A stretch of DNA of 64,000 nt from an uncultured Bacteroidales bacterium (GTDB lineage Bacteria; Bacteroidota; Bacteroidia; Bacteroidales; FEN-979): the NCBI GenBank assembly GCA_903926565.1, contig CAIYJU010000046.1:1-64000 (forward strand). Reading direction: 5' to 3'. Shown piece after piece: positions 1-64,000 of this stretch. The position numbers were made by a program, and so were the translations under genes. Numbering within the stretch: the first letter of the stretch is position 1; each line of letters starts with the position of its first letter. The notes under the pieces are model-generated. The model ran no database searches, had not been told where the DNA came from, and worked only from the letters and a program-made list of their open reading frames with translations.

Positions 1-3000
1 ACAGGGCTCGTTCCGTTTGAAGGAGCGATCCCGTTTAACTGTGCCGGTATGATGCCCGAACAGATTGTCTGGTCGGCGCTGATGGAGCCTGGAAGGAGAT
101 TGTCAAAAACTGCCATGGTCACCGTATTCGACATGACCGGATTCCCCAGTGTACATGTTTCACTCGACGTCAGCTGACAGGTAACAACGTCATTGTTTGC
201 CGGAGTATAAGCATAGGTCGCGCTGTTGGTTCCTGATGCGATACCGTTCACAAACCACTGGTAAAGAGGAGTTGTGCCACCATTGATCGGTGATGCTGTG
301 AAAGTAACTGAAAGTCCGTTGCAAACCGGGTTGGCCGAAGGAGTAACAGCAACAGCTACCGGCAGATTCGGGTTGACTGTAACAGTAACCGTGTTGGTCG
401 GCAGTGGTCCGCCACAGGTACCGGCAGCGTCCTGCATCTGTTTGTAATAAGTAGTCGTTGTCAGGGCACCCGGCTGATAATTAAGCAGGGTTGCTCCGTT
501 GATATTGTTAAACGTATTGTTATCAAGTGAACTCTGCCATTGATAGGTCGGTGATGTTCCGTTTGAAGGCGCGATCCCGTCTAATTGTGCGGGAGCAATT
601 CCCGAACAAATCGTCTGGTCTGCACTGATCGAACCTACCTGAAGAACTGGAGTATGAGTTGCTGTGATGGTGTTCGAAGTAGCAGGATTTCCAGTAGTGC
701 ATCCTTCACTGGATGTCACTTCACAGGTAACCAGGTCATTGTTGGCCGGAGCATAAGAATATGTTGAACTGTTTGTTCCTGCATTTGAACCGTTAACTTT
801 CCACTGGTACGAAGGAGTAGTTCCACCATTTATGGCAGTTGCAGTAAAGAGGACAGTAGTTCCGGCGCAAACAGGGTTGGCGGATGCAATAATTGAAAGG
901 CTTACCGGAAGCAGTGGATTAACAGTCATGGTAACCGGGGCTGATACTGCCGGGCTTCCCGAAACACATATTTCACTTGATGTTAAAACACAGGTAATTA
1001 CATCATTGTTGGCAGGGGTATATGAAAAAACAGCGCTATTGGTTCCGACAGGTATTCCATTACGCATCCAAAGGTAAGATGGTGTAGATCCCCCATTTAC
1101 CGGGGTCGCTGTAAAGGTAACTGAAACACCATTGCATACCGGATTGGCACTGGCCGAAACAGAAACACCAACGGGCAGGATCGGGTTCACGGTCATTGTC
1201 ACACTGTTGGAAATGGCAGGGTTGCCGCTCACACAGATTTCGTTGGAAGTTAACTCGCAGGTAACAACATCACCGTTAACGGGACTAAAAGAATACGTTG
1301 AATTGGTTTCACCGTTTGCATTAATTCCATTTACTTTCCATTGATAAGCAGGAGCCACACCACCATTCACAATAGCCGAAGTAAAGGTGACCGGTGAGCC
1401 TGCGCAAATACCGTTTGCTGACGGAGTAATGGTGAGGCTGACAGGTAACATTGGATTCACGGTCATTGACACCGGATTCGATGTTGCCGGGTTGCCGCTG
1501 ATACAGGTTTCGTTCGAAGTCAGTTCACAACTAACGATGTCGCCATTGACCGGAACAAAAGAATAGGTTGGATTGTTTGTTCCAACACCAGTTCCGTTGA
1601 CTTTCCACTGGTATGACGGCGTGGTTCCTCCGTTGACCGGGGTCGCGTTAAAGGCAACCGAAGTCCCGGCACATACCGTATTCGCTGAGCCGGAAATCGA
1701 TACACTTACAGGCAGTAGCGGAGTAACTGTCATTGTCACGTTATTTGATGTGGCCGGATTGCCGCTTGTACAAGCTTCGTTGGATGTCAGAACGCAGGTG
1801 ACCACATCTCCGTTGGCCGGAGCATAAGAATAAGAAGGATTGTTGGGGCCGACAGCCGTTCCATTTACCTGCCACTGATAGGCAGGAGCCAATCCGCCGT
1901 TGACCGGCGTTGCCGTGAAAGTTACAGAAGTTCCGGCACAGACTGGATTTGCTGAACCAGCAATCGTGACACTGACAGGAACGAGCGGATTAACAATCAT
2001 GGTAACATTGTTCGATACGGCAGGCTTGTTTGTTACGCAAGTCAGATCCGACGTAATCTCACACCGGACAATATCTCCATTATTGGGGTTATAGGTGAAC
2101 GTTGAATTGGTTGCACCGGGTGCACCAATGCCATTTATCTTCCAAAGATATGCAGGAGTAACCCCGCCATTTACCGATACCGATGTGAATGTGACCGGGG
2201 CTCCGGCACATACGCCATTTGCTGATGGTGTAATCGTGATGCTTGCTGTAAGGGATGGACTCACAGTCATTGTCAGTGTGTTGGAGGTTGCCGGATTTCC
2301 GGTGCCGCATGTTTCACTGGACGCCATCAGGCAGGTAACAAAATCGCCATCTGCCGGAGTATAAGTAAATACAGGGCTGTTGGTGCCGGAAATTGTGCCA
2401 TTCACCCGCCATTGAAAAGCAGGTGTTGTGCCTCCGTTTACCGGCGTGGCAGTAAAAGTGACCGGGGTGCCGGCACAAACTAAGGTTGCCGGAGTTGAGA
2501 TTGTCAAACTGACAGGAAGGAGCGGATTGACAATCATGGTAACGGTATTCGATGTGGCAGGACTTCCGGTTTTACACATTTCGCTGGATGTCAAAACACA
2601 CGTAATCGCATTGTTGTTAACCGGGACGTATGAATATGTTGCATTGGTCGCTCCGGCCACATCTACACCATCAACTTTCCACTGATAGGCAGGAGTAAGC
2701 CCTCCGTTGGTGGGAGTAGCAGCAAATGTAACACTGGTGCCTGAACAAACCGGATTCCCTGAAGGCGCGATAGAAATGCTGACCGGCAAGTATGGATTTA
2801 CCGTGATCACGACTGGCAGCGTTGGCAGCGGACCGGCACAGGTATTTGTGGAGTTTTGTAATTGCCTGAAATAGGTAGTTGTTGCAAGAGCCAGGGGCTG
2901 ATAGGTACTTAAAGTTGCTCCGGGGATTATGTTATAGGTGATATTATCCGTTGAACTCTGCCACTGATATTGCGGAGCCGTTCCGTTTGGAACTGTTGAT

Positions 3001-3614
3001 GTTAAAAGTGCAGGAACAGATCCCGTGCAAATTGTCTGATTTGAACTGAGGGTCCCAACAACCAGATTTGGATAACCGGTAACCACATTATCGAAATAAC
3101 TAACCGGGGTAATTTGGAAGCCAAAGTCGTTCCACAATTTGCATATCGGAGGAGGCGTGGGATCAGGAGTTTTTCTGAGGTGGATTGAGGTAGTTCCTCC
3201 CTGGTAAATAAATGCAAGGTCGATAATTTTGTCTCCACTGAAATTCGTACCCGTAAAACTGCTCTTTTCAAGTACCAGATACGATGTATTGGTAAAGGTG
3301 AGGTAGGAATAATTATACGTAGGAATAAAACCCGGGTAAACATTTGCATACCCGGGGCCGGGAGCCGGGGTAAGTACGCTGTGATTGAATTCCAATATTA
3401 ATTCTATGCTCAGAACATTGTCTCCTGAAACATGAATCGGAACCAAAACGGTTTGCCCGATACATAATTCCGAAATGTTCGGGAGCAAAGATACTTCAGC
3501 ATCGACAGTTGGCGATTTTGATCCTGGCAGTTGTGCACTTGAAGGGGAACTGAGAAATGTTAACATCATCATCATCAAAAAGATCATCGCAGATGGTAAG
3601 TAGTTTTTTTTCAT
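1..3614 (-). CDS. giant secreted Ig/PKD-like repeat protein, 5' part only
   Basis: The reading frame is open from an ATG at 3614 to the left window edge (1,204 codons), so the C-terminus is missing. It begins with a signal peptide (MKKNYLPSAMIFLMMMMLTF, then SSPSSAQ). Next comes a domain of about 130 residues that looks cohesin-like (VLVPIHVSGDNVLSIELILE). After that follow two kinds of roughly 90-residue beta units. Three B units start around SxxQTICxG, and nine A units carry NPVCAGTSVTFTATPVNGG, then PAYQWKVNG, VTC.LTS and ETC.sGNPATSN. Each A unit has about three Cys, as in secreted Ig-like modules. Such proteins in Bacteroidetes are usually surface or extracellular adhesins ending in a T9SS sorting domain; that end lies outside the window, so secretion by T9SS is inferred. 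Many short plus-strand open frames here are shadows. A misassembled repeat number is possible. Confidence 0.85.
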   Translation of the reverse strand, partial: MKKNYLPSAMIFLMMMMLTFLSSPSSAQLPGSKSPTVDAEVSLLPNISELCIGQTVLVPIHVSGDNVLSIELILEFNHSVLTPAPGPGYANVYPGFIPTYNYSYLTFTNTSYLVLEKSSFTGTNFSGDKIIDLAFIYQGGTTSIHLRKTPDPTPPPICKLWNDFGFQITPVSYFDNVVTGYPNLVVGTLSSNQTICTGSVPALLTSTVPNGTAPQYQWQSSTDNITYNIIPGATLSTYQPLALATTTYFRQLQNSTNTCAGPLPTLPVVITVNPYLPVSISIAPSGNPVCSGTSVTFAATPTNGGLTPAYQWKVDGVDVAGATNATYSYVPVNNNAITCVLTSSEMCKTGSPATSNTVTMIVNPLLPVSLTISTPATLVCAGTPVTFTATPVNGGTTPAFQWRVNGTISGTNSPVFTYTPADGDFVTCLMASSETCGTGNPATSNTLTMTVSPSLTASITITPSANGVCAGAPVTFTSVSVNGGVTPAYLWKINGIGAPGATNSTFTYNPNNGDIVRCEITSDLTCVTNKPAVSNNVTMIVNPLVPVSVTIAGSANPVCAGTSVTFTATPVNGGLAPAYQWQVNGTAVGPNNPSYSYAPANGDVVTCVLTSNEACTSGNPATSNNVTMTVTPLLPVSVSISGSANTVCAGTSVAFNATPVNGGTTPSYQWKVNGTGVGTNNPTYSFVPVNGDIVSCELTSNETCISGNPATSNPVSMTVNPMLPVSLTITPSANGICAGSPVTFTSAIVNGGVAPAYQWKVNGINANGETNSTYSFSPVNGDVVTCELTSNEICVSGNPAISNSVTMTVNPILPVGVSVSASANPVCNGVSVTFTATPVNGGSTPSYLWMRNGIPVGTNSAVFSYTPANNDVITCVLTSSEICVSGSPAVSAPVTMTVNPLLPVSLSIIASANPVCAGTTVLFTATAINGGTTPSYQWKVNGSNAGTNSSTYSYAPANNDLVTCEVTSSEGCTTGNPATSNTITATHTPVLQVGSISADQTICSGIAPAQLDGIAPSNGTSPTYQWQSSLDNNTFNNINGATLLNYQPGALTTTTYYKQMQDAAGTCGGPLPTNTVTVTVNPNLPVAVAVTPSANPVCNGLSVTFTASPINGGTTPLYQWFVNGIASGTNSATYAYTPANNDVVTCQLTSSETCTLGNPVMSNTVTMAVFDNLLPGSISADQTICSGIIPAQLNGIAPSNGTSP
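110..2790 (-). repeat. tandem ~270-bp coding repeats (Ig-like units)
   Basis: Nine A-type units of 88-91 codons can be laid end to end on the minus strand, eight of them contiguous (about 660-2790) and the ninth (about 110-385) separated by one B-type unit. The nucleotide sequence is clearly similar from unit to unit (for example the stretch encoding SVTFTATPVNGG) but not identical, so the units have diverged, probably with some exchange among themselves. Confidence 0.8.
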
Positions 3615-3941
3615 ACTGAGTTTTTTTTAATGCGGGTATTATTAAGATTGTTGAAATAGTTGCTTAGTTGAATTCTTTTGAACTGATACCAATAACAAAA
3701 TGTTGCAACGTTTTGTTATTCATAACGATATGTTATTTCACACAAAACCTTTGCGAACAATAAGTGCAAAAATACAAAATATAATTATGAACAGGTAAAA
3801 TCGGGACATTTTCTTTTGTTATCTGTACTGAATAATAAACGGATACCAAAAGTCTGATTTGGAAAAAAGGCTGGAAAAATAATTAAAATTTCATTTGGGG
3901 TGATTCGTTAAAACCACTCATCATCAGTCACAACATTTTGA
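3615..3941. other. intergenic region upstream of the repeat protein
   Basis: This 327-bp AT-rich gap between two leftward genes contains no convincing gene. It holds a candidate minus-strand -7 element, TATTTTTG, at 3774-3767, about 150 bp upstream of the repeat-protein ATG. No TTG at the expected -33 distance was found, and no clear terminator for the DUF2142 gene was seen. Confidence 0.5.
3767..3774 (-). promoter_or_regulatory. candidate Bacteroidetes -7 box (TAnnTTTG)
   Basis: Reads TATTTTTG on the minus strand and matches the Bacteroidetes -7 consensus TAnnTTTG. It lies upstream of the giant repeat-protein gene. There is no matching TTG 19-21 bp further upstream, so this is weak evidence, and it would give a leader of about 145 nt. 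Confidence 0.3.
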
Positions 3942-6263
3942 TTACATAGAAATCACATAAAACCTTTCGAGGATGACAAACAAAGAAGTCGTCAGTGAGA
4001 TACCTGCAATCAGCATCGCAATCCAGGGCATTGATTTTGGCAGAAGTATCTCTTCACAGGAGGCTGTAACGGAGGATGGATAAGGCAGTTTTTTTCCTCC
4101 CTGCCTTTTGGATGAGGAGAGGACCCTTTTTTTCCAGGATCCATAATATATCTGATTCAAAAAAAGCAGGAAGAACAATGGTCCGATGGCAATGAAATAT
4201 CGTCCCTGGACTGCTGTAATGGCATCGCATCCGACAGGGTTGCAATAGACATAGAGAGCAGTCTCTATCAGTACAAAACCTGTCAGGAAAACGGAGGCCA
4301 GTATTCCTTTCTGAATCAGGCCCAACCCGCTCGCTTTAAATGTTCCGAAAAGGGAAAATATGATCAGAAAAAAAAGATAGGCATAAGTTATGGACGCCGG
4401 CAATGGTGCATCAATCCAACCAAAAAGTCCGACAAAACTGGTGAGGTAGAGGTTTAACGATTTTCCAAGGGTATTGTAAAGTATCCCTATAAATCTGACA
4501 GGGTCCTGAAGGATATATTTTTTTTGTGCCGGAGGGTCGATGGGATCCACAGGTACCTGTGGGTTCACCCGGGTGGCATCATCCGGCTGTGGCTGGTTAA
4601 CAGGTTTTACCCCGGCAGATGGTGGTTCAGATTGTTCCTCCGCAGCATTCAGGTTTTCAGGAGAATGCGGGAGCATTGGAAGCATTGCGGTATGGAGTTT
4701 CAGGTTTTGTTCCTCTTCAGCCAAATCCGGTCCCGGATTTGCCGCCAGGGTAATTTTTGCAGGAGCGCTGTAAATACTGCCGGATTTCCCAAGGACGGCC
4801 TTGCCCACAGTCCCGATTTGGGTCATAAGAACAACGGACAACGCCAGTCCGGCAAAACACGCCAGGTAATTCCTGAGGGAACCAAACTTTTTTACCGGTA
4901 TAATAAAAAATGTAAATGCAATAACCACGTAAGGCTGTTTGGCCGCTGCAAGCAATGCTGTGATGATAAACAGCATGATGATCTCTCTGCCACTGATTTT
5001 CGTTTCATGGTTCAGCGCATGGTTCAGGATGGTTGCCAGCAGCAGGAAACAGAGTCCGATGGTAACAGCATCATACGACAGGGAGGCCAGCTGGTATAAG
5101 GTCATGGGCATGATGGCAAGAAGGAAAAAAACCCATTTGAACACCGGTGTGATCCTGATTGCAAAAAACAAAAGCGCAATCGAGGCAAGCAGATTTAAAA
5201 GTCTTCCAAAATAAAACAACCATAACGGGGCCAGTCCCATCAGCCTGCCTGCGGCAATCCCGATGGCCTGCGGGAGATATGGCAGGATGTAGTCGGGGGT
5301 TGTTTTTGTCGTTCTTACGGTTGGATTTGTCCTGATATTACCCAACGAAAGAATCTCCTTCCGTGTGGTCTTCTCATGGGTACTGAACTGCATCCGGTCA
5401 CAAATAGAGCCCAGGTCGGTAAGCGATTTTGGAAAATCATCAGTTGTTTTGAACAGGTTGAATTCGGAAACCTGGTAAGATCTGTAAAAATGTGCCGGTT
5501 CATCCGGCACCATGAAAGGGGGTGTGATGACAAGCATCACAAGGCCATAAACCAGGGAAAATCCCAGGAAAGCGTATTCCGGCAAAATCCGGCTCCGGCG
5601 GATAAATGAAGCAATTGATGCGGCGAAGTAAAGTAACAGGGCCACACAAAATGCCAGTACATAAAAAACGATCTGCAGCATTGAAAAGAACAACGTATCA
5701 GATTCGTAGGTGCGTGCCCCGATGCTGCCTTTAAAATTAACAAGGCCCTGTTGTTTCTCAAACGACTGAACGATGTCGTTGTTCATGATCGAAACAACGT
5801 ATAATTTCCCGAGGCTGCTGTTTTCTTTTTTTGCAAGGCCGATGTAACTCCTTTGATCACCGTCGGTGGAATAAACACAGGCATAGACCTTTTTGTGTTT
5901 TCCGATGTCGAAGCTCTTTTTAAAATCAAAGGAAAAATAGAGCGCTTCCCCAAAATCATCGGACGAAAACTTTTTAGTAAAAAGGATCCTGTGCTGTTCA
6001 TCGAGCAGGAGGAATACGTTTTCGTTTGAATACTGACTTGGCAGCTTTGCCATGTACAAATCAACCCTGCTGATGTACCGCTTCTGTGTTGTGATCTCCT
6101 GAACGAAAAGAAAATCCTTTATCACAGCCCCATATTCAACGCCATGGCTTAATTCAACCTGCTGTGCAGGCAGGAAATGTTGCAGTGGCTTATATGTGGC
6201 AACAAAAATGGATAAAACGATAAAAACGACGATGGCAGCAATGTGAAATTTGTGTTTTTTCAT
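3942..6263 (-). CDS. DUF2142 family polytopic membrane protein
   Basis: A 773-residue protein with an N-terminal membrane segment (HIAAIVVFIVLSIFVATY), a periplasmic-looking region of about 170 residues, then roughly ten hydrophobic segments. The diagnostic motif MVPDEPAHFYRSYQVSE (about residue 250) places it in DUF2142, a family with a GT-C glycosyltransferase-like layout often found in surface-polysaccharide loci. A Pro/Glu/Gln-rich soluble insert around residues 510-570 (ending near QVPVDPIDPPAQKK) interrupts the membrane part. No other polysaccharide gene is adjacent, so the substrate cannot be inferred. The next upstream gene (CorC-like) ends only 30 bp away, so cotranscription is possible. 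Confidence 0.8.
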   Translation of the reverse strand: MKKHKFHIAAIVVFIVLSIFVATYKPLQHFLPAQQVELSHGVEYGAVIKDFLFVQEITTQKRYISRVDLYMAKLPSQYSNENVFLLLDEQHRILFTKKFSSDDFGEALYFSFDFKKSFDIGKHKKVYACVYSTDGDQRSYIGLAKKENSSLGKLYVVSIMNNDIVQSFEKQQGLVNFKGSIGARTYESDTLFFSMLQIVFYVLAFCVALLLYFAASIASFIRRSRILPEYAFLGFSLVYGLVMLVITPPFMVPDEPAHFYRSYQVSEFNLFKTTDDFPKSLTDLGSICDRMQFSTHEKTTRKEILSLGNIRTNPTVRTTKTTPDYILPYLPQAIGIAAGRLMGLAPLWLFYFGRLLNLLASIALLFFAIRITPVFKWVFFLLAIMPMTLYQLASLSYDAVTIGLCFLLLATILNHALNHETKISGREIIMLFIITALLAAAKQPYVVIAFTFFIIPVKKFGSLRNYLACFAGLALSVVLMTQIGTVGKAVLGKSGSIYSAPAKITLAANPGPDLAEEEQNLKLHTAMLPMLPHSPENLNAAEEQSEPPSAGVKPVNQPQPDDATRVNPQVPVDPIDPPAQKKYILQDPVRFIGILYNTLGKSLNLYLTSFVGLFGWIDAPLPASITYAYLFFLIIFSLFGTFKASGLGLIQKGILASVFLTGFVLIETALYVYCNPVGCDAITAVQGRYFIAIGPLFFLLFLNQIYYGSWKKRVLSSSKRQGGKKLPYPSSVTASCEEILLPKSMPWIAMLIAGISLTTSLFVILERFYVISM

Positions 6264-6293
6264 GTAAGGGCCTCAGGAGGAGATATTGATCTG

Positions 6294-7580
6294 CTAAATT
6301 CCGATCTTTTTTATGATAAACTTGTCTATTCTGTTGCCGTCGAGGTCAACAATTTCAAATTCAAAATCTTTCCAGAGGAACTTCTCCCCGGGTTTCGGAA
6401 CGTGCTTCAAAATACTCATCGCAAGGCCTGCCAGCGTATCAAATTTGACCTTGTTTTTATCAAATCCCTGGATATTGAATTCATAGGCAAACTCATAGAA
6501 GGACATCTGCCCGTCGGCAAGCCAGGTTCCATCATCCCGCTGGTTGATCTGGGGTTCATCGGGGTCAATTTCATTGAAGTCGCCCACAAGCGCTTCAAGA
6601 ATGTCGTTCAGCGTGATCATCCCTGCCGTGGATCCGTACTCATCGATCACCAGGCCATAATGGATCTTATTCTGTTTGAAAATTTCGAGGGTTTCGTACG
6701 CTGTTAAGGTTTCAAGGACAAATTGCGCAGGTTTCAGATGCTTGTTCAGATCAAATGCGGCATCGGAAATATTCTCCAGTACAAGGTCTTTGACAAAGAT
6801 TACTCCCAACACCTTATCCAGATCATCCTCACAGAGCGGGTAAACCGAGTGAAGGTCTTCGCGGATTTTATTCCGGATATCCTCCCGGCTTTCATGGATG
6901 TCAAACCATACCATGTCGGAGTGATGCGTCATCAGTGAAGAAACCTTGCGGTCGCCAAGATGAAAAACACGCTCAACGATATCCTGTTCGATCTCCTGTA
7001 CTTCTCCGCCTTCAGCGCCTTCCTGCACCATGGCCTTGATCTCTTCTTCGGTCACCTTCGAATCTGCAGAAGGCTTTATGCGTAATATAAACAGGATTCC
7101 ATCCCCTGACCGGGACAAAATATAGGTGAACGGGTAAACGATCTTTGTAATAAATAAAAGTTGCCGGATTGTCGCCTTTGCTATTCCTTCGGGGTTGATG
7201 AGTCCGATCCGCTTGGGAACCAGTTCACCAAAGAGAATGGAAATAAACGTCAATATGACGACCACAAAAGGCAAAGCAAGAGAGTGACTTAAAGTTTGGC
7301 TTATCCCCAGCCCAAACAGCAGGGTTTCCATGCCGAGGGCAATTTCATCGCTGGAATACACACCGTACAAGATGCCTATCAGGGTGATTACGATCTGCAT
7401 GGTGGATAATATCCGGGAAGGAGCACTGGCATTTTCAAGCGCCATTTGTGCGAGTTTGTCGCCCCGGCGGGCATCAAGCTCCAGCTTTGATTTACGGGCC
7501 GACACAAGCGCAATCTCAGCCATCACAAAGGCTCCATTGATCAAAATAAGAACCAATAATATGATTATTGCTGAGGTCAT
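6294..7580 (-). CDS. hemolysin C/CorC-type CNNM-CBS membrane protein
   Basis: 428 residues with the usual order of the family. An N-terminal CNNM/DUF21 transmembrane domain opens with four hydrophobic segments and MAEIALVSARKSKLE, and carries GELVPKRIGL near residue 125. Two CBS domains (about 200-330) follow, including DMVWFDIHESREDIRNKI and VLETLTAYETLEIFKQNKIHYG. A C-terminal CorC_HlyC domain (about 345-428, DGTWLADGQMSFYEF) closes it. Members are inner-membrane proteins linked to Mg/Co efflux or resistance; 'hemolysin' is a historical name. A TATATTTG element lies 27 bp upstream of the ATG. Length is normal. Confidence 0.88.
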   Translation of the reverse strand: MTSAIIILLVLILINGAFVMAEIALVSARKSKLELDARRGDKLAQMALENASAPSRILSTMQIVITLIGILYGVYSSDEIALGMETLLFGLGISQTLSHSLALPFVVVILTFISILFGELVPKRIGLINPEGIAKATIRQLLFITKIVYPFTYILSRSGDGILFILRIKPSADSKVTEEEIKAMVQEGAEGGEVQEIEQDIVERVFHLGDRKVSSLMTHHSDMVWFDIHESREDIRNKIREDLHSVYPLCEDDLDKVLGVIFVKDLVLENISDAAFDLNKHLKPAQFVLETLTAYETLEIFKQNKIHYGLVIDEYGSTAGMITLNDILEALVGDFNEIDPDEPQINQRDDGTWLADGQMSFYEFAYEFNIQGFDKNKVKFDTLAGLAMSILKHVPKPGEKFLWKDFEFEIVDLDGNRIDKFIIKKIGI

Positions 7581-7606
7581 GCGGTTATATTATTTAACAT
7601 TTCGGG

Positions 7607-7614
7607 CAAATATA
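7607..7614 (-). promoter_or_regulatory. candidate -7 box for the CorC-like gene
   Basis: Minus-strand TATATTTG, matching TAnnTTTG, 27-34 bp upstream of the ATG at 7580 and compatible with a leader of about 20 nt. A second plus-strand match, TAACTTTG at 7642-7649, lies 128 bp upstream of the divergent DUF4160 gene and could serve it. No -33 TTG at ideal spacing for either. Confidence 0.4.
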
Positions 7615-7777
7615 CGAAAAAAGGAACCATCCGATTTTTCGTAACTTTGTAATTGATTAAAAATAACCGTATTCGGAAAAATGTCAGCCGGTTTTAAGTC
7701 AATCAGTTTAAAAATATAGTACCTTTATCCACTGTTTTCAATTCAAAAGGGTAATTAAAATTCAACATTTTTAAAAT

Positions 7778-8014
7778 ATGCCGACTGTCTTGCGGATTGA
7801 AGCATATCGTTTTCACTTTTATTCTGATGAAAATAAGGAACCACCACACATTCATGTTGCCCATTCAGATGGAGAATGCAAATTCTGGTTAGAACCAGTA
7901 ATGCTTGCATCAAACATTAATTTGCACCCTCACACTGTACGAATAATTGAACGGTTGGTTTTTGAAAACAAAGATTTACTCATCAAAAAATACCGGGAAT
8001 ATCATGTATACTGA
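7778..8014 (+). CDS. DUF4160 protein (possible TA-like partner)
   Basis: 78 residues matching DUF4160: it opens MPTVLRIEAYRFHFYSDE and carries the signature EPPHIHVAHSDGECKFWLEP. DUF4160 is commonly encoded next to DUF2442, and the pair has been proposed as toxin-antitoxin-like, although activity is not established to my knowledge. The stop overlaps the start of the DUF2442 gene (ATG at 8004, stop ending 8014), so the two are translationally coupled. Which partner would be toxic cannot be read from the sequence. Confidence 0.8.
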   Translation: MPTVLRIEAYRFHFYSDENKEPPHIHVAHSDGECKFWLEPVMLASNINLHPHTVRIIERLVFENKDLLIKKYREYHVY

Positions 8015-8282
8015 AAATATTATAATTGCTGAACCCATTGCTGTAAAAGCTTATGCTATAAAGCGGGCAATATATATTGAACTGGTCGATGGAAGAGTTA
8101 TCAGTTTTCCTGCCGACAGGTTTAACATTCTCAGCCAGGCAACTGACGAACAATTACAGGAGGTTTCGTTACGCATGAATGGATATGCTTTACGGTGGGA
8201 AAATCTGGACGAAGACATCACCGTAAAAGGAATCATTGCAGGCAATTTCCAACTGCCATATAACGGGTTGTCAGGATCATGA
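8004..8282 (+). CDS. DUF2442 protein
   Basis: 92 residues from the ATG at 8004 (MYTENIIIAEPIAVKAYAIK). Longer in-frame versions starting at 7947 merely overlap the DUF4160 gene and are unlikely. The DUF2442 signature is visible: a short beta-rich N-terminus, then LVDGRVISFPADRFNILSQA and a C-terminal WENLDEDITVKGI. It overlaps the preceding DUF4160 gene by 11 nt and its TGA overlaps the ATG of the T9SS gene at 8279 (ATGA), so three genes are linked start-to-stop. In the paired module DUF2442 is the usual candidate antitoxin; this is an inference from family context only. Confidence 0.78.
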   Translation: MYTENIIIAEPIAVKAYAIKRAIYIELVDGRVISFPADRFNILSQATDEQLQEVSLRMNGYALRWENLDEDITVKGIIAGNFQLPYNGLSGS

Positions 8283-11200
8283 AAAAATCGGTTCTCTCCA
8301 TCTCAATCATAATCCTCCTTTATTCGATCCCTCTTTTTTCCCAGCCTGCCCGAATGCTGCCGGAAGTGACACCCTCCGGCAAAGGGAAAGTGAACACCAT
8401 GGTTGACAACATTGGCTACTGGACGCGCATGGTACAGCTGGGATATGTCAAAGCCAGTCCCAAAGCGGAAGTCCCTGAAGCACGATTTACAGGAACCACG
8501 ATCCGCCAATATAATCCCTCAATCGTCGATCATCAATCGTCAATCCTCCAGAACTCCCCTGACGTTCCGGTTACCGGCGAAACCGATGTTACCCAGAGTG
8601 AAAATTCGATCTTCATCGATCCGGAAGATGAAAATGTGGTTCTCAACTCCAACAATTCGAGCAACTGGGTTTCAGGTTATGCCGACACACCTTACGGCGC
8701 TGATGCCCTATATTCGTTCGACAACGGCCAGGTTTGGGCAGGTTCAACCAGGGGGGTCAACGGAAACAATGCCGGCGACCCTTCCACCGCCATCGGATTG
8801 AACGGATGGTGGTACGTCGGGAGGATTACCGGCGATTATGGTCAGGCGGTTTCCTACAGCAAGGACCAGGGCAAGACCTGGAAGCGGGTTAAAGTAGGCC
8901 AGGGTCCGACAGCCGGAATCGGGATCCTTGACAAAAACCATTTGTGGATTGACAATTCCGTGACCAGTCCTTATAAAGGATACTTATACGATGCATGGAC
9001 AAACTTTATTCCCGGGCACCCCGATACCAACCAGGTGGAAATCATCAGGTCAACCGACCAGGGTCTCACCTGGTCATCCCCGGTGAACATCAGCTCTGCT
9101 GCGATGGCACTGAAACTGAACCATGGGGTGAACCTGCAGACAGGCCCTGACGGAGAGATTTACGCTGCCTGGAGCATTTATGACTCCTGGCCTTCCGATG
9201 AAACTGCCATTGGCTTTGCCCGATCCCTCAATGGTGGCGGTGTTTTCATGCCTGCAACCAGGATCCTGGGCAACATCAAAGGAATCCGGGCAAGCATGAC
9301 CGGGAAGAACATGCGTGTGAGTTCTTTTCCGACGATGGCAGTTGACAACAGCAACGGACCTCACCGTGGAACAATTTACGTGGTTTGGGCGAATGTGGGG
9401 ACCCCCGGAATAAATTCCGGGGTGGATATCGACCTTTACATAATCAAATCAACCGACCAGGGTTCTTCGTGGTCCACCCCGGTCAGGGTAAACCAGGACC
9501 CTCCCGGCCTGGGGAAACAGCACTACCTGCCCTGGATAACCTGCGACAAGGTAACCGGTGGCTTATGCGTGGTCTATTACGACGACCGGAACGCTGATTC
9601 AACCAGTGCCGCTGTATTCGTATCTTCTTCTTATGACGGCGGAAATTCCTGGACCGACATGCAGGTAAGCGATTACATCTTTACGCCGGAGCCTATTCCC
9701 GGACTGGCTTTCAGCTATTTCGGCGATTATATCGCCATTCAGTCCAGCAACATGAAAGTTTACCCGGTATGGACCGACAACCACGACGGCCGGGCAATGG
9801 CCTGGTGTTCCCCTTTTGACCTGGGTCCAAATCCCGGTCAGCCATGGATCACCTATTATTCCGACTCCCTGGCAACCGTTTCGGGAACAGGAAATGCAGC
9901 ATTGAATTTTGGTGACTCGCTCTATCTATCCCTGGGATTAAAGAACATCGGAGACCAGCAGGCTACCGGCGTTGATGCCGTCCTCTCCACAGATTCACCC
10001 TACATTCTGACAACCGACAGCCTGGCGAATTATGGCACCCTCGATCCCGGTCAGCTAAAAATCGTTCCAAACGGCTATACAATCAAGGTTTCCGATACCA
10101 TCCCCGACAATCTCATGGTCCGGTTTAATGTTCGGGTTACCAGCCCGGATTCGACCTGGTTCAGCCATTTTTCAGTTGAATCACACGCCCCTGCCCTGAA
10201 AATCAACGGCCTTACCATCGTCGATACCCTCAACGGAAATCATAACGGACGCATCGATCCTGGGGAGACGGTTCAGGTGATCATTCCGACAGCCAACAGC
10301 GGCGATTTTGACTGCGCTTCGGTTTATGGATTATTAACCACCACCTCACCCTACCTCACGCTGGTTTCTGACAGTGTTTTCCTTGGCAACATCCCAACCC
10401 GCCAGTCGAAAAATGCCGTTTTTACCGTCATCGCAAGCCCCGAAACCCCGACTGGCAGCGGGGCCGACCTGGCATACATCGTACACTCAGGGTTATACCA
10501 TGCCCGCCACACATTCAGGGTGATGATCGGCATGGTGGTGGAGGACTGGGAGACGGCATCCTTTACAAAATTTCCATGGCAATCGGCCGGACATAAACCA
10601 TGGGATATTTCGAGCCTTATCCGCTGGGAAGGAGATTATGGTTCCGGATCCGGACCTATCAGCGATTACCAGAACAGCCAGATGTTCCTCTCATATCCCT
10701 CGGCAACGGATGACAGCATTTCATTTTATCTCCGCACTTCCAGCGAACAGGATTATGATTTCCTGCTGTTCTACATTGACGGCGTGCTAAAGGACCAATG
10801 GTCGGGGGAGACTCCATGGACCAGGGCTGCGTATATAGTTCCGCATGGAACGCACATTTTCCGGTGGATCTATCAGAAGGACCTTGCCTATGTAACGGGC
10901 CTTGATCGTGTTTGGGTGGACTTCATTGCGCTTCCGCCGCCCGTTCTGCCAACTGTTGAGCCAGGGCCGGACGACACCATCTGTGCCGGCATGAATGTGG
11001 CACTTCACGGAACTGCCCAGCAATATGACACGATCAGATGGACCACAACAGGTGATGGAGTCTTCGCCAATGACACTTTACTGAACACGCTTTACACTCC
11101 GGGTACCAACGACCTCATTTCAGGGAATGTCACCTTGCGGCTGACAGGATTTTGTCCTTACGGAAGTTTTGGCAGGAACAAACAAGTTCATTTCAACCCA

Positions 11201-11722
11201 AGGCCGGTTGCTGCAATATCTGTATTGCATAACGACACTGTTTGTGCCGGACAATCCATTATTTTATCTTCCGAAACGAATGGAGTCACTTCCTGGAATT
11301 GGATACCCGGAGATTTCGTAACGCCCGAAGCCACATTCGACACCTCGAATGCCGGAGGCACCGGAACACATCTGATCAGACTGTTAGTGGCAAATCAATA
11401 TCAATGTCAAAACCGCGATTCTGTTTACCTTACATTTAAGAATTGCACCGGGATGGAAGAAAACATCTCGGGATCCGTTAAAATATATCCAAACCCGGGC
11501 AGCGGGCTTTTTTTAACAGAGATTGAAACTTTGATACCGGGTCCGATGCAGCTGACTGTTACAAATGCAACCAGTGAAGTAGTTTACCGTGAAGATGACC
11601 CTTCATCCGTGAAAAAGCGCAGCAGGAACATTGATTTGACTTTTCTCCCTGATGGTGTTTATCTTTTGTCGGTCACAACAAACGGGGGAACCTCTGTGCA
11701 CAAACTTATCATCAGGAAGTAA
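8279..11722 (+). CDS. T9SS cargo: large secreted sialidase-fold (BNR) protein
   Basis: 1,147 residues. A Sec signal peptide (MKKSVLSISIIILLYSIPLF, ending at FSQ) is followed by a beta-propeller-like region (about 90-520) with several Asp-box motifs: SKDQGKTW, STDQGLTW, STDQGSSW and SYDGGNSW. Then come beta-sandwich regions resembling CARDB/DUF11-type modules (ALNFGDSLYLSLGLKNIG) and PKD/Ig-like modules near residues 900-1060. The last ~80 residues (VKIYPNPGSGLF ... LPDGVYLLSV ... KLIIRK) form a T9SS type A sorting domain, so the protein is expected to cross the outer membrane and be released or anchored. The catalytic residues of true sialidases were not identified, so enzymatic activity is unproven. 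Residues 78-90 are made by a 7-bp-period repeat. A shorter paralog is at 33652-35292. Confidence 0.85.
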   Translation: MKKSVLSISIIILLYSIPLFSQPARMLPEVTPSGKGKVNTMVDNIGYWTRMVQLGYVKASPKAEVPEARFTGTTIRQYNPSIVDHQSSILQNSPDVPVTGETDVTQSENSIFIDPEDENVVLNSNNSSNWVSGYADTPYGADALYSFDNGQVWAGSTRGVNGNNAGDPSTAIGLNGWWYVGRITGDYGQAVSYSKDQGKTWKRVKVGQGPTAGIGILDKNHLWIDNSVTSPYKGYLYDAWTNFIPGHPDTNQVEIIRSTDQGLTWSSPVNISSAAMALKLNHGVNLQTGPDGEIYAAWSIYDSWPSDETAIGFARSLNGGGVFMPATRILGNIKGIRASMTGKNMRVSSFPTMAVDNSNGPHRGTIYVVWANVGTPGINSGVDIDLYIIKSTDQGSSWSTPVRVNQDPPGLGKQHYLPWITCDKVTGGLCVVYYDDRNADSTSAAVFVSSSYDGGNSWTDMQVSDYIFTPEPIPGLAFSYFGDYIAIQSSNMKVYPVWTDNHDGRAMAWCSPFDLGPNPGQPWITYYSDSLATVSGTGNAALNFGDSLYLSLGLKNIGDQQATGVDAVLSTDSPYILTTDSLANYGTLDPGQLKIVPNGYTIKVSDTIPDNLMVRFNVRVTSPDSTWFSHFSVESHAPALKINGLTIVDTLNGNHNGRIDPGETVQVIIPTANSGDFDCASVYGLLTTTSPYLTLVSDSVFLGNIPTRQSKNAVFTVIASPETPTGSGADLAYIVHSGLYHARHTFRVMIGMVVEDWETASFTKFPWQSAGHKPWDISSLIRWEGDYGSGSGPISDYQNSQMFLSYPSATDDSISFYLRTSSEQDYDFLLFYIDGVLKDQWSGETPWTRAAYIVPHGTHIFRWIYQKDLAYVTGLDRVWVDFIALPPPVLPTVEPGPDDTICAGMNVALHGTAQQYDTIRWTTTGDGVFANDTLLNTLYTPGTNDLISGNVTLRLTGFCPYGSFGRNKQVHFNPRPVAAISVLHNDTVCAGQSIILSSETNGVTSWNWIPGDFVTPEATFDTSNAGGTGTHLIRLLVANQYQCQNRDSVYLTFKNCTGMEENISGSVKIYPNPGSGLFLTEIETLIPGPMQLTVTNATSEVVYREDDPSSVKKRSRNIDLTFLPDGVYLLSVTTNGGTSVHKLIIRK
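8512..8546 (+). repeat. in-frame degenerate heptamer array
   Basis: About five consecutive 7-nt words with the core TCAATCG and its variants (TCGATCA, TCAATCC). They are translated as the linker SIVDHQSSIL between the signal/pro-region and the propeller domain. It has the same 7-bp periodicity as the intergenic arrays elsewhere in the window, although the word differs. Confidence 0.6.
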
Positions 11723-11726
11723 ATAA

Positions 11727-12257
11727 TCAGGTACCCGCTCCCTCTTCGAATTTGGCCTTAGCCTTATAGATAAACAGCGCCCGCAATTTATCCCAGAAAT
11801 CTCCTCCAAGCACAAAAAGGCTGGTGAGAAACACCAGGTCCGATGCGATGATAATAAAGTAGCGGATATGCAGGGAAATGGGAATAAGGTGCGGCATAAA
11901 CGAGATGAGGTAATTGGGAAGGAACGGCAGAACAAACATAACCAGGCCGATATTATAACGCAATGGCGTGATCTGGTGTGGCTTGGTAACTTTATGATAA
12001 AAGTAATGTATCTGGTAGTTGATCCAGGCATAGGAGGATTTTCCAAGGATGGCCACGCTCCCTATTTTCATCAGCGGGGCGCTGATCCAGAAAACCCCCA
12101 GTACAAAACCTCTCAGGAAAGAATCGGCAATAAATTCCCGTAGTACCAGTCCGGCCGGAAGCATGAAGAAAGAGGTAATGAAGACAACCAGGCCAATATA
12201 AAAGCGGGGACCCGGATTTTCGGGTGCCTTCATTTCGGTTGGACGATGGATAAACAT
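11727..12257 (-). CDS. small polytopic membrane protein (transporter-suffix-like)
   Basis: 176 residues with about four hydrophobic segments (FYIGLVVFITSFFMLPAGLV; GFVLGVFWISAPLM; NIGLVMFVLPFLPNYLISFM; YFIIIASDLVFLTSLFVLGG). The C-terminus is short, polar and Lys/Glu-rich. The layout resembles proteins annotated 'transporter suffix domain-containing', whose function is unknown. A second start at MKAPENPG (seven codons in) is possible. It converges with the T9SS gene, leaving a 4-bp gap, and lies downstream of the EamA gene on the same strand. Confidence 0.6.
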   Translation of the reverse strand: MFIHRPTEMKAPENPGPRFYIGLVVFITSFFMLPAGLVLREFIADSFLRGFVLGVFWISAPLMKIGSVAILGKSSYAWINYQIHYFYHKVTKPHQITPLRYNIGLVMFVLPFLPNYLISFMPHLIPISLHIRYFIIIASDLVFLTSLFVLGGDFWDKLRALFIYKAKAKFEEGAGT

Positions 12258-12316
12258 AACCTGTCTGTTTTTAAATGGGCTTGCTTATTGTGAGGTGCAT
12301 GATGTGAGATGCCCGG

Positions 12317-13228
12317 CTACAGAAAGAACATTGCCACACCCGACACGGCTAAAAATGCACCCGCCACCTCTTTCAACGTAACTTTTTCCTTGTATAGTAT
12401 CATGGAAGGCGGAATAATGAGCACGGGAACAATGGACATCAGAGTTGAGGCAATTCCCGTATCGGCATATTTAATTGAAATCAGTGAAAAGGAGACCCCG
12501 AGGAATGGGCCGAAAAAAGCCCCGAGCGAAAGCTGAAGCATGGGTTTGGTTTTACTCAGCGCCCGGAATGCGTGTTTCCAGAACCCCATGATGCTGAATA
12601 ACACAGCAAACCCGGCAATTCCGGCAATGACACGAATCTGGGTGGCTGCAAAAGTATCATACTCCTGCATCCCGACTTTGCTGAGCACCAGTCCGATTGC
12701 CTGGCCCGCTGCTCCGCCGAGTCCAAGAAAAATACCCCAGAGCGGATAATTGAATTTTACTTTTCGGAAACCGCCGCTGCTCTCTTCCGCAGTATGTCTT
12801 TTTAAGACCACCAGGGCTATGCCTGAAATCGTCAGGGCCATGCCAATCCAGCTTTTCCATGAAAGGGTCTCCCCAAGTACGATCCATCCGATCAGCGCTG
12901 TCATGGGCGGGGCAAGTGCCATCAGCAGCATCGAAATACGCGCCCCCACAACCACAAAAGCCTGGAAAAGACATAAATCGCCGATCACAAAACCAACCAA
13001 CCCCGACAGGGCCAGGTAAAACCATGCATGCGGTGATGCGTCCAATGGCAAAAGCGAGCCACGGTAAAAAAAGACAAAAACAGTCAGAAAACAAAAACCG
13101 GCAATTAACCTCAGCAGGTTGACCACCATGGAACCGATTTTTCGGCTGGCAGCTTCAAACGCAAGGGCCGTGATCGTCCAGAAAACTGCAGTCAGCAGTG
13201 CGGCCAGTTCGCCGGGATGATTCATCAA
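12317..13228 (-). CDS. EamA/DMT-family transporter
   Basis: 303 residues with ten predicted membrane helices in two EamA repeats, starting at about residues 7 and 155. Typical EamA features are ALAPPMTALIGWIVLGETLS at the end of repeat 1 and IVPVLIIPPSMILYKEKVTL in repeat 2. Members export metabolites or amino acids, and the substrate cannot be predicted. It follows the EnvC-like gene by 16 bp on the same strand, so it probably shares its transcript, but no functional link is evident. Confidence 0.85.
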   Translation of the reverse strand: MMNHPGELAALLTAVFWTITALAFEAASRKIGSMVVNLLRLIAGFCFLTVFVFFYRGSLLPLDASPHAWFYLALSGLVGFVIGDLCLFQAFVVVGARISMLLMALAPPMTALIGWIVLGETLSWKSWIGMALTISGIALVVLKRHTAEESSGGFRKVKFNYPLWGIFLGLGGAAGQAIGLVLSKVGMQEYDTFAATQIRVIAGIAGFAVLFSIMGFWKHAFRALSKTKPMLQLSLGAFFGPFLGVSFSLISIKYADTGIASTLMSIVPVLIIPPSMILYKEKVTLKEVAGAFLAVSGVAMFFL

Positions 13229-13244
13229 TTTTCGCTCCTTCTCA

Positions 13245-14534
13245 TTATTTACCGGTTAGCCACTCCTCGGGATTCTGTATAACCTTGCCACGCCAAAGTT
13301 CAAAATGCAACTCTGATTTCTGCTCTCCTGAATTGGCATGAACTTTTCCGATGACCTGTCTGACAGAAACCTCCTGCCCGTCACGAACACTGACCTCATC
13401 AAGATTGGAATAGACCGTCAGATATTCGCCATGACGGATGATGACAACATTATTCAGGCTTGACAGGGACATCACCCGGCTTACCTTTCCACCAAAAACC
13501 GACTTTACCGCGGAGCCCTGGTCGGTCAGGATATCGATGCCATTATTTTTAACTTTGACATGTTCCAGCACCGGGTGGGCGTGTTCGCCAAAACTGCCTG
13601 AGACAAATCCGCGGTCGCATGGCCAGGGTAAACGGCCCCTGTTGGCCGAAAAGGTGGATGAAAGCTCCTTCTCCTTTGCCGAAAAATCAATCGAAGGACG
13701 GGCAACTGCCTTTTTCGATGTAGTCGCCACTTTGTCCTTTACCTCCTTCTTCCGGGTCCGCTCTTCAGAAGCCCTGATTTCGTCTGCGATCAGCTTTTCT
13801 ATCGCGTTTTCAAGCTTTTGGGCCTCCTGCTGCTTTGTTTTTATGGTCGCAAGCAATTTCTTCTCTTTGGTTGAAAGCTCCTTAACGGCATTTGCTTTTT
13901 CCGTTTTCTCACGGTCAAGTTTCTGCTTTTCAAGTTGTTTAGATTGGACAAGGCTCAGTTTTTCAGTCTTGACCCCTTCAAGATTCTTACGATGCTCATT
14001 AATTGCTTTTTGAGTCGATTCAATCTTCTCAAGCTGATGGCGCCGGTAAGAGGCATACTGCTGGTAGTATTTCAGCCGCTGGTAGGCCTGGTTAAAATCA
14101 CGGGCGGAAAAGATAAACATCAGTTTGTTATGCCCGTTCATGGTCCGCCAGGCGTTGCTTACCATGCGCGCATATTCCAGTTTCAGCACTGAAACCTGCT
14201 TTGACATCCTGTTTATCTGGATGCTGTCAACAGCCATGGTGATCGCTACATCATTCAGCTCACGGTTAATAGCATTGATCAATGCCTCACGGCTTTTAAT
14301 CTGTTTTGAAAGAATTTGCAACTTGTTTAAGGATGTTTCCTTGTTTTTCTTGGTTTTTTCCAACAGGTCGTTGGTGTAACGAATCTCCTCTTCAAGCTTC
14401 TGCTTTGTTCGCTGCAATTTGTCTTTGTCCTTTGCCGATTGTGAAAAGGCATGATTAACCGGGGATATAAACAGTATCATCAGCAACCATGCGACACCCG
14501 TTATTTTGCTGAAGGAGTTTACCCGTTTGATCAT
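13245..14534 (-). CDS. EnvC-like murein hydrolase activator, degenerate M23 domain
   Basis: 429 residues: a signal peptide or anchor (ITGVAWLLMILFISP), a long coiled coil (about 33-260, heptads rich in Lys/Glu/Gln), then a C-terminal LytM/M23 domain (about 300-429). The first zinc ligand of HxGID is replaced (NNGIDI) and the HxH motif is changed (ELHFEL), so the two hallmark His are lost and the domain is probably catalytically dead. This pattern is known for EnvC, which activates N-acetylmuramoyl-L-alanine amidases at the division site. It therefore probably acts as a periplasmic regulator of septal peptidoglycan splitting. It lies between the DUF4292 lipoprotein gene and the EamA gene. Confidence 0.85.
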   Translation of the reverse strand: MIKRVNSFSKITGVAWLLMILFISPVNHAFSQSAKDKDKLQRTKQKLEEEIRYTNDLLEKTKKNKETSLNKLQILSKQIKSREALINAINRELNDVAITMAVDSIQINRMSKQVSVLKLEYARMVSNAWRTMNGHNKLMFIFSARDFNQAYQRLKYYQQYASYRRHQLEKIESTQKAINEHRKNLEGVKTEKLSLVQSKQLEKQKLDREKTEKANAVKELSTKEKKLLATIKTKQQEAQKLENAIEKLIADEIRASEERTRKKEVKDKVATTSKKAVARPSIDFSAKEKELSSTFSANRGRLPWPCDRGFVSGSFGEHAHPVLEHVKVKNNGIDILTDQGSAVKSVFGGKVSRVMSLSSLNNVVIIRHGEYLTVYSNLDEVSVRDGQEVSVRQVIGKVHANSGEQKSELHFELWRGKVIQNPEEWLTGK

Positions 14535-14545
14535 CAGAAGTTAAG

Positions 14546-15376
14546 TTATTTGACAAGCTTATAACTGGCCGGGATCTTAAATGGAAATTGCAGCGGGACG
14601 TTCAATTGAAGCTTTGAAAAATCAGCTTTGACCCTGATGGTGTTATCAGCCCAGATTGTATAAGTCATTTTCCTCGGAAAAAGCTGGTCATCCACCGGTT
14701 CAAAATCAGTATAAAAAGATTCAAGTTTAATATTGTCCCGCCGGATCTCTTTGACATCCGCGTGGGTAATTTTGAAGCTGCCGGCATCGAGCCAGATATT
14801 CTGAATAAAAATCTTCAGGTTTTCCTGGCTGTTACGCACAAACTTTTTTAATTTTCCCCGTTCCCCCGTTGACAGTTTATATTCTCCATGATCGACCGAT
14901 GCCCGGAATTTCCCGTTTTCGTAAAACTGAAGGTCATTCCCAAGCAGGAATGCCTGCAGGAGATCAAAGTCAATATTTGTGTTCAGAAACCGGTTTACAT
15001 ATTCATAATCACCCGTGAAATAGGTGTCATTCAGCCTGTTGATCATCTTCACCGAATCCTGGGAGATCATCAGCCTCACCGCTTCAATGCCAAGCATGGG
15101 CGTCAGTGAAATCCATATCAGGCTATCTTTGCGGATACGGATTTGTCCGTTAAAGGAATTTTCCTTCCCCTTGTTTGAATATTCGGCAGAAAATTTTGCA
15201 GAAAACCAATCGAATTTCAACTCCTTCTCCTTCAGCCTGGCAAATAAAAAGTCGGCTCCCTCTTCTTTGATCGGAGCCTTCATGACTTTACGCGCCGGGC
15301 TGCACGATTCAAAAATAACGAGTGGTGCCATCAGCAGGAGTATCAGCCTGCAAAACTTTCGGAAGTAAACCATCAT
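14546..15376 (-). CDS. DUF4292 lipoprotein
   Basis: 276 residues with a lipoprotein signal and lipobox (VIFESC, acylated Cys about residue 25). A LolA/LptA-like beta-rich body follows (FDWFSAKFSAEYSNKGKENS; IWISLTPMLGIEAVRLMISQ), characteristic of DUF4292. In Bacteroidetes this family is usually encoded directly upstream of the EnvC-like M23 protein, as here (11-bp gap). A role in outer-membrane lipid or lipoprotein handling is suggested by fold resemblance only. Confidence 0.82.
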   Translation of the reverse strand: MMVYFRKFCRLILLLMAPLVIFESCSPARKVMKAPIKEEGADFLFARLKEKELKFDWFSAKFSAEYSNKGKENSFNGQIRIRKDSLIWISLTPMLGIEAVRLMISQDSVKMINRLNDTYFTGDYEYVNRFLNTNIDFDLLQAFLLGNDLQFYENGKFRASVDHGEYKLSTGERGKLKKFVRNSQENLKIFIQNIWLDAGSFKITHADVKEIRRDNIKLESFYTDFEPVDDQLFPRKMTYTIWADNTIRVKADFSKLQLNVPLQFPFKIPASYKLVK

Positions 15377-15379
15377 GAA

Positions 15380-17161
15380 TTATTGGTAATATTTTTTTTC
15401 GTTGATCTTTTTCTCAAGCAGGTCTGAGCCCTTACCTTTTTGCTTTGCTTTTTGCCAATATTCGAGGGCGCCTGCTGTGTCATCCAGTTTGTAGAGCACA
15501 TCACCATAATGCTCCAAAACTTCGGCGCTGGGCTCTTCCTTACCTTGAACTGCTTTTAAAATCCATTCAGCTGCCTCCTTGTATTTTCGTTGCTTGAAAA
15601 GCACCCATCCATAAGTGTCCTGAAAAGATGCATTCTCCGGATCTATGGTGACCGCCTTTTTCGACATCTTCTCCGCTTTATCCAGTTCACTGCCGTCGAG
15701 AGAAAGATAGTAGGCATAATTGTTCAATACATAGCCATTGTCATCTTTCAGTTTGAGCGACCGCTCATACGCGGAGTAAGCTTCAGGATCCCTTTTCATG
15801 GCATGAAGTACATCACCCTGGTACATGTAGAACTGGGCAAGCAACTCATTGTTGTCAACCACGAGATTTGCACCGGCGGCAAGGGCCTTCAGCGCGGGTT
15901 CATTTTTTTTCAGTTGCAAATTTGCCAATCCTGAAAAGAGGTAAGGCAGGGGCTGCTCGGGAAAAAGTTCAGAAGCCTTGGCGCTGTAGGTAAGCAGATG
16001 TTCGTGTTCACTCAGCTGAAGATCAAGCTGAAGAACCTGTTCCCAGACTACGTAACGGCTGCTGTCGAGTGACAGGACTTTAAGGAAAGTCTCCCTGGCT
16101 TCAGGGAATTTTTTATCCTGCAACAGCAGGTCGCCATAAATTGAAAAAACCTTTGGGTCCCTGGGGTGGGTCTCGATCAGGATTTTTGACAACGTGAACG
16201 CCTGGTCTTTGAGGTCGTTGTAAATCTGGTTGACTGTGTAAAATGACAGGAGGATATTTACTTTGGTATCAACATCCAGGTTGGGATTTGCAAAACCCAG
16301 TTTGAGCTCTTCGAACGCCTGTTCCTTTTTTCCGGTCTTACGGTAATAATCTGCCATCGACATGTGGATATAGGCGTTTTCGGGATCCATCACCGCAATC
16401 TTGCGGTAGGTTTCCAGGGCCTTGTCCTGCATGTTGTTTGCCATATAAAACTCCGCGAGGATGGAATAATACCGCGACTCCTCGGGAAAAGCAGCGATCA
16501 GCTTCTTTATCTCGCGTTCTGCCCCTTTCAGGTCGTTCAGATGCAGGTATATTTTCTGTTTCTGCATGGTGACCTCTTCAGATACACCGGCTTTTTCATC
16601 GATAAGATTATAGGTTTTGATGGCATCCTGGTACTTCTCAACCTGCAGGTAAAGGGCTGCCAGCTGATACAGATAATCGAGGTTTCCCGGGTTTTTTGCC
16701 ACGATCTTTTCATAAATGTCAATAGCCTCATCAAACTGGGAAGTGATCAGGCAAAGTTCACCCAGAAAAAGTGAATACCAGATGTTCTCCGCATCAAGTT
16801 TGACTGCCATCCGGCACATTTTTACAGCTTCGTCGAAGTTTTTTTGTTCTGCTTCCAGTTTAGCAAGTTCAAAATAACCAACCGGATCCCCGGCAAACCT
16901 GTTTATATATTGACGGAACAAATCACGGGCTCCCTTAACATTGCCGATGATTGCCTCTTTCTTGGCATCAATCAGCAACCCGGGATTCCCGACAATGGCC
17001 GGGGCTGCTTCCGGCTGACCCTTCTTCGATTTTTTCTTTTCCTGCTTTTGTAATTCAGGCGGGTTAAATCCGGAAACTCTTTTCAAATCAGATTTCACCC
17101 CGGGATAACCAAAAAAACCAAAGGAAAAAATGAAACATACTACTATCGTGAATCTTCTCAT
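15380..17161 (-). CDS. TPR-repeat protein of the dut-envC locus
   Basis: 593 residues from the ATG at 17161 (MRRFTIVVCFIFSFGFFGYP), which begins a good signal peptide. The frame stays open further upstream to 17305, but that extension is the translation of a heptamer array and part of dut, so it is rejected. At least ten TPR units span about residues 60-590, with signatures such as PVGYFELAKLEAEQKNFDEA and YVLNNYAYYLSLDGSELDKA. It is periplasmic or outer-membrane associated. The order flippase-dut-TPR-DUF4292-EnvC is a recurring Bacteroidetes arrangement, from general knowledge. The TPR stop and the DUF4292 start are 4 bp apart. Confidence 0.85.
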   Translation of the reverse strand: MRRFTIVVCFIFSFGFFGYPGVKSDLKRVSGFNPPELQKQEKKKSKKGQPEAAPAIVGNPGLLIDAKKEAIIGNVKGARDLFRQYINRFAGDPVGYFELAKLEAEQKNFDEAVKMCRMAVKLDAENIWYSLFLGELCLITSQFDEAIDIYEKIVAKNPGNLDYLYQLAALYLQVEKYQDAIKTYNLIDEKAGVSEEVTMQKQKIYLHLNDLKGAEREIKKLIAAFPEESRYYSILAEFYMANNMQDKALETYRKIAVMDPENAYIHMSMADYYRKTGKKEQAFEELKLGFANPNLDVDTKVNILLSFYTVNQIYNDLKDQAFTLSKILIETHPRDPKVFSIYGDLLLQDKKFPEARETFLKVLSLDSSRYVVWEQVLQLDLQLSEHEHLLTYSAKASELFPEQPLPYLFSGLANLQLKKNEPALKALAAGANLVVDNNELLAQFYMYQGDVLHAMKRDPEAYSAYERSLKLKDDNGYVLNNYAYYLSLDGSELDKAEKMSKKAVTIDPENASFQDTYGWVLFKQRKYKEAAEWILKAVQGKEEPSAEVLEHYGDVLYKLDDTAGALEYWQKAKQKGKGSDLLEKKINEKKYYQ

Positions 17162-17163
17162 TC

Positions 17164-17212
17164 GAAATTTGTAATTTGTACTTCGTACTTTGTACTTTGT
17201 ACTTCGTAACTT
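17164..17212. repeat. seven-unit heptamer array (GTACTTT type)
   Basis: Seven exact-period 7-nt units fill the whole gap between the dUTPase stop and the TPR-gene ATG: GAAATTT, GTAATTT, then GTACTTC, GTACTTT (twice), GTACTTC and GTAACTT. It overlaps the dut stop codon by two bases and ends three bases short of the TPR start codon. Confidence 0.8.
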
Positions 17213-17645
17213 ACTTTGTTCCCGTATGCCCGAATCCTCCGGCACCTCTCGATGTATTCTCAAGCTCTTCAACCTCGACCCATTCAGCCTTATTATGCGC
17301 TGCAATGATCATTTGAGCAATACGTTCGCCATTACAGACAACAAATGGCTCTGACGACAGGTTAACCAGGATGACCTTTATTTCCCCCCGGTAATCGGCA
17401 TCTATTGTTCCCGGGGAATTGAGCAGGGTAATTCCCTTTTTGATGGCCAGGCCGCTTCGGGGCCTGATCTGTGCTTCGTACCCATCCGGGATCTCAACAA
17501 ATAAACCCGTTGGCACAAGAATCCTTTCCAACGAATTAAGCACGATATCTGCGTCGAGGTTAGCACGCAGGTCCATTCCTGCCGAAGCAGCGGTTTCATA
17601 GGTTGGCAACGGGTGGCTGGAGTGGTTGACTATCCTGATCTTCAT
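17211..17645 (-). CDS. dut: dUTP diphosphatase
   Basis: 144 residues, normal length for the trimeric enzyme. All five motifs are present: AGMDLRA (1), RPRSGLA (2), [13 protein letters not shown] (3), GERIAQMII (4) and the C-terminal arm [12 protein letters not shown] (5). It hydrolyses dUTP to dUMP and pyrophosphate, keeping uracil out of DNA and feeding dTMP synthesis. A TAACTTTG element just upstream suggests its own promoter between it and the flippase gene. Confidence 0.96.
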
Positions 17646-17662
17646 GATGGTAAGTGAGGGTG

Positions 17663-17670
17663 CAAAGTTA
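17663..17670 (-). promoter_or_regulatory. candidate -7 box for dut
   Basis: TAACTTTG on the minus strand, 18-25 bp upstream of the dut ATG, in the 39-bp gap after the flippase gene. It would start a transcript about 10 nt before the ATG. No clear -33 TTG. Confidence 0.4.
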
Positions 17671-17684
17671 ATAAAAAACTTGAT

Positions 17685-19184
17685 TTACCGGGATATTACT
17701 CGTTTCGGCTTTTCAAAAAGGTATGCGGTACCTGCAAAAATCACCAGTAGCAGCGTGTGGAAAAAAACCCGGCTAAACAAACCTTCCGGGACGATATAAA
17801 TGCTGGCCATGTATAGTATGATCGCCAGACCAAGATAACCGAAAAACCTGCCAAGGTTATATTTCACAGGGAAGTAGCGTTGTCCGATCAGGTAGGATAA
17901 AACCATCATGGCACCATAGCAGATGAAGGTTGCCCAGGCCGACCCGAGATACCCGTGGATCAGATGATCAGAGCCAAGCGGGATCCACCAGAAATTCAAG
18001 GTGAGTGTAATGACCGCCCCGATCAAGGAAAGCCATGCGCCCCAGATGGTCTTGGACGAAAGTTTGTACCAGACCGACAGGTTGTAATAAACACCCAGAA
18101 AAAGGTTTGCCATCATCAGGATTGGAATGACCCCTTTTCCCTCCCAATAGTTTTTCCCGATGAGGTAACGAAGAATAAAATCATCGAGATAGACCATGGT
18201 TGCCAGGAATATGAAAGAAACCACGATGATGAAATAATCCATGATCCGGGCATACTGGATTTTTGCATCTTTTTCTTTAGCCGCCGCAAAAAAGAATGGT
18301 TCGGCTGCATATTTGTATGCCTGTATGAAAATGGTCATCAGGATGGAAATCTTGTAACAGGCACTATAGATCCCAACCTGGTATGTTGCGACATCCCTGG
18401 GAAGTAAATACCTCAGCAACAGCCGGTCGAAGGTTTCGTTCACCATTCCTGCCATCCCTGCAAACAGCAGTGGAAAGGCATAAATCAGCATGGTTTTCAG
18501 CAGTTTGGTGTCAAGTTTCCATTTCATCCCTGTAAACTGGGGAATTAAAAGCACAAGGATTACTGAACTGGCAACAAGATTCGATACAAAAATGTAACTG
18601 ATGCCCCAATCGGGTATATAAACCAAACGGACAAAGCCATGGAGGAAACTCCATGAATCATGAGCGAGAATGTATGGGCAGAAGAGCAGGAAAAAGATAT
18701 TCAGCCCAAAGTTGACCAGGATGCCGGTTACGTTTATTGCTACAAACCGCAAGGCTTTGTTCTGTGCCCTTAGCCTGGCAAACGGGATCTTTGAAAGTGC
18801 ATCCAGCGCAAGGAACCAGGCAAACCACAGCACATATTCGGGATGGGAGCCATAGTCGATCCAGCTGGCAACCGGTTGTGCAAAAACAGAAACGATCAGG
18901 AGAAAAACCACGGATGAAAAGATCAGCGAAATCATTCCTGTGCTGAACACCTTCTCTTTGTCTGTCTCGTTTTCGTTGAAGCGGAAAAAAGCGGTCTCCA
19001 TTCCGTATGTGAGAATCACCGTTAGAAATGAAGCATAAGCGTAAAACACACTCACCGTGCCATATTCACCCGGTAAAAAGACCCGTGTATATAATGGAAC
19101 AAGCAAATATCCCAGGATCCTTCCCAGGATACTTGACAGTCCGTAAACGGCCGTTTGCCCTGCAAGTTTTTTCAGCGGATTCAT
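17685..19184 (-). CDS. oligosaccharide flippase (Wzx/MurJ-like, MOP superfamily)
   Basis: About 500 residues from the ATG at 19184 (MNPLKKLAGQTAVYGLSSIL). The 35-residue upstream extension is not family-like and is rejected. There are about 14 membrane segments. The N-terminal motif LGYLLVPLYTRVFLPGEYGT is typical of polysaccharide-biosynthesis flippases of the PST/RfbX type. It moves lipid-linked glycans across the inner membrane. It starts the leftward flippase-dut-TPR-DUF4292-EnvC run; no glycosyltransferases are adjacent, so the substrate is unknown. Confidence 0.88.
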   Translation of the reverse strand: MNPLKKLAGQTAVYGLSSILGRILGYLLVPLYTRVFLPGEYGTVSVFYAYASFLTVILTYGMETAFFRFNENETDKEKVFSTGMISLIFSSVVFLLIVSVFAQPVASWIDYGSHPEYVLWFAWFLALDALSKIPFARLRAQNKALRFVAINVTGILVNFGLNIFFLLFCPYILAHDSWSFLHGFVRLVYIPDWGISYIFVSNLVASSVILVLLIPQFTGMKWKLDTKLLKTMLIYAFPLLFAGMAGMVNETFDRLLLRYLLPRDVATYQVGIYSACYKISILMTIFIQAYKYAAEPFFFAAAKEKDAKIQYARIMDYFIIVVSFIFLATMVYLDDFILRYLIGKNYWEGKGVIPILMMANLFLGVYYNLSVWYKLSSKTIWGAWLSLIGAVITLTLNFWWIPLGSDHLIHGYLGSAWATFICYGAMMVLSYLIGQRYFPVKYNLGRFFGYLGLAIILYMASIYIVPEGLFSRVFFHTLLLVIFAGTAYLFEKPKRVISR

Positions 19185-19330
19185 TAAAGCAAAAGTATTC
19201 GTTTTCGCTTGAAATAACACAATTTGTTGCAGGTTATTGTGCCTTGTTAATTGCACACAGGTGCAAAATTTTTCGTCAAATCGCATCACCTTTTTTAAAA
19301 TTCCGGATTAAGCATAAAAAAACAATCATC

Positions 19331-19729
19331 ATGGCAAACACCTATAGTCAGATCAGCATGCACATTGTCTTCGCGGTTAAACATCGTGAATCACTCATCC
19401 TTCCTGAATTCCGGGATCAATTATTCAGGTACATCTATGGGATCATTGAAGGGAAAAATCAAAAATCACTGGCAGTCAATGGCACATCTGATCATGTGCA
19501 TATTTTTACAGGATTAACACCGGTCATTTACATTCCGGATTTTGTTCGGGATATAAAATCTGATTCTTCTCTGTTCATCAACTCCAAAAATCTGGCGCGA
19601 AAACCATTCCACTGGCAGGAAGGTTATGGGATTTTCTCGCATAGTCACTCAATGCGGGATCGGATAATCAAATATATCCTGAACCAGGAACAGCACCATC
19701 AAAAAAGAGCGATATTTTGGTGCCGGTGA
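19331..19729 (+). pseudogene. IS200/IS605-type (Y1, REP-associated) transposase, 3'-truncated
   Basis: 132 codons from the ATG at 19331. It shows the Y1 transposase layout: MANTYSQISMHIVFAVKHRE at the start, the HUH motif as DHVHIF, VRDIKSDSSLFINSK and WQEGYGIFSHSHS, then the region with the catalytic Tyr, IIKYILNQEQHH. After HHQK the frame ends within eight residues (RAIFWCR), whereas family members usually continue about 20-25 residues. No flanking hairpins typical of IS200 ends were recognised. Probably an inactive relic or a domesticated single-copy copy. It sits between the flippase and RNase H genes. Confidence 0.75.
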
Positions 19730-19763
19730 TACAAAAATGTATTTTTGCAGGATAATCTGAACA

Positions 19764-20396
19764 ATGCCGAAAAATAAATTCTACGTTGTATGGCAGGGCA
19801 GGAAACCCGGTATTTACAAAAGCTGGAACGATTGTAAAAAACAGGTAGATGGCTTCACCGGGGCGCTCTACAAAGGGTTTCCAACGCTTGATCTTGCACA
19901 AGATGCATTCGCCGACGAACCCCGGAAGTACATGACCAAAGGGCTGAACGCCCCGAAAAAAATCACCTGTACCAACCCCCTGGTTGGTGAACCCATTGCC
20001 GACAGCATCAGTTCCGACGCTGCCTGTGCAGGAAATCCGGGCATCCTCGAATACCGCGGTGTTGACACAAAATCGGGCGCCGAACTTTTCCGCATGGGCC
20101 CCTTTCCTGAAGGCACCGTAAACCTTGGTGAATTTCTGGGAATTGTTCATGCGCTGGCCTATCTTAAACAGCGCGACTGTGACTGGCCGGTCTATTCCGA
20201 TTCACGTACCGCCATCGCCTGGGTTCGTAAAAAAGCAATTAACACCAACCTTGTCGTCTCACCGAAAAACCAGAAACTTTTCGACCTGGTAAACCGTGCG
20301 CTGATCTGGCTTAAAGAGAATAAGTGGCCGAACAAAATCCTCAAATGGGAAACCGAATACTGGGGGGAAATTCCCGCTGATTTCGGGAGAAAATAA
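19764..20396 (+). CDS. ribonuclease H with N-terminal viroplasmin domain
   Basis: 210 residues: an N-terminal caulimovirus-VI/viroplasmin RNA-DNA-hybrid binding domain (1-52, KFYVVWQGRKPGIYKSWNDC) and an RNase HI catalytic domain (about 70-208). The acidic catalytic set can be traced as SSDAACAGNPG (Asp), NLGEFLGIVHAL (Glu), YSDSRTAIAWV (Asp) and a late Asp in PADFGRK. It removes RNA from RNA:DNA hybrids. This two-domain form is common in Bacteroidetes. It converges on the YraN gene with no gap. Confidence 0.9.
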   Translation: MPKNKFYVVWQGRKPGIYKSWNDCKKQVDGFTGALYKGFPTLDLAQDAFADEPRKYMTKGLNAPKKITCTNPLVGEPIADSISSDAACAGNPGILEYRGVDTKSGAELFRMGPFPEGTVNLGEFLGIVHALAYLKQRDCDWPVYSDSRTAIAWVRKKAINTNLVVSPKNQKLFDLVNRALIWLKENKWPNKILKWETEYWGEIPADFGRK

Positions 20397-20762
20397 TTAC
20401 GAAATGGTCGCATAGAATGCATCAACGATGTGGTTGATGGTCTCTTTTTCAGGTGTGATCAGGATGGAAATGATATCGAACCTCACGTCGCCCCGCTGTT
20501 TGCGATAGTTTACAAAAGCATTTGCCGCCCTGACAAGGACCCGCTGCTTGCTCTTCGTAACTGCTGCTTCCGGTTCCGCAAAGTAATTGGATTTACGGGT
20601 TTTCACTTCAACAATCACGATGAAGTTTCCATCACGGGCGATGATGTCGATCTCTTCCCGGCCAAACCGCCAGTTCCGTTCAATAACATGATACCCTTTA
20701 CCCTCCAGGTGGGCCACGGCGATCGCTTCGCCGGCTTTGCCCAATTCGATATGATTGTCCAT
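20397..20762 (-). CDS. YraN/UPF0102 nuclease-fold protein
   Basis: 121 residues with the UPF0102 signature: GKAGEAIAVAHLEGKGYHVIERN, then EEIDIIARDGNFIVIVEVKT, where the Glu, Asp and EVK form the PD-(D/E)XK-like core. Length and motifs are normal. The cellular role of the family is unclear; a Holliday-junction-resolvase-like fold is suggested in the literature. A palindromic repeat lies immediately upstream. Confidence 0.88.
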   Translation of the reverse strand: MDNHIELGKAGEAIAVAHLEGKGYHVIERNWRFGREEIDIIARDGNFIVIVEVKTRKSNYFAEPEAAVTKSKQRVLVRAANAFVNYRKQRGDVRFDIISILITPEKETINHIVDAFYATIS

Positions 20763-20789
20763 AACTTTTTGCAGGAAAAATACTTCCCG

Positions 20790-20853
20790 TAGATTTTCGC
20801 AGATTTAACCCGCGGATTTACGCGGATTTTTTTTCTGCGAAAATCTGCGAGAC
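20790..20853. repeat. imperfect inverted repeat of CGCAGATTT words
   Basis: The words AGATTTTCGCAGATTT and CGCGGATTTACGCGGATTTT are followed by the complementary CTGCGAAAATCTGCG and an A/T-rich run, giving a potential stem-loop between the LD-carboxypeptidase and YraN genes. The 3' side ends with a T-run (20856-20862) that could work as a plus-strand terminator, but no plus-strand gene reads into it. It looks like a REP-type intergenic repeat. Confidence 0.55.
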
Positions 20854-20910
20854 CCTTTTTTTCAGACATTCCTGCTTAATCAGGAAAATTGAAAAAGGTA
20901 ATCCGGATTG

Positions 20911-21810
20911 TTAATAAAAAGATATCTCCACCTCGTGGTCAACCCCGAAAATGACCTCTCGTCCCATGATCAGGGCCAGGTTCATCTCCTGGTGGCCTGC
21001 CGGGAAATCAAAACAAACCGGGTATGAATATTCTTTTACCATGTCGGCAATGATCTCATTGGCTGATTTTCCAAACGCGACCGTGTTATCGTTCATTTTG
21101 GTCATTCCTCCAACGATGAGCCCTTTCAGTTTATCCAGTTTACCGGCCCGTTTCAGGCACATCATCATCCGGTCGATGTGATAGAGGTACTCATCCACAT
21201 CCTCAAGAAAAAGAATTTTCCCCGCTGTATCGGGCTCAGAAGCAGACCCCATCAGGCTGCACAGGATGGAAAGATTGCCGCCAACCAGAACGCCGGCTGT
21301 CACTCCGTCGCGGGAAAGGGAGGTTTTGGGAACGGAATAGGTGAGCTTCTTTCCGAAAAGCGCATTTATCATGGAAAGCGCCGTTTCATCCTGGTTTTCC
21401 CCTTTCATGTTGATTGGCATCGAGGCATGCAGTGTTTCGATTCCGAACTGATGGTGGATGTGGGAATGCAATACCGTTACATCACTGTACCCGATAATCC
21501 ATTTCGGCTTTTTCAGGAATGCTGAAAAGTCCAGTTTGTCAATTATCCTTACGGTGCCATAACCACCCCTGGAACAAACGATTGCCCTGATCCTGTCATC
21601 ATCAAGCATCTGCTGAAAATCCCTGCACCGCTGCTCATCAGATCCGGCAAACTGGTGTTGCCTGCTGAAAACATAACCTCCCAGCACCACCTCCAGTTCG
21701 TACCGTTGAAAAAACCGGATGGCCGGATGTACCTCCTCGAATGTAATGCTTCGGGCGGTCGAGACGATGGCGATTTTATCGCCCTTTGTAAGGCAGGCTG
21801 GAGTGATCAT
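20911..21810 (-). CDS. ldcA: LD-carboxypeptidase (peptidase S66)
   Basis: 299 residues, normal length. It has the N-terminal Rossmann-like motif KGDKIAIVSTARSI, the Gly-rich CSRGGYGTVRII, then IIGYSDVTVLH (nucleophile Ser region) and the catalytic Glu/His area toward the C-terminus (FDFPAGHQEMNLALIMGREV). It removes the terminal D-Ala from L,D-tetrapeptides in the cytoplasm during murein recycling. It is divergent from metG. A TACTTTTG element ends five bases before its ATG. Confidence 0.9.
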   Translation of the reverse strand: MITPACLTKGDKIAIVSTARSITFEEVHPAIRFFQRYELEVVLGGYVFSRQHQFAGSDEQRCRDFQQMLDDDRIRAIVCSRGGYGTVRIIDKLDFSAFLKKPKWIIGYSDVTVLHSHIHHQFGIETLHASMPINMKGENQDETALSMINALFGKKLTYSVPKTSLSRDGVTAGVLVGGNLSILCSLMGSASEPDTAGKILFLEDVDEYLYHIDRMMMCLKRAGKLDKLKGLIVGGMTKMNDNTVAFGKSANEIIADMVKEYSYPVCFDFPAGHQEMNLALIMGREVIFGVDHEVEISFY

Positions 21811-21814
21811 GCCC

Positions 21815-21822
21815 CAAAAGTA
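21815..21822 (-). promoter_or_regulatory. TAnnTTTG element abutting the ldcA start
   Basis: Minus-strand TACTTTTG ending four bases upstream of the ldcA ATG. If it is a real -7 element, transcription would start at or within the start codon, implying a leaderless mRNA. It may be a chance match. Confidence 0.25.
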
Positions 21823-21854
21823 ACTAAAAAGAGGTTCCGATTTTCTTTATTTCA

Positions 21855-21862
21855 TATCTTTG
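21855..21862 (+). promoter_or_regulatory. candidate -7 box for metG
   Basis: TATCTTTG, an exact TAnnTTTG match, 37 bp upstream of the metG ATG at 21899. A leader of about 28-30 nt would result. No perfect -33 TTG. Confidence 0.45.
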
Positions 21863-21898
21863 CGCCTCATTTTTAGTCAATTCCCAGAGCCTGATCCC

Positions 21899-23950
21899 AT
21901 GAGCGATAAACCTGCATTCAAACGATACACCGTCACCTCCGCCCTGCCATATGCCAACGGCCCCATTCACATCGGACACCTGGCCGGAGTTTACGTTCCT
22001 GCCGATATCTACGTCAGGTTTCTGCGGATGAACGAAGAGGATGTTATTTTCATCGGCGGATCTGATGAACACGGAGTTCCGATCACAATCAAGGCGTTGC
22101 AGCAGGGGGTGTCGCCCCAGGATATCGTTGATAAATATCACGGCATCATTAAAAAATCATTTGAAGATTTCGGCATCTCCTTCGACATCTATTCACGCAC
22201 TTCCAACAAAACCCACCACGAAACAGCTTCTGCCTTCTTCCGGAAAATGTATGAGGCCGGACAGTTCATCGAAAAAGTTTCAGAACAGTATTTTGACGAG
22301 GCCACAGGGCAGTTCCTTGCCGACAGGTACATCACCGGAACATGCCCTCACTGTGGTTTCGACAAAGCCTATGGCGACCAGTGCGAAAAATGCGGCACCA
22401 CGCTGAATGCCACCGACCTGATTGAGCCCAAGTCGGTGCTGAGCGGAAACAAGCCTGTTTTGCGTGAAACAAGGCACTGGTTCCTTCCCCTTGATCAGTA
22501 CGAACCCTGGCTGCGCGAATGGATCCTGGAAGGGCACAAAGACGATTGGAAAATCAATGTTTACGGGCAATGCAAGTCATGGATCGACCAGGGTCTGCAG
22601 CCCCGAGCCGTTACCCGCGACCTCGACTGGGGCGTAAAAGTCCCTGCTGTCGGCGCCGAGGGGAAAGTTCTCTACGTGTGGTTTGACGCACCCATCGGCT
22701 ATATCTCCGCGACCAGGGAACTAACCCCTGAATGGGAGAAATACTGGAAAGACCCGGAGACCAAGCTGGTACACTTTATCGGGAAGGACAATATCGTATT
22801 TCATTGTATCATCTTCCCGGCAATGCTGAAAGCCGAAGGTACCTATATCCTTCCCGACAATGTTCCGGCCAATGAATTCCTCAACCTGGAAGGAGATAAA
22901 ATCTCCACTTCACGCAACTGGGCGGTATGGCTTCATGAATACCTGGAAGCGTTTCCGGGCAAACAGGATGTGTTGCGTTATGTGCTTACTTCAGCCGCTC
23001 CTGAAACCAAGGATAACGACTTTACCTGGAAAGATTTCCAGACCCGGAACAACAGCGAGCTGGTGAACATCCTCGGGAATTTTGTAAACCGCACCATTGT
23101 TCTGACACACAAATATTTCGAAGGCAGGGTTCCGGAAGCATCTGCATTTAACGACCTTGACAAAGCCACACTGGAAGAGATGCGGCAATTTCCGGGCAGC
23201 ATTGCTGCCAGCATACACAACTACCGCTTTCGCGAAGCACTGGCGGAAATGATGAACCTCGCCCGGCTGGGAAACAAATACCTCACTGAAAACGAGCCAT
23301 GGAAACTCTTTTCGAGTGACCCTGTCAGGGTGGGTACAATCCTGAATATCTCGTTGCAGATCTGTGCCCAGCTCTCGATTGTGGCCGAACCATTCCTGCC
23401 GTTCTCTGCTGCAAAAATCAGGAAAACCCTGAACCTGCCTCAATTCAGGTGGTCAGAATCGACATCCCTGAACTGGCTTCAGCCGGGTCATTTACTCGAT
23501 CAACCACAACTTCTTTTTGAAAAAATAGAAGACCCGGCCATTGAGGCTCAGATTCAGAAACTGCTCGACACCAAACTGGCTAACGAAGCCAGCCAGGCAA
23601 AAGCACCGGTAAAACCGGGCAAGGAGGCAGTCGGGTTTGAAGACTTCTCTAAAATGGATATCCGTGCCGGCACCATCCTTACCGCTGAAAAAGTTGCAAA
23701 AACCGACAAACTCCTCAAACTGACCATCGACACCGGTCTCGATCAGCGCACCGTGGTTTCCGGCATTGCCAGATTTTTCGATCCCGCGAAGATCATCGGC
23801 AAGCGTGTTTGCATCCTCGTCAACCTCGAACCCCGCAAACTCAAAGGCATCGAATCGCAGGGCATGATCCTGATGGCCGAGAATCCCGATAGCACCCTGT
23901 TCTTTGTCACGCCGGATGAAGGGGTGATGAATGGTGCTGATATCAAATAA
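21899..23950 (+). CDS. metG: methionyl-tRNA synthetase with C-terminal tRNA-binding domain
   Basis: 683 residues from [20 protein letters not shown]; an ATG-like start 39 bases upstream would add an unconserved leader. Class I motifs: PIHIGH near residue 25 and the KMSKS equivalent DKISTS near 345. A zinc knuckle is formed by CPHCGF and CEKCG (about 150-170). A C-terminal EMAP-II/Trbp111 OB-fold (about 580-683, [20 protein letters not shown]) gives dimerisation and tRNA binding. It charges initiator and elongator tRNA-Met. It is divergent from ldcA. Confidence 0.97.
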
Positions 23951-24003
23951 AAAGTATTATTTTTGCATAGGAAATCGAATTCAACACCGACAACGACACC
24001 AAT

Positions 24004-24045
24004 CATATTCATCGTTCCTTATTCGTTGTTCAATATTCGATATTC
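24004..24045. repeat. six-unit heptamer array (nnnnTTC type)
   Basis: Six exact 7-nt units, each ending in TTC (CATATTC, ATCGTTC, CTTATTC, GTTGTTC, AATATTC, GATATTC). They lie in the gap between metG and the tRNA-Arg gene, ending four bases upstream of the mature tRNA 5' end. Confidence 0.75.
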
Positions 24046-24049
24046 TTCC

Positions 24050-24121
24050 GGCCCTGTAGTTCAATGGATAGAACGGAAGTTTCCTAAACTTTAAATTCAG
24101 GTTCGATTCCTGGTGGGGCTA
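24050..24121 (+). tRNA. tRNA-Arg (anticodon CCT)
   Basis: A 72-nt cloverleaf. Acceptor GGCCCTG pairs with TGGGGCT (with G-U pairs), discriminator A at 24121. D arm GTTC/GAAC. Anticodon stem GAAGT/ACTTT with loop TTCCTAA, so the anticodon is CCT at 24083-24085. T arm TCAGG/CCTGG with loop TTCGATT. CCA is not encoded. It reads the rare AGG codon. A strong hairpin terminator follows. Confidence 0.93.
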
Positions 24122-24137
24122 CAAACCAAACACACAT

Positions 24138-24174
24138 AACGCTGTATTTCAACCGAATACGGCGTTGTTTTTTT
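24138..24174 (+). terminator. Rho-independent terminator after tRNA-Arg
   Basis: An 11-bp stem, AACGCTGTATT with AATACGGCGTT (one T-G pair), loop TCAACCG, followed by G and a run of seven T. Strong intrinsic terminator ending the tRNA transcript. Confidence 0.85.
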
Positions 24175-24178
24175 ACCA

Positions 24179-24202
24179 GGTACTGAATGGGGTACTGAAT
24201 GG
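24179..24202 (+). repeat. 12-bp perfect tandem duplication
   Basis: GGTACTGAATGG occurs twice without spacing just after the tRNA terminator. It marks the junction of an AT-richer accessory stretch. No copy of the tRNA 3' end was found further downstream in the window, so an integration site is not demonstrated. Confidence 0.5.
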
Positions 24203-24229
24203 CAGATGGAGATTGTTCAATATTCTATT

Positions 24230-24750
24230 TTATTGCGATCATTAATTCAAACTGCCAAAGAGTTTTGCTCCGATAACCTCTTGCACTATGAATGTCCATC
24301 AAAGGAAAGCAGAGGTTGGAGGTTTCCATATTAAACCATTGCACCCTTTTCAGACTCTTTCCCGCCAGAGCACGTTATAACTGGTAAAGAATCTAACAAG
24401 CTCTCCTGGGCTGAGCAATCTAAGGGTTGGTGGGTTTGAAGCAGTGAAGCCATCAAAAGGCGAAAAGCCTCCGACAGCCTATTGTTACGGTTGTTAAAAG
24501 CCGCATAGGATGGGAGTTTTGGGAACCAGGATCGCAAATATTGATCAGCAAAATCGTAGATATGCTTGATCCTGTTACGTTGTTCCTGACTTATGCAAAA
24601 TAGATATACGGTCATTATTTCCTGATCTGAAAACGCTGGACAACGGTTGTTACTAAATCGTTCACAAGAAAATTTAAGTTCTTTTTCATATGCATCTGAT
24701 ACATAGAAGAAAATTTCAACTAATTTGGTACTCTTAACCGTAGAGATCAT
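24230..24750 (-). pseudogene. decayed DDE transposase (IS982/IS4-like N-terminal half)
   Basis: An intact frame of 139 codons begins at 24750 (MISTVKSTKLVEIFFYVSDA). It contains FSDQEIMTVYLF, RSWFPKLPSYAAFNNR and DSLPVITC, the last probably carrying the first catalytic Asp. It ends at 24331, about half the usual transposase length. Further along the same strand another frame reads ARGYRSKTLWQFEL (about 24280-24230), resembling the DKGY..SK....YG.KLH stretch expected next, so a frameshift and deletions have destroyed the gene. Family assignment is tentative. Confidence 0.55.
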
Positions 24751-24874
24751 ATCTTTTGATGTTGAGTGGTATCTACATCTAAGATGTTGATTTCTAGGGC
24801 TTTGTTAAACGTGTGTTTTCATAATTTACTAACAATCAATTGTTTATAACTGTCACGTTTAATGAATTCTAGTC

Positions 24875-25303
24875 ATGAAAAAGCCTTTTTTACTCATACT
24901 AATTATAGTGGTTACCGAAATCTCTTTTGGACAAACCTCGGATGTATACCCAACCCAAAATAACAGTAAGGAATTTCAGGGCAATCATGATAATTTGCAC
25001 TATTTAGCCAATTACCTTGAACCAAAACTTGATACGCTTGAAATTAGGTATAGTTATGATTTATGCCTTTGCCCTAAGTGGAATATAAATGGTACGAATG
25101 AGAAAATATGGATTGAAAGCAGTAGGGATTCTGTTCTTACTAATTATTCTGACAGGGAATTAAATCAAACAAAGGTAAAAGTAATCGGGCAGTTTTATAA
25201 GTATAAAGGAGTGCCATTGGGGCTTTATGATTTTGGATATTTAAAGGAAAAGAGTGTTCCAAATGCAAGAATATTTAAGATTAAGAGTAAAGCGGAGGAA
25301 TGA
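24875..25303 (+). CDS. exported orphan protein
   Basis: 142 residues with a Sec signal peptide (MKKPFLLILIIVVTEISFGQ). The mature part is polar and contains two close Cys (YDLCLCPKW). I recognise no domain. It lies in the AT-richer stretch downstream of tRNA-Arg, with no operon partner. The C-terminus is charged (KIKSKAEE). Confidence 0.6.
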   Translation: MKKPFLLILIIVVTEISFGQTSDVYPTQNNSKEFQGNHDNLHYLANYLEPKLDTLEIRYSYDLCLCPKWNINGTNEKIWIESSRDSVLTNYSDRELNQTKVKVIGQFYKYKGVPLGLYDFGYLKEKSVPNARIFKIKSKAEE

Positions 25304-25464
25304 AGTTATTGATTAGGCATATATCAAAATGGAAACATAAAGTTCATGATTTTCTGATTTGACCTTACATCAATTTCACTATCAACATTCTCATCTTGTT
25401 TGAAATCCGTAATAGTTTGTTCTAAACTCACTGGCAAAACTTCTGCAGATGTACTTAGCTGGTG

Positions 25465-26202
25465 TTAGCTTTTTACCCAGGGCATTGTATGGTGGTAATC
25501 CTTTTTCTTTCCCTTAAATATTTCGTATGCATCCAATACTTCTTTTGTTGGTGAATATTGAGTATATGCAAAATTTAAGGATTTTAATTTTGGAAGCAGG
25601 AACAGTTCAGGAGAAAGATATTGCACGTTGGCGGCCCACAGATCAAAATGCTCCAAATTGATAAGATTCTTTATATCATCAGGGATTATTTTGATTCCGG
25701 TACAATAATGAAAGCCTAATCTTTGAAGGTTTTCTAATGTGAAAAGGGCATTTGGTAATTCCGTCATTTTTTCTCCACGGAAGGATAAACTTGTCAGGGT
25801 CTTTGCTTTTAAAATGAAGTCTGGAATTTCATGGATACCTGTATAAAACAGGGAAAGTTCTTCCGGCAATAGAAAATGATTGTTTTCTTGAATATTCTGA
25901 AAACATTTTACTGACCCAATACCATTAAGGCTGATCATTTTTAGTTTTGGGGTGTTAAATTTAATGCCTTCAAAAACAGGAATATTGGATGGTGATTGTT
26001 CTTCAATAGAAATTAATTCAAGGTTTGGGGCATTTAATTCAATTCCTTCAAAAATTTGAAAATCAACAGAACAAGATGAATTAAGTATAATCATTCCGAG
26101 TTTTGAATATACTTTTTCAGAAATTACATACTTGACTTTTTCAGTATTTTCAGCAACATCTATCCACCAGCACTCTTCGTCTGCAAGTTCAATTGTCTTC
26201 AT
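25465..26202 (-). CDS. leucine-rich repeat protein, cytoplasmic
   Basis: 245 residues without a signal peptide. From about residue 105 there are four or five 22-24-residue LRR units, for example LPEELSLFYTGIHEIPDFIL, AKTLTSLSFRGEKMTELPNA and LENLQRLGFHYCTGIKIIPD. A short Lys-rich, Tyr-His tail (KGKKKDYHHTMPW) follows. LRR proteins of this size usually serve protein binding. It is in the accessory stretch; the ATG at 26202 fits. Confidence 0.65.
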   Translation of the reverse strand: MKTIELADEECWWIDVAENTEKVKYVISEKVYSKLGMIILNSSCSVDFQIFEGIELNAPNLELISIEEQSPSNIPVFEGIKFNTPKLKMISLNGIGSVKCFQNIQENNHFLLPEELSLFYTGIHEIPDFILKAKTLTSLSFRGEKMTELPNALFTLENLQRLGFHYCTGIKIIPDDIKNLINLEHFDLWAANVQYLSPELFLLPKLKSLNFAYTQYSPTKEVLDAYEIFKGKKKDYHHTMPWVKS

Positions 26203-26645
26203 GTTTTCGGTTTAAGTTTCCTGAAAGATTCCATCAAAGCTTATGGCTGGTCAAAAAAATGTACGAACATTCAATTGTACCGGTCAGGCACTCCTGATTC
26301 TTCTTATAAACCTGGTTTACTATGACAAATATAGCTAATTTATCGTTGAGTAAATCCGGGTGTGTTGTGTATGCTAACCTGAGAAAAAGATTGTTAATTC
26401 TTCAATGGACTGCTCATCTGGAATGTGAATGACCTGAACAAGTTTAATGTTTCTGATAATGAGCTTATACAACAGATGTTACTAATCATTGAGTTCATGC
26501 AATAAAGTATCGGATAACGGTAGTTTTACCTTCATGGGTGTTGTTTTAAAAAAAAGGATGTCGCTGACATGATCAATCGCAATATATTTGCAGGAATTGA
26601 TGACTGTATCAGGACTGATCACAATAAAAATTAATAATTTCTTAA
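26203..26645. other. 443-bp AT-rich intergenic region
   Basis: Lies between the divergent LRR and GtrA genes. I see no convincing gene, tRNA, hairpin terminator or repeat. Stop codons are frequent in all frames. It may hold the promoters of both neighbours or remains of decayed genes. Confidence 0.4.
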
Positions 26646-27149
26646 ATGAGCAATATTCTTATTGACTCCGGGAAGTTAATTAGAGGAATCATCGATTTCT
26701 TTTATCCCCCTTTCCGTAAATTTATGACGCTGCAGTTTTTCCGGTATGGCGCAACAGGGTCAGCAAATTTAGTGTTCGACTGGGTATTGTATTTTTTCAT
26801 CTATAATTTTGTTTTACGAAAAAAAATGCTGGACCTCGGATTTGTAACACTCAGTTCACATATAGCAGCCCTGGCAATTAAGGTTCCGATTGTCTTGCTT
26901 TCAGGATTTCTGTTGCAGAAATATGTAACTTTCTCATCCTCCGATTTAAATGGAAGAGTTCAGCTGTTCCGGTATTCAATTGTGTTTATTATTAATCTTT
27001 GTATCTGTTATTTTGGGTTGAAATTATTGGTAGATGGTTTCAATATTTATCCTTCACCCTCCAATGTGATAATTTCAATTGTGACTGTTTTTGTCAGTTA
27101 TTTCTTCCAGAAACTATATACGTTTAAGACATCGGATACTGAGGTGTAG
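26646..27149 (+). CDS. GtrA family membrane protein
   Basis: 167 residues with four membrane helices in the GtrA layout: FFRYGATGSANLVFDWVLYF at the first helix and IVLLSGFLLQKYVTFSS, then VSYFFQKLYTFK at the end. GtrA proteins are thought to help move undecaprenyl-linked sugars in the inner membrane. No partner glycosyltransferase is adjacent. Confidence 0.82.
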   Translation: MSNILIDSGKLIRGIIDFFYPPFRKFMTLQFFRYGATGSANLVFDWVLYFFIYNFVLRKKMLDLGFVTLSSHIAALAIKVPIVLLSGFLLQKYVTFSSSDLNGRVQLFRYSIVFIINLCICYFGLKLLVDGFNIYPSPSNVIISIVTVFVSYFFQKLYTFKTSDTEV

Positions 27150-27333
27150 AATTAATTACCCTTTCTCGCATATTTTGACCTACCTTGCCGCGTTTTAAAA
27201 TCTCAGGTATACAAGGATCACTATTCCCGGATACACATTAATAGGCTCATGCTGTTGTATGGTTCACACCCTTTTTGCTGCTCAATCCTGATTAGTAAAG
27301 GCCCCACGATGCTGCATAAAAAACAAATTAAGG

Positions 27334-30300
27334 ATGAAAAAAAACAAAGAGAAAGCAAAACGCACTGATGCCAATGGGATTCCGATACCCGACGATAATG
27401 GCAAATTAACCGGAAGCCACGGTTCCGATACTGATATCACCAAACTTAAGCAATCGGAGGAAAAACTGAAACAGGTATCCGCCCGTTTGGAATTAGCCAC
27501 CCGTGCCGGGGGTGTCGGTATCTGGGACTATGATATTGTTCAGAATACCCTGTTGTGGGATGACCAGATGTTTGCGCTCTACGGAATTGAAAGAAACGAT
27601 TTTAGCGGAGTGTATGAAGCCTGGCGGTCAGGGCTTCATCCCGACGACATGAAGCGTGGCGATAACGAAATCCAGATGGCGATAAGTGGCGAAAAAGAGT
27701 TTGACACTGAATTCAAGGTAACCTGGCCCGATGGTTCTGTTCACAATATCTGGGCTCTCGCGGCAGTTCAACGCGATGATTCAGGAAAGGCGCTGCGCAT
27801 GATTGGCACGAATTGGGACATCACTGAACTCAGGAAGGCAGAAAAGATAAAGCTGGATGATTCTGAAAACAGGTATCATTCGATTTTCCATGGAAGTCCG
27901 GACGGAATGCTGATAGCTGATGAGCAAACCAAAATGATCCTGTTTGCGAATCCGATGCAATGTAAGATGCTTGGATATACCGAAGATGAACTGAAGACGA
28001 TGACTATTGCCGGAATCCATCCGGCTGATACTTTTCAAGATACCCTTTCGGAATTCGAGAGGATGGCACAAGGGGAAAAAACCAGGGCCGAAAATATTCA
28101 ATGTCTGAAAAAGAATGGAGAAATTTTTTATGCGGATATCGCGTCCAGCTTAATTGCCATAAATGGCAGAAAATGTATCGTAGGTTTTTTCAGGGACAAC
28201 ACCCACCGCAAACAGGCGGAACAGGAAATCCTCAACCTCAACGTCAACCTCGAATTAAAAGTGCAGGAGCGAACTGCCCAGTTAGCCATCAGCAATGCAA
28301 AACTTGAGCAGGAAAATGCAGAACGTCTAAAAGTTTCCACAGCGCTGCAGGAATCGCTGGACCGGCTAAGCAAAATTGCCGACAGGATACCCGGCGTTGT
28401 TTACCAGTACCGGTTGAACCCCGATGGCTCCTCCTGTTTCCCATTTGCCAGTGAAGGCATTCATGACATTTATCAGGTTAGCCCGGAGGAAGTAATTCAT
28501 GATGCTTCCATCGCATTTTCAAGGATTCACGCTGATGATTTCGATGGCGTGGTTGCTTCCATTCAGGCATCGGCGAAAAACCTTACACTTTGGCAGCACG
28601 ATTACAGGGCGAAGTTTAACGATGGAACAATCCGTTGGCTGGCAGGCAACGCGATGCCTCAACAGCAGGTTGATGGTTCGGTATTATGGCATGGTTTTAT
28701 TTCTGACATTACTGAGCGCAAGCGGGCAGAAGAGGACATTGAAGAGAGCAGGGAAAAGTACCGTGGCCTGTCGGAGGCTTCATATGAAGCAATCTTCTTT
28801 TCGGAGAAAGGCCTTTGTATCGAGCAAAACCTGGCTGCCGAATTAATGTTCGGGTATACAACTGAAGAAGCCCTGACAAGGTACGGAACCGAATGGATCG
28901 TGCCCGAAGACAGGGATATGGTCATGAATAAAATGTTATCAGGAATCGAAGATCCCTATGAATCAACTGCCTTAAGAAAGGATGGCACAACATTCCCTTG
29001 CATTTTACGAGGAAGGAAGATGTGTTATAAGGGGCGAAATGTAAGGGTTACCTCCTTAACCGACATCACAGGGCAGAAAATGCTGGAGAACTCCCTGCGG
29101 AAGAGTGAAGCAGAAAAAGCGGCAATTATACGCGCAGTTCCCGATCTGATGTTCCGTATCCACCGCGATGGCACCTTGCTGGATGCACACAGCCATGATG
29201 AATCGATGTTATACAGCTCCAGGGAAGTGTTTGTCGGAAAAAAGCTCAGCGAGGTACTGCCTCCCGAAGTGGCCGGTAAAGCCATGATCGCCATTGAGAA
29301 TGTCTTTACCACAGGCACAGCGGAACTTTTTGAATATGAACTCACTGTTCAGGGTAAGAACTGCTATTTCGAGGACAGAATCATTGCCATTTCGGGGGAT
29401 GAAGTGCTTTCGATCATCCGTGATATTACACATCGCAAGGAATCGGAGGCCGCATTGAAAATGCAAACCGCTGCTTTCGAATCTTTTGCATTTGCCATTA
29501 TTATAACCGATATAACTGGTAAAATTCAATGGGCAAACAGCAGTTTTTCAAAACTTACAGGATATTCTGTTGACAATGCCATCGGGAAAACGCCGGGAGA
29601 TCTGCTAAAATCAGGTAAACAGGATAAGGAGTTTTACAGAAAGTTCTGGGATACGATCCTGAGCAAAAATGTATGGAGTGGCGAAATTATCAACCGCAGG
29701 AAAGACGGCAGTCAATATTATGAAGAGGAAACCATCACGCCTGTTCTGGATTCCCATGGTAATATTTCAAGCTTTATTGCCATCAAAATAGACATCAGCG
29801 ACCGCAAAAAACTATACCAGGAACTTGCTGACGAAAAAAGGAGGCTGGCGGACATCATCAAAGGTACCAACGCCGGAACCTGGGAATGGAACATACAAAC
29901 CGGTGAAATCATATTTAATGACCAATGGGCTGCGATGCTGGGCTATACCCTGGAAGAAATCTCTCCGTTAAACATCCAAACCTGGATAAAATATTCCCAT
30001 CCTGACGATTTAAAGGCATCGGATGTAATATTGAAAAAGCATTTTAATAAAGAATTGTCTTATTATTTATTTGAATCAAGAATGAGGCATAGAAATGGCG
30101 ATTGGATATGGGTTTTAGACCGGGGAAAAGTGCATGAATGGGACAGTAATGGTAAACCGCTCAAAATGTCTGGGACACATCAGGACATTACCGAACAAAA
30201 AAGAGTTGAAAAAGCCTTGCTGAAAGCCAAAAGCGAAGCAGAGAAAGCAAATCAGGCCAAAAGCGAATTTCTGTCGCGCATGAGCCACGAACTGCGCACG

Positions 30301-31383
30301 CCAATGAATTCCATCCTCGGCTTCGCCCAACTTATGGAAATGGGCGATCTGAAACCATCGCATAAAAAGGGGGTAAGTCACATTTTGAACAACGGCAGGC
30401 ACCTGCTCGATTTGATAAACGAAGTACTCGACATTGCAGGAATCGAAGCCGGAAGGCAAACTCTGACACCCGAACCTGTATTATTGTCCGGTATTATTCA
30501 TGAAGTATTTGATGTTGTTCATGTTTCAGCAGCTAAAAAAAATACGACACTTCAACTTATTGATTCACTTACCAATAGGTTTTTCGTTATGGCCGACAAA
30601 CTCCGGTTGAAGCAGGTGTTGCTTAATTTAACCAGCAACGCCGTAAAATACAACCGTGAGGGTGGTTCTGTCATAATCAAAACAGAATTGAAGCAAACAA
30701 TAACCCCGGAAATTTCATTTGTAAGAATATCGGTGAGCGACACAGGTCACGGAATCAATCCTGAAGATATCGAAAAACTGTTTTTGCCGTTCGAACGTAT
30801 CGGCGCTGAAAGAACCGGTATTGAAGGTACAGGCCTTGGGCTCATGGTGGTTAAAAAACTGATGGACGCCATGGGCGGATGTGTCGGGGTTGAGAGCGTG
30901 CCGGGCGAAGGAAGTAACTTCTGGATTGAATTGCCGCACTTCGCAGAAAAGGGAGTTGAGCCTCAGCCAACAGAACAGAGAAGCGCGCACCACGATATGA
31001 TAACCGAAAAAACAGGAACCATCCTCTACATCGAAGACAATGCCTCGAACACTGCATTGGTAGAACAAATCCTGCTCACCCTGCGACCAGACATTCTTTT
31101 GGTGACCAGTACAAAGGGAGAGCAGGCAGTTCCTCTGGCCATCGAACACACCCCGGATTTAATTCTTCTTGATCTCGATTTGCCGGATGTACAGGGGTTC
31201 GATGTACTCAGACTTCTGCTGGCAGAAGATAAAACAAAGGAAATTCCGGTTGTCATTATCAGCGCTGATGCGATGCCTAAACAGATCGAAAAACTAATGA
31301 AAGCAGGATCCAAAGATTATTTAACCAAGCCATTGGATGTAATCTCATTTCTGCATACGGTAGATGTGTGGGTTGAGAATTAA
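27334..31383 (+). CDS. seven-PAS hybrid sensor histidine kinase with receiver domain
   Basis: 1,349 residues and no membrane segment, so cytosolic. It starts inside what looks like the tail of a PAC motif (GIPIPDDNGKLTGSHGSDTD, ITK), meaning an upstream PAS was probably lost. PAS/PAC domains then lie at about 45-170, 172-298, 353-470, 471-588, 589-708, 709-828 and 829-960, with a coiled coil at about 300-350. The HisKA box (SRMSHELRTPMNSILGFAQL) has its phospho-His at residue 985. An HATPase domain (DTGHGINPEDIEKLFLPFER, GTGLGL) follows. The C-terminal REC domain has LLDLDLPDVQGF (phospho-Asp 1280) and the late Lys in YLTKPLD. The REC is the only output, so a phosphorelay partner is elsewhere. 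No DNA-binding gene is adjacent. Confidence 0.9.
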   Translation: MKKNKEKAKRTDANGIPIPDDNGKLTGSHGSDTDITKLKQSEEKLKQVSARLELATRAGGVGIWDYDIVQNTLLWDDQMFALYGIERNDFSGVYEAWRSGLHPDDMKRGDNEIQMAISGEKEFDTEFKVTWPDGSVHNIWALAAVQRDDSGKALRMIGTNWDITELRKAEKIKLDDSENRYHSIFHGSPDGMLIADEQTKMILFANPMQCKMLGYTEDELKTMTIAGIHPADTFQDTLSEFERMAQGEKTRAENIQCLKKNGEIFYADIASSLIAINGRKCIVGFFRDNTHRKQAEQEILNLNVNLELKVQERTAQLAISNAKLEQENAERLKVSTALQESLDRLSKIADRIPGVVYQYRLNPDGSSCFPFASEGIHDIYQVSPEEVIHDASIAFSRIHADDFDGVVASIQASAKNLTLWQHDYRAKFNDGTIRWLAGNAMPQQQVDGSVLWHGFISDITERKRAEEDIEESREKYRGLSEASYEAIFFSEKGLCIEQNLAAELMFGYTTEEALTRYGTEWIVPEDRDMVMNKMLSGIEDPYESTALRKDGTTFPCILRGRKMCYKGRNVRVTSLTDITGQKMLENSLRKSEAEKAAIIRAVPDLMFRIHRDGTLLDAHSHDESMLYSSREVFVGKKLSEVLPPEVAGKAMIAIENVFTTGTAELFEYELTVQGKNCYFEDRIIAISGDEVLSIIRDITHRKESEAALKMQTAAFESFAFAIIITDITGKIQWANSSFSKLTGYSVDNAIGKTPGDLLKSGKQDKEFYRKFWDTILSKNVWSGEIINRRKDGSQYYEEETITPVLDSHGNISSFIAIKIDISDRKKLYQELADEKRRLADIIKGTNAGTWEWNIQTGEIIFNDQWAAMLGYTLEEISPLNIQTWIKYSHPDDLKASDVILKKHFNKELSYYLFESRMRHRNGDWIWVLDRGKVHEWDSNGKPLKMSGTHQDITEQKRVEKALLKAKSEAEKANQAKSEFLSRMSHELRTPMNSILGFAQLMEMGDLKPSHKKGVSHILNNGRHLLDLINEVLDIAGIEAGRQTLTPEPVLLSGIIHEVFDVVHVSAAKKNTTLQLIDSLTNRFFVMADKLRLKQVLLNLTSNAVKYNREGGSVIIKTELKQTITPEISFVRISVSDTGHGINPEDIEKLFLPFERIGAERTGIEGTGLGLMVVKKLMDAMGGCVGVESVPGEGSNFWIELPHFAEKGVEPQPTEQRSAHHDMITEKTGTILYIEDNASNTALVEQILLTLRPDILLVTSTKGEQAVPLAIEHTPDLILLDLDLPDVQGFDVLRLLLAEDKTKEIPVVIISADAMPKQIEKLMKAGSKDYLTKPLDVISFLHTVDVWVEN

Positions 31384-31405
31384 CATCCATTACAATGGTT
31401 AGTAC

Positions 31406-32176
31406 TCACTGCCATTCCCTGAACATCTTCTTCAGCGCTTCATCATCCTTCTGGTTGAAAATATAGCCATCATTTTTGAATATCTCAAACCCCTCCGCCC
31501 CTTGTTTCAGGATCGGATAGCGTTCGATGGCCTGATATAGATATTTTTTCGCCTCTGCTGGATTATGGTTATAATACTTTACCAGTGCAATGCCAAGGAT
31601 GACGGCAATTTGTTCAGGCTCCAAAGAAAGAGATGTGTTAAAATTTTTCAGTGCAGATGAATAATTCTTCAGTGCCAGGTTACAATACCCCAGGTTGCCA
31701 TATACTGCTGCATTATCAGGGTAAAGCTCCAGCAGCTTATTATAAAATTTCACAGCACCGTGGTAATCTTCATTTTTCATATACACTTCATTGAGCAGAT
31801 TAATGCAGCTCGGACTCGCAGGATCAATCTCAAATGCTTTTACTAAATCAGCGACAGCTCCCTGGTAATCAATTGAGATTTGTTGTTTGGCAACTGCCCT
31901 GCTATAATAGGCGCCGGCATCTTCGGGATCGATATCAATACATTTCGAATAATCATCTATGGCTCCCTGTACATCTCCTTTGCTGAGCCTTGCATTTGCC
32001 CGGCAGAAGTATGAATCGGACAAGTTCTCCTGCAGCTCAATGCTTTTCGTGAAAAACTCAATTTGTTCTTTTGGTTCTGTCGCATCCAATCCTCTTTGAA
32101 ACCAGGTCGTACTCTGTGCGCCGAGCATTTCCGGAGTCAAAAGAATAAAAAACAGGTACAGGATCATTCTCTTCAT
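31406..32176 (-). CDS. exported TPR protein
   Basis: 256 residues with a signal peptide (MKRMILYLFFILLTPEMLGA) and about five TPR units (residues 25-230), including AYYSRAVAKQQISIDYQGAV and AAVYGNLGYCNLALKNYSSA. No catalytic domain. Probably a periplasmic or surface scaffold. It converges on the histidine-kinase gene (23-bp gap); no operon partner. Confidence 0.78.
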   Translation of the reverse strand: MKRMILYLFFILLTPEMLGAQSTTWFQRGLDATEPKEQIEFFTKSIELQENLSDSYFCRANARLSKGDVQGAIDDYSKCIDIDPEDAGAYYSRAVAKQQISIDYQGAVADLVKAFEIDPASPSCINLLNEVYMKNEDYHGAVKFYNKLLELYPDNAAVYGNLGYCNLALKNYSSALKNFNTSLSLEPEQIAVILGIALVKYYNHNPAEAKKYLYQAIERYPILKQGAEGFEIFKNDGYIFNQKDDEALKKMFREWQ

Positions 32177-32284
32177 AACTGCTTGCTTTTAATGGCTGCA
32201 AGATAAGTAAATTTCCGGAAAACCGTAATCAGGGGTATGATTCATCAAACCCGGGCTTGTGGTTAAAGAGTCATGACAATTCTG

Positions 32285-32292
32285 TAAATTTG
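32285..32292 (+). promoter_or_regulatory. TAnnTTTG element 4 bp before the 32297 ATG
   Basis: TAAATTTG matches the -7 consensus and ends four bases before the ATG, which would make the message leaderless if real. Weak on its own. Confidence 0.25.
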
Positions 32293-32296
32293 CATT

Positions 32297-32731
32297 ATGA
32301 CACACCTTTGTCCCGAATACAATCACGAACCCGGGGAGCATGCGGATACAACCACTGCAACGCCAGCCATAAAACTCGACAAGAAACTCCGGGAAGAAAT
32401 TCTCAGCCAGGTTCATGAAGAAGGGATGGTTATCGTTCACTGCACCTACCTGGCTGAAGTTGCGGGTGCCATCAGGATATGGAATTCAACCGTTCTTATT
32501 GACCTGCAATCGGGAAGCCGGAGCAAATTGCTGCACGCTGAGAATATCACCATTGCCCCTGTATGGATGGAGGTGCCGCCGGGGTCGACTGTAAGGTTCA
32601 CCCTGATCTTTGCCCCGCTGCCCAAAACATGCGAAACTTTCGATCTGTATGAAGACATTCCGCAGCCGGGTGGATTCCTTATTAAAGCGATCAGGCGGAA
32701 TAAGAGCGATGTTTACAATGTCACCATATAG
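32297..32731 (+). CDS. conserved hypothetical cytoplasmic protein
   Basis: 144 residues without signal or membrane segments. It has His/Cys near the N-terminus (MTHLCPEYNHEPGEH), a hydrophobic core with MVIVHCTYLAEVAGAIRIWN and the striking FAPLPKTCETFDLYEDIPQP motif, then FLIKAIRRNKSDVYNVTI. I have seen the last motif in Bacteroidetes conserved hypotheticals that may contain a beta-sandwich. No function is assigned. Confidence 0.6.
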   Translation: MTHLCPEYNHEPGEHADTTTATPAIKLDKKLREEILSQVHEEGMVIVHCTYLAEVAGAIRIWNSTVLIDLQSGSRSKLLHAENITIAPVWMEVPPGSTVRFTLIFAPLPKTCETFDLYEDIPQPGGFLIKAIRRNKSDVYNVTI

Positions 32732-32805
32732 TAAATGCCAATTGGCGGGTATCGGGTAGTTTTTTTCTGCTTTTACCCTATTATTTGCCGGCAAATAGTC
32801 TGCAA

Positions 32806-32868
32806 ATGAATAAAATTATTTTCCTGTTTGTCTTTTCATGTTTGATCATTTTACAAGGCATACCTTAA
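32806..32868 (+). CDS. 20-codon hydrophobic ORF, possible signal-peptide stub
   Basis: ATG at 32806 to TAA at 32868 encodes MNKIIFLFVFSCLIILQGIP, which looks like a complete signal peptide without a mature protein. It may be the remains of a deleted secreted gene, or noise. Its end overlaps the 3' end of the opposing gene at 32851. Confidence 0.2.
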   Translation: MNKIIFLFVFSCLIILQGIP

Positions 32869-33057
32869 CCGGATCTCTGTTTCCCTGCTTTTATCGGTGA
32901 TATATATGATCGTCCTGCCATCACCAAGAATTACCGGATATTTTCCCACCACCGATCCCGTGGCAATTTTGGCTTTTGGAACCTTAACCGGGTGATTTGA
33001 GATCGCCTTCCTGTTGTCCATTGCGTCGTTCGCTGATATATGCCGATTGTTTTTCAT
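32851..33057 (-). CDS. small Lys/Arg-rich hypothetical protein
   Basis: 68 residues, basic, no signal. It has a beta-like second half (PVILGDGRTIIYITDKSRET, then EIRLRYAL). The codon pattern and a plausible ATG at 33057 support it, but no family is recognised. It is divergent from the lipoprotein at 33207. Confidence 0.45.
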   Translation of the reverse strand: MKNNRHISANDAMDNRKAISNHPVKVPKAKIATGSVVGKYPVILGDGRTIIYITDKSRETEIRLRYAL

Positions 33058-33206
33058 CTCTTTATGGTTGTTAGTGAGTAGTTTAAAAACCCTGATCCAT
33101 TCCCATTGTCTATTAAAACACTAATTTTGATATAATATTTTTCTCCTTCTTACGTATTAACAATAAATTAACAATCAGCAACTTTGGAACACCAACATCC
33201 CGTGTC

Positions 33207-33626
33207 ATGAAAAAATTAGCAGCAGCTTTATTCATTTTATCGGTCTCTCTCAATTTTTCCTGTAAATCGTCTAAAACCGATGATGTTGCATGTACCCAGG
33301 AGTACAAAATCCTGAATATTTCTATCACAGATTCAGCATCCCATCCTGTTCATCTGAGCAACTATTATGTTAAAAAAGTTGCAACCGGCGAAATGATTGA
33401 TTTTTCAATGGAAGACCCCTATTATGACAGCATCAACAGGATCCAGGGATACTATTGTCTGTTTACCGATGGGAAAATGGGGATGACTGCAAAAAGCGGA
33501 ACCGAATTTGAATTTCACGGGAGCCTGGGTTCCGTGGAAATTGTGAATGAAAAGTACCTGATTGGCAATGATGGTTGCCATGTTAGATTGATATCCGGGC
33601 AGGCTGTGATTGTTATTGCAAAATGA
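33207..33626 (+). CDS. lipoprotein of unknown function
   Basis: 139 residues with a lipobox (LNFSC, Cys about residue 19) after a typical signal (MKKLAAALFILSVS). The mature part has two further Cys (DVACTQ and GNDGCHV) and a beta-rich composition. No domain is recognised. It converges on the T9SS BNR gene that ends at 33652. Confidence 0.65.
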   Translation: MKKLAAALFILSVSLNFSCKSSKTDDVACTQEYKILNISITDSASHPVHLSNYYVKKVATGEMIDFSMEDPYYDSINRIQGYYCLFTDGKMGMTAKSGTEFEFHGSLGSVEIVNEKYLIGNDGCHVRLISGQAVIVIAK

Positions 33627-33651
33627 CCGGTGTGCGCCCCCGGCACCTGAA

Positions 33652-35292
33652 CTACTTAAATTGAACCATCTTTCCGGTTTCGACCCGGTCATTCACTGTC
33701 AAACGGTAAAAGTAAACACGGCTGGCGGATCGGGGCTGAACTAAACCATCACCAGGTTTAAACAGCACTTCAAAATAGCCGGGTGACCTGAATCCGCTGA
33801 CAGGTTCTGCAATTAAATTACCCAAAACATCAAAAACTTTCAGGGAGACAATACCCGGTGAAGCAATACGGAAGCCGATTTTTGTCTGTGACTGGAAAGG
33901 ATTGGGGTAACTCCTTGTCAATCCTCGTGAATTGGCCTGAATTTCCTGGTCATCCACACCCTCAAGATTTACAAAGTCAATGGGAACCGTCCATATCTGG
34001 TAAACGCCGCTCGAATTATCCATCCACACAGTCCATAGTTTTGAATCCGTTGAAGTGAGATCGATGATGTCGCCCTGGTAACCTTGCCCCAAACCGCCGA
34101 TCGGCTTTGGCTCAAAATGATGGTCACTGATTTCATACTCTTTCCAACTGTTGCCGCCGTCGGTGGAACGGGCAAGGAAAACACCTGTTGAGTCAGTGGT
34201 TGTCGTACGGTCATCATAAAAAATGATGTTCACCGCCCCGAACTTATCAACATGGATATTTGGAAAATACTGGGTCTTCCCGTTGTCTAACGCATCCTGG
34301 TTCACCCTGATGCCCTCCGACCATGTCAACCCGGCATCCGAAGAACGGTACATGACGATATCAGGATCTGAACCAGAAGGGGCATGATTTTTCTGGCCGG
34401 TCACAATATAAATCCACCCCCGTCTGGGGCCCTGAGTGGTATCAACCGCCATGCATGGCAGTCCGTTTACCCTGATGTTGTTTTTATTGGATAAGATCCC
34501 GGTGATGCCATTCATGCTGACGGCATTTTCGTTCACAATCCAGTCCATTCCCCCGTTTGAAGAGGAGGCAAACCCGGCAAGGATCTCTTTGAAAGGGGAA
34601 ACATCCGTCACCCCGGCCCAGCAAAGGTAAACTTCTCCGTTTGGTCCCATTGCCAGGTCACCTCCGGCACACCTGATCGTTGGATTATTCACCTGTTTTG
34701 GCACCGACCAGCTCTGGGCTCCGTTGATGGTATATGAAAACATCAGCGGAAATGGTGAGGCAAATTGCACCCAGGCAGCATACGATCTACCCCGGAAGGG
34801 ACTGGCAGCATTGGCATCAGTTGTTAATGAAGCCCTTTCCAGGTCATCGGTGGATATCACTTTCTGGGATGACCAGGTTTGCCCGTTATCATAAGAATAG
34901 TGAGAGTACAGGCCGACAAACGGGGCCCTGCCGAGGCGGGTAATGATAAATGTCCCGTTTTTATCAATCGTAATCCCCGGGTCCCCGCCATGAAACGCAA
35001 TGGGGGCCCCGGTACAGGTATCGTTTCCCCGCCATGAGGCACCGCCGTTGGTGGTTGTATAAATTCCTTCACTGATGAAAAATGGAAGAAAATTGATGGT
35101 ATTGCACCCGGCAAACAGGATGTTCTGGTCGAGCGGACTCTTTACCAGGAACACCTCGGTTTGCGCAATATTGCTGGGATAAATCCGGTAGTTACTGCCA
35201 ATTTTCAGGTTGGAACGATCCGGGTTATTCGTCTGAGCGGCCAGGTCAGAAAGTGTAAATAACCCGAGTGTCAACAGATACCAGCTTCTCAT
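33652..35292 (-). CDS. T9SS cargo: secreted sialidase-fold (BNR) protein
   Basis: 546 residues: a signal peptide (MRSWYLLTLGLFTLSDLAAQ), a propeller-like region with Asp-box motifs SSDAGLTW and STDGGNSW, and a C-terminal T9SS type A domain (SYPNPFQSQTKIGF ... VYFYRLTVNDRVETGKMVQF). It is a shorter paralog of the protein at 8279-11722; both share FYDDR, SxDGGNSW and SD..F.P.PI.GL stretches in the same order. No catalytic sialidase triad was identified. Its gene precedes the 35306 T9SS gene by 13 bp on the same strand, suggesting cotranscription. Confidence 0.85.
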   Translation of the reverse strand: MRSWYLLTLGLFTLSDLAAQTNNPDRSNLKIGSNYRIYPSNIAQTEVFLVKSPLDQNILFAGCNTINFLPFFISEGIYTTTNGGASWRGNDTCTGAPIAFHGGDPGITIDKNGTFIITRLGRAPFVGLYSHYSYDNGQTWSSQKVISTDDLERASLTTDANAASPFRGRSYAAWVQFASPFPLMFSYTINGAQSWSVPKQVNNPTIRCAGGDLAMGPNGEVYLCWAGVTDVSPFKEILAGFASSSNGGMDWIVNENAVSMNGITGILSNKNNIRVNGLPCMAVDTTQGPRRGWIYIVTGQKNHAPSGSDPDIVMYRSSDAGLTWSEGIRVNQDALDNGKTQYFPNIHVDKFGAVNIIFYDDRTTTTDSTGVFLARSTDGGNSWKEYEISDHHFEPKPIGGLGQGYQGDIIDLTSTDSKLWTVWMDNSSGVYQIWTVPIDFVNLEGVDDQEIQANSRGLTRSYPNPFQSQTKIGFRIASPGIVSLKVFDVLGNLIAEPVSGFRSPGYFEVLFKPGDGLVQPRSASRVYFYRLTVNDRVETGKMVQFK

Positions 35293-35305
35293 CGATATTT
35301 CTTAA

Positions 35306-38248
35306 TTAACGACCCGGGAAAATTATTTTGCAAACCGCTGAAACACCTTGCTCTCCGGTCAACCTGATGCAGTAAATCCCTCCGGGAAAGATAGCATTTC
35401 CAGTCAATTCACTGAGCAGAAAAATCTGATCACCGGCATTCATCTGTTTTTGGAATCCGGCCATCAATCTGCCATGTGAATCCATAATATCCAGCCTCCA
35501 TTTTCCTGCAACCGGCAGGGTTAAACTGATCCTGCTTTCGTCGTTCGCCGGATTAGGAATGACCTGAATCGTTAAAGGCTTTTCATTTTTCGATATTCCA
35601 CCAATGTTAAAAAGAAAAACCAGGTGATGGTTGTTCGCATTGATCGCCGTATCGCTCAGCACTGGTGTGCCACCCATGTATGTTGCTGACCCGCTGAAGG
35701 TTCCGTATGGAACATGAAGGAATGTAAGCGAATCGTTCAAGATAGTACCGGAATACGGCCCTTCAGGACCCTGCATGATCACCTCTACATCGTTCATCAC
35801 CCACCCCAGGTTCGACACAGCCTGGCAAACCATGTCGGCTCTGTTGACCGTCAGGTTGAAATTCACGCCTGTTGTGGCCTGCCCGGAGATCACTGTTATA
35901 TTGGTATTGGACTGTGTTGTTGTGTAAGGATGCACCGCCGTAACTGTATAATTGCCGGCAGGAACAACCAGGTCGTAATTTCCCGACGCATCCGGATGGG
36001 TTGCATAACTTCCGGCCGAAACATCGGTAAGGGTCACATTGGCCGGTGCACCTGAGATGGTCACAAGCCCCTGGATGTTGCCGGTTCCGGCAACCGGTAC
36101 AAGCGTAAAATTCACATTGGGTGTTGTCTGGTTTACCACTACCGGAATACCGATGAGCATCTGGGTTGCATAGCCGCTGAGACTGGCCGTCACATCATAA
36201 TTCCCGGCCGGCAGGTCAAGTGTATAGAAACCGCTGGCATTGGGATTGGTTGTGGCAACTCCTCCACCTGCGCTGACCACGACCTGGGTCACAATTCCCG
36301 TTCCGCCGTTCAGCGTTACGGTTCCTGTCATCAGTCCGTTGGTTGGCGCCAGTACCAATGAAAGGTTGATGCCGGTCACTGTCTGCTGGTTTGCAACGGC
36401 AACATTGTAAACAGTATCCGGGATATAAGCCGCAAGCGAGGCGATCACATTAAAAGTTCCGGGGGTAACCTGGAGCGTATAGTGTCCGAACTGATCGGGA
36501 TGGGTGGTGCTGGTGCCGGCACTGACCAGGACATTGGTCATAATCCCGAATCCGCCGACCAGCGATACAGTGCCCTGGATATATCCTGCCGGCACAGGAA
36601 TCAGGGTAAGATTTACTGTGGTGGTCTGATTGATGGTTACAACCACATTGGGTTGTGATGCACCAATATACCCGGCAAGGCTCGCCGTTACAGTATAGGT
36701 TCCTGTCACGACATTCATTGAATAGTGCCCGGTTGCATCGGGATTTGTTGTGGTGGATCCGGCCTGTACGACTACCTGGGTTACATTGCCTGTTCCTCCG
36801 TTCAGGGTGATGGTGCCTGAGATCGTTCCGGAAAAAGCCGGGCCAAGGCTGCCATCCAGCTGGATGTTTTGTGCATAAATATCGGTGTTGCCGTTCCGCG
36901 TGTCCTCCCATGCAGCAATCCACTGGTTGTTTCCGAATTCGCTGACAACCGGGTGTATCTTCTGTGAAGAGATGGTGCAGATATCTTTTTGTGCCGGTGT
37001 CCACAACATGGTGCCTGAGGGTGAAATGCGCATGGCTTTGATCATCCCGTCTATGGCATTTGAATATTCCTCGTAAATAAGGACCATGTCGGTCGGACTG
37101 TTCCTGGCTTCATAAGGATAAACATCCGTGGTTGAAACAGGGATGAAAATCATCCCGCCCCCACCCCACTGAACCGCTCCTGCGGCATTGATTTTCTGCC
37201 CGAAGATCCCCCACTGGCTTTGCAAAGCGTTCATCTCATTCCAGTAAACGAATACGTCGGCTGACCCGGGAGGAAGGGCAAGTTGCGGATAATAGTGATT
37301 CATGCTGGAAAGATTGGAGGCCTCAACACCGTTGGAAGGATAGAGAACCGCCCCGGCATTGCTGATGTGCTGAACAAAAGTACTGGCCCGCTGGTTGTTG
37401 TCGCGGTCGTCGTGCCAGGCAATATAAAAGCCATCAGAACCATCATTGATAAACGGAAAAATCTGGGTCCATGCCGAAATTCCGCCGGCAAGGGAGACTG
37501 CTGCAGCATTTGCCCATACCGCTGTGCCTGTTGAGCTGTATCGCTGGGCATAAACATGCCGGGTAGGTGCATTGGGAGGGCCGCTGTCATCAAAATACTT
37601 CAGAATCACATCATCCGTGCCAACCGGCATGAGTTGTGGCCATGACAGACTGTTGGGCGATGAAAGCGTGATCCCTGCCGCTCCCCACTGGAGAATACCG
37701 GCAGGATTAACCTTCTGAAGGATGATGACATCGTCGGCCTGCCAGGAAAAAACAATATTACCGGCAACTGTTGAGACTACTTTCGGCGCAACATTGAAAG
37801 CTGTACTGTTTGACAGCATGATGCCGTTGGCCCCCCATACAAAACTTCCCGATGGAGATATCCGATACCCAACCACATTGGTACTCCCTGTCCGGATGTC
37901 ATTAAAGGCCAGGATGGCGTGGTTTGCCGCATCGCAGGTCATGTCCCAGTCGGTGAGCCAGGTCTCCTGCTGATTTGCGCTGATCAGGATTCCATCGGGC
38001 GCCCAGAGAATGTTTCCAAGCGGGTCAAGCCGCTGAAGCCTTACATTGTAATTGCCTCCTTCATTGGAAAAATAACCAATGTAGGTATCACCGTTCGGAC
38101 AGGTTGCGATTTTCGGAATCGCCTGCTCTCCTGATAAATTACAGATAACATTATTGACTGCTGGATTGGTGCTCCACTGCGAAAAACCGGTAAAGGATGA
38201 CAGGAAAAAAATACATGCGAGGAAATAGAGTAAACGGGAAGTTTTCAT
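35306..38248 (-). CDS. T9SS cargo with four CarboxypepD_reg-like repeats
   Basis: About 980 residues from the ATG at 38248, which starts the signal peptide MKTSRLLYFLACIFFLSSFT. The ATG at 38290 would add 14 residues and lies nine bases from a -7 element. The N-terminal ~470 residues are beta-rich and repeat-like (several W-containing blades). Four roughly 80-residue carboxypeptidase-regulatory-like repeats follow (for example GTITLNGGTGNVTQVVVQAG, DATGHYSMNVVTGTYTVTAS). A C-terminal T9SS domain (VIPNPANDESRISLTL ... GGIYCIRLTGEQG) follows. A surface or extracellular binding role is inferred. It is cotranscribed with the 33652 gene. Confidence 0.82.
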   Translation of the reverse strand: MKTSRLLYFLACIFFLSSFTGFSQWSTNPAVNNVICNLSGEQAIPKIATCPNGDTYIGYFSNEGGNYNVRLQRLDPLGNILWAPDGILISANQQETWLTDWDMTCDAANHAILAFNDIRTGSTNVVGYRISPSGSFVWGANGIMLSNSTAFNVAPKVVSTVAGNIVFSWQADDVIILQKVNPAGILQWGAAGITLSSPNSLSWPQLMPVGTDDVILKYFDDSGPPNAPTRHVYAQRYSSTGTAVWANAAAVSLAGGISAWTQIFPFINDGSDGFYIAWHDDRDNNQRASTFVQHISNAGAVLYPSNGVEASNLSSMNHYYPQLALPPGSADVFVYWNEMNALQSQWGIFGQKINAAGAVQWGGGGMIFIPVSTTDVYPYEARNSPTDMVLIYEEYSNAIDGMIKAMRISPSGTMLWTPAQKDICTISSQKIHPVVSEFGNNQWIAAWEDTRNGNTDIYAQNIQLDGSLGPAFSGTISGTITLNGGTGNVTQVVVQAGSTTTNPDATGHYSMNVVTGTYTVTASLAGYIGASQPNVVVTINQTTTVNLTLIPVPAGYIQGTVSLVGGFGIMTNVLVSAGTSTTHPDQFGHYTLQVTPGTFNVIASLAAYIPDTVYNVAVANQQTVTGINLSLVLAPTNGLMTGTVTLNGGTGIVTQVVVSAGGGVATTNPNASGFYTLDLPAGNYDVTASLSGYATQMLIGIPVVVNQTTPNVNFTLVPVAGTGNIQGLVTISGAPANVTLTDVSAGSYATHPDASGNYDLVVPAGNYTVTAVHPYTTTQSNTNITVISGQATTGVNFNLTVNRADMVCQAVSNLGWVMNDVEVIMQGPEGPYSGTILNDSLTFLHVPYGTFSGSATYMGGTPVLSDTAINANNHHLVFLFNIGGISKNEKPLTIQVIPNPANDESRISLTLPVAGKWRLDIMDSHGRLMAGFQKQMNAGDQIFLLSELTGNAIFPGGIYCIRLTGEQGVSAVCKIIFPGR

Positions 38249-38298
38249 GAGGAACTGTCTTTGAATGAGGAATTTTGATACGTTTTTCATATCTCAGA

Positions 38299-38306
38299 CA
38301 AAGATA
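38299..38306 (-). promoter_or_regulatory. candidate -7 box for the 38248 T9SS gene
   Basis: Minus-strand TATCTTTG matching TAnnTTTG, 51 bp upstream of the ATG at 38248 and 9 bp before the rejected ATG at 38290. It supports the shorter start. No well-placed -33 TTG. Confidence 0.4.
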
Positions 38307-38365
38307 ACCTTTTGATCATCATTAGTTCATTCAGCAACCAATTATTTCTAAGTGAAACCTGTCCA

Positions 38366-40183
38366 TCATGGTTTTTTTTCCGATGGGATGATCAGGTGAA
38401 TCCCGAATGAAGCCATTTTTTTCGCCTTTTCTCCCTGCTGAAAATTATCGGCATACATCGCTTCAAGCACAACCGTATGTTGGATGGGAAGAGCGACCTG
38501 GGCATAGAAGCCTTCGCAATAGCCGACAACCGCCTTGGTTCCGTCCGTCTTTCCAAAGCCACTTCCAATTCCTGCCTTAAACATTGGATATGGCGCTGAT
38601 GAAGGAAACAATCCTGGAAAACTGCCTTCTGCAAACAAAATGTCTGGTGGTCCTAACCGGAGACTGACTGAAGGGAAGAAATAGATGTTGTTATAGTCGC
38701 TGGTAATGAGGTCTCCAACATTATAAAGATCTTCATTCCTGCCGCCGCCGATGGGCATCTTCATCTGACCAACAGAAATACCGGCACCAAAGCCAATGTA
38801 ATACCAGTTCATTGATATATAGGGACTTACTCCGATTGTTAAGCCGGAATGAGGATAAGCTGTGGTGTATTCTCCTGATTCAGACCCCAGGAATGCTCTT
38901 GCACCAAGTGACATCTTGCGGTACTTCCCCGTCCATTTATTGTAGGAAACATCGAGTCCGCCCTGCCACAGGCTCCGTTTCGACGGTCCAAGGTCGGTAA
39001 ATTTATTGTTTGAACATCCACTGCCAGAGTTGACGGTTACCCTTGAAACATTTTCATAATAGCTGCCAACCAGCCCGATCAGGCCTACATCGGTAAAGAT
39101 TACAGGTTCATCACCCTTTGGTTCAGTGTTGCTCTTTTGCGACATAAAAGCAATGCAACATACCAGGATACCCGGCAAAGCCCATCTGGCCCCGGTTGTT
39201 GAGTGATTACGATAAATTTCAGCAAGCAGCAGGATCACAAACGGTATGTAAAACAACACGATGGTGGAGAATTCGATGACATCAAACCAGTTTCGCCCTA
39301 GGATGATCACCACGCCCAGGAGAGATGTCAGGATAACTTTACGGAATTCTGTCACCCTGGCCGGCAGGCTTTTCGCTGTTTCTGCCTTTGCTTTCAACTC
39401 CCTTAAAATCAATACGATCAGGCCAGGAAAAAAGGTCATCACAACAATCCATTGAACCAGGTTCATTCCCCATAAAAGTTCACCGGCAAATGAGTTTGAC
39501 GCAGGATCCACCAGGAATTCAGTCATAAAACGCAGGAATCCATAGCATAACATCGAAAAAAGGAACATGCTTCCGCCTGATCGCCAGGAATTCCTTGTAC
39601 GCCATACCACAAAAGCTATCAGAAGGCAACCGATCAACTGGTACAGTTGAACCGGATGGATGGCAAGCGTACCGTGCTCATGGATGCCGATCAAACCCTT
39701 AGCCAGTTGCGAATGAAATACCATGGATCCGGCATCATACTTTATCCCGACAGGAAGAGTGGTCGGAATTCCGAAACAACATCCTGCCATCAGGCACCCG
39801 ACCCGCGAAATAGCCAGTGCCACAGGCAATGCGATTGCAAGGTTATCAAAAACAGGCCTGTTAAACCTGAGGAACTGCCTGGCAAGAAAGATCCCGGCAA
39901 GCAGTCCGATGACACCCCCCAACGCGTTTTTTTCATCTGCAACCGGAAACCGGAATTCGGTAAACACCGTATGCCATTGAAAAGAAGTATAGGTGACAAT
40001 TTTATCTCCGAGGATGAAAAACACCACGCCGGTAATGAGTATCAGGAGCCAGCTGCTTAAGGGATACCCATTTTTCAGCCCCTGGAAGATCATAATGCCG
40101 GCCGCCGTTAAAAATGCTGCCAGGTAAGCCAGGGAAAAAAAGAGGCCGGCATGCCCTGTGTCAAGAATCATCAGTGGTTTCAT
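38366..40183 (-). CDS. Lgt-family membrane domain fused to a C-terminal beta-rich domain
   Basis: 605 residues. Residues 1-265 form a polytopic domain related to prolipoprotein diacylglyceryl transferase: HPVQLYQL near 176, FLRFMTEFL near 217 and ISRVGCLMAGCCFG near 126. The last replaces the usual GRxGNFxNxE-type motif, so it is a divergent paralog, not a standard Lgt. Three further hydrophobic segments (about 281-347) follow. From about 350 to 605 the chain is beta-rich and Gly/Tyr-rich with aromatic alternation (GLTIGVSPYISMNWYYIGFG), resembling a small outer-membrane-type barrel or beta-propeller segment. The ATG overlaps the stop of the FolD-like gene (ATGA at 40180-40183). The combined architecture is unusual. 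Confidence 0.7.
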   Translation of the reverse strand: MKPLMILDTGHAGLFFSLAYLAAFLTAAGIMIFQGLKNGYPLSSWLLILITGVVFFILGDKIVTYTSFQWHTVFTEFRFPVADEKNALGGVIGLLAGIFLARQFLRFNRPVFDNLAIALPVALAISRVGCLMAGCCFGIPTTLPVGIKYDAGSMVFHSQLAKGLIGIHEHGTLAIHPVQLYQLIGCLLIAFVVWRTRNSWRSGGSMFLFSMLCYGFLRFMTEFLVDPASNSFAGELLWGMNLVQWIVVMTFFPGLIVLILRELKAKAETAKSLPARVTEFRKVILTSLLGVVIILGRNWFDVIEFSTIVLFYIPFVILLLAEIYRNHSTTGARWALPGILVCCIAFMSQKSNTEPKGDEPVIFTDVGLIGLVGSYYENVSRVTVNSGSGCSNNKFTDLGPSKRSLWQGGLDVSYNKWTGKYRKMSLGARAFLGSESGEYTTAYPHSGLTIGVSPYISMNWYYIGFGAGISVGQMKMPIGGGRNEDLYNVGDLITSDYNNIYFFPSVSLRLGPPDILFAEGSFPGLFPSSAPYPMFKAGIGSGFGKTDGTKAVVGYCEGFYAQVALPIQHTVVLEAMYADNFQQGEKAKKMASFGIHLIIPSEKKP

Positions 40184-41133
40184 GATAAAGCTATTTTTTG
40201 TGGTTTCAGCATACTCAATTCATTTTTAAAGGCTATTACGGTATTCCTGAACAGGATGGCCATGACAACGGTCATCAGCCCGCCGGGAATCGGAAGAATG
40301 GCGCTTGCAATATTATCCGCCACACCAACACTCACGCCTCCCCTGATTACCGGAACCAGTTTTTCAGGATCTGCCTTTGACGGGACCTCTTTAACCAGGT
40401 TGGAATAGATATCGATGATGCAAACACCCGGCTTCAGCCACTCAGGTTGAATATATTCAGGGATTTTCGTCACCACAACCAGGAAATCTGCTCTTTTACA
40501 GTGCTCCACCATGTGTTTGGAATCCTTGTTGACGAAGGTTGCAGCACAATCGTTAGGTACCACGCGCGAAGCAGCGGCCCTGACGATCATTTTTGTCAGC
40601 GTGTTTGAGAAGAATCCGTCGTCAACCAGGAACACCCACTCCTGGTCTTTTACAGGTTGAACACCTGCTTCGCTGAACATTTCAAACAGGGCTTCAGGCA
40701 AGCACATCGGATACCTTTCTGCCCTGATATCGGGAACCATCGTTGCCATCATGTTTACCGGGTGAAATCCTTCCACCTCTTTGACAGGATCGATCATATT
40801 CACAATCCTCACCGGGTTTAACTGCTCGGGCAATGGCTGCAGCAACACAATTGCATGGATGTTCCTGTCTGAATTCAGCCGGTCAATCACTTCAAACACC
40901 TCCTCTTCCCTGGCATCATTTGACAGGATTTCGGTAAAAACCTGGAAGCCCATGTTCTGAGCCATGTGAATATGCAGCGGGATGTTATATTTAGCCAGTG
41001 GTGTGCAATTAAAGCCGACAAACGCAATCCCGGGGATTTGCTGATATTTTTCCAGCAATCTGCTCACTTCATTTTTTACTTCGCCGAAGATCTTATCCTT
41101 GACAAAATCTCCCTTGATGATTTTTGTTTCCAT
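40180..41133 (-). CDS. FolD-like paralog lacking the catalytic lysine
   Basis: 317 residues related to methylenetetrahydrofolate dehydrogenase/cyclohydrolase by overall order and the conserved stretch IDPVKEVEGFHPVNMM. Key active-site features differ. The YVxxKxK helix reads AKYNIPLHIHMAQNMGF, so the proton-relay Lys is replaced (Leu or His). The GRSxIVGKP nucleotide loop reads VDDGFFSNTLTK, and PGGVGPMT reads PGGLMTVVM. It is therefore likely inactive as classical FolD or has a changed reaction. It is the first gene of a two-gene unit with the Lgt-like fusion, overlapping by 4 bp. Confidence 0.65.
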   Translation of the reverse strand: METKIIKGDFVKDKIFGEVKNEVSRLLEKYQQIPGIAFVGFNCTPLAKYNIPLHIHMAQNMGFQVFTEILSNDAREEEVFEVIDRLNSDRNIHAIVLLQPLPEQLNPVRIVNMIDPVKEVEGFHPVNMMATMVPDIRAERYPMCLPEALFEMFSEAGVQPVKDQEWVFLVDDGFFSNTLTKMIVRAAASRVVPNDCAATFVNKDSKHMVEHCKRADFLVVVTKIPEYIQPEWLKPGVCIIDIYSNLVKEVPSKADPEKLVPVIRGGVSVGVADNIASAILPIPGGLMTVVMAILFRNTVIAFKNELSMLKPQKIALS

Positions 41134-41144
41134 GGCTGATAATT

Positions 41145-42122
41145 TTATAGGTTGATACTGTTTTTATCCGGAAAAACCAAGCCCTTACACAGAGATTTGA
41201 CCGGATACGGTATCGGTATTCCCGGTAAAAAATTCTCCCCTCCCATAACTTTCAGGTATTGCCTGAAATTTCCACTTCCGGCACCATAAGTAACCACAAT
41301 TTTCATACTGTAGTTATAGTAAGGATCATCGTATTGCTCACTGATCAGATTCCCGAATTCATTGTAAGTATAGCTTGTTTCTATATTTTTTTCCCAGGCA
41401 TTATACGACCATTCATACGAAATTGACTTAGTCATAAGGTTGTTGGTATATTCGAACGTGATTCTGTATTCGTTTGTCAGCGTACCATAAGTGTGCGCCT
41501 GCCTCAGTGATTCAACCATCCGGCCGGATTCATAACGATAGGTTGTAATATAACCCCAGGAATCACTGGTGTCGGATTCCTGTACTATTTTTCCATTATT
41601 ATCGTAGGTGTATGCTGTAGAATTAACAAGTTCCCAGTTCCCTGTATATGCATGATAATCGTCCGTTTTCGTCAACAATGATCCGCTATACGTGTAGGTC
41701 GTTCTTGACTTGTCGATTTCATTTCCGGCATTATTATATGCATGGAAAATGATCTCATTTGGATTATCCCCGGTATATCCCACAACTTCATCCATTGAAT
41801 CCTTTTGCCATGTATCATAGTGTTTATCATAACTGGTAACGGATGTTATCGAATTTCCTGAATATTGAATGGCGGTCTTCTGCATTTCAGCCTGCCCGGG
41901 ATCATACACCATTAATTCTGTGATCACATTGCCCGAGTAGGTCACCGTGCATTTCCCGAACAAGGTGTCGTTCATGTAATATTTGTATTCCGTCACCCTC
42001 TGGTTAAGTACAGAAGGATTGTTGTTGTTGTTATTACTGTCCTTTTTACACATGGTGAATGCAAGCATGCAACATGCAAGGGCGATGCAGAGGCCTGTCC
42101 GTTTGATTGATTTTGTTTTCAT
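41145..42122 (-). CDS. lipoprotein with YD/RHS-like beta repeats
   Basis: 325 residues from the ATG at 42122. The lipoprotein signal (MKTKSIKRTGLCIALACCML) leads to Cys 25 in AFTMCKK. An Asn run follows (six Asn after Ser), then repeated 30-40-residue units of the form Y.YDNNGKIV and YTYNEFGNLISEQ, similar to YD/DUF4595-type proteins. Exposed on the outer membrane. No close functional link to the FolD-like gene 12 bp away is evident. Confidence 0.72.
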   Translation of the reverse strand: MKTKSIKRTGLCIALACCMLAFTMCKKDSNNNNNNPSVLNQRVTEYKYYMNDTLFGKCTVTYSGNVITELMVYDPGQAEMQKTAIQYSGNSITSVTSYDKHYDTWQKDSMDEVVGYTGDNPNEIIFHAYNNAGNEIDKSRTTYTYSGSLLTKTDDYHAYTGNWELVNSTAYTYDNNGKIVQESDTSDSWGYITTYRYESGRMVESLRQAHTYGTLTNEYRITFEYTNNLMTKSISYEWSYNAWEKNIETSYTYNEFGNLISEQYDDPYYNYSMKIVVTYGAGSGNFRQYLKVMGGENFLPGIPIPYPVKSLCKGLVFPDKNSINL

Positions 42123-42194
42123 GGTTTTGTTTTTAATGGTGTTTGACATAAATGATGATTTGAAAAAACCTGTATAAAAATATTTGCTAAAATT

Positions 42195-42518
42195 TTACAG
42201 TAAACGAAACAAATGGAACTCCGATAAACAAGGTTTAGGAAACCAGTATTTCCCTTTTTTCATGACCATGAATTCCACCGTTTCAACTTTCTTTATTTTA
42301 CTGTATGGGATTTTGACAGCTCCCAGGTCTTCCGTAAGTAGTACAAGGGTATCATTTCTGTTTTCTTTGAGCTTACCATAATACGTTGACCCTTCATTAA
42401 ACCTGACAAGAATATATGAAACAGTATCTTGAAAAGCAGGCAATAAATCTATCTTCTTCTGTCCGAAAGCAATACAACTATAGGATGTTACCACCATTAT
42501 CCCGATTGTTGTTTTCAT
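42195..42518 (-). CDS. small exported protein with an Sm-like beta domain, possibly truncated
   Basis: 107 residues from MKTTIGIMVV. A signal peptide ends near FGQ. The mature part VRFNEGSTYYGKLKENRND, DTLVLLTEDLGAVKIPYSKI resembles the N-terminal beta domain of larger Bacteroidetes proteins that continue with KGKYWFPNPN.TRY. Here KKGKYWFPKP is followed by CLSEFHLFRLL and a stop, so the protein may be truncated relative to relatives. This is a recollection from motif patterns, not an alignment. Confidence 0.5.
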   Translation of the reverse strand: MKTTIGIMVVTSYSCIAFGQKKIDLLPAFQDTVSYILVRFNEGSTYYGKLKENRNDTLVLLTEDLGAVKIPYSKIKKVETVEFMVMKKGKYWFPKPCLSEFHLFRLL

Positions 42519-42787
42519 ATTATTTGAAATGAATGCCATTGGTTTGAAAATTTCAAATCAAAATTACCGCCGGAAACGGGCAGGGCAAAACTGGTTTTCC
42601 CGAAAAAACTCCTGCCTTTTGCAAAAAATCCAACTTCACAGACAAAATGACCACCGGATTGCGAAAATTCATACAAACTTTGCTGGTCTGAGCCTGTTAC
42701 GCAAAATATCCCTCAATTTCTTTGCGTTTCCTGAATCCCCGCTACCATTATTTTTCCCTTATTCGTCATGGATATTGAATTTTGATC

Positions 42788-42795
42788 TAATTTTG
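42788..42795 (+). promoter_or_regulatory. candidate -7 box for the 42824 gene
   Basis: TAATTTTG matches TAnnTTTG and lies 28 bp upstream of the ATG, giving a leader of about 20 nt. No -33 TTG at ideal spacing. Confidence 0.35.
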
Positions 42796-42823
42796 TCTTA
42801 TATCCTCCTTAATCTACCTGGTT

Positions 42824-43216
42824 ATGAATACACCTGCATCCATTCTATTAATGTTCAGCCTCGGACCACATGAATCTGTCATTATTTTGATCGTCCTGGC
42901 CGTGTTGATCATTCCCTACTTTATTCCTGCAATTATCGCAAGGAAAAAAACCAATTTTACCAGCATCCTGCTTTTGAATATCTTCTTTGGATGGACATTT
43001 GTTGGCTGGGTTGGTGCACTTATCTGGGCCATCACCGATAAAACTCCGGAAGAAATTGCCAATGCCCGACATGTAACCGGGAACTATCCAAATCCGGAAA
43101 GGAAACACAAATGTGGTTTCTGCGGCTTTGAATCCTATGAAAAAAACACTTTCTGCCCGGTTTGCGCTAAGGATGAAAAAGGCATGACAATAGAAGACTA
43201 TAAAAATAAACTATAG
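42824..43216 (+). CDS. superinfection-immunity-type membrane protein with zinc ribbon
   Basis: 130 residues: two membrane helices in the Imm_superinfect (T4 Imm-like) pattern, with YFIPAIIARKKTNFTSILLL and FFGWTFVGWVGALIWAI. These are followed by a C-terminal zinc ribbon, CGFCGF and CPVC spaced 14 residues apart. Related single-domain proteins are widespread in bacteria and are probably general membrane proteins, not phage-derived immunity factors. The fused ribbon is a less common addition. It precedes aspS by 39 bp on the same strand. Confidence 0.75.
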   Translation: MNTPASILLMFSLGPHESVIILIVLAVLIIPYFIPAIIARKKTNFTSILLLNIFFGWTFVGWVGALIWAITDKTPEEIANARHVTGNYPNPERKHKCGFCGFESYEKNTFCPVCAKDEKGMTIEDYKNKL

Positions 43217-43226
43217 ACTTTCTTAC

Positions 43227-43234
43227 TACCTTTG
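43227..43234 (+). promoter_or_regulatory. candidate -7 box for aspS
   Basis: TACCTTTG matches TAnnTTTG 22 bp upstream of the aspS ATG (43256), giving a leader of about 15 nt. It suggests aspS has its own promoter despite the short gap after the membrane-protein gene. Confidence 0.5.
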
Positions 43235-43255
43235 CATCTTTAAAACTGATAAAAG

Positions 43256-45001
43256 ATGCTCCGAACACATACCTGCGGTGAACTGAACATGGCCCATGCC
43301 GGCCTTGAAGTAACCTTATCAGGCTGGCTCCAGCGTTCACGCGACATGGGCGGCCTCACCTTTATCGACCTCCGCGACCGCTACGGGATCACCCAGCTTG
43401 TTTTCAACCTTGAAGTGAACAGCGCCCTGTGCATGGAAGCACGGAAACTGGGCCGCGAATTTGTGATCTCCGTCAAAGGCAGGGTGGCCGAACGCAGCAA
43501 CAAGAACCCGAAGATGCCAACCGGCGACATTGAGATACTGGTCGACAGTTACACCGTACTGAATGTTTCAAAAACACCGCCATTCACCATCGAAGACAAC
43601 ACCGACGGCGGTGAAGAGCTGCGCATGAAGTACCGCTACCTCGATCTGCGGCGAAGTGTGAACCGTAAAAACCTCGAGCTGCGCCACAAGATGGGCATCG
43701 AGACCCGCAACTACCTGAATAACCAGCAATTTCTTGAGATAGAAACCCCGTATATGATCAAATCGACCCCGGAAGGGGCGCGTGATTTCGTGGTTCCGTC
43801 CCGCATGAATCCCGGGCAGTTCTATGCCCTGCCGCAGTCGCCCCAGACGTTTAAACAACTATTAATGGTGGCCGGTTTCGACCGCTATTTTCAGATCGTT
43901 CGGTGTTTCCGCGATGAAGATCTCCGTGCCGACCGTCAGCCTGAATTTACCCAGATCGACTGTGAAATGGCTTTCGTGACACAGGAAGATATCCTGAATA
44001 CGTTTGAAGGCCTGGCCAAACACCTCTTTAAATCAGTCCTCAACCTCGATATGGAGGACTTCCCAAGGATTTCATACGATGAGGCCATGAAACTTTATGG
44101 CTCCGACAAACCCGACATTCGCTACGGGATGACATTTTCAGAGTTGAACGATCTTGTTAAAGGGAAAGAGTTCAAGGTGTTCGATGATGCAGAACTGGTT
44201 GTGGGGATCAATGCCGAAAAGTGTGGCGAATATTCAAGGAAGCAGCTGGATGAACTCACCGAGTTTGTGAAAAGGCCTCAGGTTGGCGCTTCCGGATTGG
44301 TTTACATCCGCTACGGTCTTGATGGCGTTCCGAAATCTTCTGTGGATAAATTCTATCCTGCAGAGGATTTACTGAAAATACTGGCAAGATGTAACGCAAA
44401 CCCCGGCGATCTGATCCTGATCCTTGCGGGTAAAGAAGAAAAAACAAGAAATGCCCTGGGAACCCTGCGCCAGGAGATGGCCAAAAGGATGAACCTCATT
44501 CAACCCGGCGTTTTCAGGCCACTCTGGGTGGTCGATTTCCCCCTGCTGGAATGGGATGAAGAGACCCGCCGTTTCTATGCAAAGCACCATCCCTTCACCT
44601 CCCCGAAACCCGAAGATATTGCATTGCTCGACACCGATGCTGCAGCTGTCAGGGCCAATGCGTATGACCTGGTAATCAACGGCACAGAAATCGGCGGAGG
44701 ATCTATCCGTATCCATAACAAGGATTTGCAGAAAAAAATGTTTTCGATTTTGGGTTTCACCGATGAAGATGCTGCCGAACAATTTGGTTTCCTGATGAAT
44801 GCTTTCGAATTTGGTGCCCCACCCCACGGGGGCATCGCCTTTGGTTTCGACCGCTGGTCAACCATCTTTGGCGGCGGAGACTCCATCAGGGATTATATCG
44901 CTTTCCCGAAAAACAACTCCGGCCGCGATGTGATGATCGACTCCCCTTCCGTTATCAAGGAAGAGCAATTGAAAGAGTTGCAGATTAAACTTGTGAAATA
45001 G
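43256..45001 (+). CDS. aspS: aspartyl-tRNA synthetase (bacterial type)
   Basis: 581 residues, normal length. It has the N-terminal OB-fold ([20 protein letters not shown]), class II motif 1 and the catalytic core with [18 protein letters not shown] (motif 2), the bacterial GAD insertion (about 280-410), and motif 3 GIAFGFDRW. It charges tRNA-Asp. It follows a promoter-like element at 43227 and converges on a lipoprotein gene. No frameshift seen. Confidence 0.98.
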
Positions 45002-45004
45002 AAC

Positions 45005-45382
45005 TTATTTTGCCCCTTTTTCAAAGACGGCCCGGTCCTCCTTTGAAAGACTCTTACAATCGAGCATGGCCTCATTCAGGTACTTGCGGAACTGATCCGT
45101 GAATTCCTTTGAATTGACGTTGCCAACATATTTTTTCCTGAATTCATCATTGAGCGCAGTCATTTCCGCTTCAATTTTTTTATAATCTGCCTGGAGCCTC
45201 TGGATCTGCACTGAGTCGGCCGGATCAGCAGTCTGCAGATTTTTCATGGCTTCAATGCTTTTGCACATGGCATCGGCAATGTTCACCGCATCTTTTTTAA
45301 GCTCCTTGTTTTCGCTGCTGCAGCCTGAAAAAACAAGGATCCCGGCAATCAGGATGAGAATAAGGATTCTTCCGGTTTTCAT
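45005..45382 (-). CDS. small helical lipoprotein
   Basis: 125 residues with a lipobox (LVFSGC, Cys 21). The mature region is helical, charged and has two Cys (AMCKSIEAM, MLDCKSL). No domain is recognised. It lies 25 bp downstream of the OmpA gene on the same strand, so it may be cotranscribed and could be a cell-envelope partner, but this is only an inference from position. Confidence 0.68.
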   Translation of the reverse strand: MKTGRILILILIAGILVFSGCSSENKELKKDAVNIADAMCKSIEAMKNLQTADPADSVQIQRLQADYKKIEAEMTALNDEFRKKYVGNVNSKEFTDQFRKYLNEAMLDCKSLSKEDRAVFEKGAK

Positions 45383-45407
45383 AAGTTCACGCCCGTTTAT
45401 AATTAGA

Positions 45408-46535
45408 TTATAATTTGATCAATTCAACCCTGCGGTTATTTGCTTTCCCTTCGGGGGTTGTATTTGGAGAAACCGCCTGTGATTCACCTTTTCCATCGGT
45501 TTCCATGCGTGATGCATCAATCCCGTATTGATCTGATAATGCCATTTTGACTGCTGCAGCCCTGTTTTTGGACAGGATCATGTTTGCAGCATCATCGCCA
45601 TCGCTGTCGGTGTGGCCAACGATTTTCACCCGAACGGCAGGGTTGTCTTTCAAAACTCCTGCAATTTCCCTTAACGTTCCGTTTGATTCCGCTTTGATTT
45701 TATCTGATCCTGAGTCGAAGGTAATGCCACGCGTTACCAGTTTCCCTTCCGTAATCAGCTTATTGCGCATATCGGGAGCGCCAACTGCAAAGCGAAAATT
45801 GCTGATATAGGGTTTATAGCCATCTGCTTCACATGAACCTAAAGCAAAGCGAAGGCGATCGATCTCTGTTCCCACCGGGAAAAACCTGGGTACATCGAAC
45901 AGCTTTTTTGCATCAACATATAACCTCATCCGTTGCTTCTGAACGGAAACAGATATCCTGATCTTTTTGTTGTTATGATCAAAGATATAGTCAATATCCG
46001 CCGAATTCGCAATGTCGGCATAACCGCCATCCTTCCAGTTGAAAATCGAAATCCCATGTCCTTCAAACTTGATGGCACCACCGTTACCCGGGGCAAGTTC
46101 ATTCATTGCCTGGTCGGGAAGGGCTTTGTACAGGTCAAGTTCAAGGCATCCCGGTTCTGTTTCAAATGCAATGATCATATCAAATTCGAAGGTGAAGTTA
46201 TCAGGAAACATCTTTCCGGTTTCAGGATAAAAAGTACCTCCCGGCTGCAGGCTGAGCCACTTTCCCGGGAATCCTCCCAGGGTTACAACTTCGCCGGAAC
46301 TGTTGGTATTCCACCTGGCCGGAAAATCGCCGAGGTTATCGCTTGCAAAATCATCAAAAAACAACACCTGTTCCCCGGGAACAAAGTCAAACTTACTCAC
46401 CACCTGCAATGGTGCCTGGCTCTGTTGCCCTGTGCCCTCAGATTTTTCTGCTTTTTCTCCCTCCTCTTCCTGGGCGACGGCCATGGTTGTCAATGCAAAT
46501 AATACGAATATGAGTAAAAATTTCAACTTGTTCAT
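45408..46535 (-). CDS. OmpA-family peptidoglycan-binding protein with LamG-like domain
   Basis: 375 residues: a signal peptide (MNKLKFLLIFVLFALTTMAV), a lectin/LamG-like beta-sandwich (about 50-245, FAVGAPDMRNK near its end), then a C-terminal OmpA domain (about 262-375). The OmpA motif GHTDSDGDDAANMILSKNRA is intact, with NNRRVEL at the end, so it should bind the peptidoglycan diaminopimelate. The N-terminal domain replaces the usual barrel, so it is a soluble or periplasmic OmpA-like protein. Confidence 0.86.
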   Translation of the reverse strand: MNKLKFLLIFVLFALTTMAVAQEEEGEKAEKSEGTGQQSQAPLQVVSKFDFVPGEQVLFFDDFASDNLGDFPARWNTNSSGEVVTLGGFPGKWLSLQPGGTFYPETGKMFPDNFTFEFDMIIAFETEPGCLELDLYKALPDQAMNELAPGNGGAIKFEGHGISIFNWKDGGYADIANSADIDYIFDHNNKKIRISVSVQKQRMRLYVDAKKLFDVPRFFPVGTEIDRLRFALGSCEADGYKPYISNFRFAVGAPDMRNKLITEGKLVTRGITFDSGSDKIKAESNGTLREIAGVLKDNPAVRVKIVGHTDSDGDDAANMILSKNRAAAVKMALSDQYGIDASRMETDGKGESQAVSPNTTPEGKANNRRVELIKL

Positions 46536-46617
46536 GTAATGAATTTTATGGGTCTGATGAATACTGATTATTTAACTGGTGATAAAAATACAAAGAAAAA
46601 CATAGTGACAAGCCCGA

Positions 46618-47217
46618 TCAGTCAAATATATGAGAAATCATGATCATCTCCTGTTCCTCCGGCAGACGCATCGCGTTGATCATTTTACATCCGGAGAAAC
46701 GTCGGATATCCTCTGTAGTAATTCTTGATTCATCTATTGAGCCGGAACTCAGCAATCGTTCCCGGCAGGTGCCTTTTAACAAAGGGCTATCCGGGGTATG
46801 CCAGGTGTTCCCGTCGAAAAAAATGATGTTTGAAATGGAGGTGTCCGTTACCAGACCACTCTTCACAATCAGAATTTCATCGCAATCTTCCTTTAGGGTT
46901 AGCAGTGACTCAAGATTGGTCCGGTCAGTAAATTTGAAACGGTAATCAATAGCATCAGATTTAAGAAGCTTTATAGACCTGACGGGTTTCATTACATACG
47001 GTTCGAAACTGATGCTGCCGATTTGACTTCCGTAAATAATCCTGCACCTGACAATGCCGGCGGAATATTCTGGCGGAACCCGCAGAAAATTCTTTAATTC
47101 AATCGGGTCACAACCCGGCCAGTACTCCCGGCGCGACCGGTCCATGCGACTTTCATGCCACGCCGGATGTTGCGCAACACCGTTTACAATCCGGATTGTT
47201 TCAAACAATGGGTACAT
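46618..47217 (-). CDS. pabC: aminotransferase class IV, probable 4-amino-4-deoxychorismate lyase
   Basis: 199 residues, somewhat short. It contains the class IV PLP fold with the likely catalytic Lys in IDYRFKFTDRTNLES and a LVTDTSISNIIFFDG motif (Asp where many have Glu). It overlaps pabB by 17 bp, which supports a role in p-aminobenzoate synthesis, releasing pyruvate from aminodeoxychorismate. The branched-chain aminotransferase alternative is less likely from size and context. Confidence 0.8.
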   Translation of the reverse strand: MYPLFETIRIVNGVAQHPAWHESRMDRSRREYWPGCDPIELKNFLRVPPEYSAGIVRCRIIYGSQIGSISFEPYVMKPVRSIKLLKSDAIDYRFKFTDRTNLESLLTLKEDCDEILIVKSGLVTDTSISNIIFFDGNTWHTPDSPLLKGTCRERLLSSGSIDESRITTEDIRRFSGCKMINAMRLPEEQEMIMISHIFD

Positions 47218-48193
47218 AGATCTTTTTTAACATTTCCCGGTACTCGCTTTCCATATCACTCAGTGCAGTGATTCCACCTCCGCTTTTAAATATCATTCCT
47301 TCATTGGTAAGCTCAATAAATCTTATCGACACTGCTGCGGTGAATGAATGTCCATCAAAATAACCGAATATTCCCGTATAAAAACCCCGGTTGTAACTTT
47401 CTGCAGCCTTTATAATTTCAAGGGTTTTTTCTTTCGGCGCCCCTGTCACAGATCCTGCAGGCAATAAGGTGAAAAGAATTTCACCAAGGTTATTCAGATA
47501 CCCCGGAGGCAGGTCGCCGGCAATTTCGGAACTCATCTGAAGCAGATCCCCGCGGTTGGTGTGAATCCGGTCAATATAGCGGAACCTGGTAACTTCCACA
47601 TTGGTGGAAACCATGGAAAGGTCATTGCGAATCAGATCGACGATTGTATTGTGCTCAAAAAACTCCTTTTCGTCGCCAAGCAACATCTCTTCCGCATCGG
47701 GAAGCGAAGCATCTATTGTTCCCTTCATCGGGCAGCAGGAAATCCGGGAATCTGCAATGCACAGGAAAACCTCCGGGGAAAATACCACGAAATGGCCGGG
47801 TACCAATAGCTTATATGGTGCCTGGCTAATTTCATATATTTCAGAAAGAGAAAGATTAGCTTCTATTTTTGTTGGAAACGTAAGATTTAGCAGATAGGTG
47901 TCACCTCTTTTCAAATGGAATTCAACTTCATCAAATGCCTTTTTATATTTTTCAATTTGTACCGGATAAATATCAAATTTTAATAGTTGTTTCCTGGCTG
48001 ATTTTTCTCTGCTTTTACCATTTTTAATTTTATACATTATTCCAATATTATCAGCTTCTTCAGGAGATAATACAAAACCATTTTCACCATGATAATCTAT
48101 TGCAAATAAAAAAGGTTTTTTATCCCCTGAAAAGTGATTGATTTTATGCAGTATTTCGGTACGGGTCAGGAAGAAAGAAAACGTGTGGTTCAT
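47201..48193 (-). CDS. pabB: aminodeoxychorismate synthase component I
   Basis: 330 residues. It is a chorismate-binding enzyme with CPMKGTIDAS (PIKGT equivalent), ELIRNDL-like VDLIRNDLSM, PAGSVTGAPKEKTLEII and GFYTGIFGYFDG near the C-terminus. It is a compact form lacking the N-terminal TrpE-like domain. It makes aminodeoxychorismate from chorismate with the PabA subunit encoded divergently at 48286. It overlaps the class IV aminotransferase gene (17 bp), so the pair is translationally coupled. Confidence 0.9.
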   Translation of the reverse strand: MNHTFSFFLTRTEILHKINHFSGDKKPFLFAIDYHGENGFVLSPEEADNIGIMYKIKNGKSREKSARKQLLKFDIYPVQIEKYKKAFDEVEFHLKRGDTYLLNLTFPTKIEANLSLSEIYEISQAPYKLLVPGHFVVFSPEVFLCIADSRISCCPMKGTIDASLPDAEEMLLGDEKEFFEHNTIVDLIRNDLSMVSTNVEVTRFRYIDRIHTNRGDLLQMSSEIAGDLPPGYLNNLGEILFTLLPAGSVTGAPKEKTLEIIKAAESYNRGFYTGIFGYFDGHSFTAAVSIRFIELTNEGMIFKSGGGITALSDMESEYREMLKKIYVPIV

Positions 48194-48246
48194 ATCTCAA
48201 AGAGTGTACTGGTAAACAAATTTTTCGTGATTTGCCGGAAATTGCC

Positions 48247-48282
48247 GTAATTCGTAAATCGTAAATCGTCCAATCGTAAATC
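48247..48282. repeat. heptamer array (GTAAATC type) between pabB and pabA
   Basis: GTAATTC, GTAAATC twice, an eight-base GTCCAATC, then GTAAATC, ending three bases before the pabA ATG. The array occupies most of the 92-bp divergent intergenic space, so it lies in the 5' region of pabA and the promoter region of pabB. Confidence 0.75.
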
Positions 48283-48285
48283 ATC

Positions 48286-48879
48286 ATGATCTCCCTCCTG
48301 CTTTTAGACAACCATGATTCCTTTACCTGGAACCTGGTTGAGTTATTGCGCAGGACAGGCAAAGTTAAGGTTAAAATCCTGACACCGGAGCACCTGCAGA
48401 TCGGCGAATTGAAGTTCTACGACCGGATCATCTTTTCACCCGGGCCCGGCTTGCCCCATGAGCAGCCGGCCATGTTTGATGTTTTGCGTGTGGTTGAGCA
48501 GCTATGGAATGATGATGGGAAAAGCATCCCGGTTTTTGGTGTTTGCCTGGGATTTCAGGCCATTGCGGAACATTTCGGCGGAACGTTGTTCAACCTCCCG
48601 GCAGTTGTTCACGGACAGCCGCGAAAGTTGAATATCATCAGGCCGGATCATCGGGTTTTTAATGGGATTTCTGAAGGGAGTGATGTAGGCCTTTACCACT
48701 CCTGGGCTGTTGACAGGACAACACTTCCCGAATGCCTTGATCCCCTTGCACTAAGCAGTGACGGAACACTCATGGCCCTTGCCCATAAAACACTCCCCGT
48801 CTGCGGGGTTCAGTTTCATCCCGAATCCATCATGACCCGGGACGGAAAAAAAATGATCGAAAACTGGCTGTATATCTAA
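48286..48879 (+). CDS. pabA: glutamine amidotransferase, aminodeoxychorismate synthase component II
   Basis: 197 residues with the class I amidotransferase triad context: nucleophile Cys in VFGVCLGFQAI, oxyanion region and CGVQFHPESIM carrying His and Glu. The start LLLLDNHDSFTWNLVELLRR is typical of TrpG/PabA. Located divergently from pabB-pabC, it most likely supplies ammonia to PabB for p-aminobenzoate synthesis; anthranilate synthase service is also possible because the family is shared. Confidence 0.88.
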   Translation: MISLLLLDNHDSFTWNLVELLRRTGKVKVKILTPEHLQIGELKFYDRIIFSPGPGLPHEQPAMFDVLRVVEQLWNDDGKSIPVFGVCLGFQAIAEHFGGTLFNLPAVVHGQPRKLNIIRPDHRVFNGISEGSDVGLYHSWAVDRTTLPECLDPLALSSDGTLMALAHKTLPVCGVQFHPESIMTRDGKKMIENWLYI

Positions 48880-49111
48880 CTTTCTTTTGCGACCTTTTTC
48901 TCCCCTGCTAATTATTTTGACGCTTTTCGCCATCAGTAGGTTAAACCAAATTGCCAAAGTGGTATCGTGTTCAAATATCGCAGTTTATTTTTTGCAAAAA
49001 ATAATAAAAACGCACTATCTAAGTGCATTTTTTAAAACATATCGCACCATTTAAGTGCAAATTGATCGTTTTATTGTATTTTGAAGCACTTCCAATTCCC
49101 CCGGCAATCCG

Positions 49112-49119
49112 TACCTTTG
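49112..49119 (+). promoter_or_regulatory. candidate -7 box for the U32 peptidase gene
   Basis: TACCTTTG matches TAnnTTTG 15 bp upstream of the GTG start at 49135. Because a longer TTG-initiated frame would begin at 49081, upstream of this box, it supports the shorter GTG start. The region 48880-49111 before it contains no gene that I can support. Confidence 0.4.
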
Positions 49120-49134
49120 CACAAACGAATAAAC

Positions 49135-50370
49135 GTGCAAAAGATCGAAATAACCGCCCCGGTCGGTTCCTGGGAATCGTTGAAGGCGGCCATTGAAGCA
49201 AAAGCTGATTCCGTATATTTCGGGGTTGGTACACTCAATATGCGGGCCCGGTCATCAGTCAACTTTACCTTGCGCGACCTGGTTAAGATCACACGGATCT
49301 GCCGCACCCACAACACGAAAACATATCTGACTCTTAACACCATCATTTATGATGGTGAGTTGAAAGAGATGAAACGCATGATCGATTCGGCAAAAAAGAA
49401 TGGCGTAACTGCCATCATCGCCTCCGACCACGCCGTGATTCAGTATGCACGTTCGGTGGAAATGCCGGTTCACATGTCAACCCAGACCAACATCACCAAC
49501 CTTGAGGCAGTAAAGTTCTGGGCGAATGTTGCTGATGTGATGGTCACTGCCAGGGAGTTATCCCTGGAGCAGGTTGGTGCCTTAACCCGGGCCATCAAAC
49601 GACAGAAAATTTCAGGACCGGGAGGCAAACCGGTTCAGATCGAAGTTTTTGCTCACGGTGCATTATGCATGGCTGTTTCAGGAAAATGTTATCTGAGCCT
49701 TGATCATTACAATAAATCTGCAAACCGGGGAGCCTGTTATCAGCTCTGCCGGAGACCATACCAGGTTAAAGACGGTGATACGGGAATTGAACTGGAAATT
49801 GACAACGAATACATCATGTCGCCAAAGGACCTTTGCACGATTGGATTCCTGGATAAAATCGTCAACTCAGGGGTTTCTGTTTTAAAGATTGAAGGACGGG
49901 GAAGAAGCCCGGAATACGTTAAAACGGTTGTTACCTGTTACCGTGAGGCCGCCGATGCCGTGATGGCCGGCAACTTCACAAGTGACAAGGTTGAAGAGTG
50001 GACTGAACGGCTTAAAACTGTTTATAACCGTGGATTCTGGGATGGATATTACCTGGGCAGGAAAACGGGTGAATGGACCGACCAGAATGGATCAGCAGCA
50101 ACACAGTCGAAAGAATATGTTGGAAAAATTACCAACTACTTTACAAAGCTGAAAGTAGCCGAGATCAAAATAGAAACCGGTAATCTTAAACCCGGTGACC
50201 AGGTTTACATCCAGGGGCCGACAACCGGATCCGTTGAGATGACAATTCCGGAAATCCGGGTAAGCCTGGAACCTGTTAAACAAGCAGTGAAGGGGGAATT
50301 TTGCAGCGTCACTGTTGATACATTCCTGCGCCGTGCCGATAAAGTCTATAAAATCATCCCCGCTAAATAA
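49135..50370 (+). CDS. peptidase U32 family protein (TrhP/RlhA-like)
   Basis: 411 residues from a GTG at 49135 (translated MQKIEITAPVGSWESLKAAI). A longer frame from a TTG at 49081 includes the -7 box and is less likely. The U32 signature is EVFAHGALCMAVSGKCYLSL followed by a Cys-rich NRGACYQLCRRPY. The C-terminal domain (about 320-411) is beta-rich. Relatives act in tRNA or rRNA hydroxylation (TrhP, RlhA) rather than proteolysis. It is encoded upstream of the PHP phosphatase. Confidence 0.85.
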   Translation: MQKIEITAPVGSWESLKAAIEAKADSVYFGVGTLNMRARSSVNFTLRDLVKITRICRTHNTKTYLTLNTIIYDGELKEMKRMIDSAKKNGVTAIIASDHAVIQYARSVEMPVHMSTQTNITNLEAVKFWANVADVMVTARELSLEQVGALTRAIKRQKISGPGGKPVQIEVFAHGALCMAVSGKCYLSLDHYNKSANRGACYQLCRRPYQVKDGDTGIELEIDNEYIMSPKDLCTIGFLDKIVNSGVSVLKIEGRGRSPEYVKTVVTCYREAADAVMAGNFTSDKVEEWTERLKTVYNRGFWDGYYLGRKTGEWTDQNGSAATQSKEYVGKITNYFTKLKVAEIKIETGNLKPGDQVYIQGPTTGSVEMTIPEIRVSLEPVKQAVKGEFCSVTVDTFLRRADKVYKIIPAK

Positions 50371-50372
50371 CT

Positions 50373-50400
50373 CAACTTCATAATTCAATATTCCATCTTC
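50373..50400. repeat. four-unit heptamer array (nnnnTTC type)
   Basis: CAACTTC, ATAATTC, AATATTC and CATCTTC fill the gap between the U32 peptidase stop and the PHP phosphatase start, with the last unit two bases before the TTG at 50403. It uses the same ...TTC words as the array at 24004-24045. Confidence 0.7.
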
Positions 50401-50402
50401 CC

Positions 50403-51290
50403 TTGTCCCAAAACCTCCATACCCACACCACTTTCAGCGATGGCTCCGACGAGCCACTGAAGTACATTGAATCAGCCCTTGCGCAGGGCATGTCATCAAT
50501 TGGGTTTTCCGATCATTCACCTTTGCCTTTTGAGAACACTTTCGCCCTCAGGGAGGAGGAGACCGGAGCATATTGTGAGGCAATAGTGCAACTGAAGGAA
50601 GAGATTCAGGGGCCTGACATCGCAAATGCAAAATACAAAGTGCAAAATGCAAAATGCAAAATGCAAATATTTTTGGGGATGGAAGCGGATTTTATTCCGG
50701 GCATGGGTCATCCGTTTTCCTATTTTCAGGAAAATTATCCGCTCGATTATCTGATCGGGTCGGTACATCTCGTGCGGAAAAATCATTCCGGCGATCTTTG
50801 GTTTATCGATGGTCCGGATCCCGCCACTTACGATGAAGGGTTGAACTCGATTTTCGGCGGAGATATCCGCAAAGGGGTTGCCGCATATTACCAACAGATT
50901 AATGAGATGCTGACAACCAGCAAGATGGACATCATCGGCCACTTCGACAAGATCAAGATGCACAACCGGGGCAGGTTTTTTTCTGAATCTGAACCATGGT
51001 ATATCTCCCTGGTGGAGGAAACACTTGGCCTGGTTAAGCAAACGGGGGTGATTGTTGAGGTAAACACACGCGGCCTGTATAAAAAAAGATCTGATACACT
51101 CTTTCCCGGCCCGGGTGTTCTGAAAAAAATCCATGAGAGGGGAATTCCCGTCATCATTAGTTCTGATGCACACAAACCTGCCGAAGTATCCATGTTGTTC
51201 GGGGAGACGGCTGACCTACTGCGGAACCTCGGCTTCAGAGAGCTGATGAACCTCACCCCGTCAGGGTGGACAAAAGTTTCAATTAAATAA
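50403..51290 (+). CDS. PHP-domain histidinol-phosphatase-like protein
   Basis: 295 residues from a TTG at 50403. The PHP metal motifs are visible: NLHTHTTFSDGSDEP, FSDHSPLPF, GMEADFI, IGSVHLVRK, GHFDKIKMHNRG and ISSDAHKP. It probably acts as a phosphoesterase, with histidinol phosphate as the classical substrate; no his gene is adjacent. Residues about 74-88 (ANAKYKVQNAKCKMQ) derive from a 7-bp repeat array and look like a low-complexity insertion in the solvent-exposed region before GMEADF. Confidence 0.82.
   Translation: MSQNLHTHTTFSDGSDEPLKYIESALAQGMSSIGFSDHSPLPFENTFALREEETGAYCEAIVQLKEEIQGPDIANAKYKVQNAKCKMQIFLGMEADFIPGMGHPFSYFQENYPLDYLIGSVHLVRKNHSGDLWFIDGPDPATYDEGLNSIFGGDIRKGVAAYYQQINEMLTTSKMDIIGHFDKIKMHNRGRFFSESEPWYISLVEETLGLVKQTGVIVEVNTRGLYKKRSDTLFPGPGVLKKIHERGIPVIISSDAHKPAEVSMLFGETADLLRNLGFRELMNLTPSGWTKVSIK
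50622..50668 (+). repeat. in-frame heptamer array (GCAAAAT type) inside the PHP gene
   Basis: Words GCAAAT, GCAAAAT, ACAAAGT, GCAAAAT three times and GCAAAT, a total of 47 bases, continue the reading frame without stops and encode ANAKYKVQNAKCKMQ. They resemble the arrays at 59472 and 62207. Confidence 0.8.
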
Positions 51291-51298
51291 TTAAGGTT

Positions 51299-51727
51299 AT
51301 GTTCAAAGTAAAAAGATTTTCAACTGAGAATACGGACCTTGCCGAAAAAGCCATTGCCATCCGCAGGACTGTTTTTGTGGAAGAGCAGGGTGTTGATGCC
51401 AACCTTGAGTATGACCACGAGGAGGAGTGCACCCACTACCTGTTATTCCTCGGCGATAAACCGGTAGCCACCGCCCGCTGGCGGGAGACCGGCAAGGGGA
51501 TCAAACTGGAGCGGTTTGCCGTTCTGTCCCAGTTCAGGAACCGCGGGATCGGCGATATCATCCTGAAGGAGGTGTTGAAAGATGTATCATCGTTGGAAAA
51601 GGTGGTCTATCTTCACTCTCAGCTCAAGGCCATCCCTTTTTACGAAAGAAACGGATTTCATAAAGAAGGGGATTTGTTTACCGAGGCCGGAATCGGGCAT
51701 TTTCTCATGAAATATGCTGACCGGTAA
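51299..51727 (+). CDS. GNAT-family N-acetyltransferase
   Basis: 142 residues with the acetyl-CoA loop QFRNRGIGDIILKEVL (Q/RxxGxG/A) and the preceding beta strand LERFAVLSQ, then VYLHSQLKAIPFYERNGFHK. The acceptor substrate cannot be predicted. It starts 8 bp after the PHP gene on the same strand. Confidence 0.88.
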   Translation: MFKVKRFSTENTDLAEKAIAIRRTVFVEEQGVDANLEYDHEEECTHYLLFLGDKPVATARWRETGKGIKLERFAVLSQFRNRGIGDIILKEVLKDVSSLEKVVYLHSQLKAIPFYERNGFHKEGDLFTEAGIGHFLMKYADR

Positions 51728-51740
51728 TACCAGAAGTCTT

Positions 51741-54653
51741 TTAACCAAACAATTCTGCCATCTCTTCCTTTGTCAAATCCTTAAGCGGGTTTCCTGAGGG
51801 GAGGAATGTGTCGGACAGGGTCTGTTTTCGTTGCTGAAGAATCAGCATCTTCTCCTCGATTGTTCCTGAAGTGATGAACCTGAAAGCAATCACCTTCTTA
51901 TCCTGCCCGATCCGATGGGCCCGGTTGATCGCCTGCTGCTCAGCGGCGGGGTTCCACCATGGGTCAAGAAGCAGTACATAACTGGCTTCTGTAAGGTTTA
52001 GTCCGATTCCTCCTGCTTTGAGAGAGATTAGGAAAAACTGGCACTCCGGGTCATCCTGAAATTTTTTTATCACCGATTCACGATGTGTGGTTGCACCTGT
52101 TAGTGTTGCATAGGCTATTCCTTCATTGTCGAAATAGCTTGCTACCAGGTGCAGATGCTTCACGAAAGAGGAAAATACAAGTGTTTTATGCCCTTCTTCA
52201 CGAAGGGTCTGTGCAACGCGGATGATCTCTTCGAATTTTCCACTGCCTTGCAGGTAATCCAGATCGGTTAACTTTGGATGATTCGCGATCTGTCTTAATC
52301 TGATCAATGCTTTCAGCACCATCAGCGAAGTTTCTGACGACCGGCCCGACTCTATTTGCTGTAAAACTTCATTCCGCACAGCCGATTTTTCCTTTTCATA
52401 CCTCTTTTGCTGGCCATCGGTCATTCCGCAATACAACTCTTTGATGGTCAGGGTGGGCAGGTCAGGCTCAACTTCCTGTTTTGTCCGTCTTAAAATGAAT
52501 GGCGCCAGGAGCAACTTTAACCGGTCAGAAACCCTGGTTTGAGCCTCCTGTTCACTTTTCACTACTGACACCGGCAAATTAGGATTGTCAGGCAAAACCG
52601 CTTTTGACATGTACCGTTTCTGAAACTTTGTCAATGGTCCAAGCAGTCCGGGGTTTAAGAACTCCATTTGCGACCACAGATCAGTCAGTGAATTTTCGAT
52701 AGGGGTACCGGTAAGCACAAGGCGATGTTCTGCCTTTAGCTGAAAAACCGCCTTGCTGATCAATGCAGCAGGATTTTTAATCACCTGGCTTTCATCGAGA
52801 ATGATGTAATGAAACCGATATGCCAGGAATAATGGCAGATCGTTGCGAAGCGTGCCGTAAGTAGTGAGTATCACATCCACACTGCTGAAAAAACCGGTAA
52901 CAGTGGTTCTTTGCATACCGGTATGCTCTAAAACCCTGAGTGACGGCGCAAAACGCCGGATCTCATTCCGCCAGTTGTGGGTCAGGGATGCCGGCATAAT
53001 GATGAGTGATGGGGCGCGGGGAGCCTCATAGCACATCAGCAGCAATGCAAGGGCCTGTATTGTCTTACCCAGGCCCATATCATCGGCCAGAACTCCCCCA
53101 AAGCTGTTTTCATGTAAAAATTTCAGCCACTGTAATCCCTCTTCCTGATAAGGCCGCAATTTGGCCTGCAGCAACAACGGTATGGTTACCGGTACGACCT
53201 GATCCGGATCCAGCAGATTTAACCGTTCTGAAAGCTGCTCCGTTGGGTTTAAGTCCAGTTCTCTGATAACCTGGGCATGATACGATGGCAGTCGCATCGT
53301 ATTATCAACCACTTTCGCAAAATAGCACAAATCGCCATACCGGGTAAACCACTCCAGCGGGAGAACTGCAATCTCGCCACCCGGCAGCGAAAACTCACGG
53401 ATTCCCTCAAGAATAAATTGCCGGAGATCAGTAAACCGAATTTCAAGATCACCAAAAAAAACAGTTGCTTTTACGTCGAACCAGTCCGCTCCGGGTTCGA
53501 CACGAATTTCAGTTGTTATATGGCCGGTGAAAAAATTTGACGGCGCCCGATCCATGTTGATCCTGATACCATTGTTCCTGAAAAACCGGGAATTCCCATT
53601 CAGCCATTCTACAAGCTGGTACATGCCGGGATTTCCTGTTGCCTGCGCTTGCGGCACACTAAACGTGTTTTCATTGGATTGGACCAATCCTGAAGAGAGG
53701 CACAAAGATTTCATCTTAGACTCCCGGGCAAAATCTCTTTCAGTTTTATAAAACACAACCTCGTCGTCAGTCATCTTCAGGTCTATAAAGACTTTTTGCG
53801 ACTTTCCGGCCATGACCCGCTTTTCTCCATAACTGAACCAGATCACCAGAACTGCCTTACCCTGCCAGTCAGATTCAGCTGAGAGCTCCATCTGACCAAC
53901 AGAATCCAGTGACTGCACTTTAAATCCGGTGGATTTTACCTGCCCTGTTTTCAAGGTATTCAGGATAAAGGTCTCAAAGTATTTTTTCTCTGCCGTGGTA
54001 GGAATCAGGAGGACCTCTTTGGTTAAAAATGGTTCGATTTTCTTTCCGTCAAACCCTTCCGGAAGGTGGAGCAGCCGGTTGTCGTTCCTGAGCCAGCAAG
54101 GGTTTCGGCAAACAATTTTATTTCCGGCCGACTTCAATGGTACTTTACGCTCATCCTGAAAAATTTCAAGAACATAGTTTGATCCTGCTGCAGTTTTTGT
54201 AAAACAGAACCAGGGTTCGGCTGGTATCTGACTTATTATCAGCCGGTTTTTGAGGTAAACCCTCCCTGAGCCTTCATGTTCGAAAACCGGAATATCATGC
54301 TGGTAAGCCAGCCGGAGGATTTTATCAACTTGGGTGTCGATAAACGGCCGGATCTGTGACAAAAATATCTCCCCGGGAATGGCATTTAAAAAGTCTTTCA
54401 AAGAAGTTCCCTTCCGGGAAAACCTCCGGTGAATTTCTGCATCACTGAAAGATTGGGAAATTGAGATGATCTCACTCAGGTGCTGGAATTGGGCCTGTTC
54501 ACCCTCGTGATCAGCGTGCCAGTTCAGCCGGTTTTGAAGAACAAACCAACCTGCCGCTTCCTGTTCGGCCTCCCAGGGTGCAATGACAGCTCCTAACTGG
54601 CGGTGATATGTAATAAGCAGAATCAGAGGATACCCGTTTTTCACGCAAGCCAT
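51741..54653 (-). CDS. SNF2-family DEAD/DEAH-box ATPase
   Basis: 970 residues. The Swi2/Snf2 ATPase begins around residue 500 with LADDMGLGKTIQALALLL (Walker A Lys about 530), then LDESQVIKN (motif II, DESQ), LTGTPIENSLTDLWSQMEFL and the helicase C-terminal motif INRAHRIGQ. The N-terminal ~490 residues have no domain I recognise. Probably a DNA translocase that remodels protein-DNA complexes. It overlaps the DUF2177 gene by 13 bp. Single SNF2 proteins occur in many bacteria and can also belong to defence islands, but no such island is visible. Confidence 0.9.
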   Translation of the reverse strand: MACVKNGYPLILLITYHRQLGAVIAPWEAEQEAAGWFVLQNRLNWHADHEGEQAQFQHLSEIISISQSFSDAEIHRRFSRKGTSLKDFLNAIPGEIFLSQIRPFIDTQVDKILRLAYQHDIPVFEHEGSGRVYLKNRLIISQIPAEPWFCFTKTAAGSNYVLEIFQDERKVPLKSAGNKIVCRNPCWLRNDNRLLHLPEGFDGKKIEPFLTKEVLLIPTTAEKKYFETFILNTLKTGQVKSTGFKVQSLDSVGQMELSAESDWQGKAVLVIWFSYGEKRVMAGKSQKVFIDLKMTDDEVVFYKTERDFARESKMKSLCLSSGLVQSNENTFSVPQAQATGNPGMYQLVEWLNGNSRFFRNNGIRINMDRAPSNFFTGHITTEIRVEPGADWFDVKATVFFGDLEIRFTDLRQFILEGIREFSLPGGEIAVLPLEWFTRYGDLCYFAKVVDNTMRLPSYHAQVIRELDLNPTEQLSERLNLLDPDQVVPVTIPLLLQAKLRPYQEEGLQWLKFLHENSFGGVLADDMGLGKTIQALALLLMCYEAPRAPSLIIMPASLTHNWRNEIRRFAPSLRVLEHTGMQRTTVTGFFSSVDVILTTYGTLRNDLPLFLAYRFHYIILDESQVIKNPAALISKAVFQLKAEHRLVLTGTPIENSLTDLWSQMEFLNPGLLGPLTKFQKRYMSKAVLPDNPNLPVSVVKSEQEAQTRVSDRLKLLLAPFILRRTKQEVEPDLPTLTIKELYCGMTDGQQKRYEKEKSAVRNEVLQQIESGRSSETSLMVLKALIRLRQIANHPKLTDLDYLQGSGKFEEIIRVAQTLREEGHKTLVFSSFVKHLHLVASYFDNEGIAYATLTGATTHRESVIKKFQDDPECQFFLISLKAGGIGLNLTEASYVLLLDPWWNPAAEQQAINRAHRIGQDKKVIAFRFITSGTIEEKMLILQQRKQTLSDTFLPSGNPLKDLTKEEMAELFG

Positions 54654-55042
54654 TTCCCGATGAAAAAGCCCGCCACGCTTACAATGGTTGTTAAAACCAT
54701 GCCCCAGATGAGGTCGACAATGGTTATGATTAACGGCCAGTCCTTTACGGTTGCCAAATTGGTGAGATCGTAGGTTGCATAAGTGATTAATCCGAAAAGA
54801 GCCGCTTTAACCATCATCACAGGCAATGCATCTTCCTTAATACCTGGAAGCACAACAAAAACCAGGATTCCCACGATAAAAAGAAAATAGAAAATCAGCG
54901 CGGCGTACCAGTTAATGTCAGGTGACATCAGGAACCCAAGATGCTTTTTGTAAAACTCACGGGAAATCACTGCGAGCCAAACCATATCCACAGCAAAAAA
55001 GACTGCGAGAGTGGCGAAATAAAGTTTAAGATAATAGGCCAT
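54641..55042 (-). CDS. DUF2177 membrane protein
   Basis: 133 residues with four hydrophobic helices. The DUF2177 signature is VFFAVDMVWLAVISREFYKK and LITYATYDLTNLATVKDWPL. The role of the family is unknown. It overlaps the SNF2 gene start by 13 bp and follows the T9SS gene by 7 bp, so the three genes probably form one leftward unit. Confidence 0.82.
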   Translation of the reverse strand: MAYYLKLYFATLAVFFAVDMVWLAVISREFYKKHLGFLMSPDINWYAALIFYFLFIVGILVFVVLPGIKEDALPVMMVKAALFGLITYATYDLTNLATVKDWPLIITIVDLIWGMVLTTIVSVAGFFIGKWLA

Positions 55043-55049
55043 GAGGGTT

Positions 55050-55790
55050 TTAATTTACGCCATGAAAAACAAGAACTTTCTTTGCAATGACAGCTTTTCC
55101 GTTAATCCTCACGACACAAAAATAAATCCCGGAGGGAAGTTGGGTGGTTTCCAATGCATCTGTACCTGACATAAATCGCTTTTCGCTGACAGAGACAATT
55201 TTTCCGGTTGTGTTGAGCAGTTCTATCCGGCCATGGCTGTCGGGCGGAAACGAATATCTGACAACAAGCTGGTTATCAGCAGGAATTTGACTGGCGACTG
55301 AGAATGTATATTGCGGTGCCCGGATGTCGCCAACTGCGGCCGGAAATGTTGAATATTGCGCAGTCATGCTGATGGAGTCGGCGGGATCGGATTCGTTGAA
55401 AAAAGTCCAGCGAATCACACTTACCCCCCTGCTTCCGTGAGGTCCGAAATGCCCGAAACAACCGGAAATTGTTTCACCCGGAGGCATGACAACCGGTTCG
55501 GTTGAAACCATCATTTCAGGGCCATAACAGTAGCCGGCCCAGCAGATGGATGAACTTGTTTCGGGAAGCATGATTATCTCCTCTTTTTTCATCATGACAC
55601 GAAGCGTGTTTCCACTTTTGTTGGTCAGCGTGAGGGACGTTATCAACTGGAGGGTGTCTGACGGACCTGACTGAACAACCTCTGCTCCATTGGCAAGCGG
55701 GCCGGTATCACCGGCAAGGGTGAAACTTTGTGCGAAGCAGGTAATTCCAACGGAAACCATCAGAAATAATGTCAGGCCAAGTTTTTTCAT
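55050..55790 (-). CDS. small T9SS cargo protein
   Basis: 246 residues: a signal peptide (MKKLGLTLFLMVSVGITCFA), a beta-sandwich-like middle part of about 140 residues with two Cys (SSSICWAGYCYGPEMMVS), and a C-terminal type A sorting domain (YSFPPDSHGRIELLNTTGKI ... LPSGIYFCVVRINGKAVIAK). A function for the middle part is not recognised. Its start is preceded by a TAACTTTG element (55795-55802). Confidence 0.72.
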   Translation of the reverse strand: MKKLGLTLFLMVSVGITCFAQSFTLAGDTGPLANGAEVVQSGPSDTLQLITSLTLTNKSGNTLRVMMKKEEIIMLPETSSSICWAGYCYGPEMMVSTEPVVMPPGETISGCFGHFGPHGSRGVSVIRWTFFNESDPADSISMTAQYSTFPAAVGDIRAPQYTFSVASQIPADNQLVVRYSFPPDSHGRIELLNTTGKIVSVSEKRFMSGTDALETTQLPSGIYFCVVRINGKAVIAKKVLVFHGVN

Positions 55791-55794
55791 GGAT

Positions 55795-55802
55795 CAAAGT
55801 TA
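55795..55802 (-). promoter_or_regulatory. TAnnTTTG element abutting the 55790 start
   Basis: Minus-strand TAACTTTG ends four bases before the ATG at 55790. If it is a working -7 box, the transcript would begin at about the start codon. Weak evidence; same layout as at ldcA and the 32297 gene. Confidence 0.25.
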
Positions 55803-55862
55803 ACGATATTTTTTGACCTTGGAAAAGATTCATGAAATGGGAGAATTAACAACGCATCTGCC

Positions 55863-56300
55863 ATGAAACTTTTTCGCCTTTTGTTAATAACTTTCTTGCT
55901 TTTTGGTATTACCTTTGCATCATTCTCTGGATTAAGCATAAAAAATTTAATCCAAAAACTTATGAAACCTATTCAGAAAATTGGTGCATTTTTCCTTTTG
56001 CTGCTACCGTTTATTGTAGTTGCAGAAACAAAGAATATTCCTTTTTCCTTTGATGACCGGGACCGGATCATCCGTACAGAACAAAAAATTGAAGCCCTGG
56101 ATTTGAAAATTGACTCAAAAGTTGATGGTTTAAGATCAGAAACGAATACCCGGTTTGATGCAGTCAATCAGCGATTTGATGCATTAGATAAACGCTTTGA
56201 TCAACTGTTCGGTTTTTTATGGGCATTTATTGGAATCTTTACTGCCATGATGGTGAGTGTTTTTGGTCGGGAAATCCTTAAAAAAGCCGGATTGCTTTAA
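55863..56300 (+). CDS. membrane protein with coiled-coil core
   Basis: 145 residues: two N-terminal hydrophobic segments (LFRLLLITFLLFGITFASF and IGAFFLLLLPFIVVAE), a coiled coil of heptad repeats with RFDAVNQRFDALDKRFDQL, and a C-terminal helix (LWAFIGIFTAMMVSVFG). No enzyme domain. The heptad motif is reminiscent of DUF1640-type and Bdr-like coiled-coil membrane proteins; no function can be assigned. It lies between two leftward genes, so it is a single-gene unit. Confidence 0.6.
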   Translation: MKLFRLLLITFLLFGITFASFSGLSIKNLIQKLMKPIQKIGAFFLLLLPFIVVAETKNIPFSFDDRDRIIRTEQKIEALDLKIDSKVDGLRSETNTRFDAVNQRFDALDKRFDQLFGFLWAFIGIFTAMMVSVFGREILKKAGLL

Positions 56301-56347
56301 TTTAAGGCTGTAAGCATCCCTGTCTTCAAGACAAACGCATAATAACA

Positions 56348-57868
56348 TTACTTTCCGGGTTTACGGCGTTTACCAAGCCACCATGAAAAAAACCCGCTGA
56401 TAAGAGTGAAAAGGGTGGCCAGGCCAACCAATGGTACAACCAGAATGTAAAATGGCCCGAGGATGGGTTCGAAGATGCGGCCTGTGTGGATCTCCAGGGA
56501 GGTGTTCCAAAGAGAGATGGGACTTGCTGCTACAATTGTTAAAGGAACTGGTGGCAGCGGGTTCTTTCCTTCCAGTGCGAATGCACCATGGGCGTAATCA
56601 AACAGGATGCCCGTGGTGTCGTTACACCGGATAAAGCCAGCAACAGTCACATTACCAAACGGTGGGCCGCTCTGGCCGGTGTCAACATAATCTGTCCGGG
56701 TAATGCAATCAAGGGTATGGCCGGTTTCCGGCTCCCATTCAAAAATCCCGCTGAATGATCCAACCAGGTAATGGCCGGGACCGGTTTTCTGAAAAACATT
56801 GATTCCCATTACGCTTACGGGAGGCTGAACAGGAAAAAATTTCAATTCACTCTTAAAATTATCGTCGGAGTAGTATACTCCTTCACTGGTAGCAATAAGG
56901 AACCGTTTTAATTCTTTATCATACAACAAATCCCTGAACCGGTCAAACCATGGGTTTGGATTGTCGAGTTCAGTATACTTCAGCTTTGTCACCCGCTTCG
57001 AAGCAATGGGTATGAGCAGCGGCGGGCGCAGGAACATCCCGGTGGCGGTGTTGAGCAGCAGAATTGCGATGACCCATGAACCGATTACATTGTGCCATTT
57101 CAGGGAAGATCGGTTGAACCGTTTCAATTTTGACCTCCGGAACTCATTTTCAAGTGTTTTCAACCGGTAGGGAACCAGGAAATATATCAGCCCTGTGATA
57201 CACAGAATGATAAAGATGATGCCCACACAATCAACGATCACCATTCCGGCAAAGCCGTAAATCTCTCCGCTGTGAATGACCCAGAGGGTTTTAAAGAGAC
57301 CAACTTTCCCGTCGCTGTCTTCTCCTTCAGGAACATTTACTTCACTAAATTTGCGATAGCCGGAAGCAGCTGTGGCCAGGAAAAGATTCGACCGGGTCAT
57401 CACCAGCAGGCTGTCACCTTCCCGGAGCACCTTAACCACGCGCGGCTTGTCAACAGGCAGATCTGCTTTGACCCAGGCTCCTTTATGGAAATGATACAGT
57501 CCGAACAGGGTACCCGCATAAAGTCCTGAAACCGGAGACCAGGAAAGGCTATTGATTTTCCGGTTATCGATTCCCTTTGGGAAACCGGTATTCAGATCTT
57601 GAAACCTTTTGAAGGTAGTGTCGGTCAGCCACACGCCAATGTTTCCGAAAACCAGGATACTGTCGCCGCCTGCCTTCACTGAACCCTTTACTGCGGCCAG
57701 GTTCCAATTATTGTACCGGTAGGCAGGTGGGAGCAAGTTTCGGGTAACATCCATGCCCGAGAGTAATTCCCGGTGATTTAAAACAATTCCTGAAACAGCA
57801 AAAAAAAGAATGAAAAATGTGGCGAAAAGACTAAACCATTTGTGGTATTTGCGGAAAAAGCGGAGCAT
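56348..57868 (-). CDS. PepSY-associated transmembrane protein
   Basis: 506 residues. It starts with the family signature KYHKWFSLFATFFILFFAVS, GIVLNHRE, has about four membrane helices (residues 10-30, 210-235, 265-285 and 480-500) and two periplasmic, beta-rich, WD-like parts. PepSY-TM proteins often participate in iron uptake or ferric reduction at the inner membrane. Here it is the last gene of the NO-defence run, so an electron-transfer or heme/iron role fits but is inferred. Confidence 0.8.
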   Translation of the reverse strand: MLRFFRKYHKWFSLFATFFILFFAVSGIVLNHRELLSGMDVTRNLLPPAYRYNNWNLAAVKGSVKAGGDSILVFGNIGVWLTDTTFKRFQDLNTGFPKGIDNRKINSLSWSPVSGLYAGTLFGLYHFHKGAWVKADLPVDKPRVVKVLREGDSLLVMTRSNLFLATAASGYRKFSEVNVPEGEDSDGKVGLFKTLWVIHSGEIYGFAGMVIVDCVGIIFIILCITGLIYFLVPYRLKTLENEFRRSKLKRFNRSSLKWHNVIGSWVIAILLLNTATGMFLRPPLLIPIASKRVTKLKYTELDNPNPWFDRFRDLLYDKELKRFLIATSEGVYYSDDNFKSELKFFPVQPPVSVMGINVFQKTGPGHYLVGSFSGIFEWEPETGHTLDCITRTDYVDTGQSGPPFGNVTVAGFIRCNDTTGILFDYAHGAFALEGKNPLPPVPLTIVAASPISLWNTSLEIHTGRIFEPILGPFYILVVPLVGLATLFTLISGFFSWWLGKRRKPGK

Positions 57869-57900
57869 GAATTTCAGGAAGGAAGGCAGTGAAATCTCGT

Positions 57901-58155
57901 TTATTTCTTTCCAAAAAAGGTATGAAACATTCCATCGGCATCGGCTTCTGAATGGGTTTCAAATCCGGCTGCCGACATTTTTTCCACCATGGGTGTCGGT
58001 TGAAACGGGGTGATGATTTCAAAGATCTCACCCGGTAGGAGGGCGGCACTTTCCTGTTGCACCTGTTCAAACGGATGGATACCCTGTGCGAGTAAAGGCC
58101 TGGCATCCAGGGTGATTTTAATATTTTCCTTTTTAATCCAGTTAGGTGTATTCAT
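57901..58155 (-). CDS. DUF2249 protein
   Basis: 84 residues with the DUF2249 pattern: LDARPLLAQGIHPFEQVQQE, then LPGEIFEIITPFQPTPMVEK and a C-terminal beta strand. DUF2249 and SirA-like folds occur beside hemerythrin and NO-related genes. It is 67 bp downstream of the DUF438 gene and fits the same operon. Biochemical role unknown. Confidence 0.8.
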   Translation of the reverse strand: MNTPNWIKKENIKITLDARPLLAQGIHPFEQVQQESAALLPGEIFEIITPFQPTPMVEKMSAAGFETHSEADADGMFHTFFGKK

Positions 58156-58222
58156 TGTTGCTTTTTTAAATTTAATGATTCATACCAGTCCTGCTCCGAA
58201 AGCAGACCGTTTTAAAATATTC

Positions 58223-59452
58223 TTACCGATAGGAAAGCAGCCGCTGATCTCCGCTTATTTTTCGTTTCTCTGTCAGTTCCTGCGACATTTCCAGGGTTCC
58301 AAGGTATTCTCCCTGTTCGTTCCTGAGGGCAAAATATTCAATGTGAATAAACTTTCCTCCCATCTGGATCCAGAAAGGAGCACTCTCTGCCTTGCCACTT
58401 TTAAAATCACCAATAATCTGGTCAACAATGTGAACACTTGACGGAGGGTGGCACATTCTGACATCACGTCCGAGGATGGCCCGGTTACGGTCGAAAATCC
58501 GTTCTTTCCCCTGGGAGAAATACTTCACCTTGTCATCACGGTCAACAAATGTGATGTCTATTGGCAGGGTGTTCAGGATTGCCAGAAGCTCTTCAGAGGA
58601 GAATTTTCCGCTGGGAAGGTTTATGGTTCCCTCTTCTGCCGAGGTAACCTCAACCATCTCCACGCCCTGGGGCTTCCAGGTGATGTCGGGATCATAGAGG
58701 CAGTAACCGATTTCGTTGGTCTGTTTGTAAATTTCGTACCAATCTGTTTCGGTCAGTTTATCCAGGGTCATCGGAAGCAGGATCTCCTCCTCCTTCATGA
58801 TCATGTCGGTAATGGCTTTGGCAGCAGGATTCAGGTAAAGTTCCACCTTCATCTGCATCATCTCCGGCGTAAATTCACCCGGCATGCTGAGGGCATTGAT
58901 TGCATTTTTCAGCAGGTCCCTGGTTTCATCATGTTTCCCCCACATGACCTTCGGAGGTCCTGTGATTCCATACTTTTCAAGGAAGGGAAACAACAGGTTT
59001 TCTTTGCGGCGGTAATGTTTGTCCACATCCATGAGGTTGTTGAAGAGGCCTTTAACCGCATTCAGGTATTTCTCTTTCCCTTCTTCATTGAATTCTTTTT
59101 CCAGGTTGTTAAAGCGTTCACGCAGTTCTTTTACGACCTTCTCCAGCTCCCGGTTTTCCCGTTTGAAGGTATCCACCGGATGGCCCGGGGCCACTATTTT
59201 CATTCCCGACAGGTCGATATGGCCTTCAAGCGCCTGGCTGTGAATGTCACAGAGACGGAGCACTTCCGATTCGGGCAAGCCTTCGCTGATCAGTTCCTGT
59301 TCAACCTCCACGACCTCTCCATACGGAATTTTCGTCAGAAGGTCGATCATGCGGGCACGCACTGCATCGGGAGCCACCCCTTCGTGGAGCTGCAGGATCA
59401 TGTGTTTGAGCAGGTCTTTCCTGCTCTGGGAGTTGTTTATGAGTTCGCTCAT
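58223..59452 (-). CDS. DUF438-hemerythrin-PAS protein, probable NO/O2 or redox sensor
   Basis: 409 residues in three parts. DUF438 (about 10-70, RKDLLKHMILQLHEGVAPDA). A hemerythrin HHE region (about 88-240) with metal-ligand candidates in APGHPVDTFKRENREL, VDKHYRRKENLLFPFL, WGKHDETRDLL and EEEILLP. A PAS domain (about 285-400, ILNTLPIDITFVDRDDKVKY and RDVRMCHPPSSVH). This architecture is common in anaerobes next to NO/O2-stress genes. It lies downstream of the cupin and norB genes. It probably senses or scavenges NO or O2 but lacks an output domain. Confidence 0.87.
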   Translation of the reverse strand: MSELINNSQSRKDLLKHMILQLHEGVAPDAVRARMIDLLTKIPYGEVVEVEQELISEGLPESEVLRLCDIHSQALEGHIDLSGMKIVAPGHPVDTFKRENRELEKVVKELRERFNNLEKEFNEEGKEKYLNAVKGLFNNLMDVDKHYRRKENLLFPFLEKYGITGPPKVMWGKHDETRDLLKNAINALSMPGEFTPEMMQMKVELYLNPAAKAITDMIMKEEEILLPMTLDKLTETDWYEIYKQTNEIGYCLYDPDITWKPQGVEMVEVTSAEEGTINLPSGKFSSEELLAILNTLPIDITFVDRDDKVKYFSQGKERIFDRNRAILGRDVRMCHPPSSVHIVDQIIGDFKSGKAESAPFWIQMGGKFIHIEYFALRNEQGEYLGTLEMSQELTEKRKISGDQRLLSYR

Positions 59453-59471
59453 TTGTCTGTGTTGTTAAGTT

Positions 59472-59561
59472 CAAAACGCAAAATGCAAAGTCAAATATCA
59501 AATATCAGAAACCTTAAGCTGTTTCCGTATTTTGCATTTTGACTTTGCACTTTGCATTTTC
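59472..59561. repeat. paired inverted heptamer arrays (CAAAATG/CAAAGTC type)
   Basis: Left array 59472-59513 in words CAAAACG, CAAAATG, CAAAGTC and AAATATC twice; right array 59526-59561 reads as complementary words (CAAAATA, CAAAGTG). The 12-mers TGCAAAGTCAAA (59484-59495) and TTTGACTTTGCA (59538-59549) are exact complements and could pair, with a 42-nt loop. It fills the gap between the DUF438 gene and the cupin stop codon. A similar pair is at 62207-62301. Confidence 0.75.
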
Positions 59562-59890
59562 TATCCCTTGATCATGGTCAGGACCATCTTGAATTTTTCC
59601 AGGGCACTAACCGCATGTGGAATTCCTGCCGGCATGATGATGGTATCTCCGGCACATAAGGTGAATGGCACTTCATTGATAATTACTTCTGCATTTCCTT
59701 CCATGACCTGGAGCATGGCATCATACGGTGCGGAATGGGTACTGAGGCGCTGCCCCTGGTCAAAAGAGAACAGGGTTACTGTGCCAACAGGACGGTCTAT
59801 CACCCGTTTGCTGATGATTCCTTCGGAGGAATAGTCCACCTTTTCAGGGAACCGGAAGACATTTGAGTGTTCGAAGATGCTTTTTTCCAT
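59561..59890 (-). CDS. small cupin-domain protein
   Basis: 109 residues from the ATG at 59890; a GTG at 59908 lies inside a palindrome and is rejected. A single cupin barrel with the motif LSTHSAPYDAMLQVMEGNAE, VIINEVPFTLCAGDTIIMPA, HAVSALEKFKMVLTMI, including His positions typical of metal cupins. It probably binds a metal and a small molecule. It follows norB by 39 bp and belongs to the NO-defence run. Similar cupins occur next to NOR and Hcp genes. Confidence 0.85.
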   Translation of the reverse strand: MEKSIFEHSNVFRFPEKVDYSSEGIISKRVIDRPVGTVTLFSFDQGQRLSTHSAPYDAMLQVMEGNAEVIINEVPFTLCAGDTIIMPAGIPHAVSALEKFKMVLTMIKG

Positions 59891-59903
59891 TTTGTTTTGG
59901 ATT

Positions 59904-59927
59904 AACACCGGACTGAAGTCCGGTGTT
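59904..59927. repeat. perfect 11-bp-stem palindrome between norB and cupin
   Basis: Arms AACACCGGACT and AGTCCGGTGTT with a two-base spacer. No T-run follows it in the direction of norB transcription, so it is not a normal terminator; an RNA-processing or REP-type element is more likely. On the plus strand it is followed by a loose T-run. Confidence 0.7.
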
Positions 59928-59929
59928 GT

Positions 59930-62179
59930 TTAATTACTTTTTTTAACCGACCAGCCACCTTTAAGGCCGAAGATAAACCATGCGAGTGCAATTGCTCCTG
60001 CTGCGAACACGGTATCTCCGATTACCCTGAGCCAGCGTAAGAAGGCGATGGTGGGGTCCTGCATGAATTCTGCAGAGCGTGCGTACCACATTCCGGTTCT
60101 CACACTTACCCAGGTCTGGGCAAGGCCAACCGGCAGCACACTGATAAGCACCATAAGCGCCAACCCGATGTTGATGGCCCAGAAGGCAAATTTAACCCAT
60201 TTTTCGTTCCAGACTTTTTCCGGTTCCATGCTTTTAAGTACAAATAGCATAAGCCCGATTCCGAGCATTCCATACACGCCAAACAATGCTGTATGTCCAT
60301 GTACCGGAGTGGTATTGAGTCCCTGCATATAGTACAACGCAATTGGCGGGTTAATAAGGAATCCGAAAATTCCCGCACCTACTAAATTCCAGAAAGCCAC
60401 AGAAAGGAAAAAGTATATCGGCCATCTGTATCCAGCGATCCAGTTACGGCTTTGCGATATTTTGTAATTCCCGTAGCCTTCAAATCCCATCAAAACAAGC
60501 GGAACCACTTCGAGCGCACTGAAGGTCGCCCCCAGTGCAAGCACCGCCGTTGGTGTGCCGGTAAAATAAAGATGATGAAATGTTCCCAGGATTCCTCCCG
60601 ACAAAAATACGATGGTTGAGATAAGTACACTGGCGGTTGCCGTAGCGATACGGACCAGTCCAAGCCGTACAAAAAGGAAAGCTATGGCTACTGTGGCAAA
60701 GACTTCGAAAAAACCCTCCACCCAGAGGTGAACCACCCACCAGCGCCAGTATTCTGCAATGGCAAGATTGGTTTGCTGGCCCCACATCAAACCTGCACCA
60801 TAAAATGCTGCAATGGCAATGGTGGAGATTAAAAACATGGTAAGCAGTGACTTGTTTTCCGACTTGGCTTTGAGGGCAGGCATGAGTCCGCGGGCCATCA
60901 ATACCAGCCAGATGATCAGGCCGACAAAAAGGAATAATTGCCAGAAACGACCAAGATCGACATACTCATATCCCTGGTGTCCAAACCAGAAATTGGTGAC
61001 CAGACCCAAACGCTGCATTACGCCAAACCATTGACCAACCAGGGAACCAACAACGATTACGAGCAGTGCAATAAACAGGAAGTTAACTCCAAGTGCCTGG
61101 AATTTAGGCTCTTTTCCTGAAACAGCCGGAGCAAGGTATAATCCGGTTGCCAGCCATGAGGTTGCAATCCAGAAAATGGCCAGCTGAATATGCCATGTAC
61201 GTGAGATGGAATAGGGAAGCAAACCGGAAAGGGGTAAGCCATAAAAAGCCTGTCCTTCCACTCCATAGTGAGCGGTTATCACTCCCATGAGTATCTGAAC
61301 CAGGATCAACGCTGTTACAACCCAGAAATACTTTAACGTGGCTTTCATCGATGGGGTAAAAATCCCGCCCAAAAGCGGATCCTTAAGGGGTATTTCACTT
61401 TCGCTCAGACTCTCCTCTTTCCGGGAGGCATAGTACCAGCCCATAAGGCCGATGCCGGCGATAAGCATAATAACGCTGAACCCGGTCCAAAGGATGAGTG
61501 AACTCGTTGGTTTATTGTCAACCAGTTCCTCCGATGGCCAGTTGTTGGTGTAAGATATTTCACTTCCGGGCCGATCGGTGACACATGTCCACGATATCCA
61601 GAAAAAGAAAGCATTCATCTGGTTCATACGGCCCTGATCCTTAATTGTATTGGGTGGAATTGCATAGGCATCACGCAATTTTTCAAGTTTTGGATCGGCC
61701 ATGAATAAACCTGCATAATGCTCTCCAACTGCTTTAATCGCCTGTGCCCGAAGCGGGGAGATGGTAATCTTTCCCGAAACAGCATCATAGGTATTTGTTC
61801 GAAGTTCCTTCTGAAGCCTGATTTTCAACATGGCTTTCTGCTCGGCCGTAGCGTTGGCATATGATGTATGAAATGACGTATCAGCAAGATAATTCAGGAT
61901 GTATTCTGACTCGCGGTGAAGCCAGTCAGCCGACCAGTCGGGCGCTACATAAGACCCATGTCCCCAAACTGTTCCAACTTCCTGACCTCCGATAGATTGC
62001 CAGATATTCTGGCCATCCTTAACATCCTGCCCGGAGAAAAGCACGGTTCCTTCCGTGGTGACTACCTCTGACGGGATGGGGGGAGCCTGTTTGTAAATCT
62101 CCCGTCCATAATATATCAGGACAGAGAAAGAAATCGTCATAACGGCGATAAAGCCGAACCATAGTTTTCGTGTTTGCAT
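59930..62179 (-). CDS. norB: quinol-type nitric-oxide reductase, single-subunit (NorZ-like)
   Basis: 749 residues with an N-terminal extension (residues ~30-220) and about 14 membrane helices, which fits single-subunit qNOR rather than the cytochrome-c type. Features include IWQSIGGQEVGTVWGHGSYV, the heme-copper oxidase core with W.VHLWVEGFFEVFATVAIA, TPVHGHTALFGVYGMLGIG and TTPVHGH-type His ligands. It reduces 2 NO to N2O with electrons from quinol at the inner membrane. It is preceded by the 4Fe-4S gene and followed by cupin, DUF438 and DUF2249 genes. The neighbouring Rrf2 regulator with Cys residues is the likely NO-responsive control. Confidence 0.94.
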   Translation of the reverse strand: MQTRKLWFGFIAVMTISFSVLIYYGREIYKQAPPIPSEVVTTEGTVLFSGQDVKDGQNIWQSIGGQEVGTVWGHGSYVAPDWSADWLHRESEYILNYLADTSFHTSYANATAEQKAMLKIRLQKELRTNTYDAVSGKITISPLRAQAIKAVGEHYAGLFMADPKLEKLRDAYAIPPNTIKDQGRMNQMNAFFFWISWTCVTDRPGSEISYTNNWPSEELVDNKPTSSLILWTGFSVIMLIAGIGLMGWYYASRKEESLSESEIPLKDPLLGGIFTPSMKATLKYFWVVTALILVQILMGVITAHYGVEGQAFYGLPLSGLLPYSISRTWHIQLAIFWIATSWLATGLYLAPAVSGKEPKFQALGVNFLFIALLVIVVGSLVGQWFGVMQRLGLVTNFWFGHQGYEYVDLGRFWQLFLFVGLIIWLVLMARGLMPALKAKSENKSLLTMFLISTIAIAAFYGAGLMWGQQTNLAIAEYWRWWVVHLWVEGFFEVFATVAIAFLFVRLGLVRIATATASVLISTIVFLSGGILGTFHHLYFTGTPTAVLALGATFSALEVVPLVLMGFEGYGNYKISQSRNWIAGYRWPIYFFLSVAFWNLVGAGIFGFLINPPIALYYMQGLNTTPVHGHTALFGVYGMLGIGLMLFVLKSMEPEKVWNEKWVKFAFWAINIGLALMVLISVLPVGLAQTWVSVRTGMWYARSAEFMQDPTIAFLRWLRVIGDTVFAAGAIALAWFIFGLKGGWSVKKSN

Positions 62180-62206
62180 ATCTTATTGGTTTAAAAATAA
62201 ATAATT

Positions 62207-62301
62207 CAAAGTGCAAAAGGCAAAGTCAAATATCAAAAATTGAGGGAATCAGCAACTTCCGGGTTTTGCTTTTTTCATTTTGATTTTGCATTTTGATTTG
62301 G
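62207..62301. repeat. paired inverted heptamer arrays upstream of norB
   Basis: Left array 62207-62241 has words CAAAGTG, CAAAAGG, CAAAGTC, AAATATC, AAAAATT. The right arm 62261-62301 reads, on the minus strand, CAAAATC and AAAATG-type words. It sits in the 125-bp gap between norB (ATG at 62179) and the 4Fe-4S gene stop (62305), in the expected norB leader/promoter area. The order of words matches the array at 59472. Confidence 0.7.
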
Positions 62302-62304
62302 ATA

Positions 62305-63159
62305 CTACGTCCAGTCCTCCTCAATAACTTCTCCCTGAAGGCTTACGATCGCCTGTTTGATCGGGATATTCCGGCCGGCATTGGCTCTTGCTGCCTCAGC
62401 CATTTGAAGGAGACCTCCACAACATGGCACCTCCATCATCACCACGGTAAGAGAGTTGATCCTGGTGTCAACAATCATGGAAGAGAGCTTCTGAATGTAT
62501 GATTCCTTGTTGCTGTCAAGCTTCGGACAGGCAATCGCGATTGATTTGCCTTTAAGGAAACGTTCATGGAAATTTCCCATGGCAAAGGCAGCACAATCGG
62601 CGGCCAGCACGACATCAGCGTTTTTAAAATAGGATGCCTGGGGGTTTAACAGATGCAATTGAACCGGCCACTGGCGTAGTTCGGATGCGGGTGGAATTGG
62701 TTGTAGAGACAGGGCATGCCCCGTCTCTACAACCGGTTCGATTCTGAAATCTTTGGCTGCCGATCCCGGGCATCCACATTCACCATGTGAATGATTTTCT
62801 GATTTTTCTGGTGTCATCATGATGTTGTTTTCTTTTAAATAATTGATAGCCTGATTTAAAAATTCCGTTTCATTATGATCACGGAGATGATCAAGGTGGG
62901 CCAGGATGGTATTTCTGCCTTTCGGAACCATGGCTTCCATCACTTTCCGCTCATCATAGGGTTCTGCTTCACGCTCAATGATCTCAATCGCACCCTCAGG
63001 GCAATGGCCGATACAGGCACCAAGACCATCGCAGAACAAATCGCTGATCAACCTGGCTTTTCCATCGATAAGCTGCATGGCCCCTTCATGACAATTGGGA
63101 ATGCAGATGCCACATCCGTTGCATTTTTCTTCGTCAATCTGAATAATTTTCCGTTTCAT
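62305..63159 (-). CDS. 4Fe-4S dicluster ferredoxin-type protein
   Basis: 284 residues. Two 4Fe-4S motifs lie in residues 1-70: CNGCGICIPNC and CDGLGACIGHCPEGAIEI. A CGCPG pair (about 128) may bind metal. The C-terminal ~120 residues (YFKNADVVLAADCAAFAMGN, MEVPCCGGLLQMAE) resemble Cys-containing domains of iron-sulfur oxidoreductases. It probably transfers electrons in the cytoplasm, linked by position to NO reduction. An in-frame 36-bp palindrome (62699-62734) encodes the linker between the two parts. Confidence 0.83.
   Translation of the reverse strand: MKRKIIQIDEEKCNGCGICIPNCHEGAMQLIDGKARLISDLFCDGLGACIGHCPEGAIEIIEREAEPYDERKVMEAMVPKGRNTILAHLDHLRDHNETEFLNQAINYLKENNIMMTPEKSENHSHGECGCPGSAAKDFRIEPVVETGHALSLQPIPPASELRQWPVQLHLLNPQASYFKNADVVLAADCAAFAMGNFHERFLKGKSIAIACPKLDSNKESYIQKLSSMIVDTRINSLTVVMMEVPCCGGLLQMAEAARANAGRNIPIKQAIVSLQGEVIEEDWT
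62699..62734. repeat. 36-bp near-perfect palindrome inside the 4Fe-4S gene
   Basis: Arms GGTTGTAGAGACAGGGC and GCCCCGTCTCTACAACC, 17 bp each with one mismatch and a two-base spacer. It is in frame and encodes VVETGHALSLQ. The core GTAGAGAC...GTCTCTAC pattern is of REP/MITE type. A coding location is unusual. Confidence 0.8.
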
Positions 63160-63186
63160 ATATTATAGGTGTATTTAGGTATCTAA

Positions 63187-63204
63187 TTGCCTGTTTACAG
63201 GCAA
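63187..63204. promoter_or_regulatory. 18-bp palindrome in the 4Fe-4S gene promoter region
   Basis: TTGCCTGTTTACAGGCAA, arms of seven bases around TTTA, lies between Rrf2 and the 4Fe-4S gene, 27 bp upstream of the latter's ATG. It is preceded by a T-run on the minus strand, the wrong side for a terminator, so it is more probably an operator or structured leader. A nearby GTATTTAGGTATC (63171-63183) resembles the half-site GTATTTGAATACG near the Rrf2 promoter (63621-63633). Confidence 0.5.
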
Positions 63205-63210
63205 AAAAAA

Positions 63211-63609
63211 TCAGAGGTATGATTGTAATGTTTGTTCGTTCAGGAATTTTTTAAATTCCGTGGTCAGTTTATTTACTACAGTTCCCATCAGACATCGGTC
63301 AAATCCGCAAAGTTCATAAGAGAGCGGGCATTCGCCAACATCGAGATTCCCTTCAATAGACTGGTAGATATCAAGCAAACTGATGTTTTTGGGCTCCATC
63401 TTCATGGAAAACCCGCCGGAAGGGCCCCTGACTGACTTTAACATGTCGTTTTTCACAAGCCGTTGCAAAACTTTTGCAATGTGATTTTTGGAAAATCCTG
63501 TAATTTCGGCGATCTTTACCGCATTAATACCATTTCCGGAGCGGGCAATCAAAACCATGCTGTGAATTGCGATGGATGAGGCTTCAGAAAGGGCAAAAAT
63601 CTTGGACAT
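63211..63609 (-). CDS. Rrf2-family transcriptional regulator, likely Fe-S (NO) sensing
   Basis: 132 residues from the ATG at 63609 (MSKIFALSEASSIAIHSMVL); an upstream in-frame ATG adds an unconserved 13-residue leader. The Rrf2 winged helix-turn-helix is seen in VKIAEITGFSKNHIAKVLQR, with VRGPSGGFSM as the wing. Three Cys in GECPLSYELCGFDRCLMG match the Fe-S ligand cluster of NsrR/IscR-type sensors. Divergent from the hydrolase gene and immediately upstream of the 4Fe-4S/norB run, so it is the likely NO-responsive switch for that operon. DNA target not known. Confidence 0.9.
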   Translation of the reverse strand: MSKIFALSEASSIAIHSMVLIARSGNGINAVKIAEITGFSKNHIAKVLQRLVKNDMLKSVRGPSGGFSMKMEPKNISLLDIYQSIEGNLDVGECPLSYELCGFDRCLMGTVVNKLTTEFKKFLNEQTLQSYL

Positions 63610-63633
63610 GATCAATTCAGGTATTTGAATACG

Positions 63634-63663
63634 CAAATGTAAATACAATTTTTATATCTTCAA
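63634..63663 (-). promoter_or_regulatory. Bacteroidetes-type promoter of the Rrf2 gene
   Basis: On the minus strand TTG (63663-63661), a 19-bp spacer and TACATTTG (63641-63634) match the TTG-N19-TAnnTTTG consensus of the phylum, giving a start about 18 nt before the ATG at 63609. The site overlaps an inverted repeat ATTTG-N6-CAAAT (63623-63638), consistent with autoregulation by the Rrf2 protein. Confidence 0.65.
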
Positions 63664-63681
63664 CAAAAAAATAAAAAAAGA

Positions 63682-64000
63682 ATGAATTTTTTACAAATTG
63701 CTGGTATTCTGTATAATAATTGCCTTGAAAAATCAATTTCGACAAGTTTTTTTTATGCAAAACCAGCAAGACCTGTTTATTTAATAACGCTATTCCTGGT
63801 TTTTTCGCTCTCCGGGTGGCCGCAAACATATCCTATCGGACACCGCACCATCACCTTTACCGATTCATCCAGGGCAAACAGACCTGTTCCATCTGAACTC
63901 TACTACCCTGCCACATCAGCCGGGGAGGGTACCTCCCTTGCAGCCGGTTTGTTTCCGGTAATCGTTTTCGGTCATGGTTTCCAGATGGGATTTGATTCCT
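63682..64000 (+). CDS. exported alpha/beta-hydrolase, N-terminal part
   Basis: Only the first 106 codons lie in the window (ATG at 63682 to the right edge). A hydrophobic signal-like segment (YLITLFLVFSLSGWPQ) is followed by YPIGHRTITFTDSSRANRPV, SELYYP, and PVIVFGHGFQMGF, where GHG is the oxyanion-hole motif of alpha/beta hydrolases of the PAF-acetylhydrolase or dienelactone-hydrolase type. Substrate unknown. The 35-residue leader before the signal suggests a later, possibly non-ATG, start. Confidence 0.6.
   Translation, partial: MNFLQIAGILYNNCLEKSISTSFFYAKPARPVYLITLFLVFSLSGWPQTYPIGHRTITFTDSSRANRPVPSELYYPATSAGEGTSLAAGLFPVIVFGHGFQMGFDS

Follow-up and report, generated by a model that had tools for sequence, protein, structure and literature searches.

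Introduction

FbcH of Bradyrhizobium is a cytochrome b/c1 precursor that is split by signal peptidase, with both products staying at the inner membrane. We know of no case in which one precursor comprises a lipid enzyme of the inner membrane together with an outer-membrane barrel and its parts are sorted to the two membranes; in one study, lipidation is reportedly coupled to a secretion system.

The enzyme closest to the gene described here is prolipoprotein diacylglyceryl transferase (Lgt; PF01790, structure 5azb). For E. coli Lgt, the available sections of PMC13251419 give Y26, H103, R143, N146, G154 and R239 as the catalytic set and count E151 among the non-essential residues, and those of PMC4728403 list Y26A/F/Q, H103A/N/Q/R/Y, E151A/Q and R143A/E/K as inactive mutants. 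Lgt is often duplicated, with two copies in about 1,300 genomes, and second copies occur on plasmids that also encode lipoproteins; in distant Lgts, N146 and E151 are exchanged for C or C/D and H103 for Y, W or F, and an E. coli depletion strain is rescued in part by the L. interrogans Lgt (N146C) (all in the available sections of PMC13251419). In Bacteroidetes, most signal peptidase I substrates carry Gln directly after the cut, a regularity termed the Q-rule in the available sections of PMC5837995. Here, we compare with these systems a gene that joins a divergent Lgt to a predicted outer-membrane barrel.

The fusion gene

The window, that is, the whole analysed stretch of 64,000 nucleotides, contains on its minus strand an open reading frame of 605 aa that starts with ATG and has no internal stops. 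This ATG overlaps the stop codon of a folD-like gene as ATGA. The features referred to below are (window coordinates, strand, description):

40180..41133, minus: folD-like gene, directly upstream of the fusion gene
38366..40183, minus: fusion gene, 605 aa, consisting of an Lgt-like half, three extra helices and a barrel half
39389..40183, minus: seven-helix Lgt-fold half, residues 1-265 (PF01790, Foldseek, VIA-align)
39770..39805, minus: RVGCLMAGCCFG, residues 127-138, with C130, C135 and C136 at canonical N146, E151 and the next residue
39203..39349, minus: TM8 and TM9, residues 279-327 (AlphaFold2 model, positive-inside pattern)
39140..39187, minus: TM10 with the preceding Arg, residues 333-348, an outward-pointing helix resembling an internal signal peptide
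39137..39142, minus: S348-Q349, predicted signal peptidase I cut before Q349 (small residue-Q in 18/18 fusions, Q-rule)
38369..39139, minus: predicted 12-stranded outer-membrane barrel, residues 349-605 (AlphaFold2, VIA-align)
39014..39016, minus: C390, an invariant Cys (18/18) in the predicted first extracellular loop of the barrel
38387..38410, minus: C-terminal strand SFGIHLII, residues 592-599; many relatives have GxxYRF or a similar ending here

An AlphaFold2 model of the whole chain, built from 19 rows (mean pLDDT 61.5, pTM 0.52), contains helices at residues 12-37, 42-62, 87-105, 110-133, 178-195, 205-224, 242-264, 279-295, 302-327 and 335-347, followed by strands from 361 to 597 at low confidence. 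The last three helices correspond to those that the initial annotation had placed behind an Lgt-like N-terminus, the motifs of which, HPVQLY (from residue 176) and FLRFMTEF (216-223), are present as described. That annotation had further proposed that an inner-membrane Lgt fold and a barrel-like domain form a new architecture. The combination proved to be one real gene and to be conserved; it contains no frameshift, and the models show no accessory domain of ordinary Lgt. Among the literature matches listed (titles and abstracts, with subscription journals thinly covered), there was no description of an Lgt with an outer-membrane barrel or of such a two-membrane precursor and, judged from these matches, the Lgt-barrel fusion is new.

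Distribution

The same fusion, for which a search in other Bacteroidetes had been suggested, is carried by 17 relatives (14 complete) in 16 other genomes, and its junction was found in at least nine numbered families, that of the window included. A DNA-pattern search yielded the full-length fusions L010-L013 (50-57% identity) in named metagenome-assembled genomes and, more distantly, L015-L017; of these three, L015 is broken as well as truncated, and L016 is short. In a search with a profile of the barrel half (A3), nine of 393 genomes of the order, including the window's own, were matched; seven of the other eight hold eight fused frames of 527-630 aa, one of them ended by a contig edge, and G765 holds a fragment only. 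With a second profile (A4), eight of 395 genomes of the class were matched, again including the own genome, and fusions were found in G1139 (593 aa) and G226 (641 aa). Five weak A4 matches (L166-L170, E 0.001-0.005) were not counted; in the two of these loci that were read, L166 and L168, no open reading frame with the Cys motif was found. A search of a phylum sample with the single barrel sequence returned the own genome only (1/395), a result too insensitive to indicate absence, because the later profile found G226, a genome that an equal phylum sample contains. In the sample of the own family, the full fusion is present in 5 of 43 genomes, the own included, and this patchiness counts against the precursor reading proposed below. 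The own genome also holds a decayed second copy (L027, G000:C28:16803-17852), with both halves in pieces and in different frames and the TM9-TM10 stretch gone.

Because another 17 sequences, of which 14 are complete, show the same architecture, we ruled out chance, a frameshift or an assembly artefact as the origin of the reading frame. There is accordingly hardly any probability left for an error of sequencing or assembly that would have united two genes, or for the barrel being made from an internal start. The named relatives L010-L013 and L015-L017 are all metagenome-assembled, and nine codons in the stretch 256-346 (GTG or TTG) could serve as starts; against this stand the recurrence of the junction in at least nine families, the lack of any stand-alone barrel among the matches read, the absence of ATG between residues 250 and 346, and the genome G226, which consists of 4 contigs at 100% completeness and whose fusion therefore disfavours an assembly error.

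The alignment statements below refer to 18 fusions, window gene included. Three of these are incomplete: L015 has its N-terminal part in a separate frame and its C-terminal part lost at the contig end, L150 has lost its N-terminus at the contig end, and L016 has a short barrel half. The decayed copies (G000:C28, L033/L051 of G026), the fragments L014, L034, L142 and L148 of G765, and a barrel-less paralog in L013 were left out. This paralog (L013:10553-11617) is a second Cys-type Lgt of 355 aa, located 2 kb from the full fusion.

The Lgt-like half

Residues 16-259 match the Pfam family LGT (PF01790) with an E-value of 9.5e-21 and 74.7 bits at a cut-off of 24.9, in line with the resemblance noted at the outset. 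The best structural match of this half is 5azb, both in Foldseek (E 1.8e-5) and in VIA-align (Z 17.0, rmsd 4.2, 249 residues aligned). The equivalog cut-off of TIGR00544 (118.9 bits) was missed, with 30.3 bits for the protein and 31.3 bits in the genome search. In an alignment with 40 other Lgt rows, the window gene shares R143, G154, R239 and E243 with Lgt in addition to the seven-helix fold, but differs by Y26F, G27S, H103L, N146C, E151C and R246V, and by the three added helices and the barrel. Of the six catalytic residues of the E. coli enzyme, R143, G154 and R239 are thus present, and Y26, H103 and N146 are changed. R239, G154 and the Cys triad (C130, C135, C136) are fixed in all 18 fusions, and R143 is replaced in four (by N, P, K and C). 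As an ordinary Lgt (232 bits) is encoded at G000:C175 in the same genome, the Lgt of the fusion is a second copy.

The substitution of the usual Gly-Arg/Asn motif by RVGCLMAGCCFG, on which the initial annotation had remarked, is present, but it fails as a mark of novelty, being a published, common Lgt variant. Cys at 146 and 151, which defines a Cys-type subgroup of Lgt, occurs in the window gene and the 17 other fusions, and the pattern GC-x3-GCC-x-G is also found in stand-alone Lgts of Acidobacteria, Myxococcota, Bdellovibrionota, Pirellulales and Bacteroidota. In two such loci, L022 and L023, lspA (PF01252) lies directly before or overlaps the Lgt gene. Of 21 genomes searched, four (G468-G471, for which completeness is not given and two of which have only 1.2 Mb) have a Cys-type gene as their sole PF01790 match. 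The motif was considered as a new active site and rejected on the grounds of these stand-alone C146/C151 Lgts, some of them the sole PF01790 match, and of the published N146C/E151C variants (available sections of PMC13251419); it marks this published kind of Lgt and is not new. The stand-alone proteins that were read, such as L023 behind lspA, share GC-x3-GCC-x-G with the fusion, but mostly have about 250-320 aa and lack the barrel, and they keep Y26 in 14 of 16 rows, whereas the window gene has Y26F. A tree of 36 rows places the fusions in a clade of nine, with the barrel-less L013 paralog among them, which forms one side of a branch with support values of 100/99; the 12 ordinary N/E Lgts fall outside of this clade.

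Judging from its residues, the half may either lipidate special substrates by an altered chemistry or do other lipid work. Since second lgt copies on plasmids accompany lipoprotein genes (available sections of PMC13251419), a dedicated Lgt is, by analogy, a reasonable guess.

Further unusual Lgt genes were encountered in the searches. A 625-aa open reading frame (L116:6718-8592, G459:C302) combines a PEMT/ICMT-like methyltransferase (46-138) with a C-terminal LGT part (413-579) and is another Lgt fusion. In a gene of Pirellulales (L120:3542-4837 / L026, G471:C204), the sole PF01790 match of its genome, a PDZ domain lies between the signature and HPxQxY motifs, in the periplasmic head. G455 (L117:2647-3807, G455:C169) and G457 (C36), two genomes that also carry the fusion, each have a third Lgt-like gene, which at 387-397 aa exceeds ordinary Lgt in length.

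The barrel half

When modelled alone (7 rows), the last 258 residues formed 12 strands with a pLDDT of 65.1 and a pTM of 0.62; parts of the model lie below pLDDT 50, and the modest AlphaFold2 confidence, of this model as of the whole-chain one, counts against the precursor reading proposed below. The seven Foldseek matches with E < 0.001 are outer-membrane channels, OmpA or porins. In VIA-align, which compares only with the folds in its list, the NalP translocator 1uyn ranked first (Z 17.2, rmsd 3.4, 194 residues aligned), followed by BrkA (17.0), Hbp (16.1), EspP (16.1), FapF (15.5) and KdgM (15.4), all of which we take to be 12-stranded barrels. The longer loops are mostly on the predicted outward side. 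The model thus agrees with the outer-membrane-like beta pattern that had been read from the C-terminus, and predicts a 12-stranded outer-membrane barrel.

A C-terminal strand of what we take to be the BAM-type consensus, often ending in YRF, was recognized in 13 of the 18 fusions by two loose patterns and by reading (with L015 cut off, L016 short, and L151, L164 and L165 ambiguous). The strand of the window gene, SFGIHLII, has aliphatic residues in place of the aromatic ones.

Pfam gave no match for the barrels of the window gene, L012 and L017; within the barrels of L010 and L011, Choline_bind_2 and MreC matched, but below threshold. That Pfam offers no known barrel family counts against the precursor reading. 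Assignment to a known barrel family was rejected, as no Pfam family matched and a profile search of PDB sequences gave weak hits only (E 0.066 and 0.077, serine proteases). The modelled half resembles 12-stranded barrels in fold (NalP, BrkA and EspP, and the porins KdgM and NanC; Z 13-17), but sequence identity to them is 7-12%, and, unlike them, it has an invariant Cys in loop 1 and is made as the tail of an inner-membrane protein.

This residue, C390, occupies one alignment column in all 18 fusions, at position 37-58 of the mature part, and lies between strands 1 and 2 of the barrel model. It is the sole Cys of the mature part in six fusions (L015, which is truncated, L144, L145, L150, L164 and L165), so there is no conserved disulfide partner inside the barrel. 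C390 could possibly be modified in cis by the adjoining Lgt-like enzyme with its three invariant Cys. That a freed barrel reaches the outer membrane with a modified loop-1 Cys, which would amount to lipidation in cis of an internal Cys by a path other than the lipobox/signal peptidase II route, we regard as a long shot.

Extra helices and junction

The loops on the inside, including the one before TM10, contain 0.19-0.34 K+R per residue, and the outside loops of the membrane part 0.01-0.11. The stretch right after TM10, at 0.205, is untypical of an outside segment and counts against a cut. From the last K/R to Q349 there are 15 residues, a spacing shared by 14 of the 18 fusions overall (range 12-22); the same distance is 12-25 (median 17) in 44 control signal peptides with Q at +1, drawn from 496 open reading frames of the own and related genomes, which were pre-selected by A/G/S at -1 and a spacing of 11-25 and hence cannot test these two features.

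Q349 itself is invariant in 18/18 fusions, and the residue before it is S in eight, A in five and G in five, both of which argue for a cut. Among columns filled in at least 16 rows, it is the only invariant one from 246 to 389, and the median pairwise identity is about 21% for TM8-10 and likewise for the barrel (17 rows, without L015). The decayed copy L033, outside the 18, still has FMAQ, and the barrel-less L013 paralog keeps TM8-9 and stops where TM10 would start; both observations favour a cut, and the latter is as if TM10 belonged to the barrel module. Position -3 is occupied by F in nine fusions, the window gene among them, by L in seven, and by I and T in one each; Phe at this position occurs in none of the 44 controls and counts against a cut.

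All 18 fusions show the features of the Q-rule: a small residue at -1, Q at +1, and a hydrophobic stretch behind K/R. TM10 ends, like the signal peptidase I substrates described in the available sections of PMC5837995, with a small residue and Gln after an outward hydrophobic helix, but in the fusion the signal is inside the chain, as its helix 10 instead of the N-terminus, and half of the sequences have Phe at -3. On account of the K/R pattern, the K/R-Q spacing and the small residue-Q end, TM10 matches a signal peptide in orientation, length and ending and looks like an internal one. This signal-peptidase-like junction, which is absent from the initial annotation, is likely the key feature of the fusion. 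A lipoprotein signal at TM10, by which the enzyme would act on its own tail through the ordinary route, was discarded: a lipobox-like Cys is found at the end of TM10 in 2 of the 18 fusions only (LIGC in L011, MLAC in L013), the window gene having none.

Between the end of the TM10 helix (347) and the first strand, which starts at 361 in the model of the full chain and at 360 in that of the barrel, there are about 13 residues, which span at most about 45 Å. The periplasm is about 200 Å wide. As the linker is far shorter than that, an uncut chain cannot occupy both membranes and, with ten helices holding it in the inner membrane, the barrel either is cut free or lies elsewhere than in the outer membrane. 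We favour the former because of the barrel features and the invariant small residue-Q pair.

Neighbouring genes

A Peptidase_C92 (YiiX) gene was found with one phmmer query in 3 of 16 fusion neighbourhoods, which differ in length and do not include L164 and L165; in L011 and L155 it lies beside the fusion itself, in L013 (11611-12261) beside the paralog that lacks the barrel. We consider it a lead only for a partner of the fusion. In L011 and L013, a Fib_succ_major (PF09603) domain lies behind the barrel within one chain, and in L010 the next gene encodes it, but as this domain is common in these genomes (26 matches in G000, 16 in G455, 77 in G456, 17 in G457 and 40 in G458), the association may be chance. 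The 77 matches of G456, the genome of L011, are very many compared with 16-40 in the other four. L010 and L012 have in common a 130-aa lipoprotein-like gene (62% identity), which was not found in G000 in a search run without a positive control.

Downstream of the fusion, on the same strand, the window encodes two large proteins (35306-38290 and 33652-35292) with Por_Secre_tail matches below the Pfam cut-off; they are possible type IX secretion cargo.

Discussion

We consider it probable, at roughly 0.64, that the gene encodes a precursor of two membrane proteins, which is cut by signal peptidase I after export and the parts of which are sorted to two membranes. The N-terminal half, as a second, divergent Cys-type Lgt, would remain in the inner membrane, and helices 8-10 would return the chain and let the barrel half come out on the periplasmic side. 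TM10 would act as an internal signal peptide, with signal peptidase I cutting between S348 and Q349, and the freed barrel (Q349-P605) would proceed to the outer membrane as a 12-stranded barrel. Like FbcH, this would be one chain yielding two proteins by way of an internal signal peptide, with the difference that one product would leave for the outer membrane. A single chain for both halves would couple their production, which suggests that the Lgt half and the barrel contribute to a common process, perhaps one that lipidates or delivers certain surface proteins. Whereas the fusion with its conservation, the Lgt fold, the barrel-like model and the invariant [A/S/G]-Q come out of the sequences and models, we infer the cut, the outer-membrane location and, above all, such a joint function.

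The chain might instead stay uncut, with TM10 as a true membrane anchor and the beta half as a periplasmic domain working with the Lgt half. The Phe at -3 in 9 of 18 fusions, the K/R just after TM10 and the modest confidence of the models would agree with this, but TM10 is short (335-347 in the model, at low confidence), Q and the small residue before it are invariant without an obvious structural reason, and the beta half resembles a 12-strand outer-membrane barrel, with a BAM-type C-terminal strand in 13 of 18; we therefore deem an uncut chain unlikely. A variant to which we assign a better, if still less than even, chance is that the cut occurs but the Lgt half no longer transfers diacylglyceryl to lipoproteins, serving some other lipid transfer or scrambling, or mainly as carrier of the barrel. 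As this overlaps with the precursor reading, the odds of the two need not sum to 1. Six changes in the window gene (Y26F, G27S, H103L, N146C, E151C, R246V), the replacement of R143, essential in E. coli, in 4 of 18 fusions that never change their three Cys, and the ordinary Lgt in G000 speak for a loss of the original activity; the fixation of R239, G154 and the cysteines in 18/18, the C146/C151 Lgts that are the sole PF01790 match in 4 of 21 genomes, and the partial restoration of the E. coli depletion strain by the N146C Lgt of L. interrogans (available sections of PMC13251419) speak against it.

For the Lgt family, the fusion links a divergent member to a definite outer-membrane partner, which makes the role of such a paralog testable, and it is an example of how an Lgt family match alone hides a second protein. 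Should the cut prove real, a single precursor would give rise to a lipid enzyme of the inner membrane and a barrel of the outer membrane, with the halves sorted to two membranes, and a multi-spanning inner-membrane protein would be the carrier of a barrel into the periplasm.
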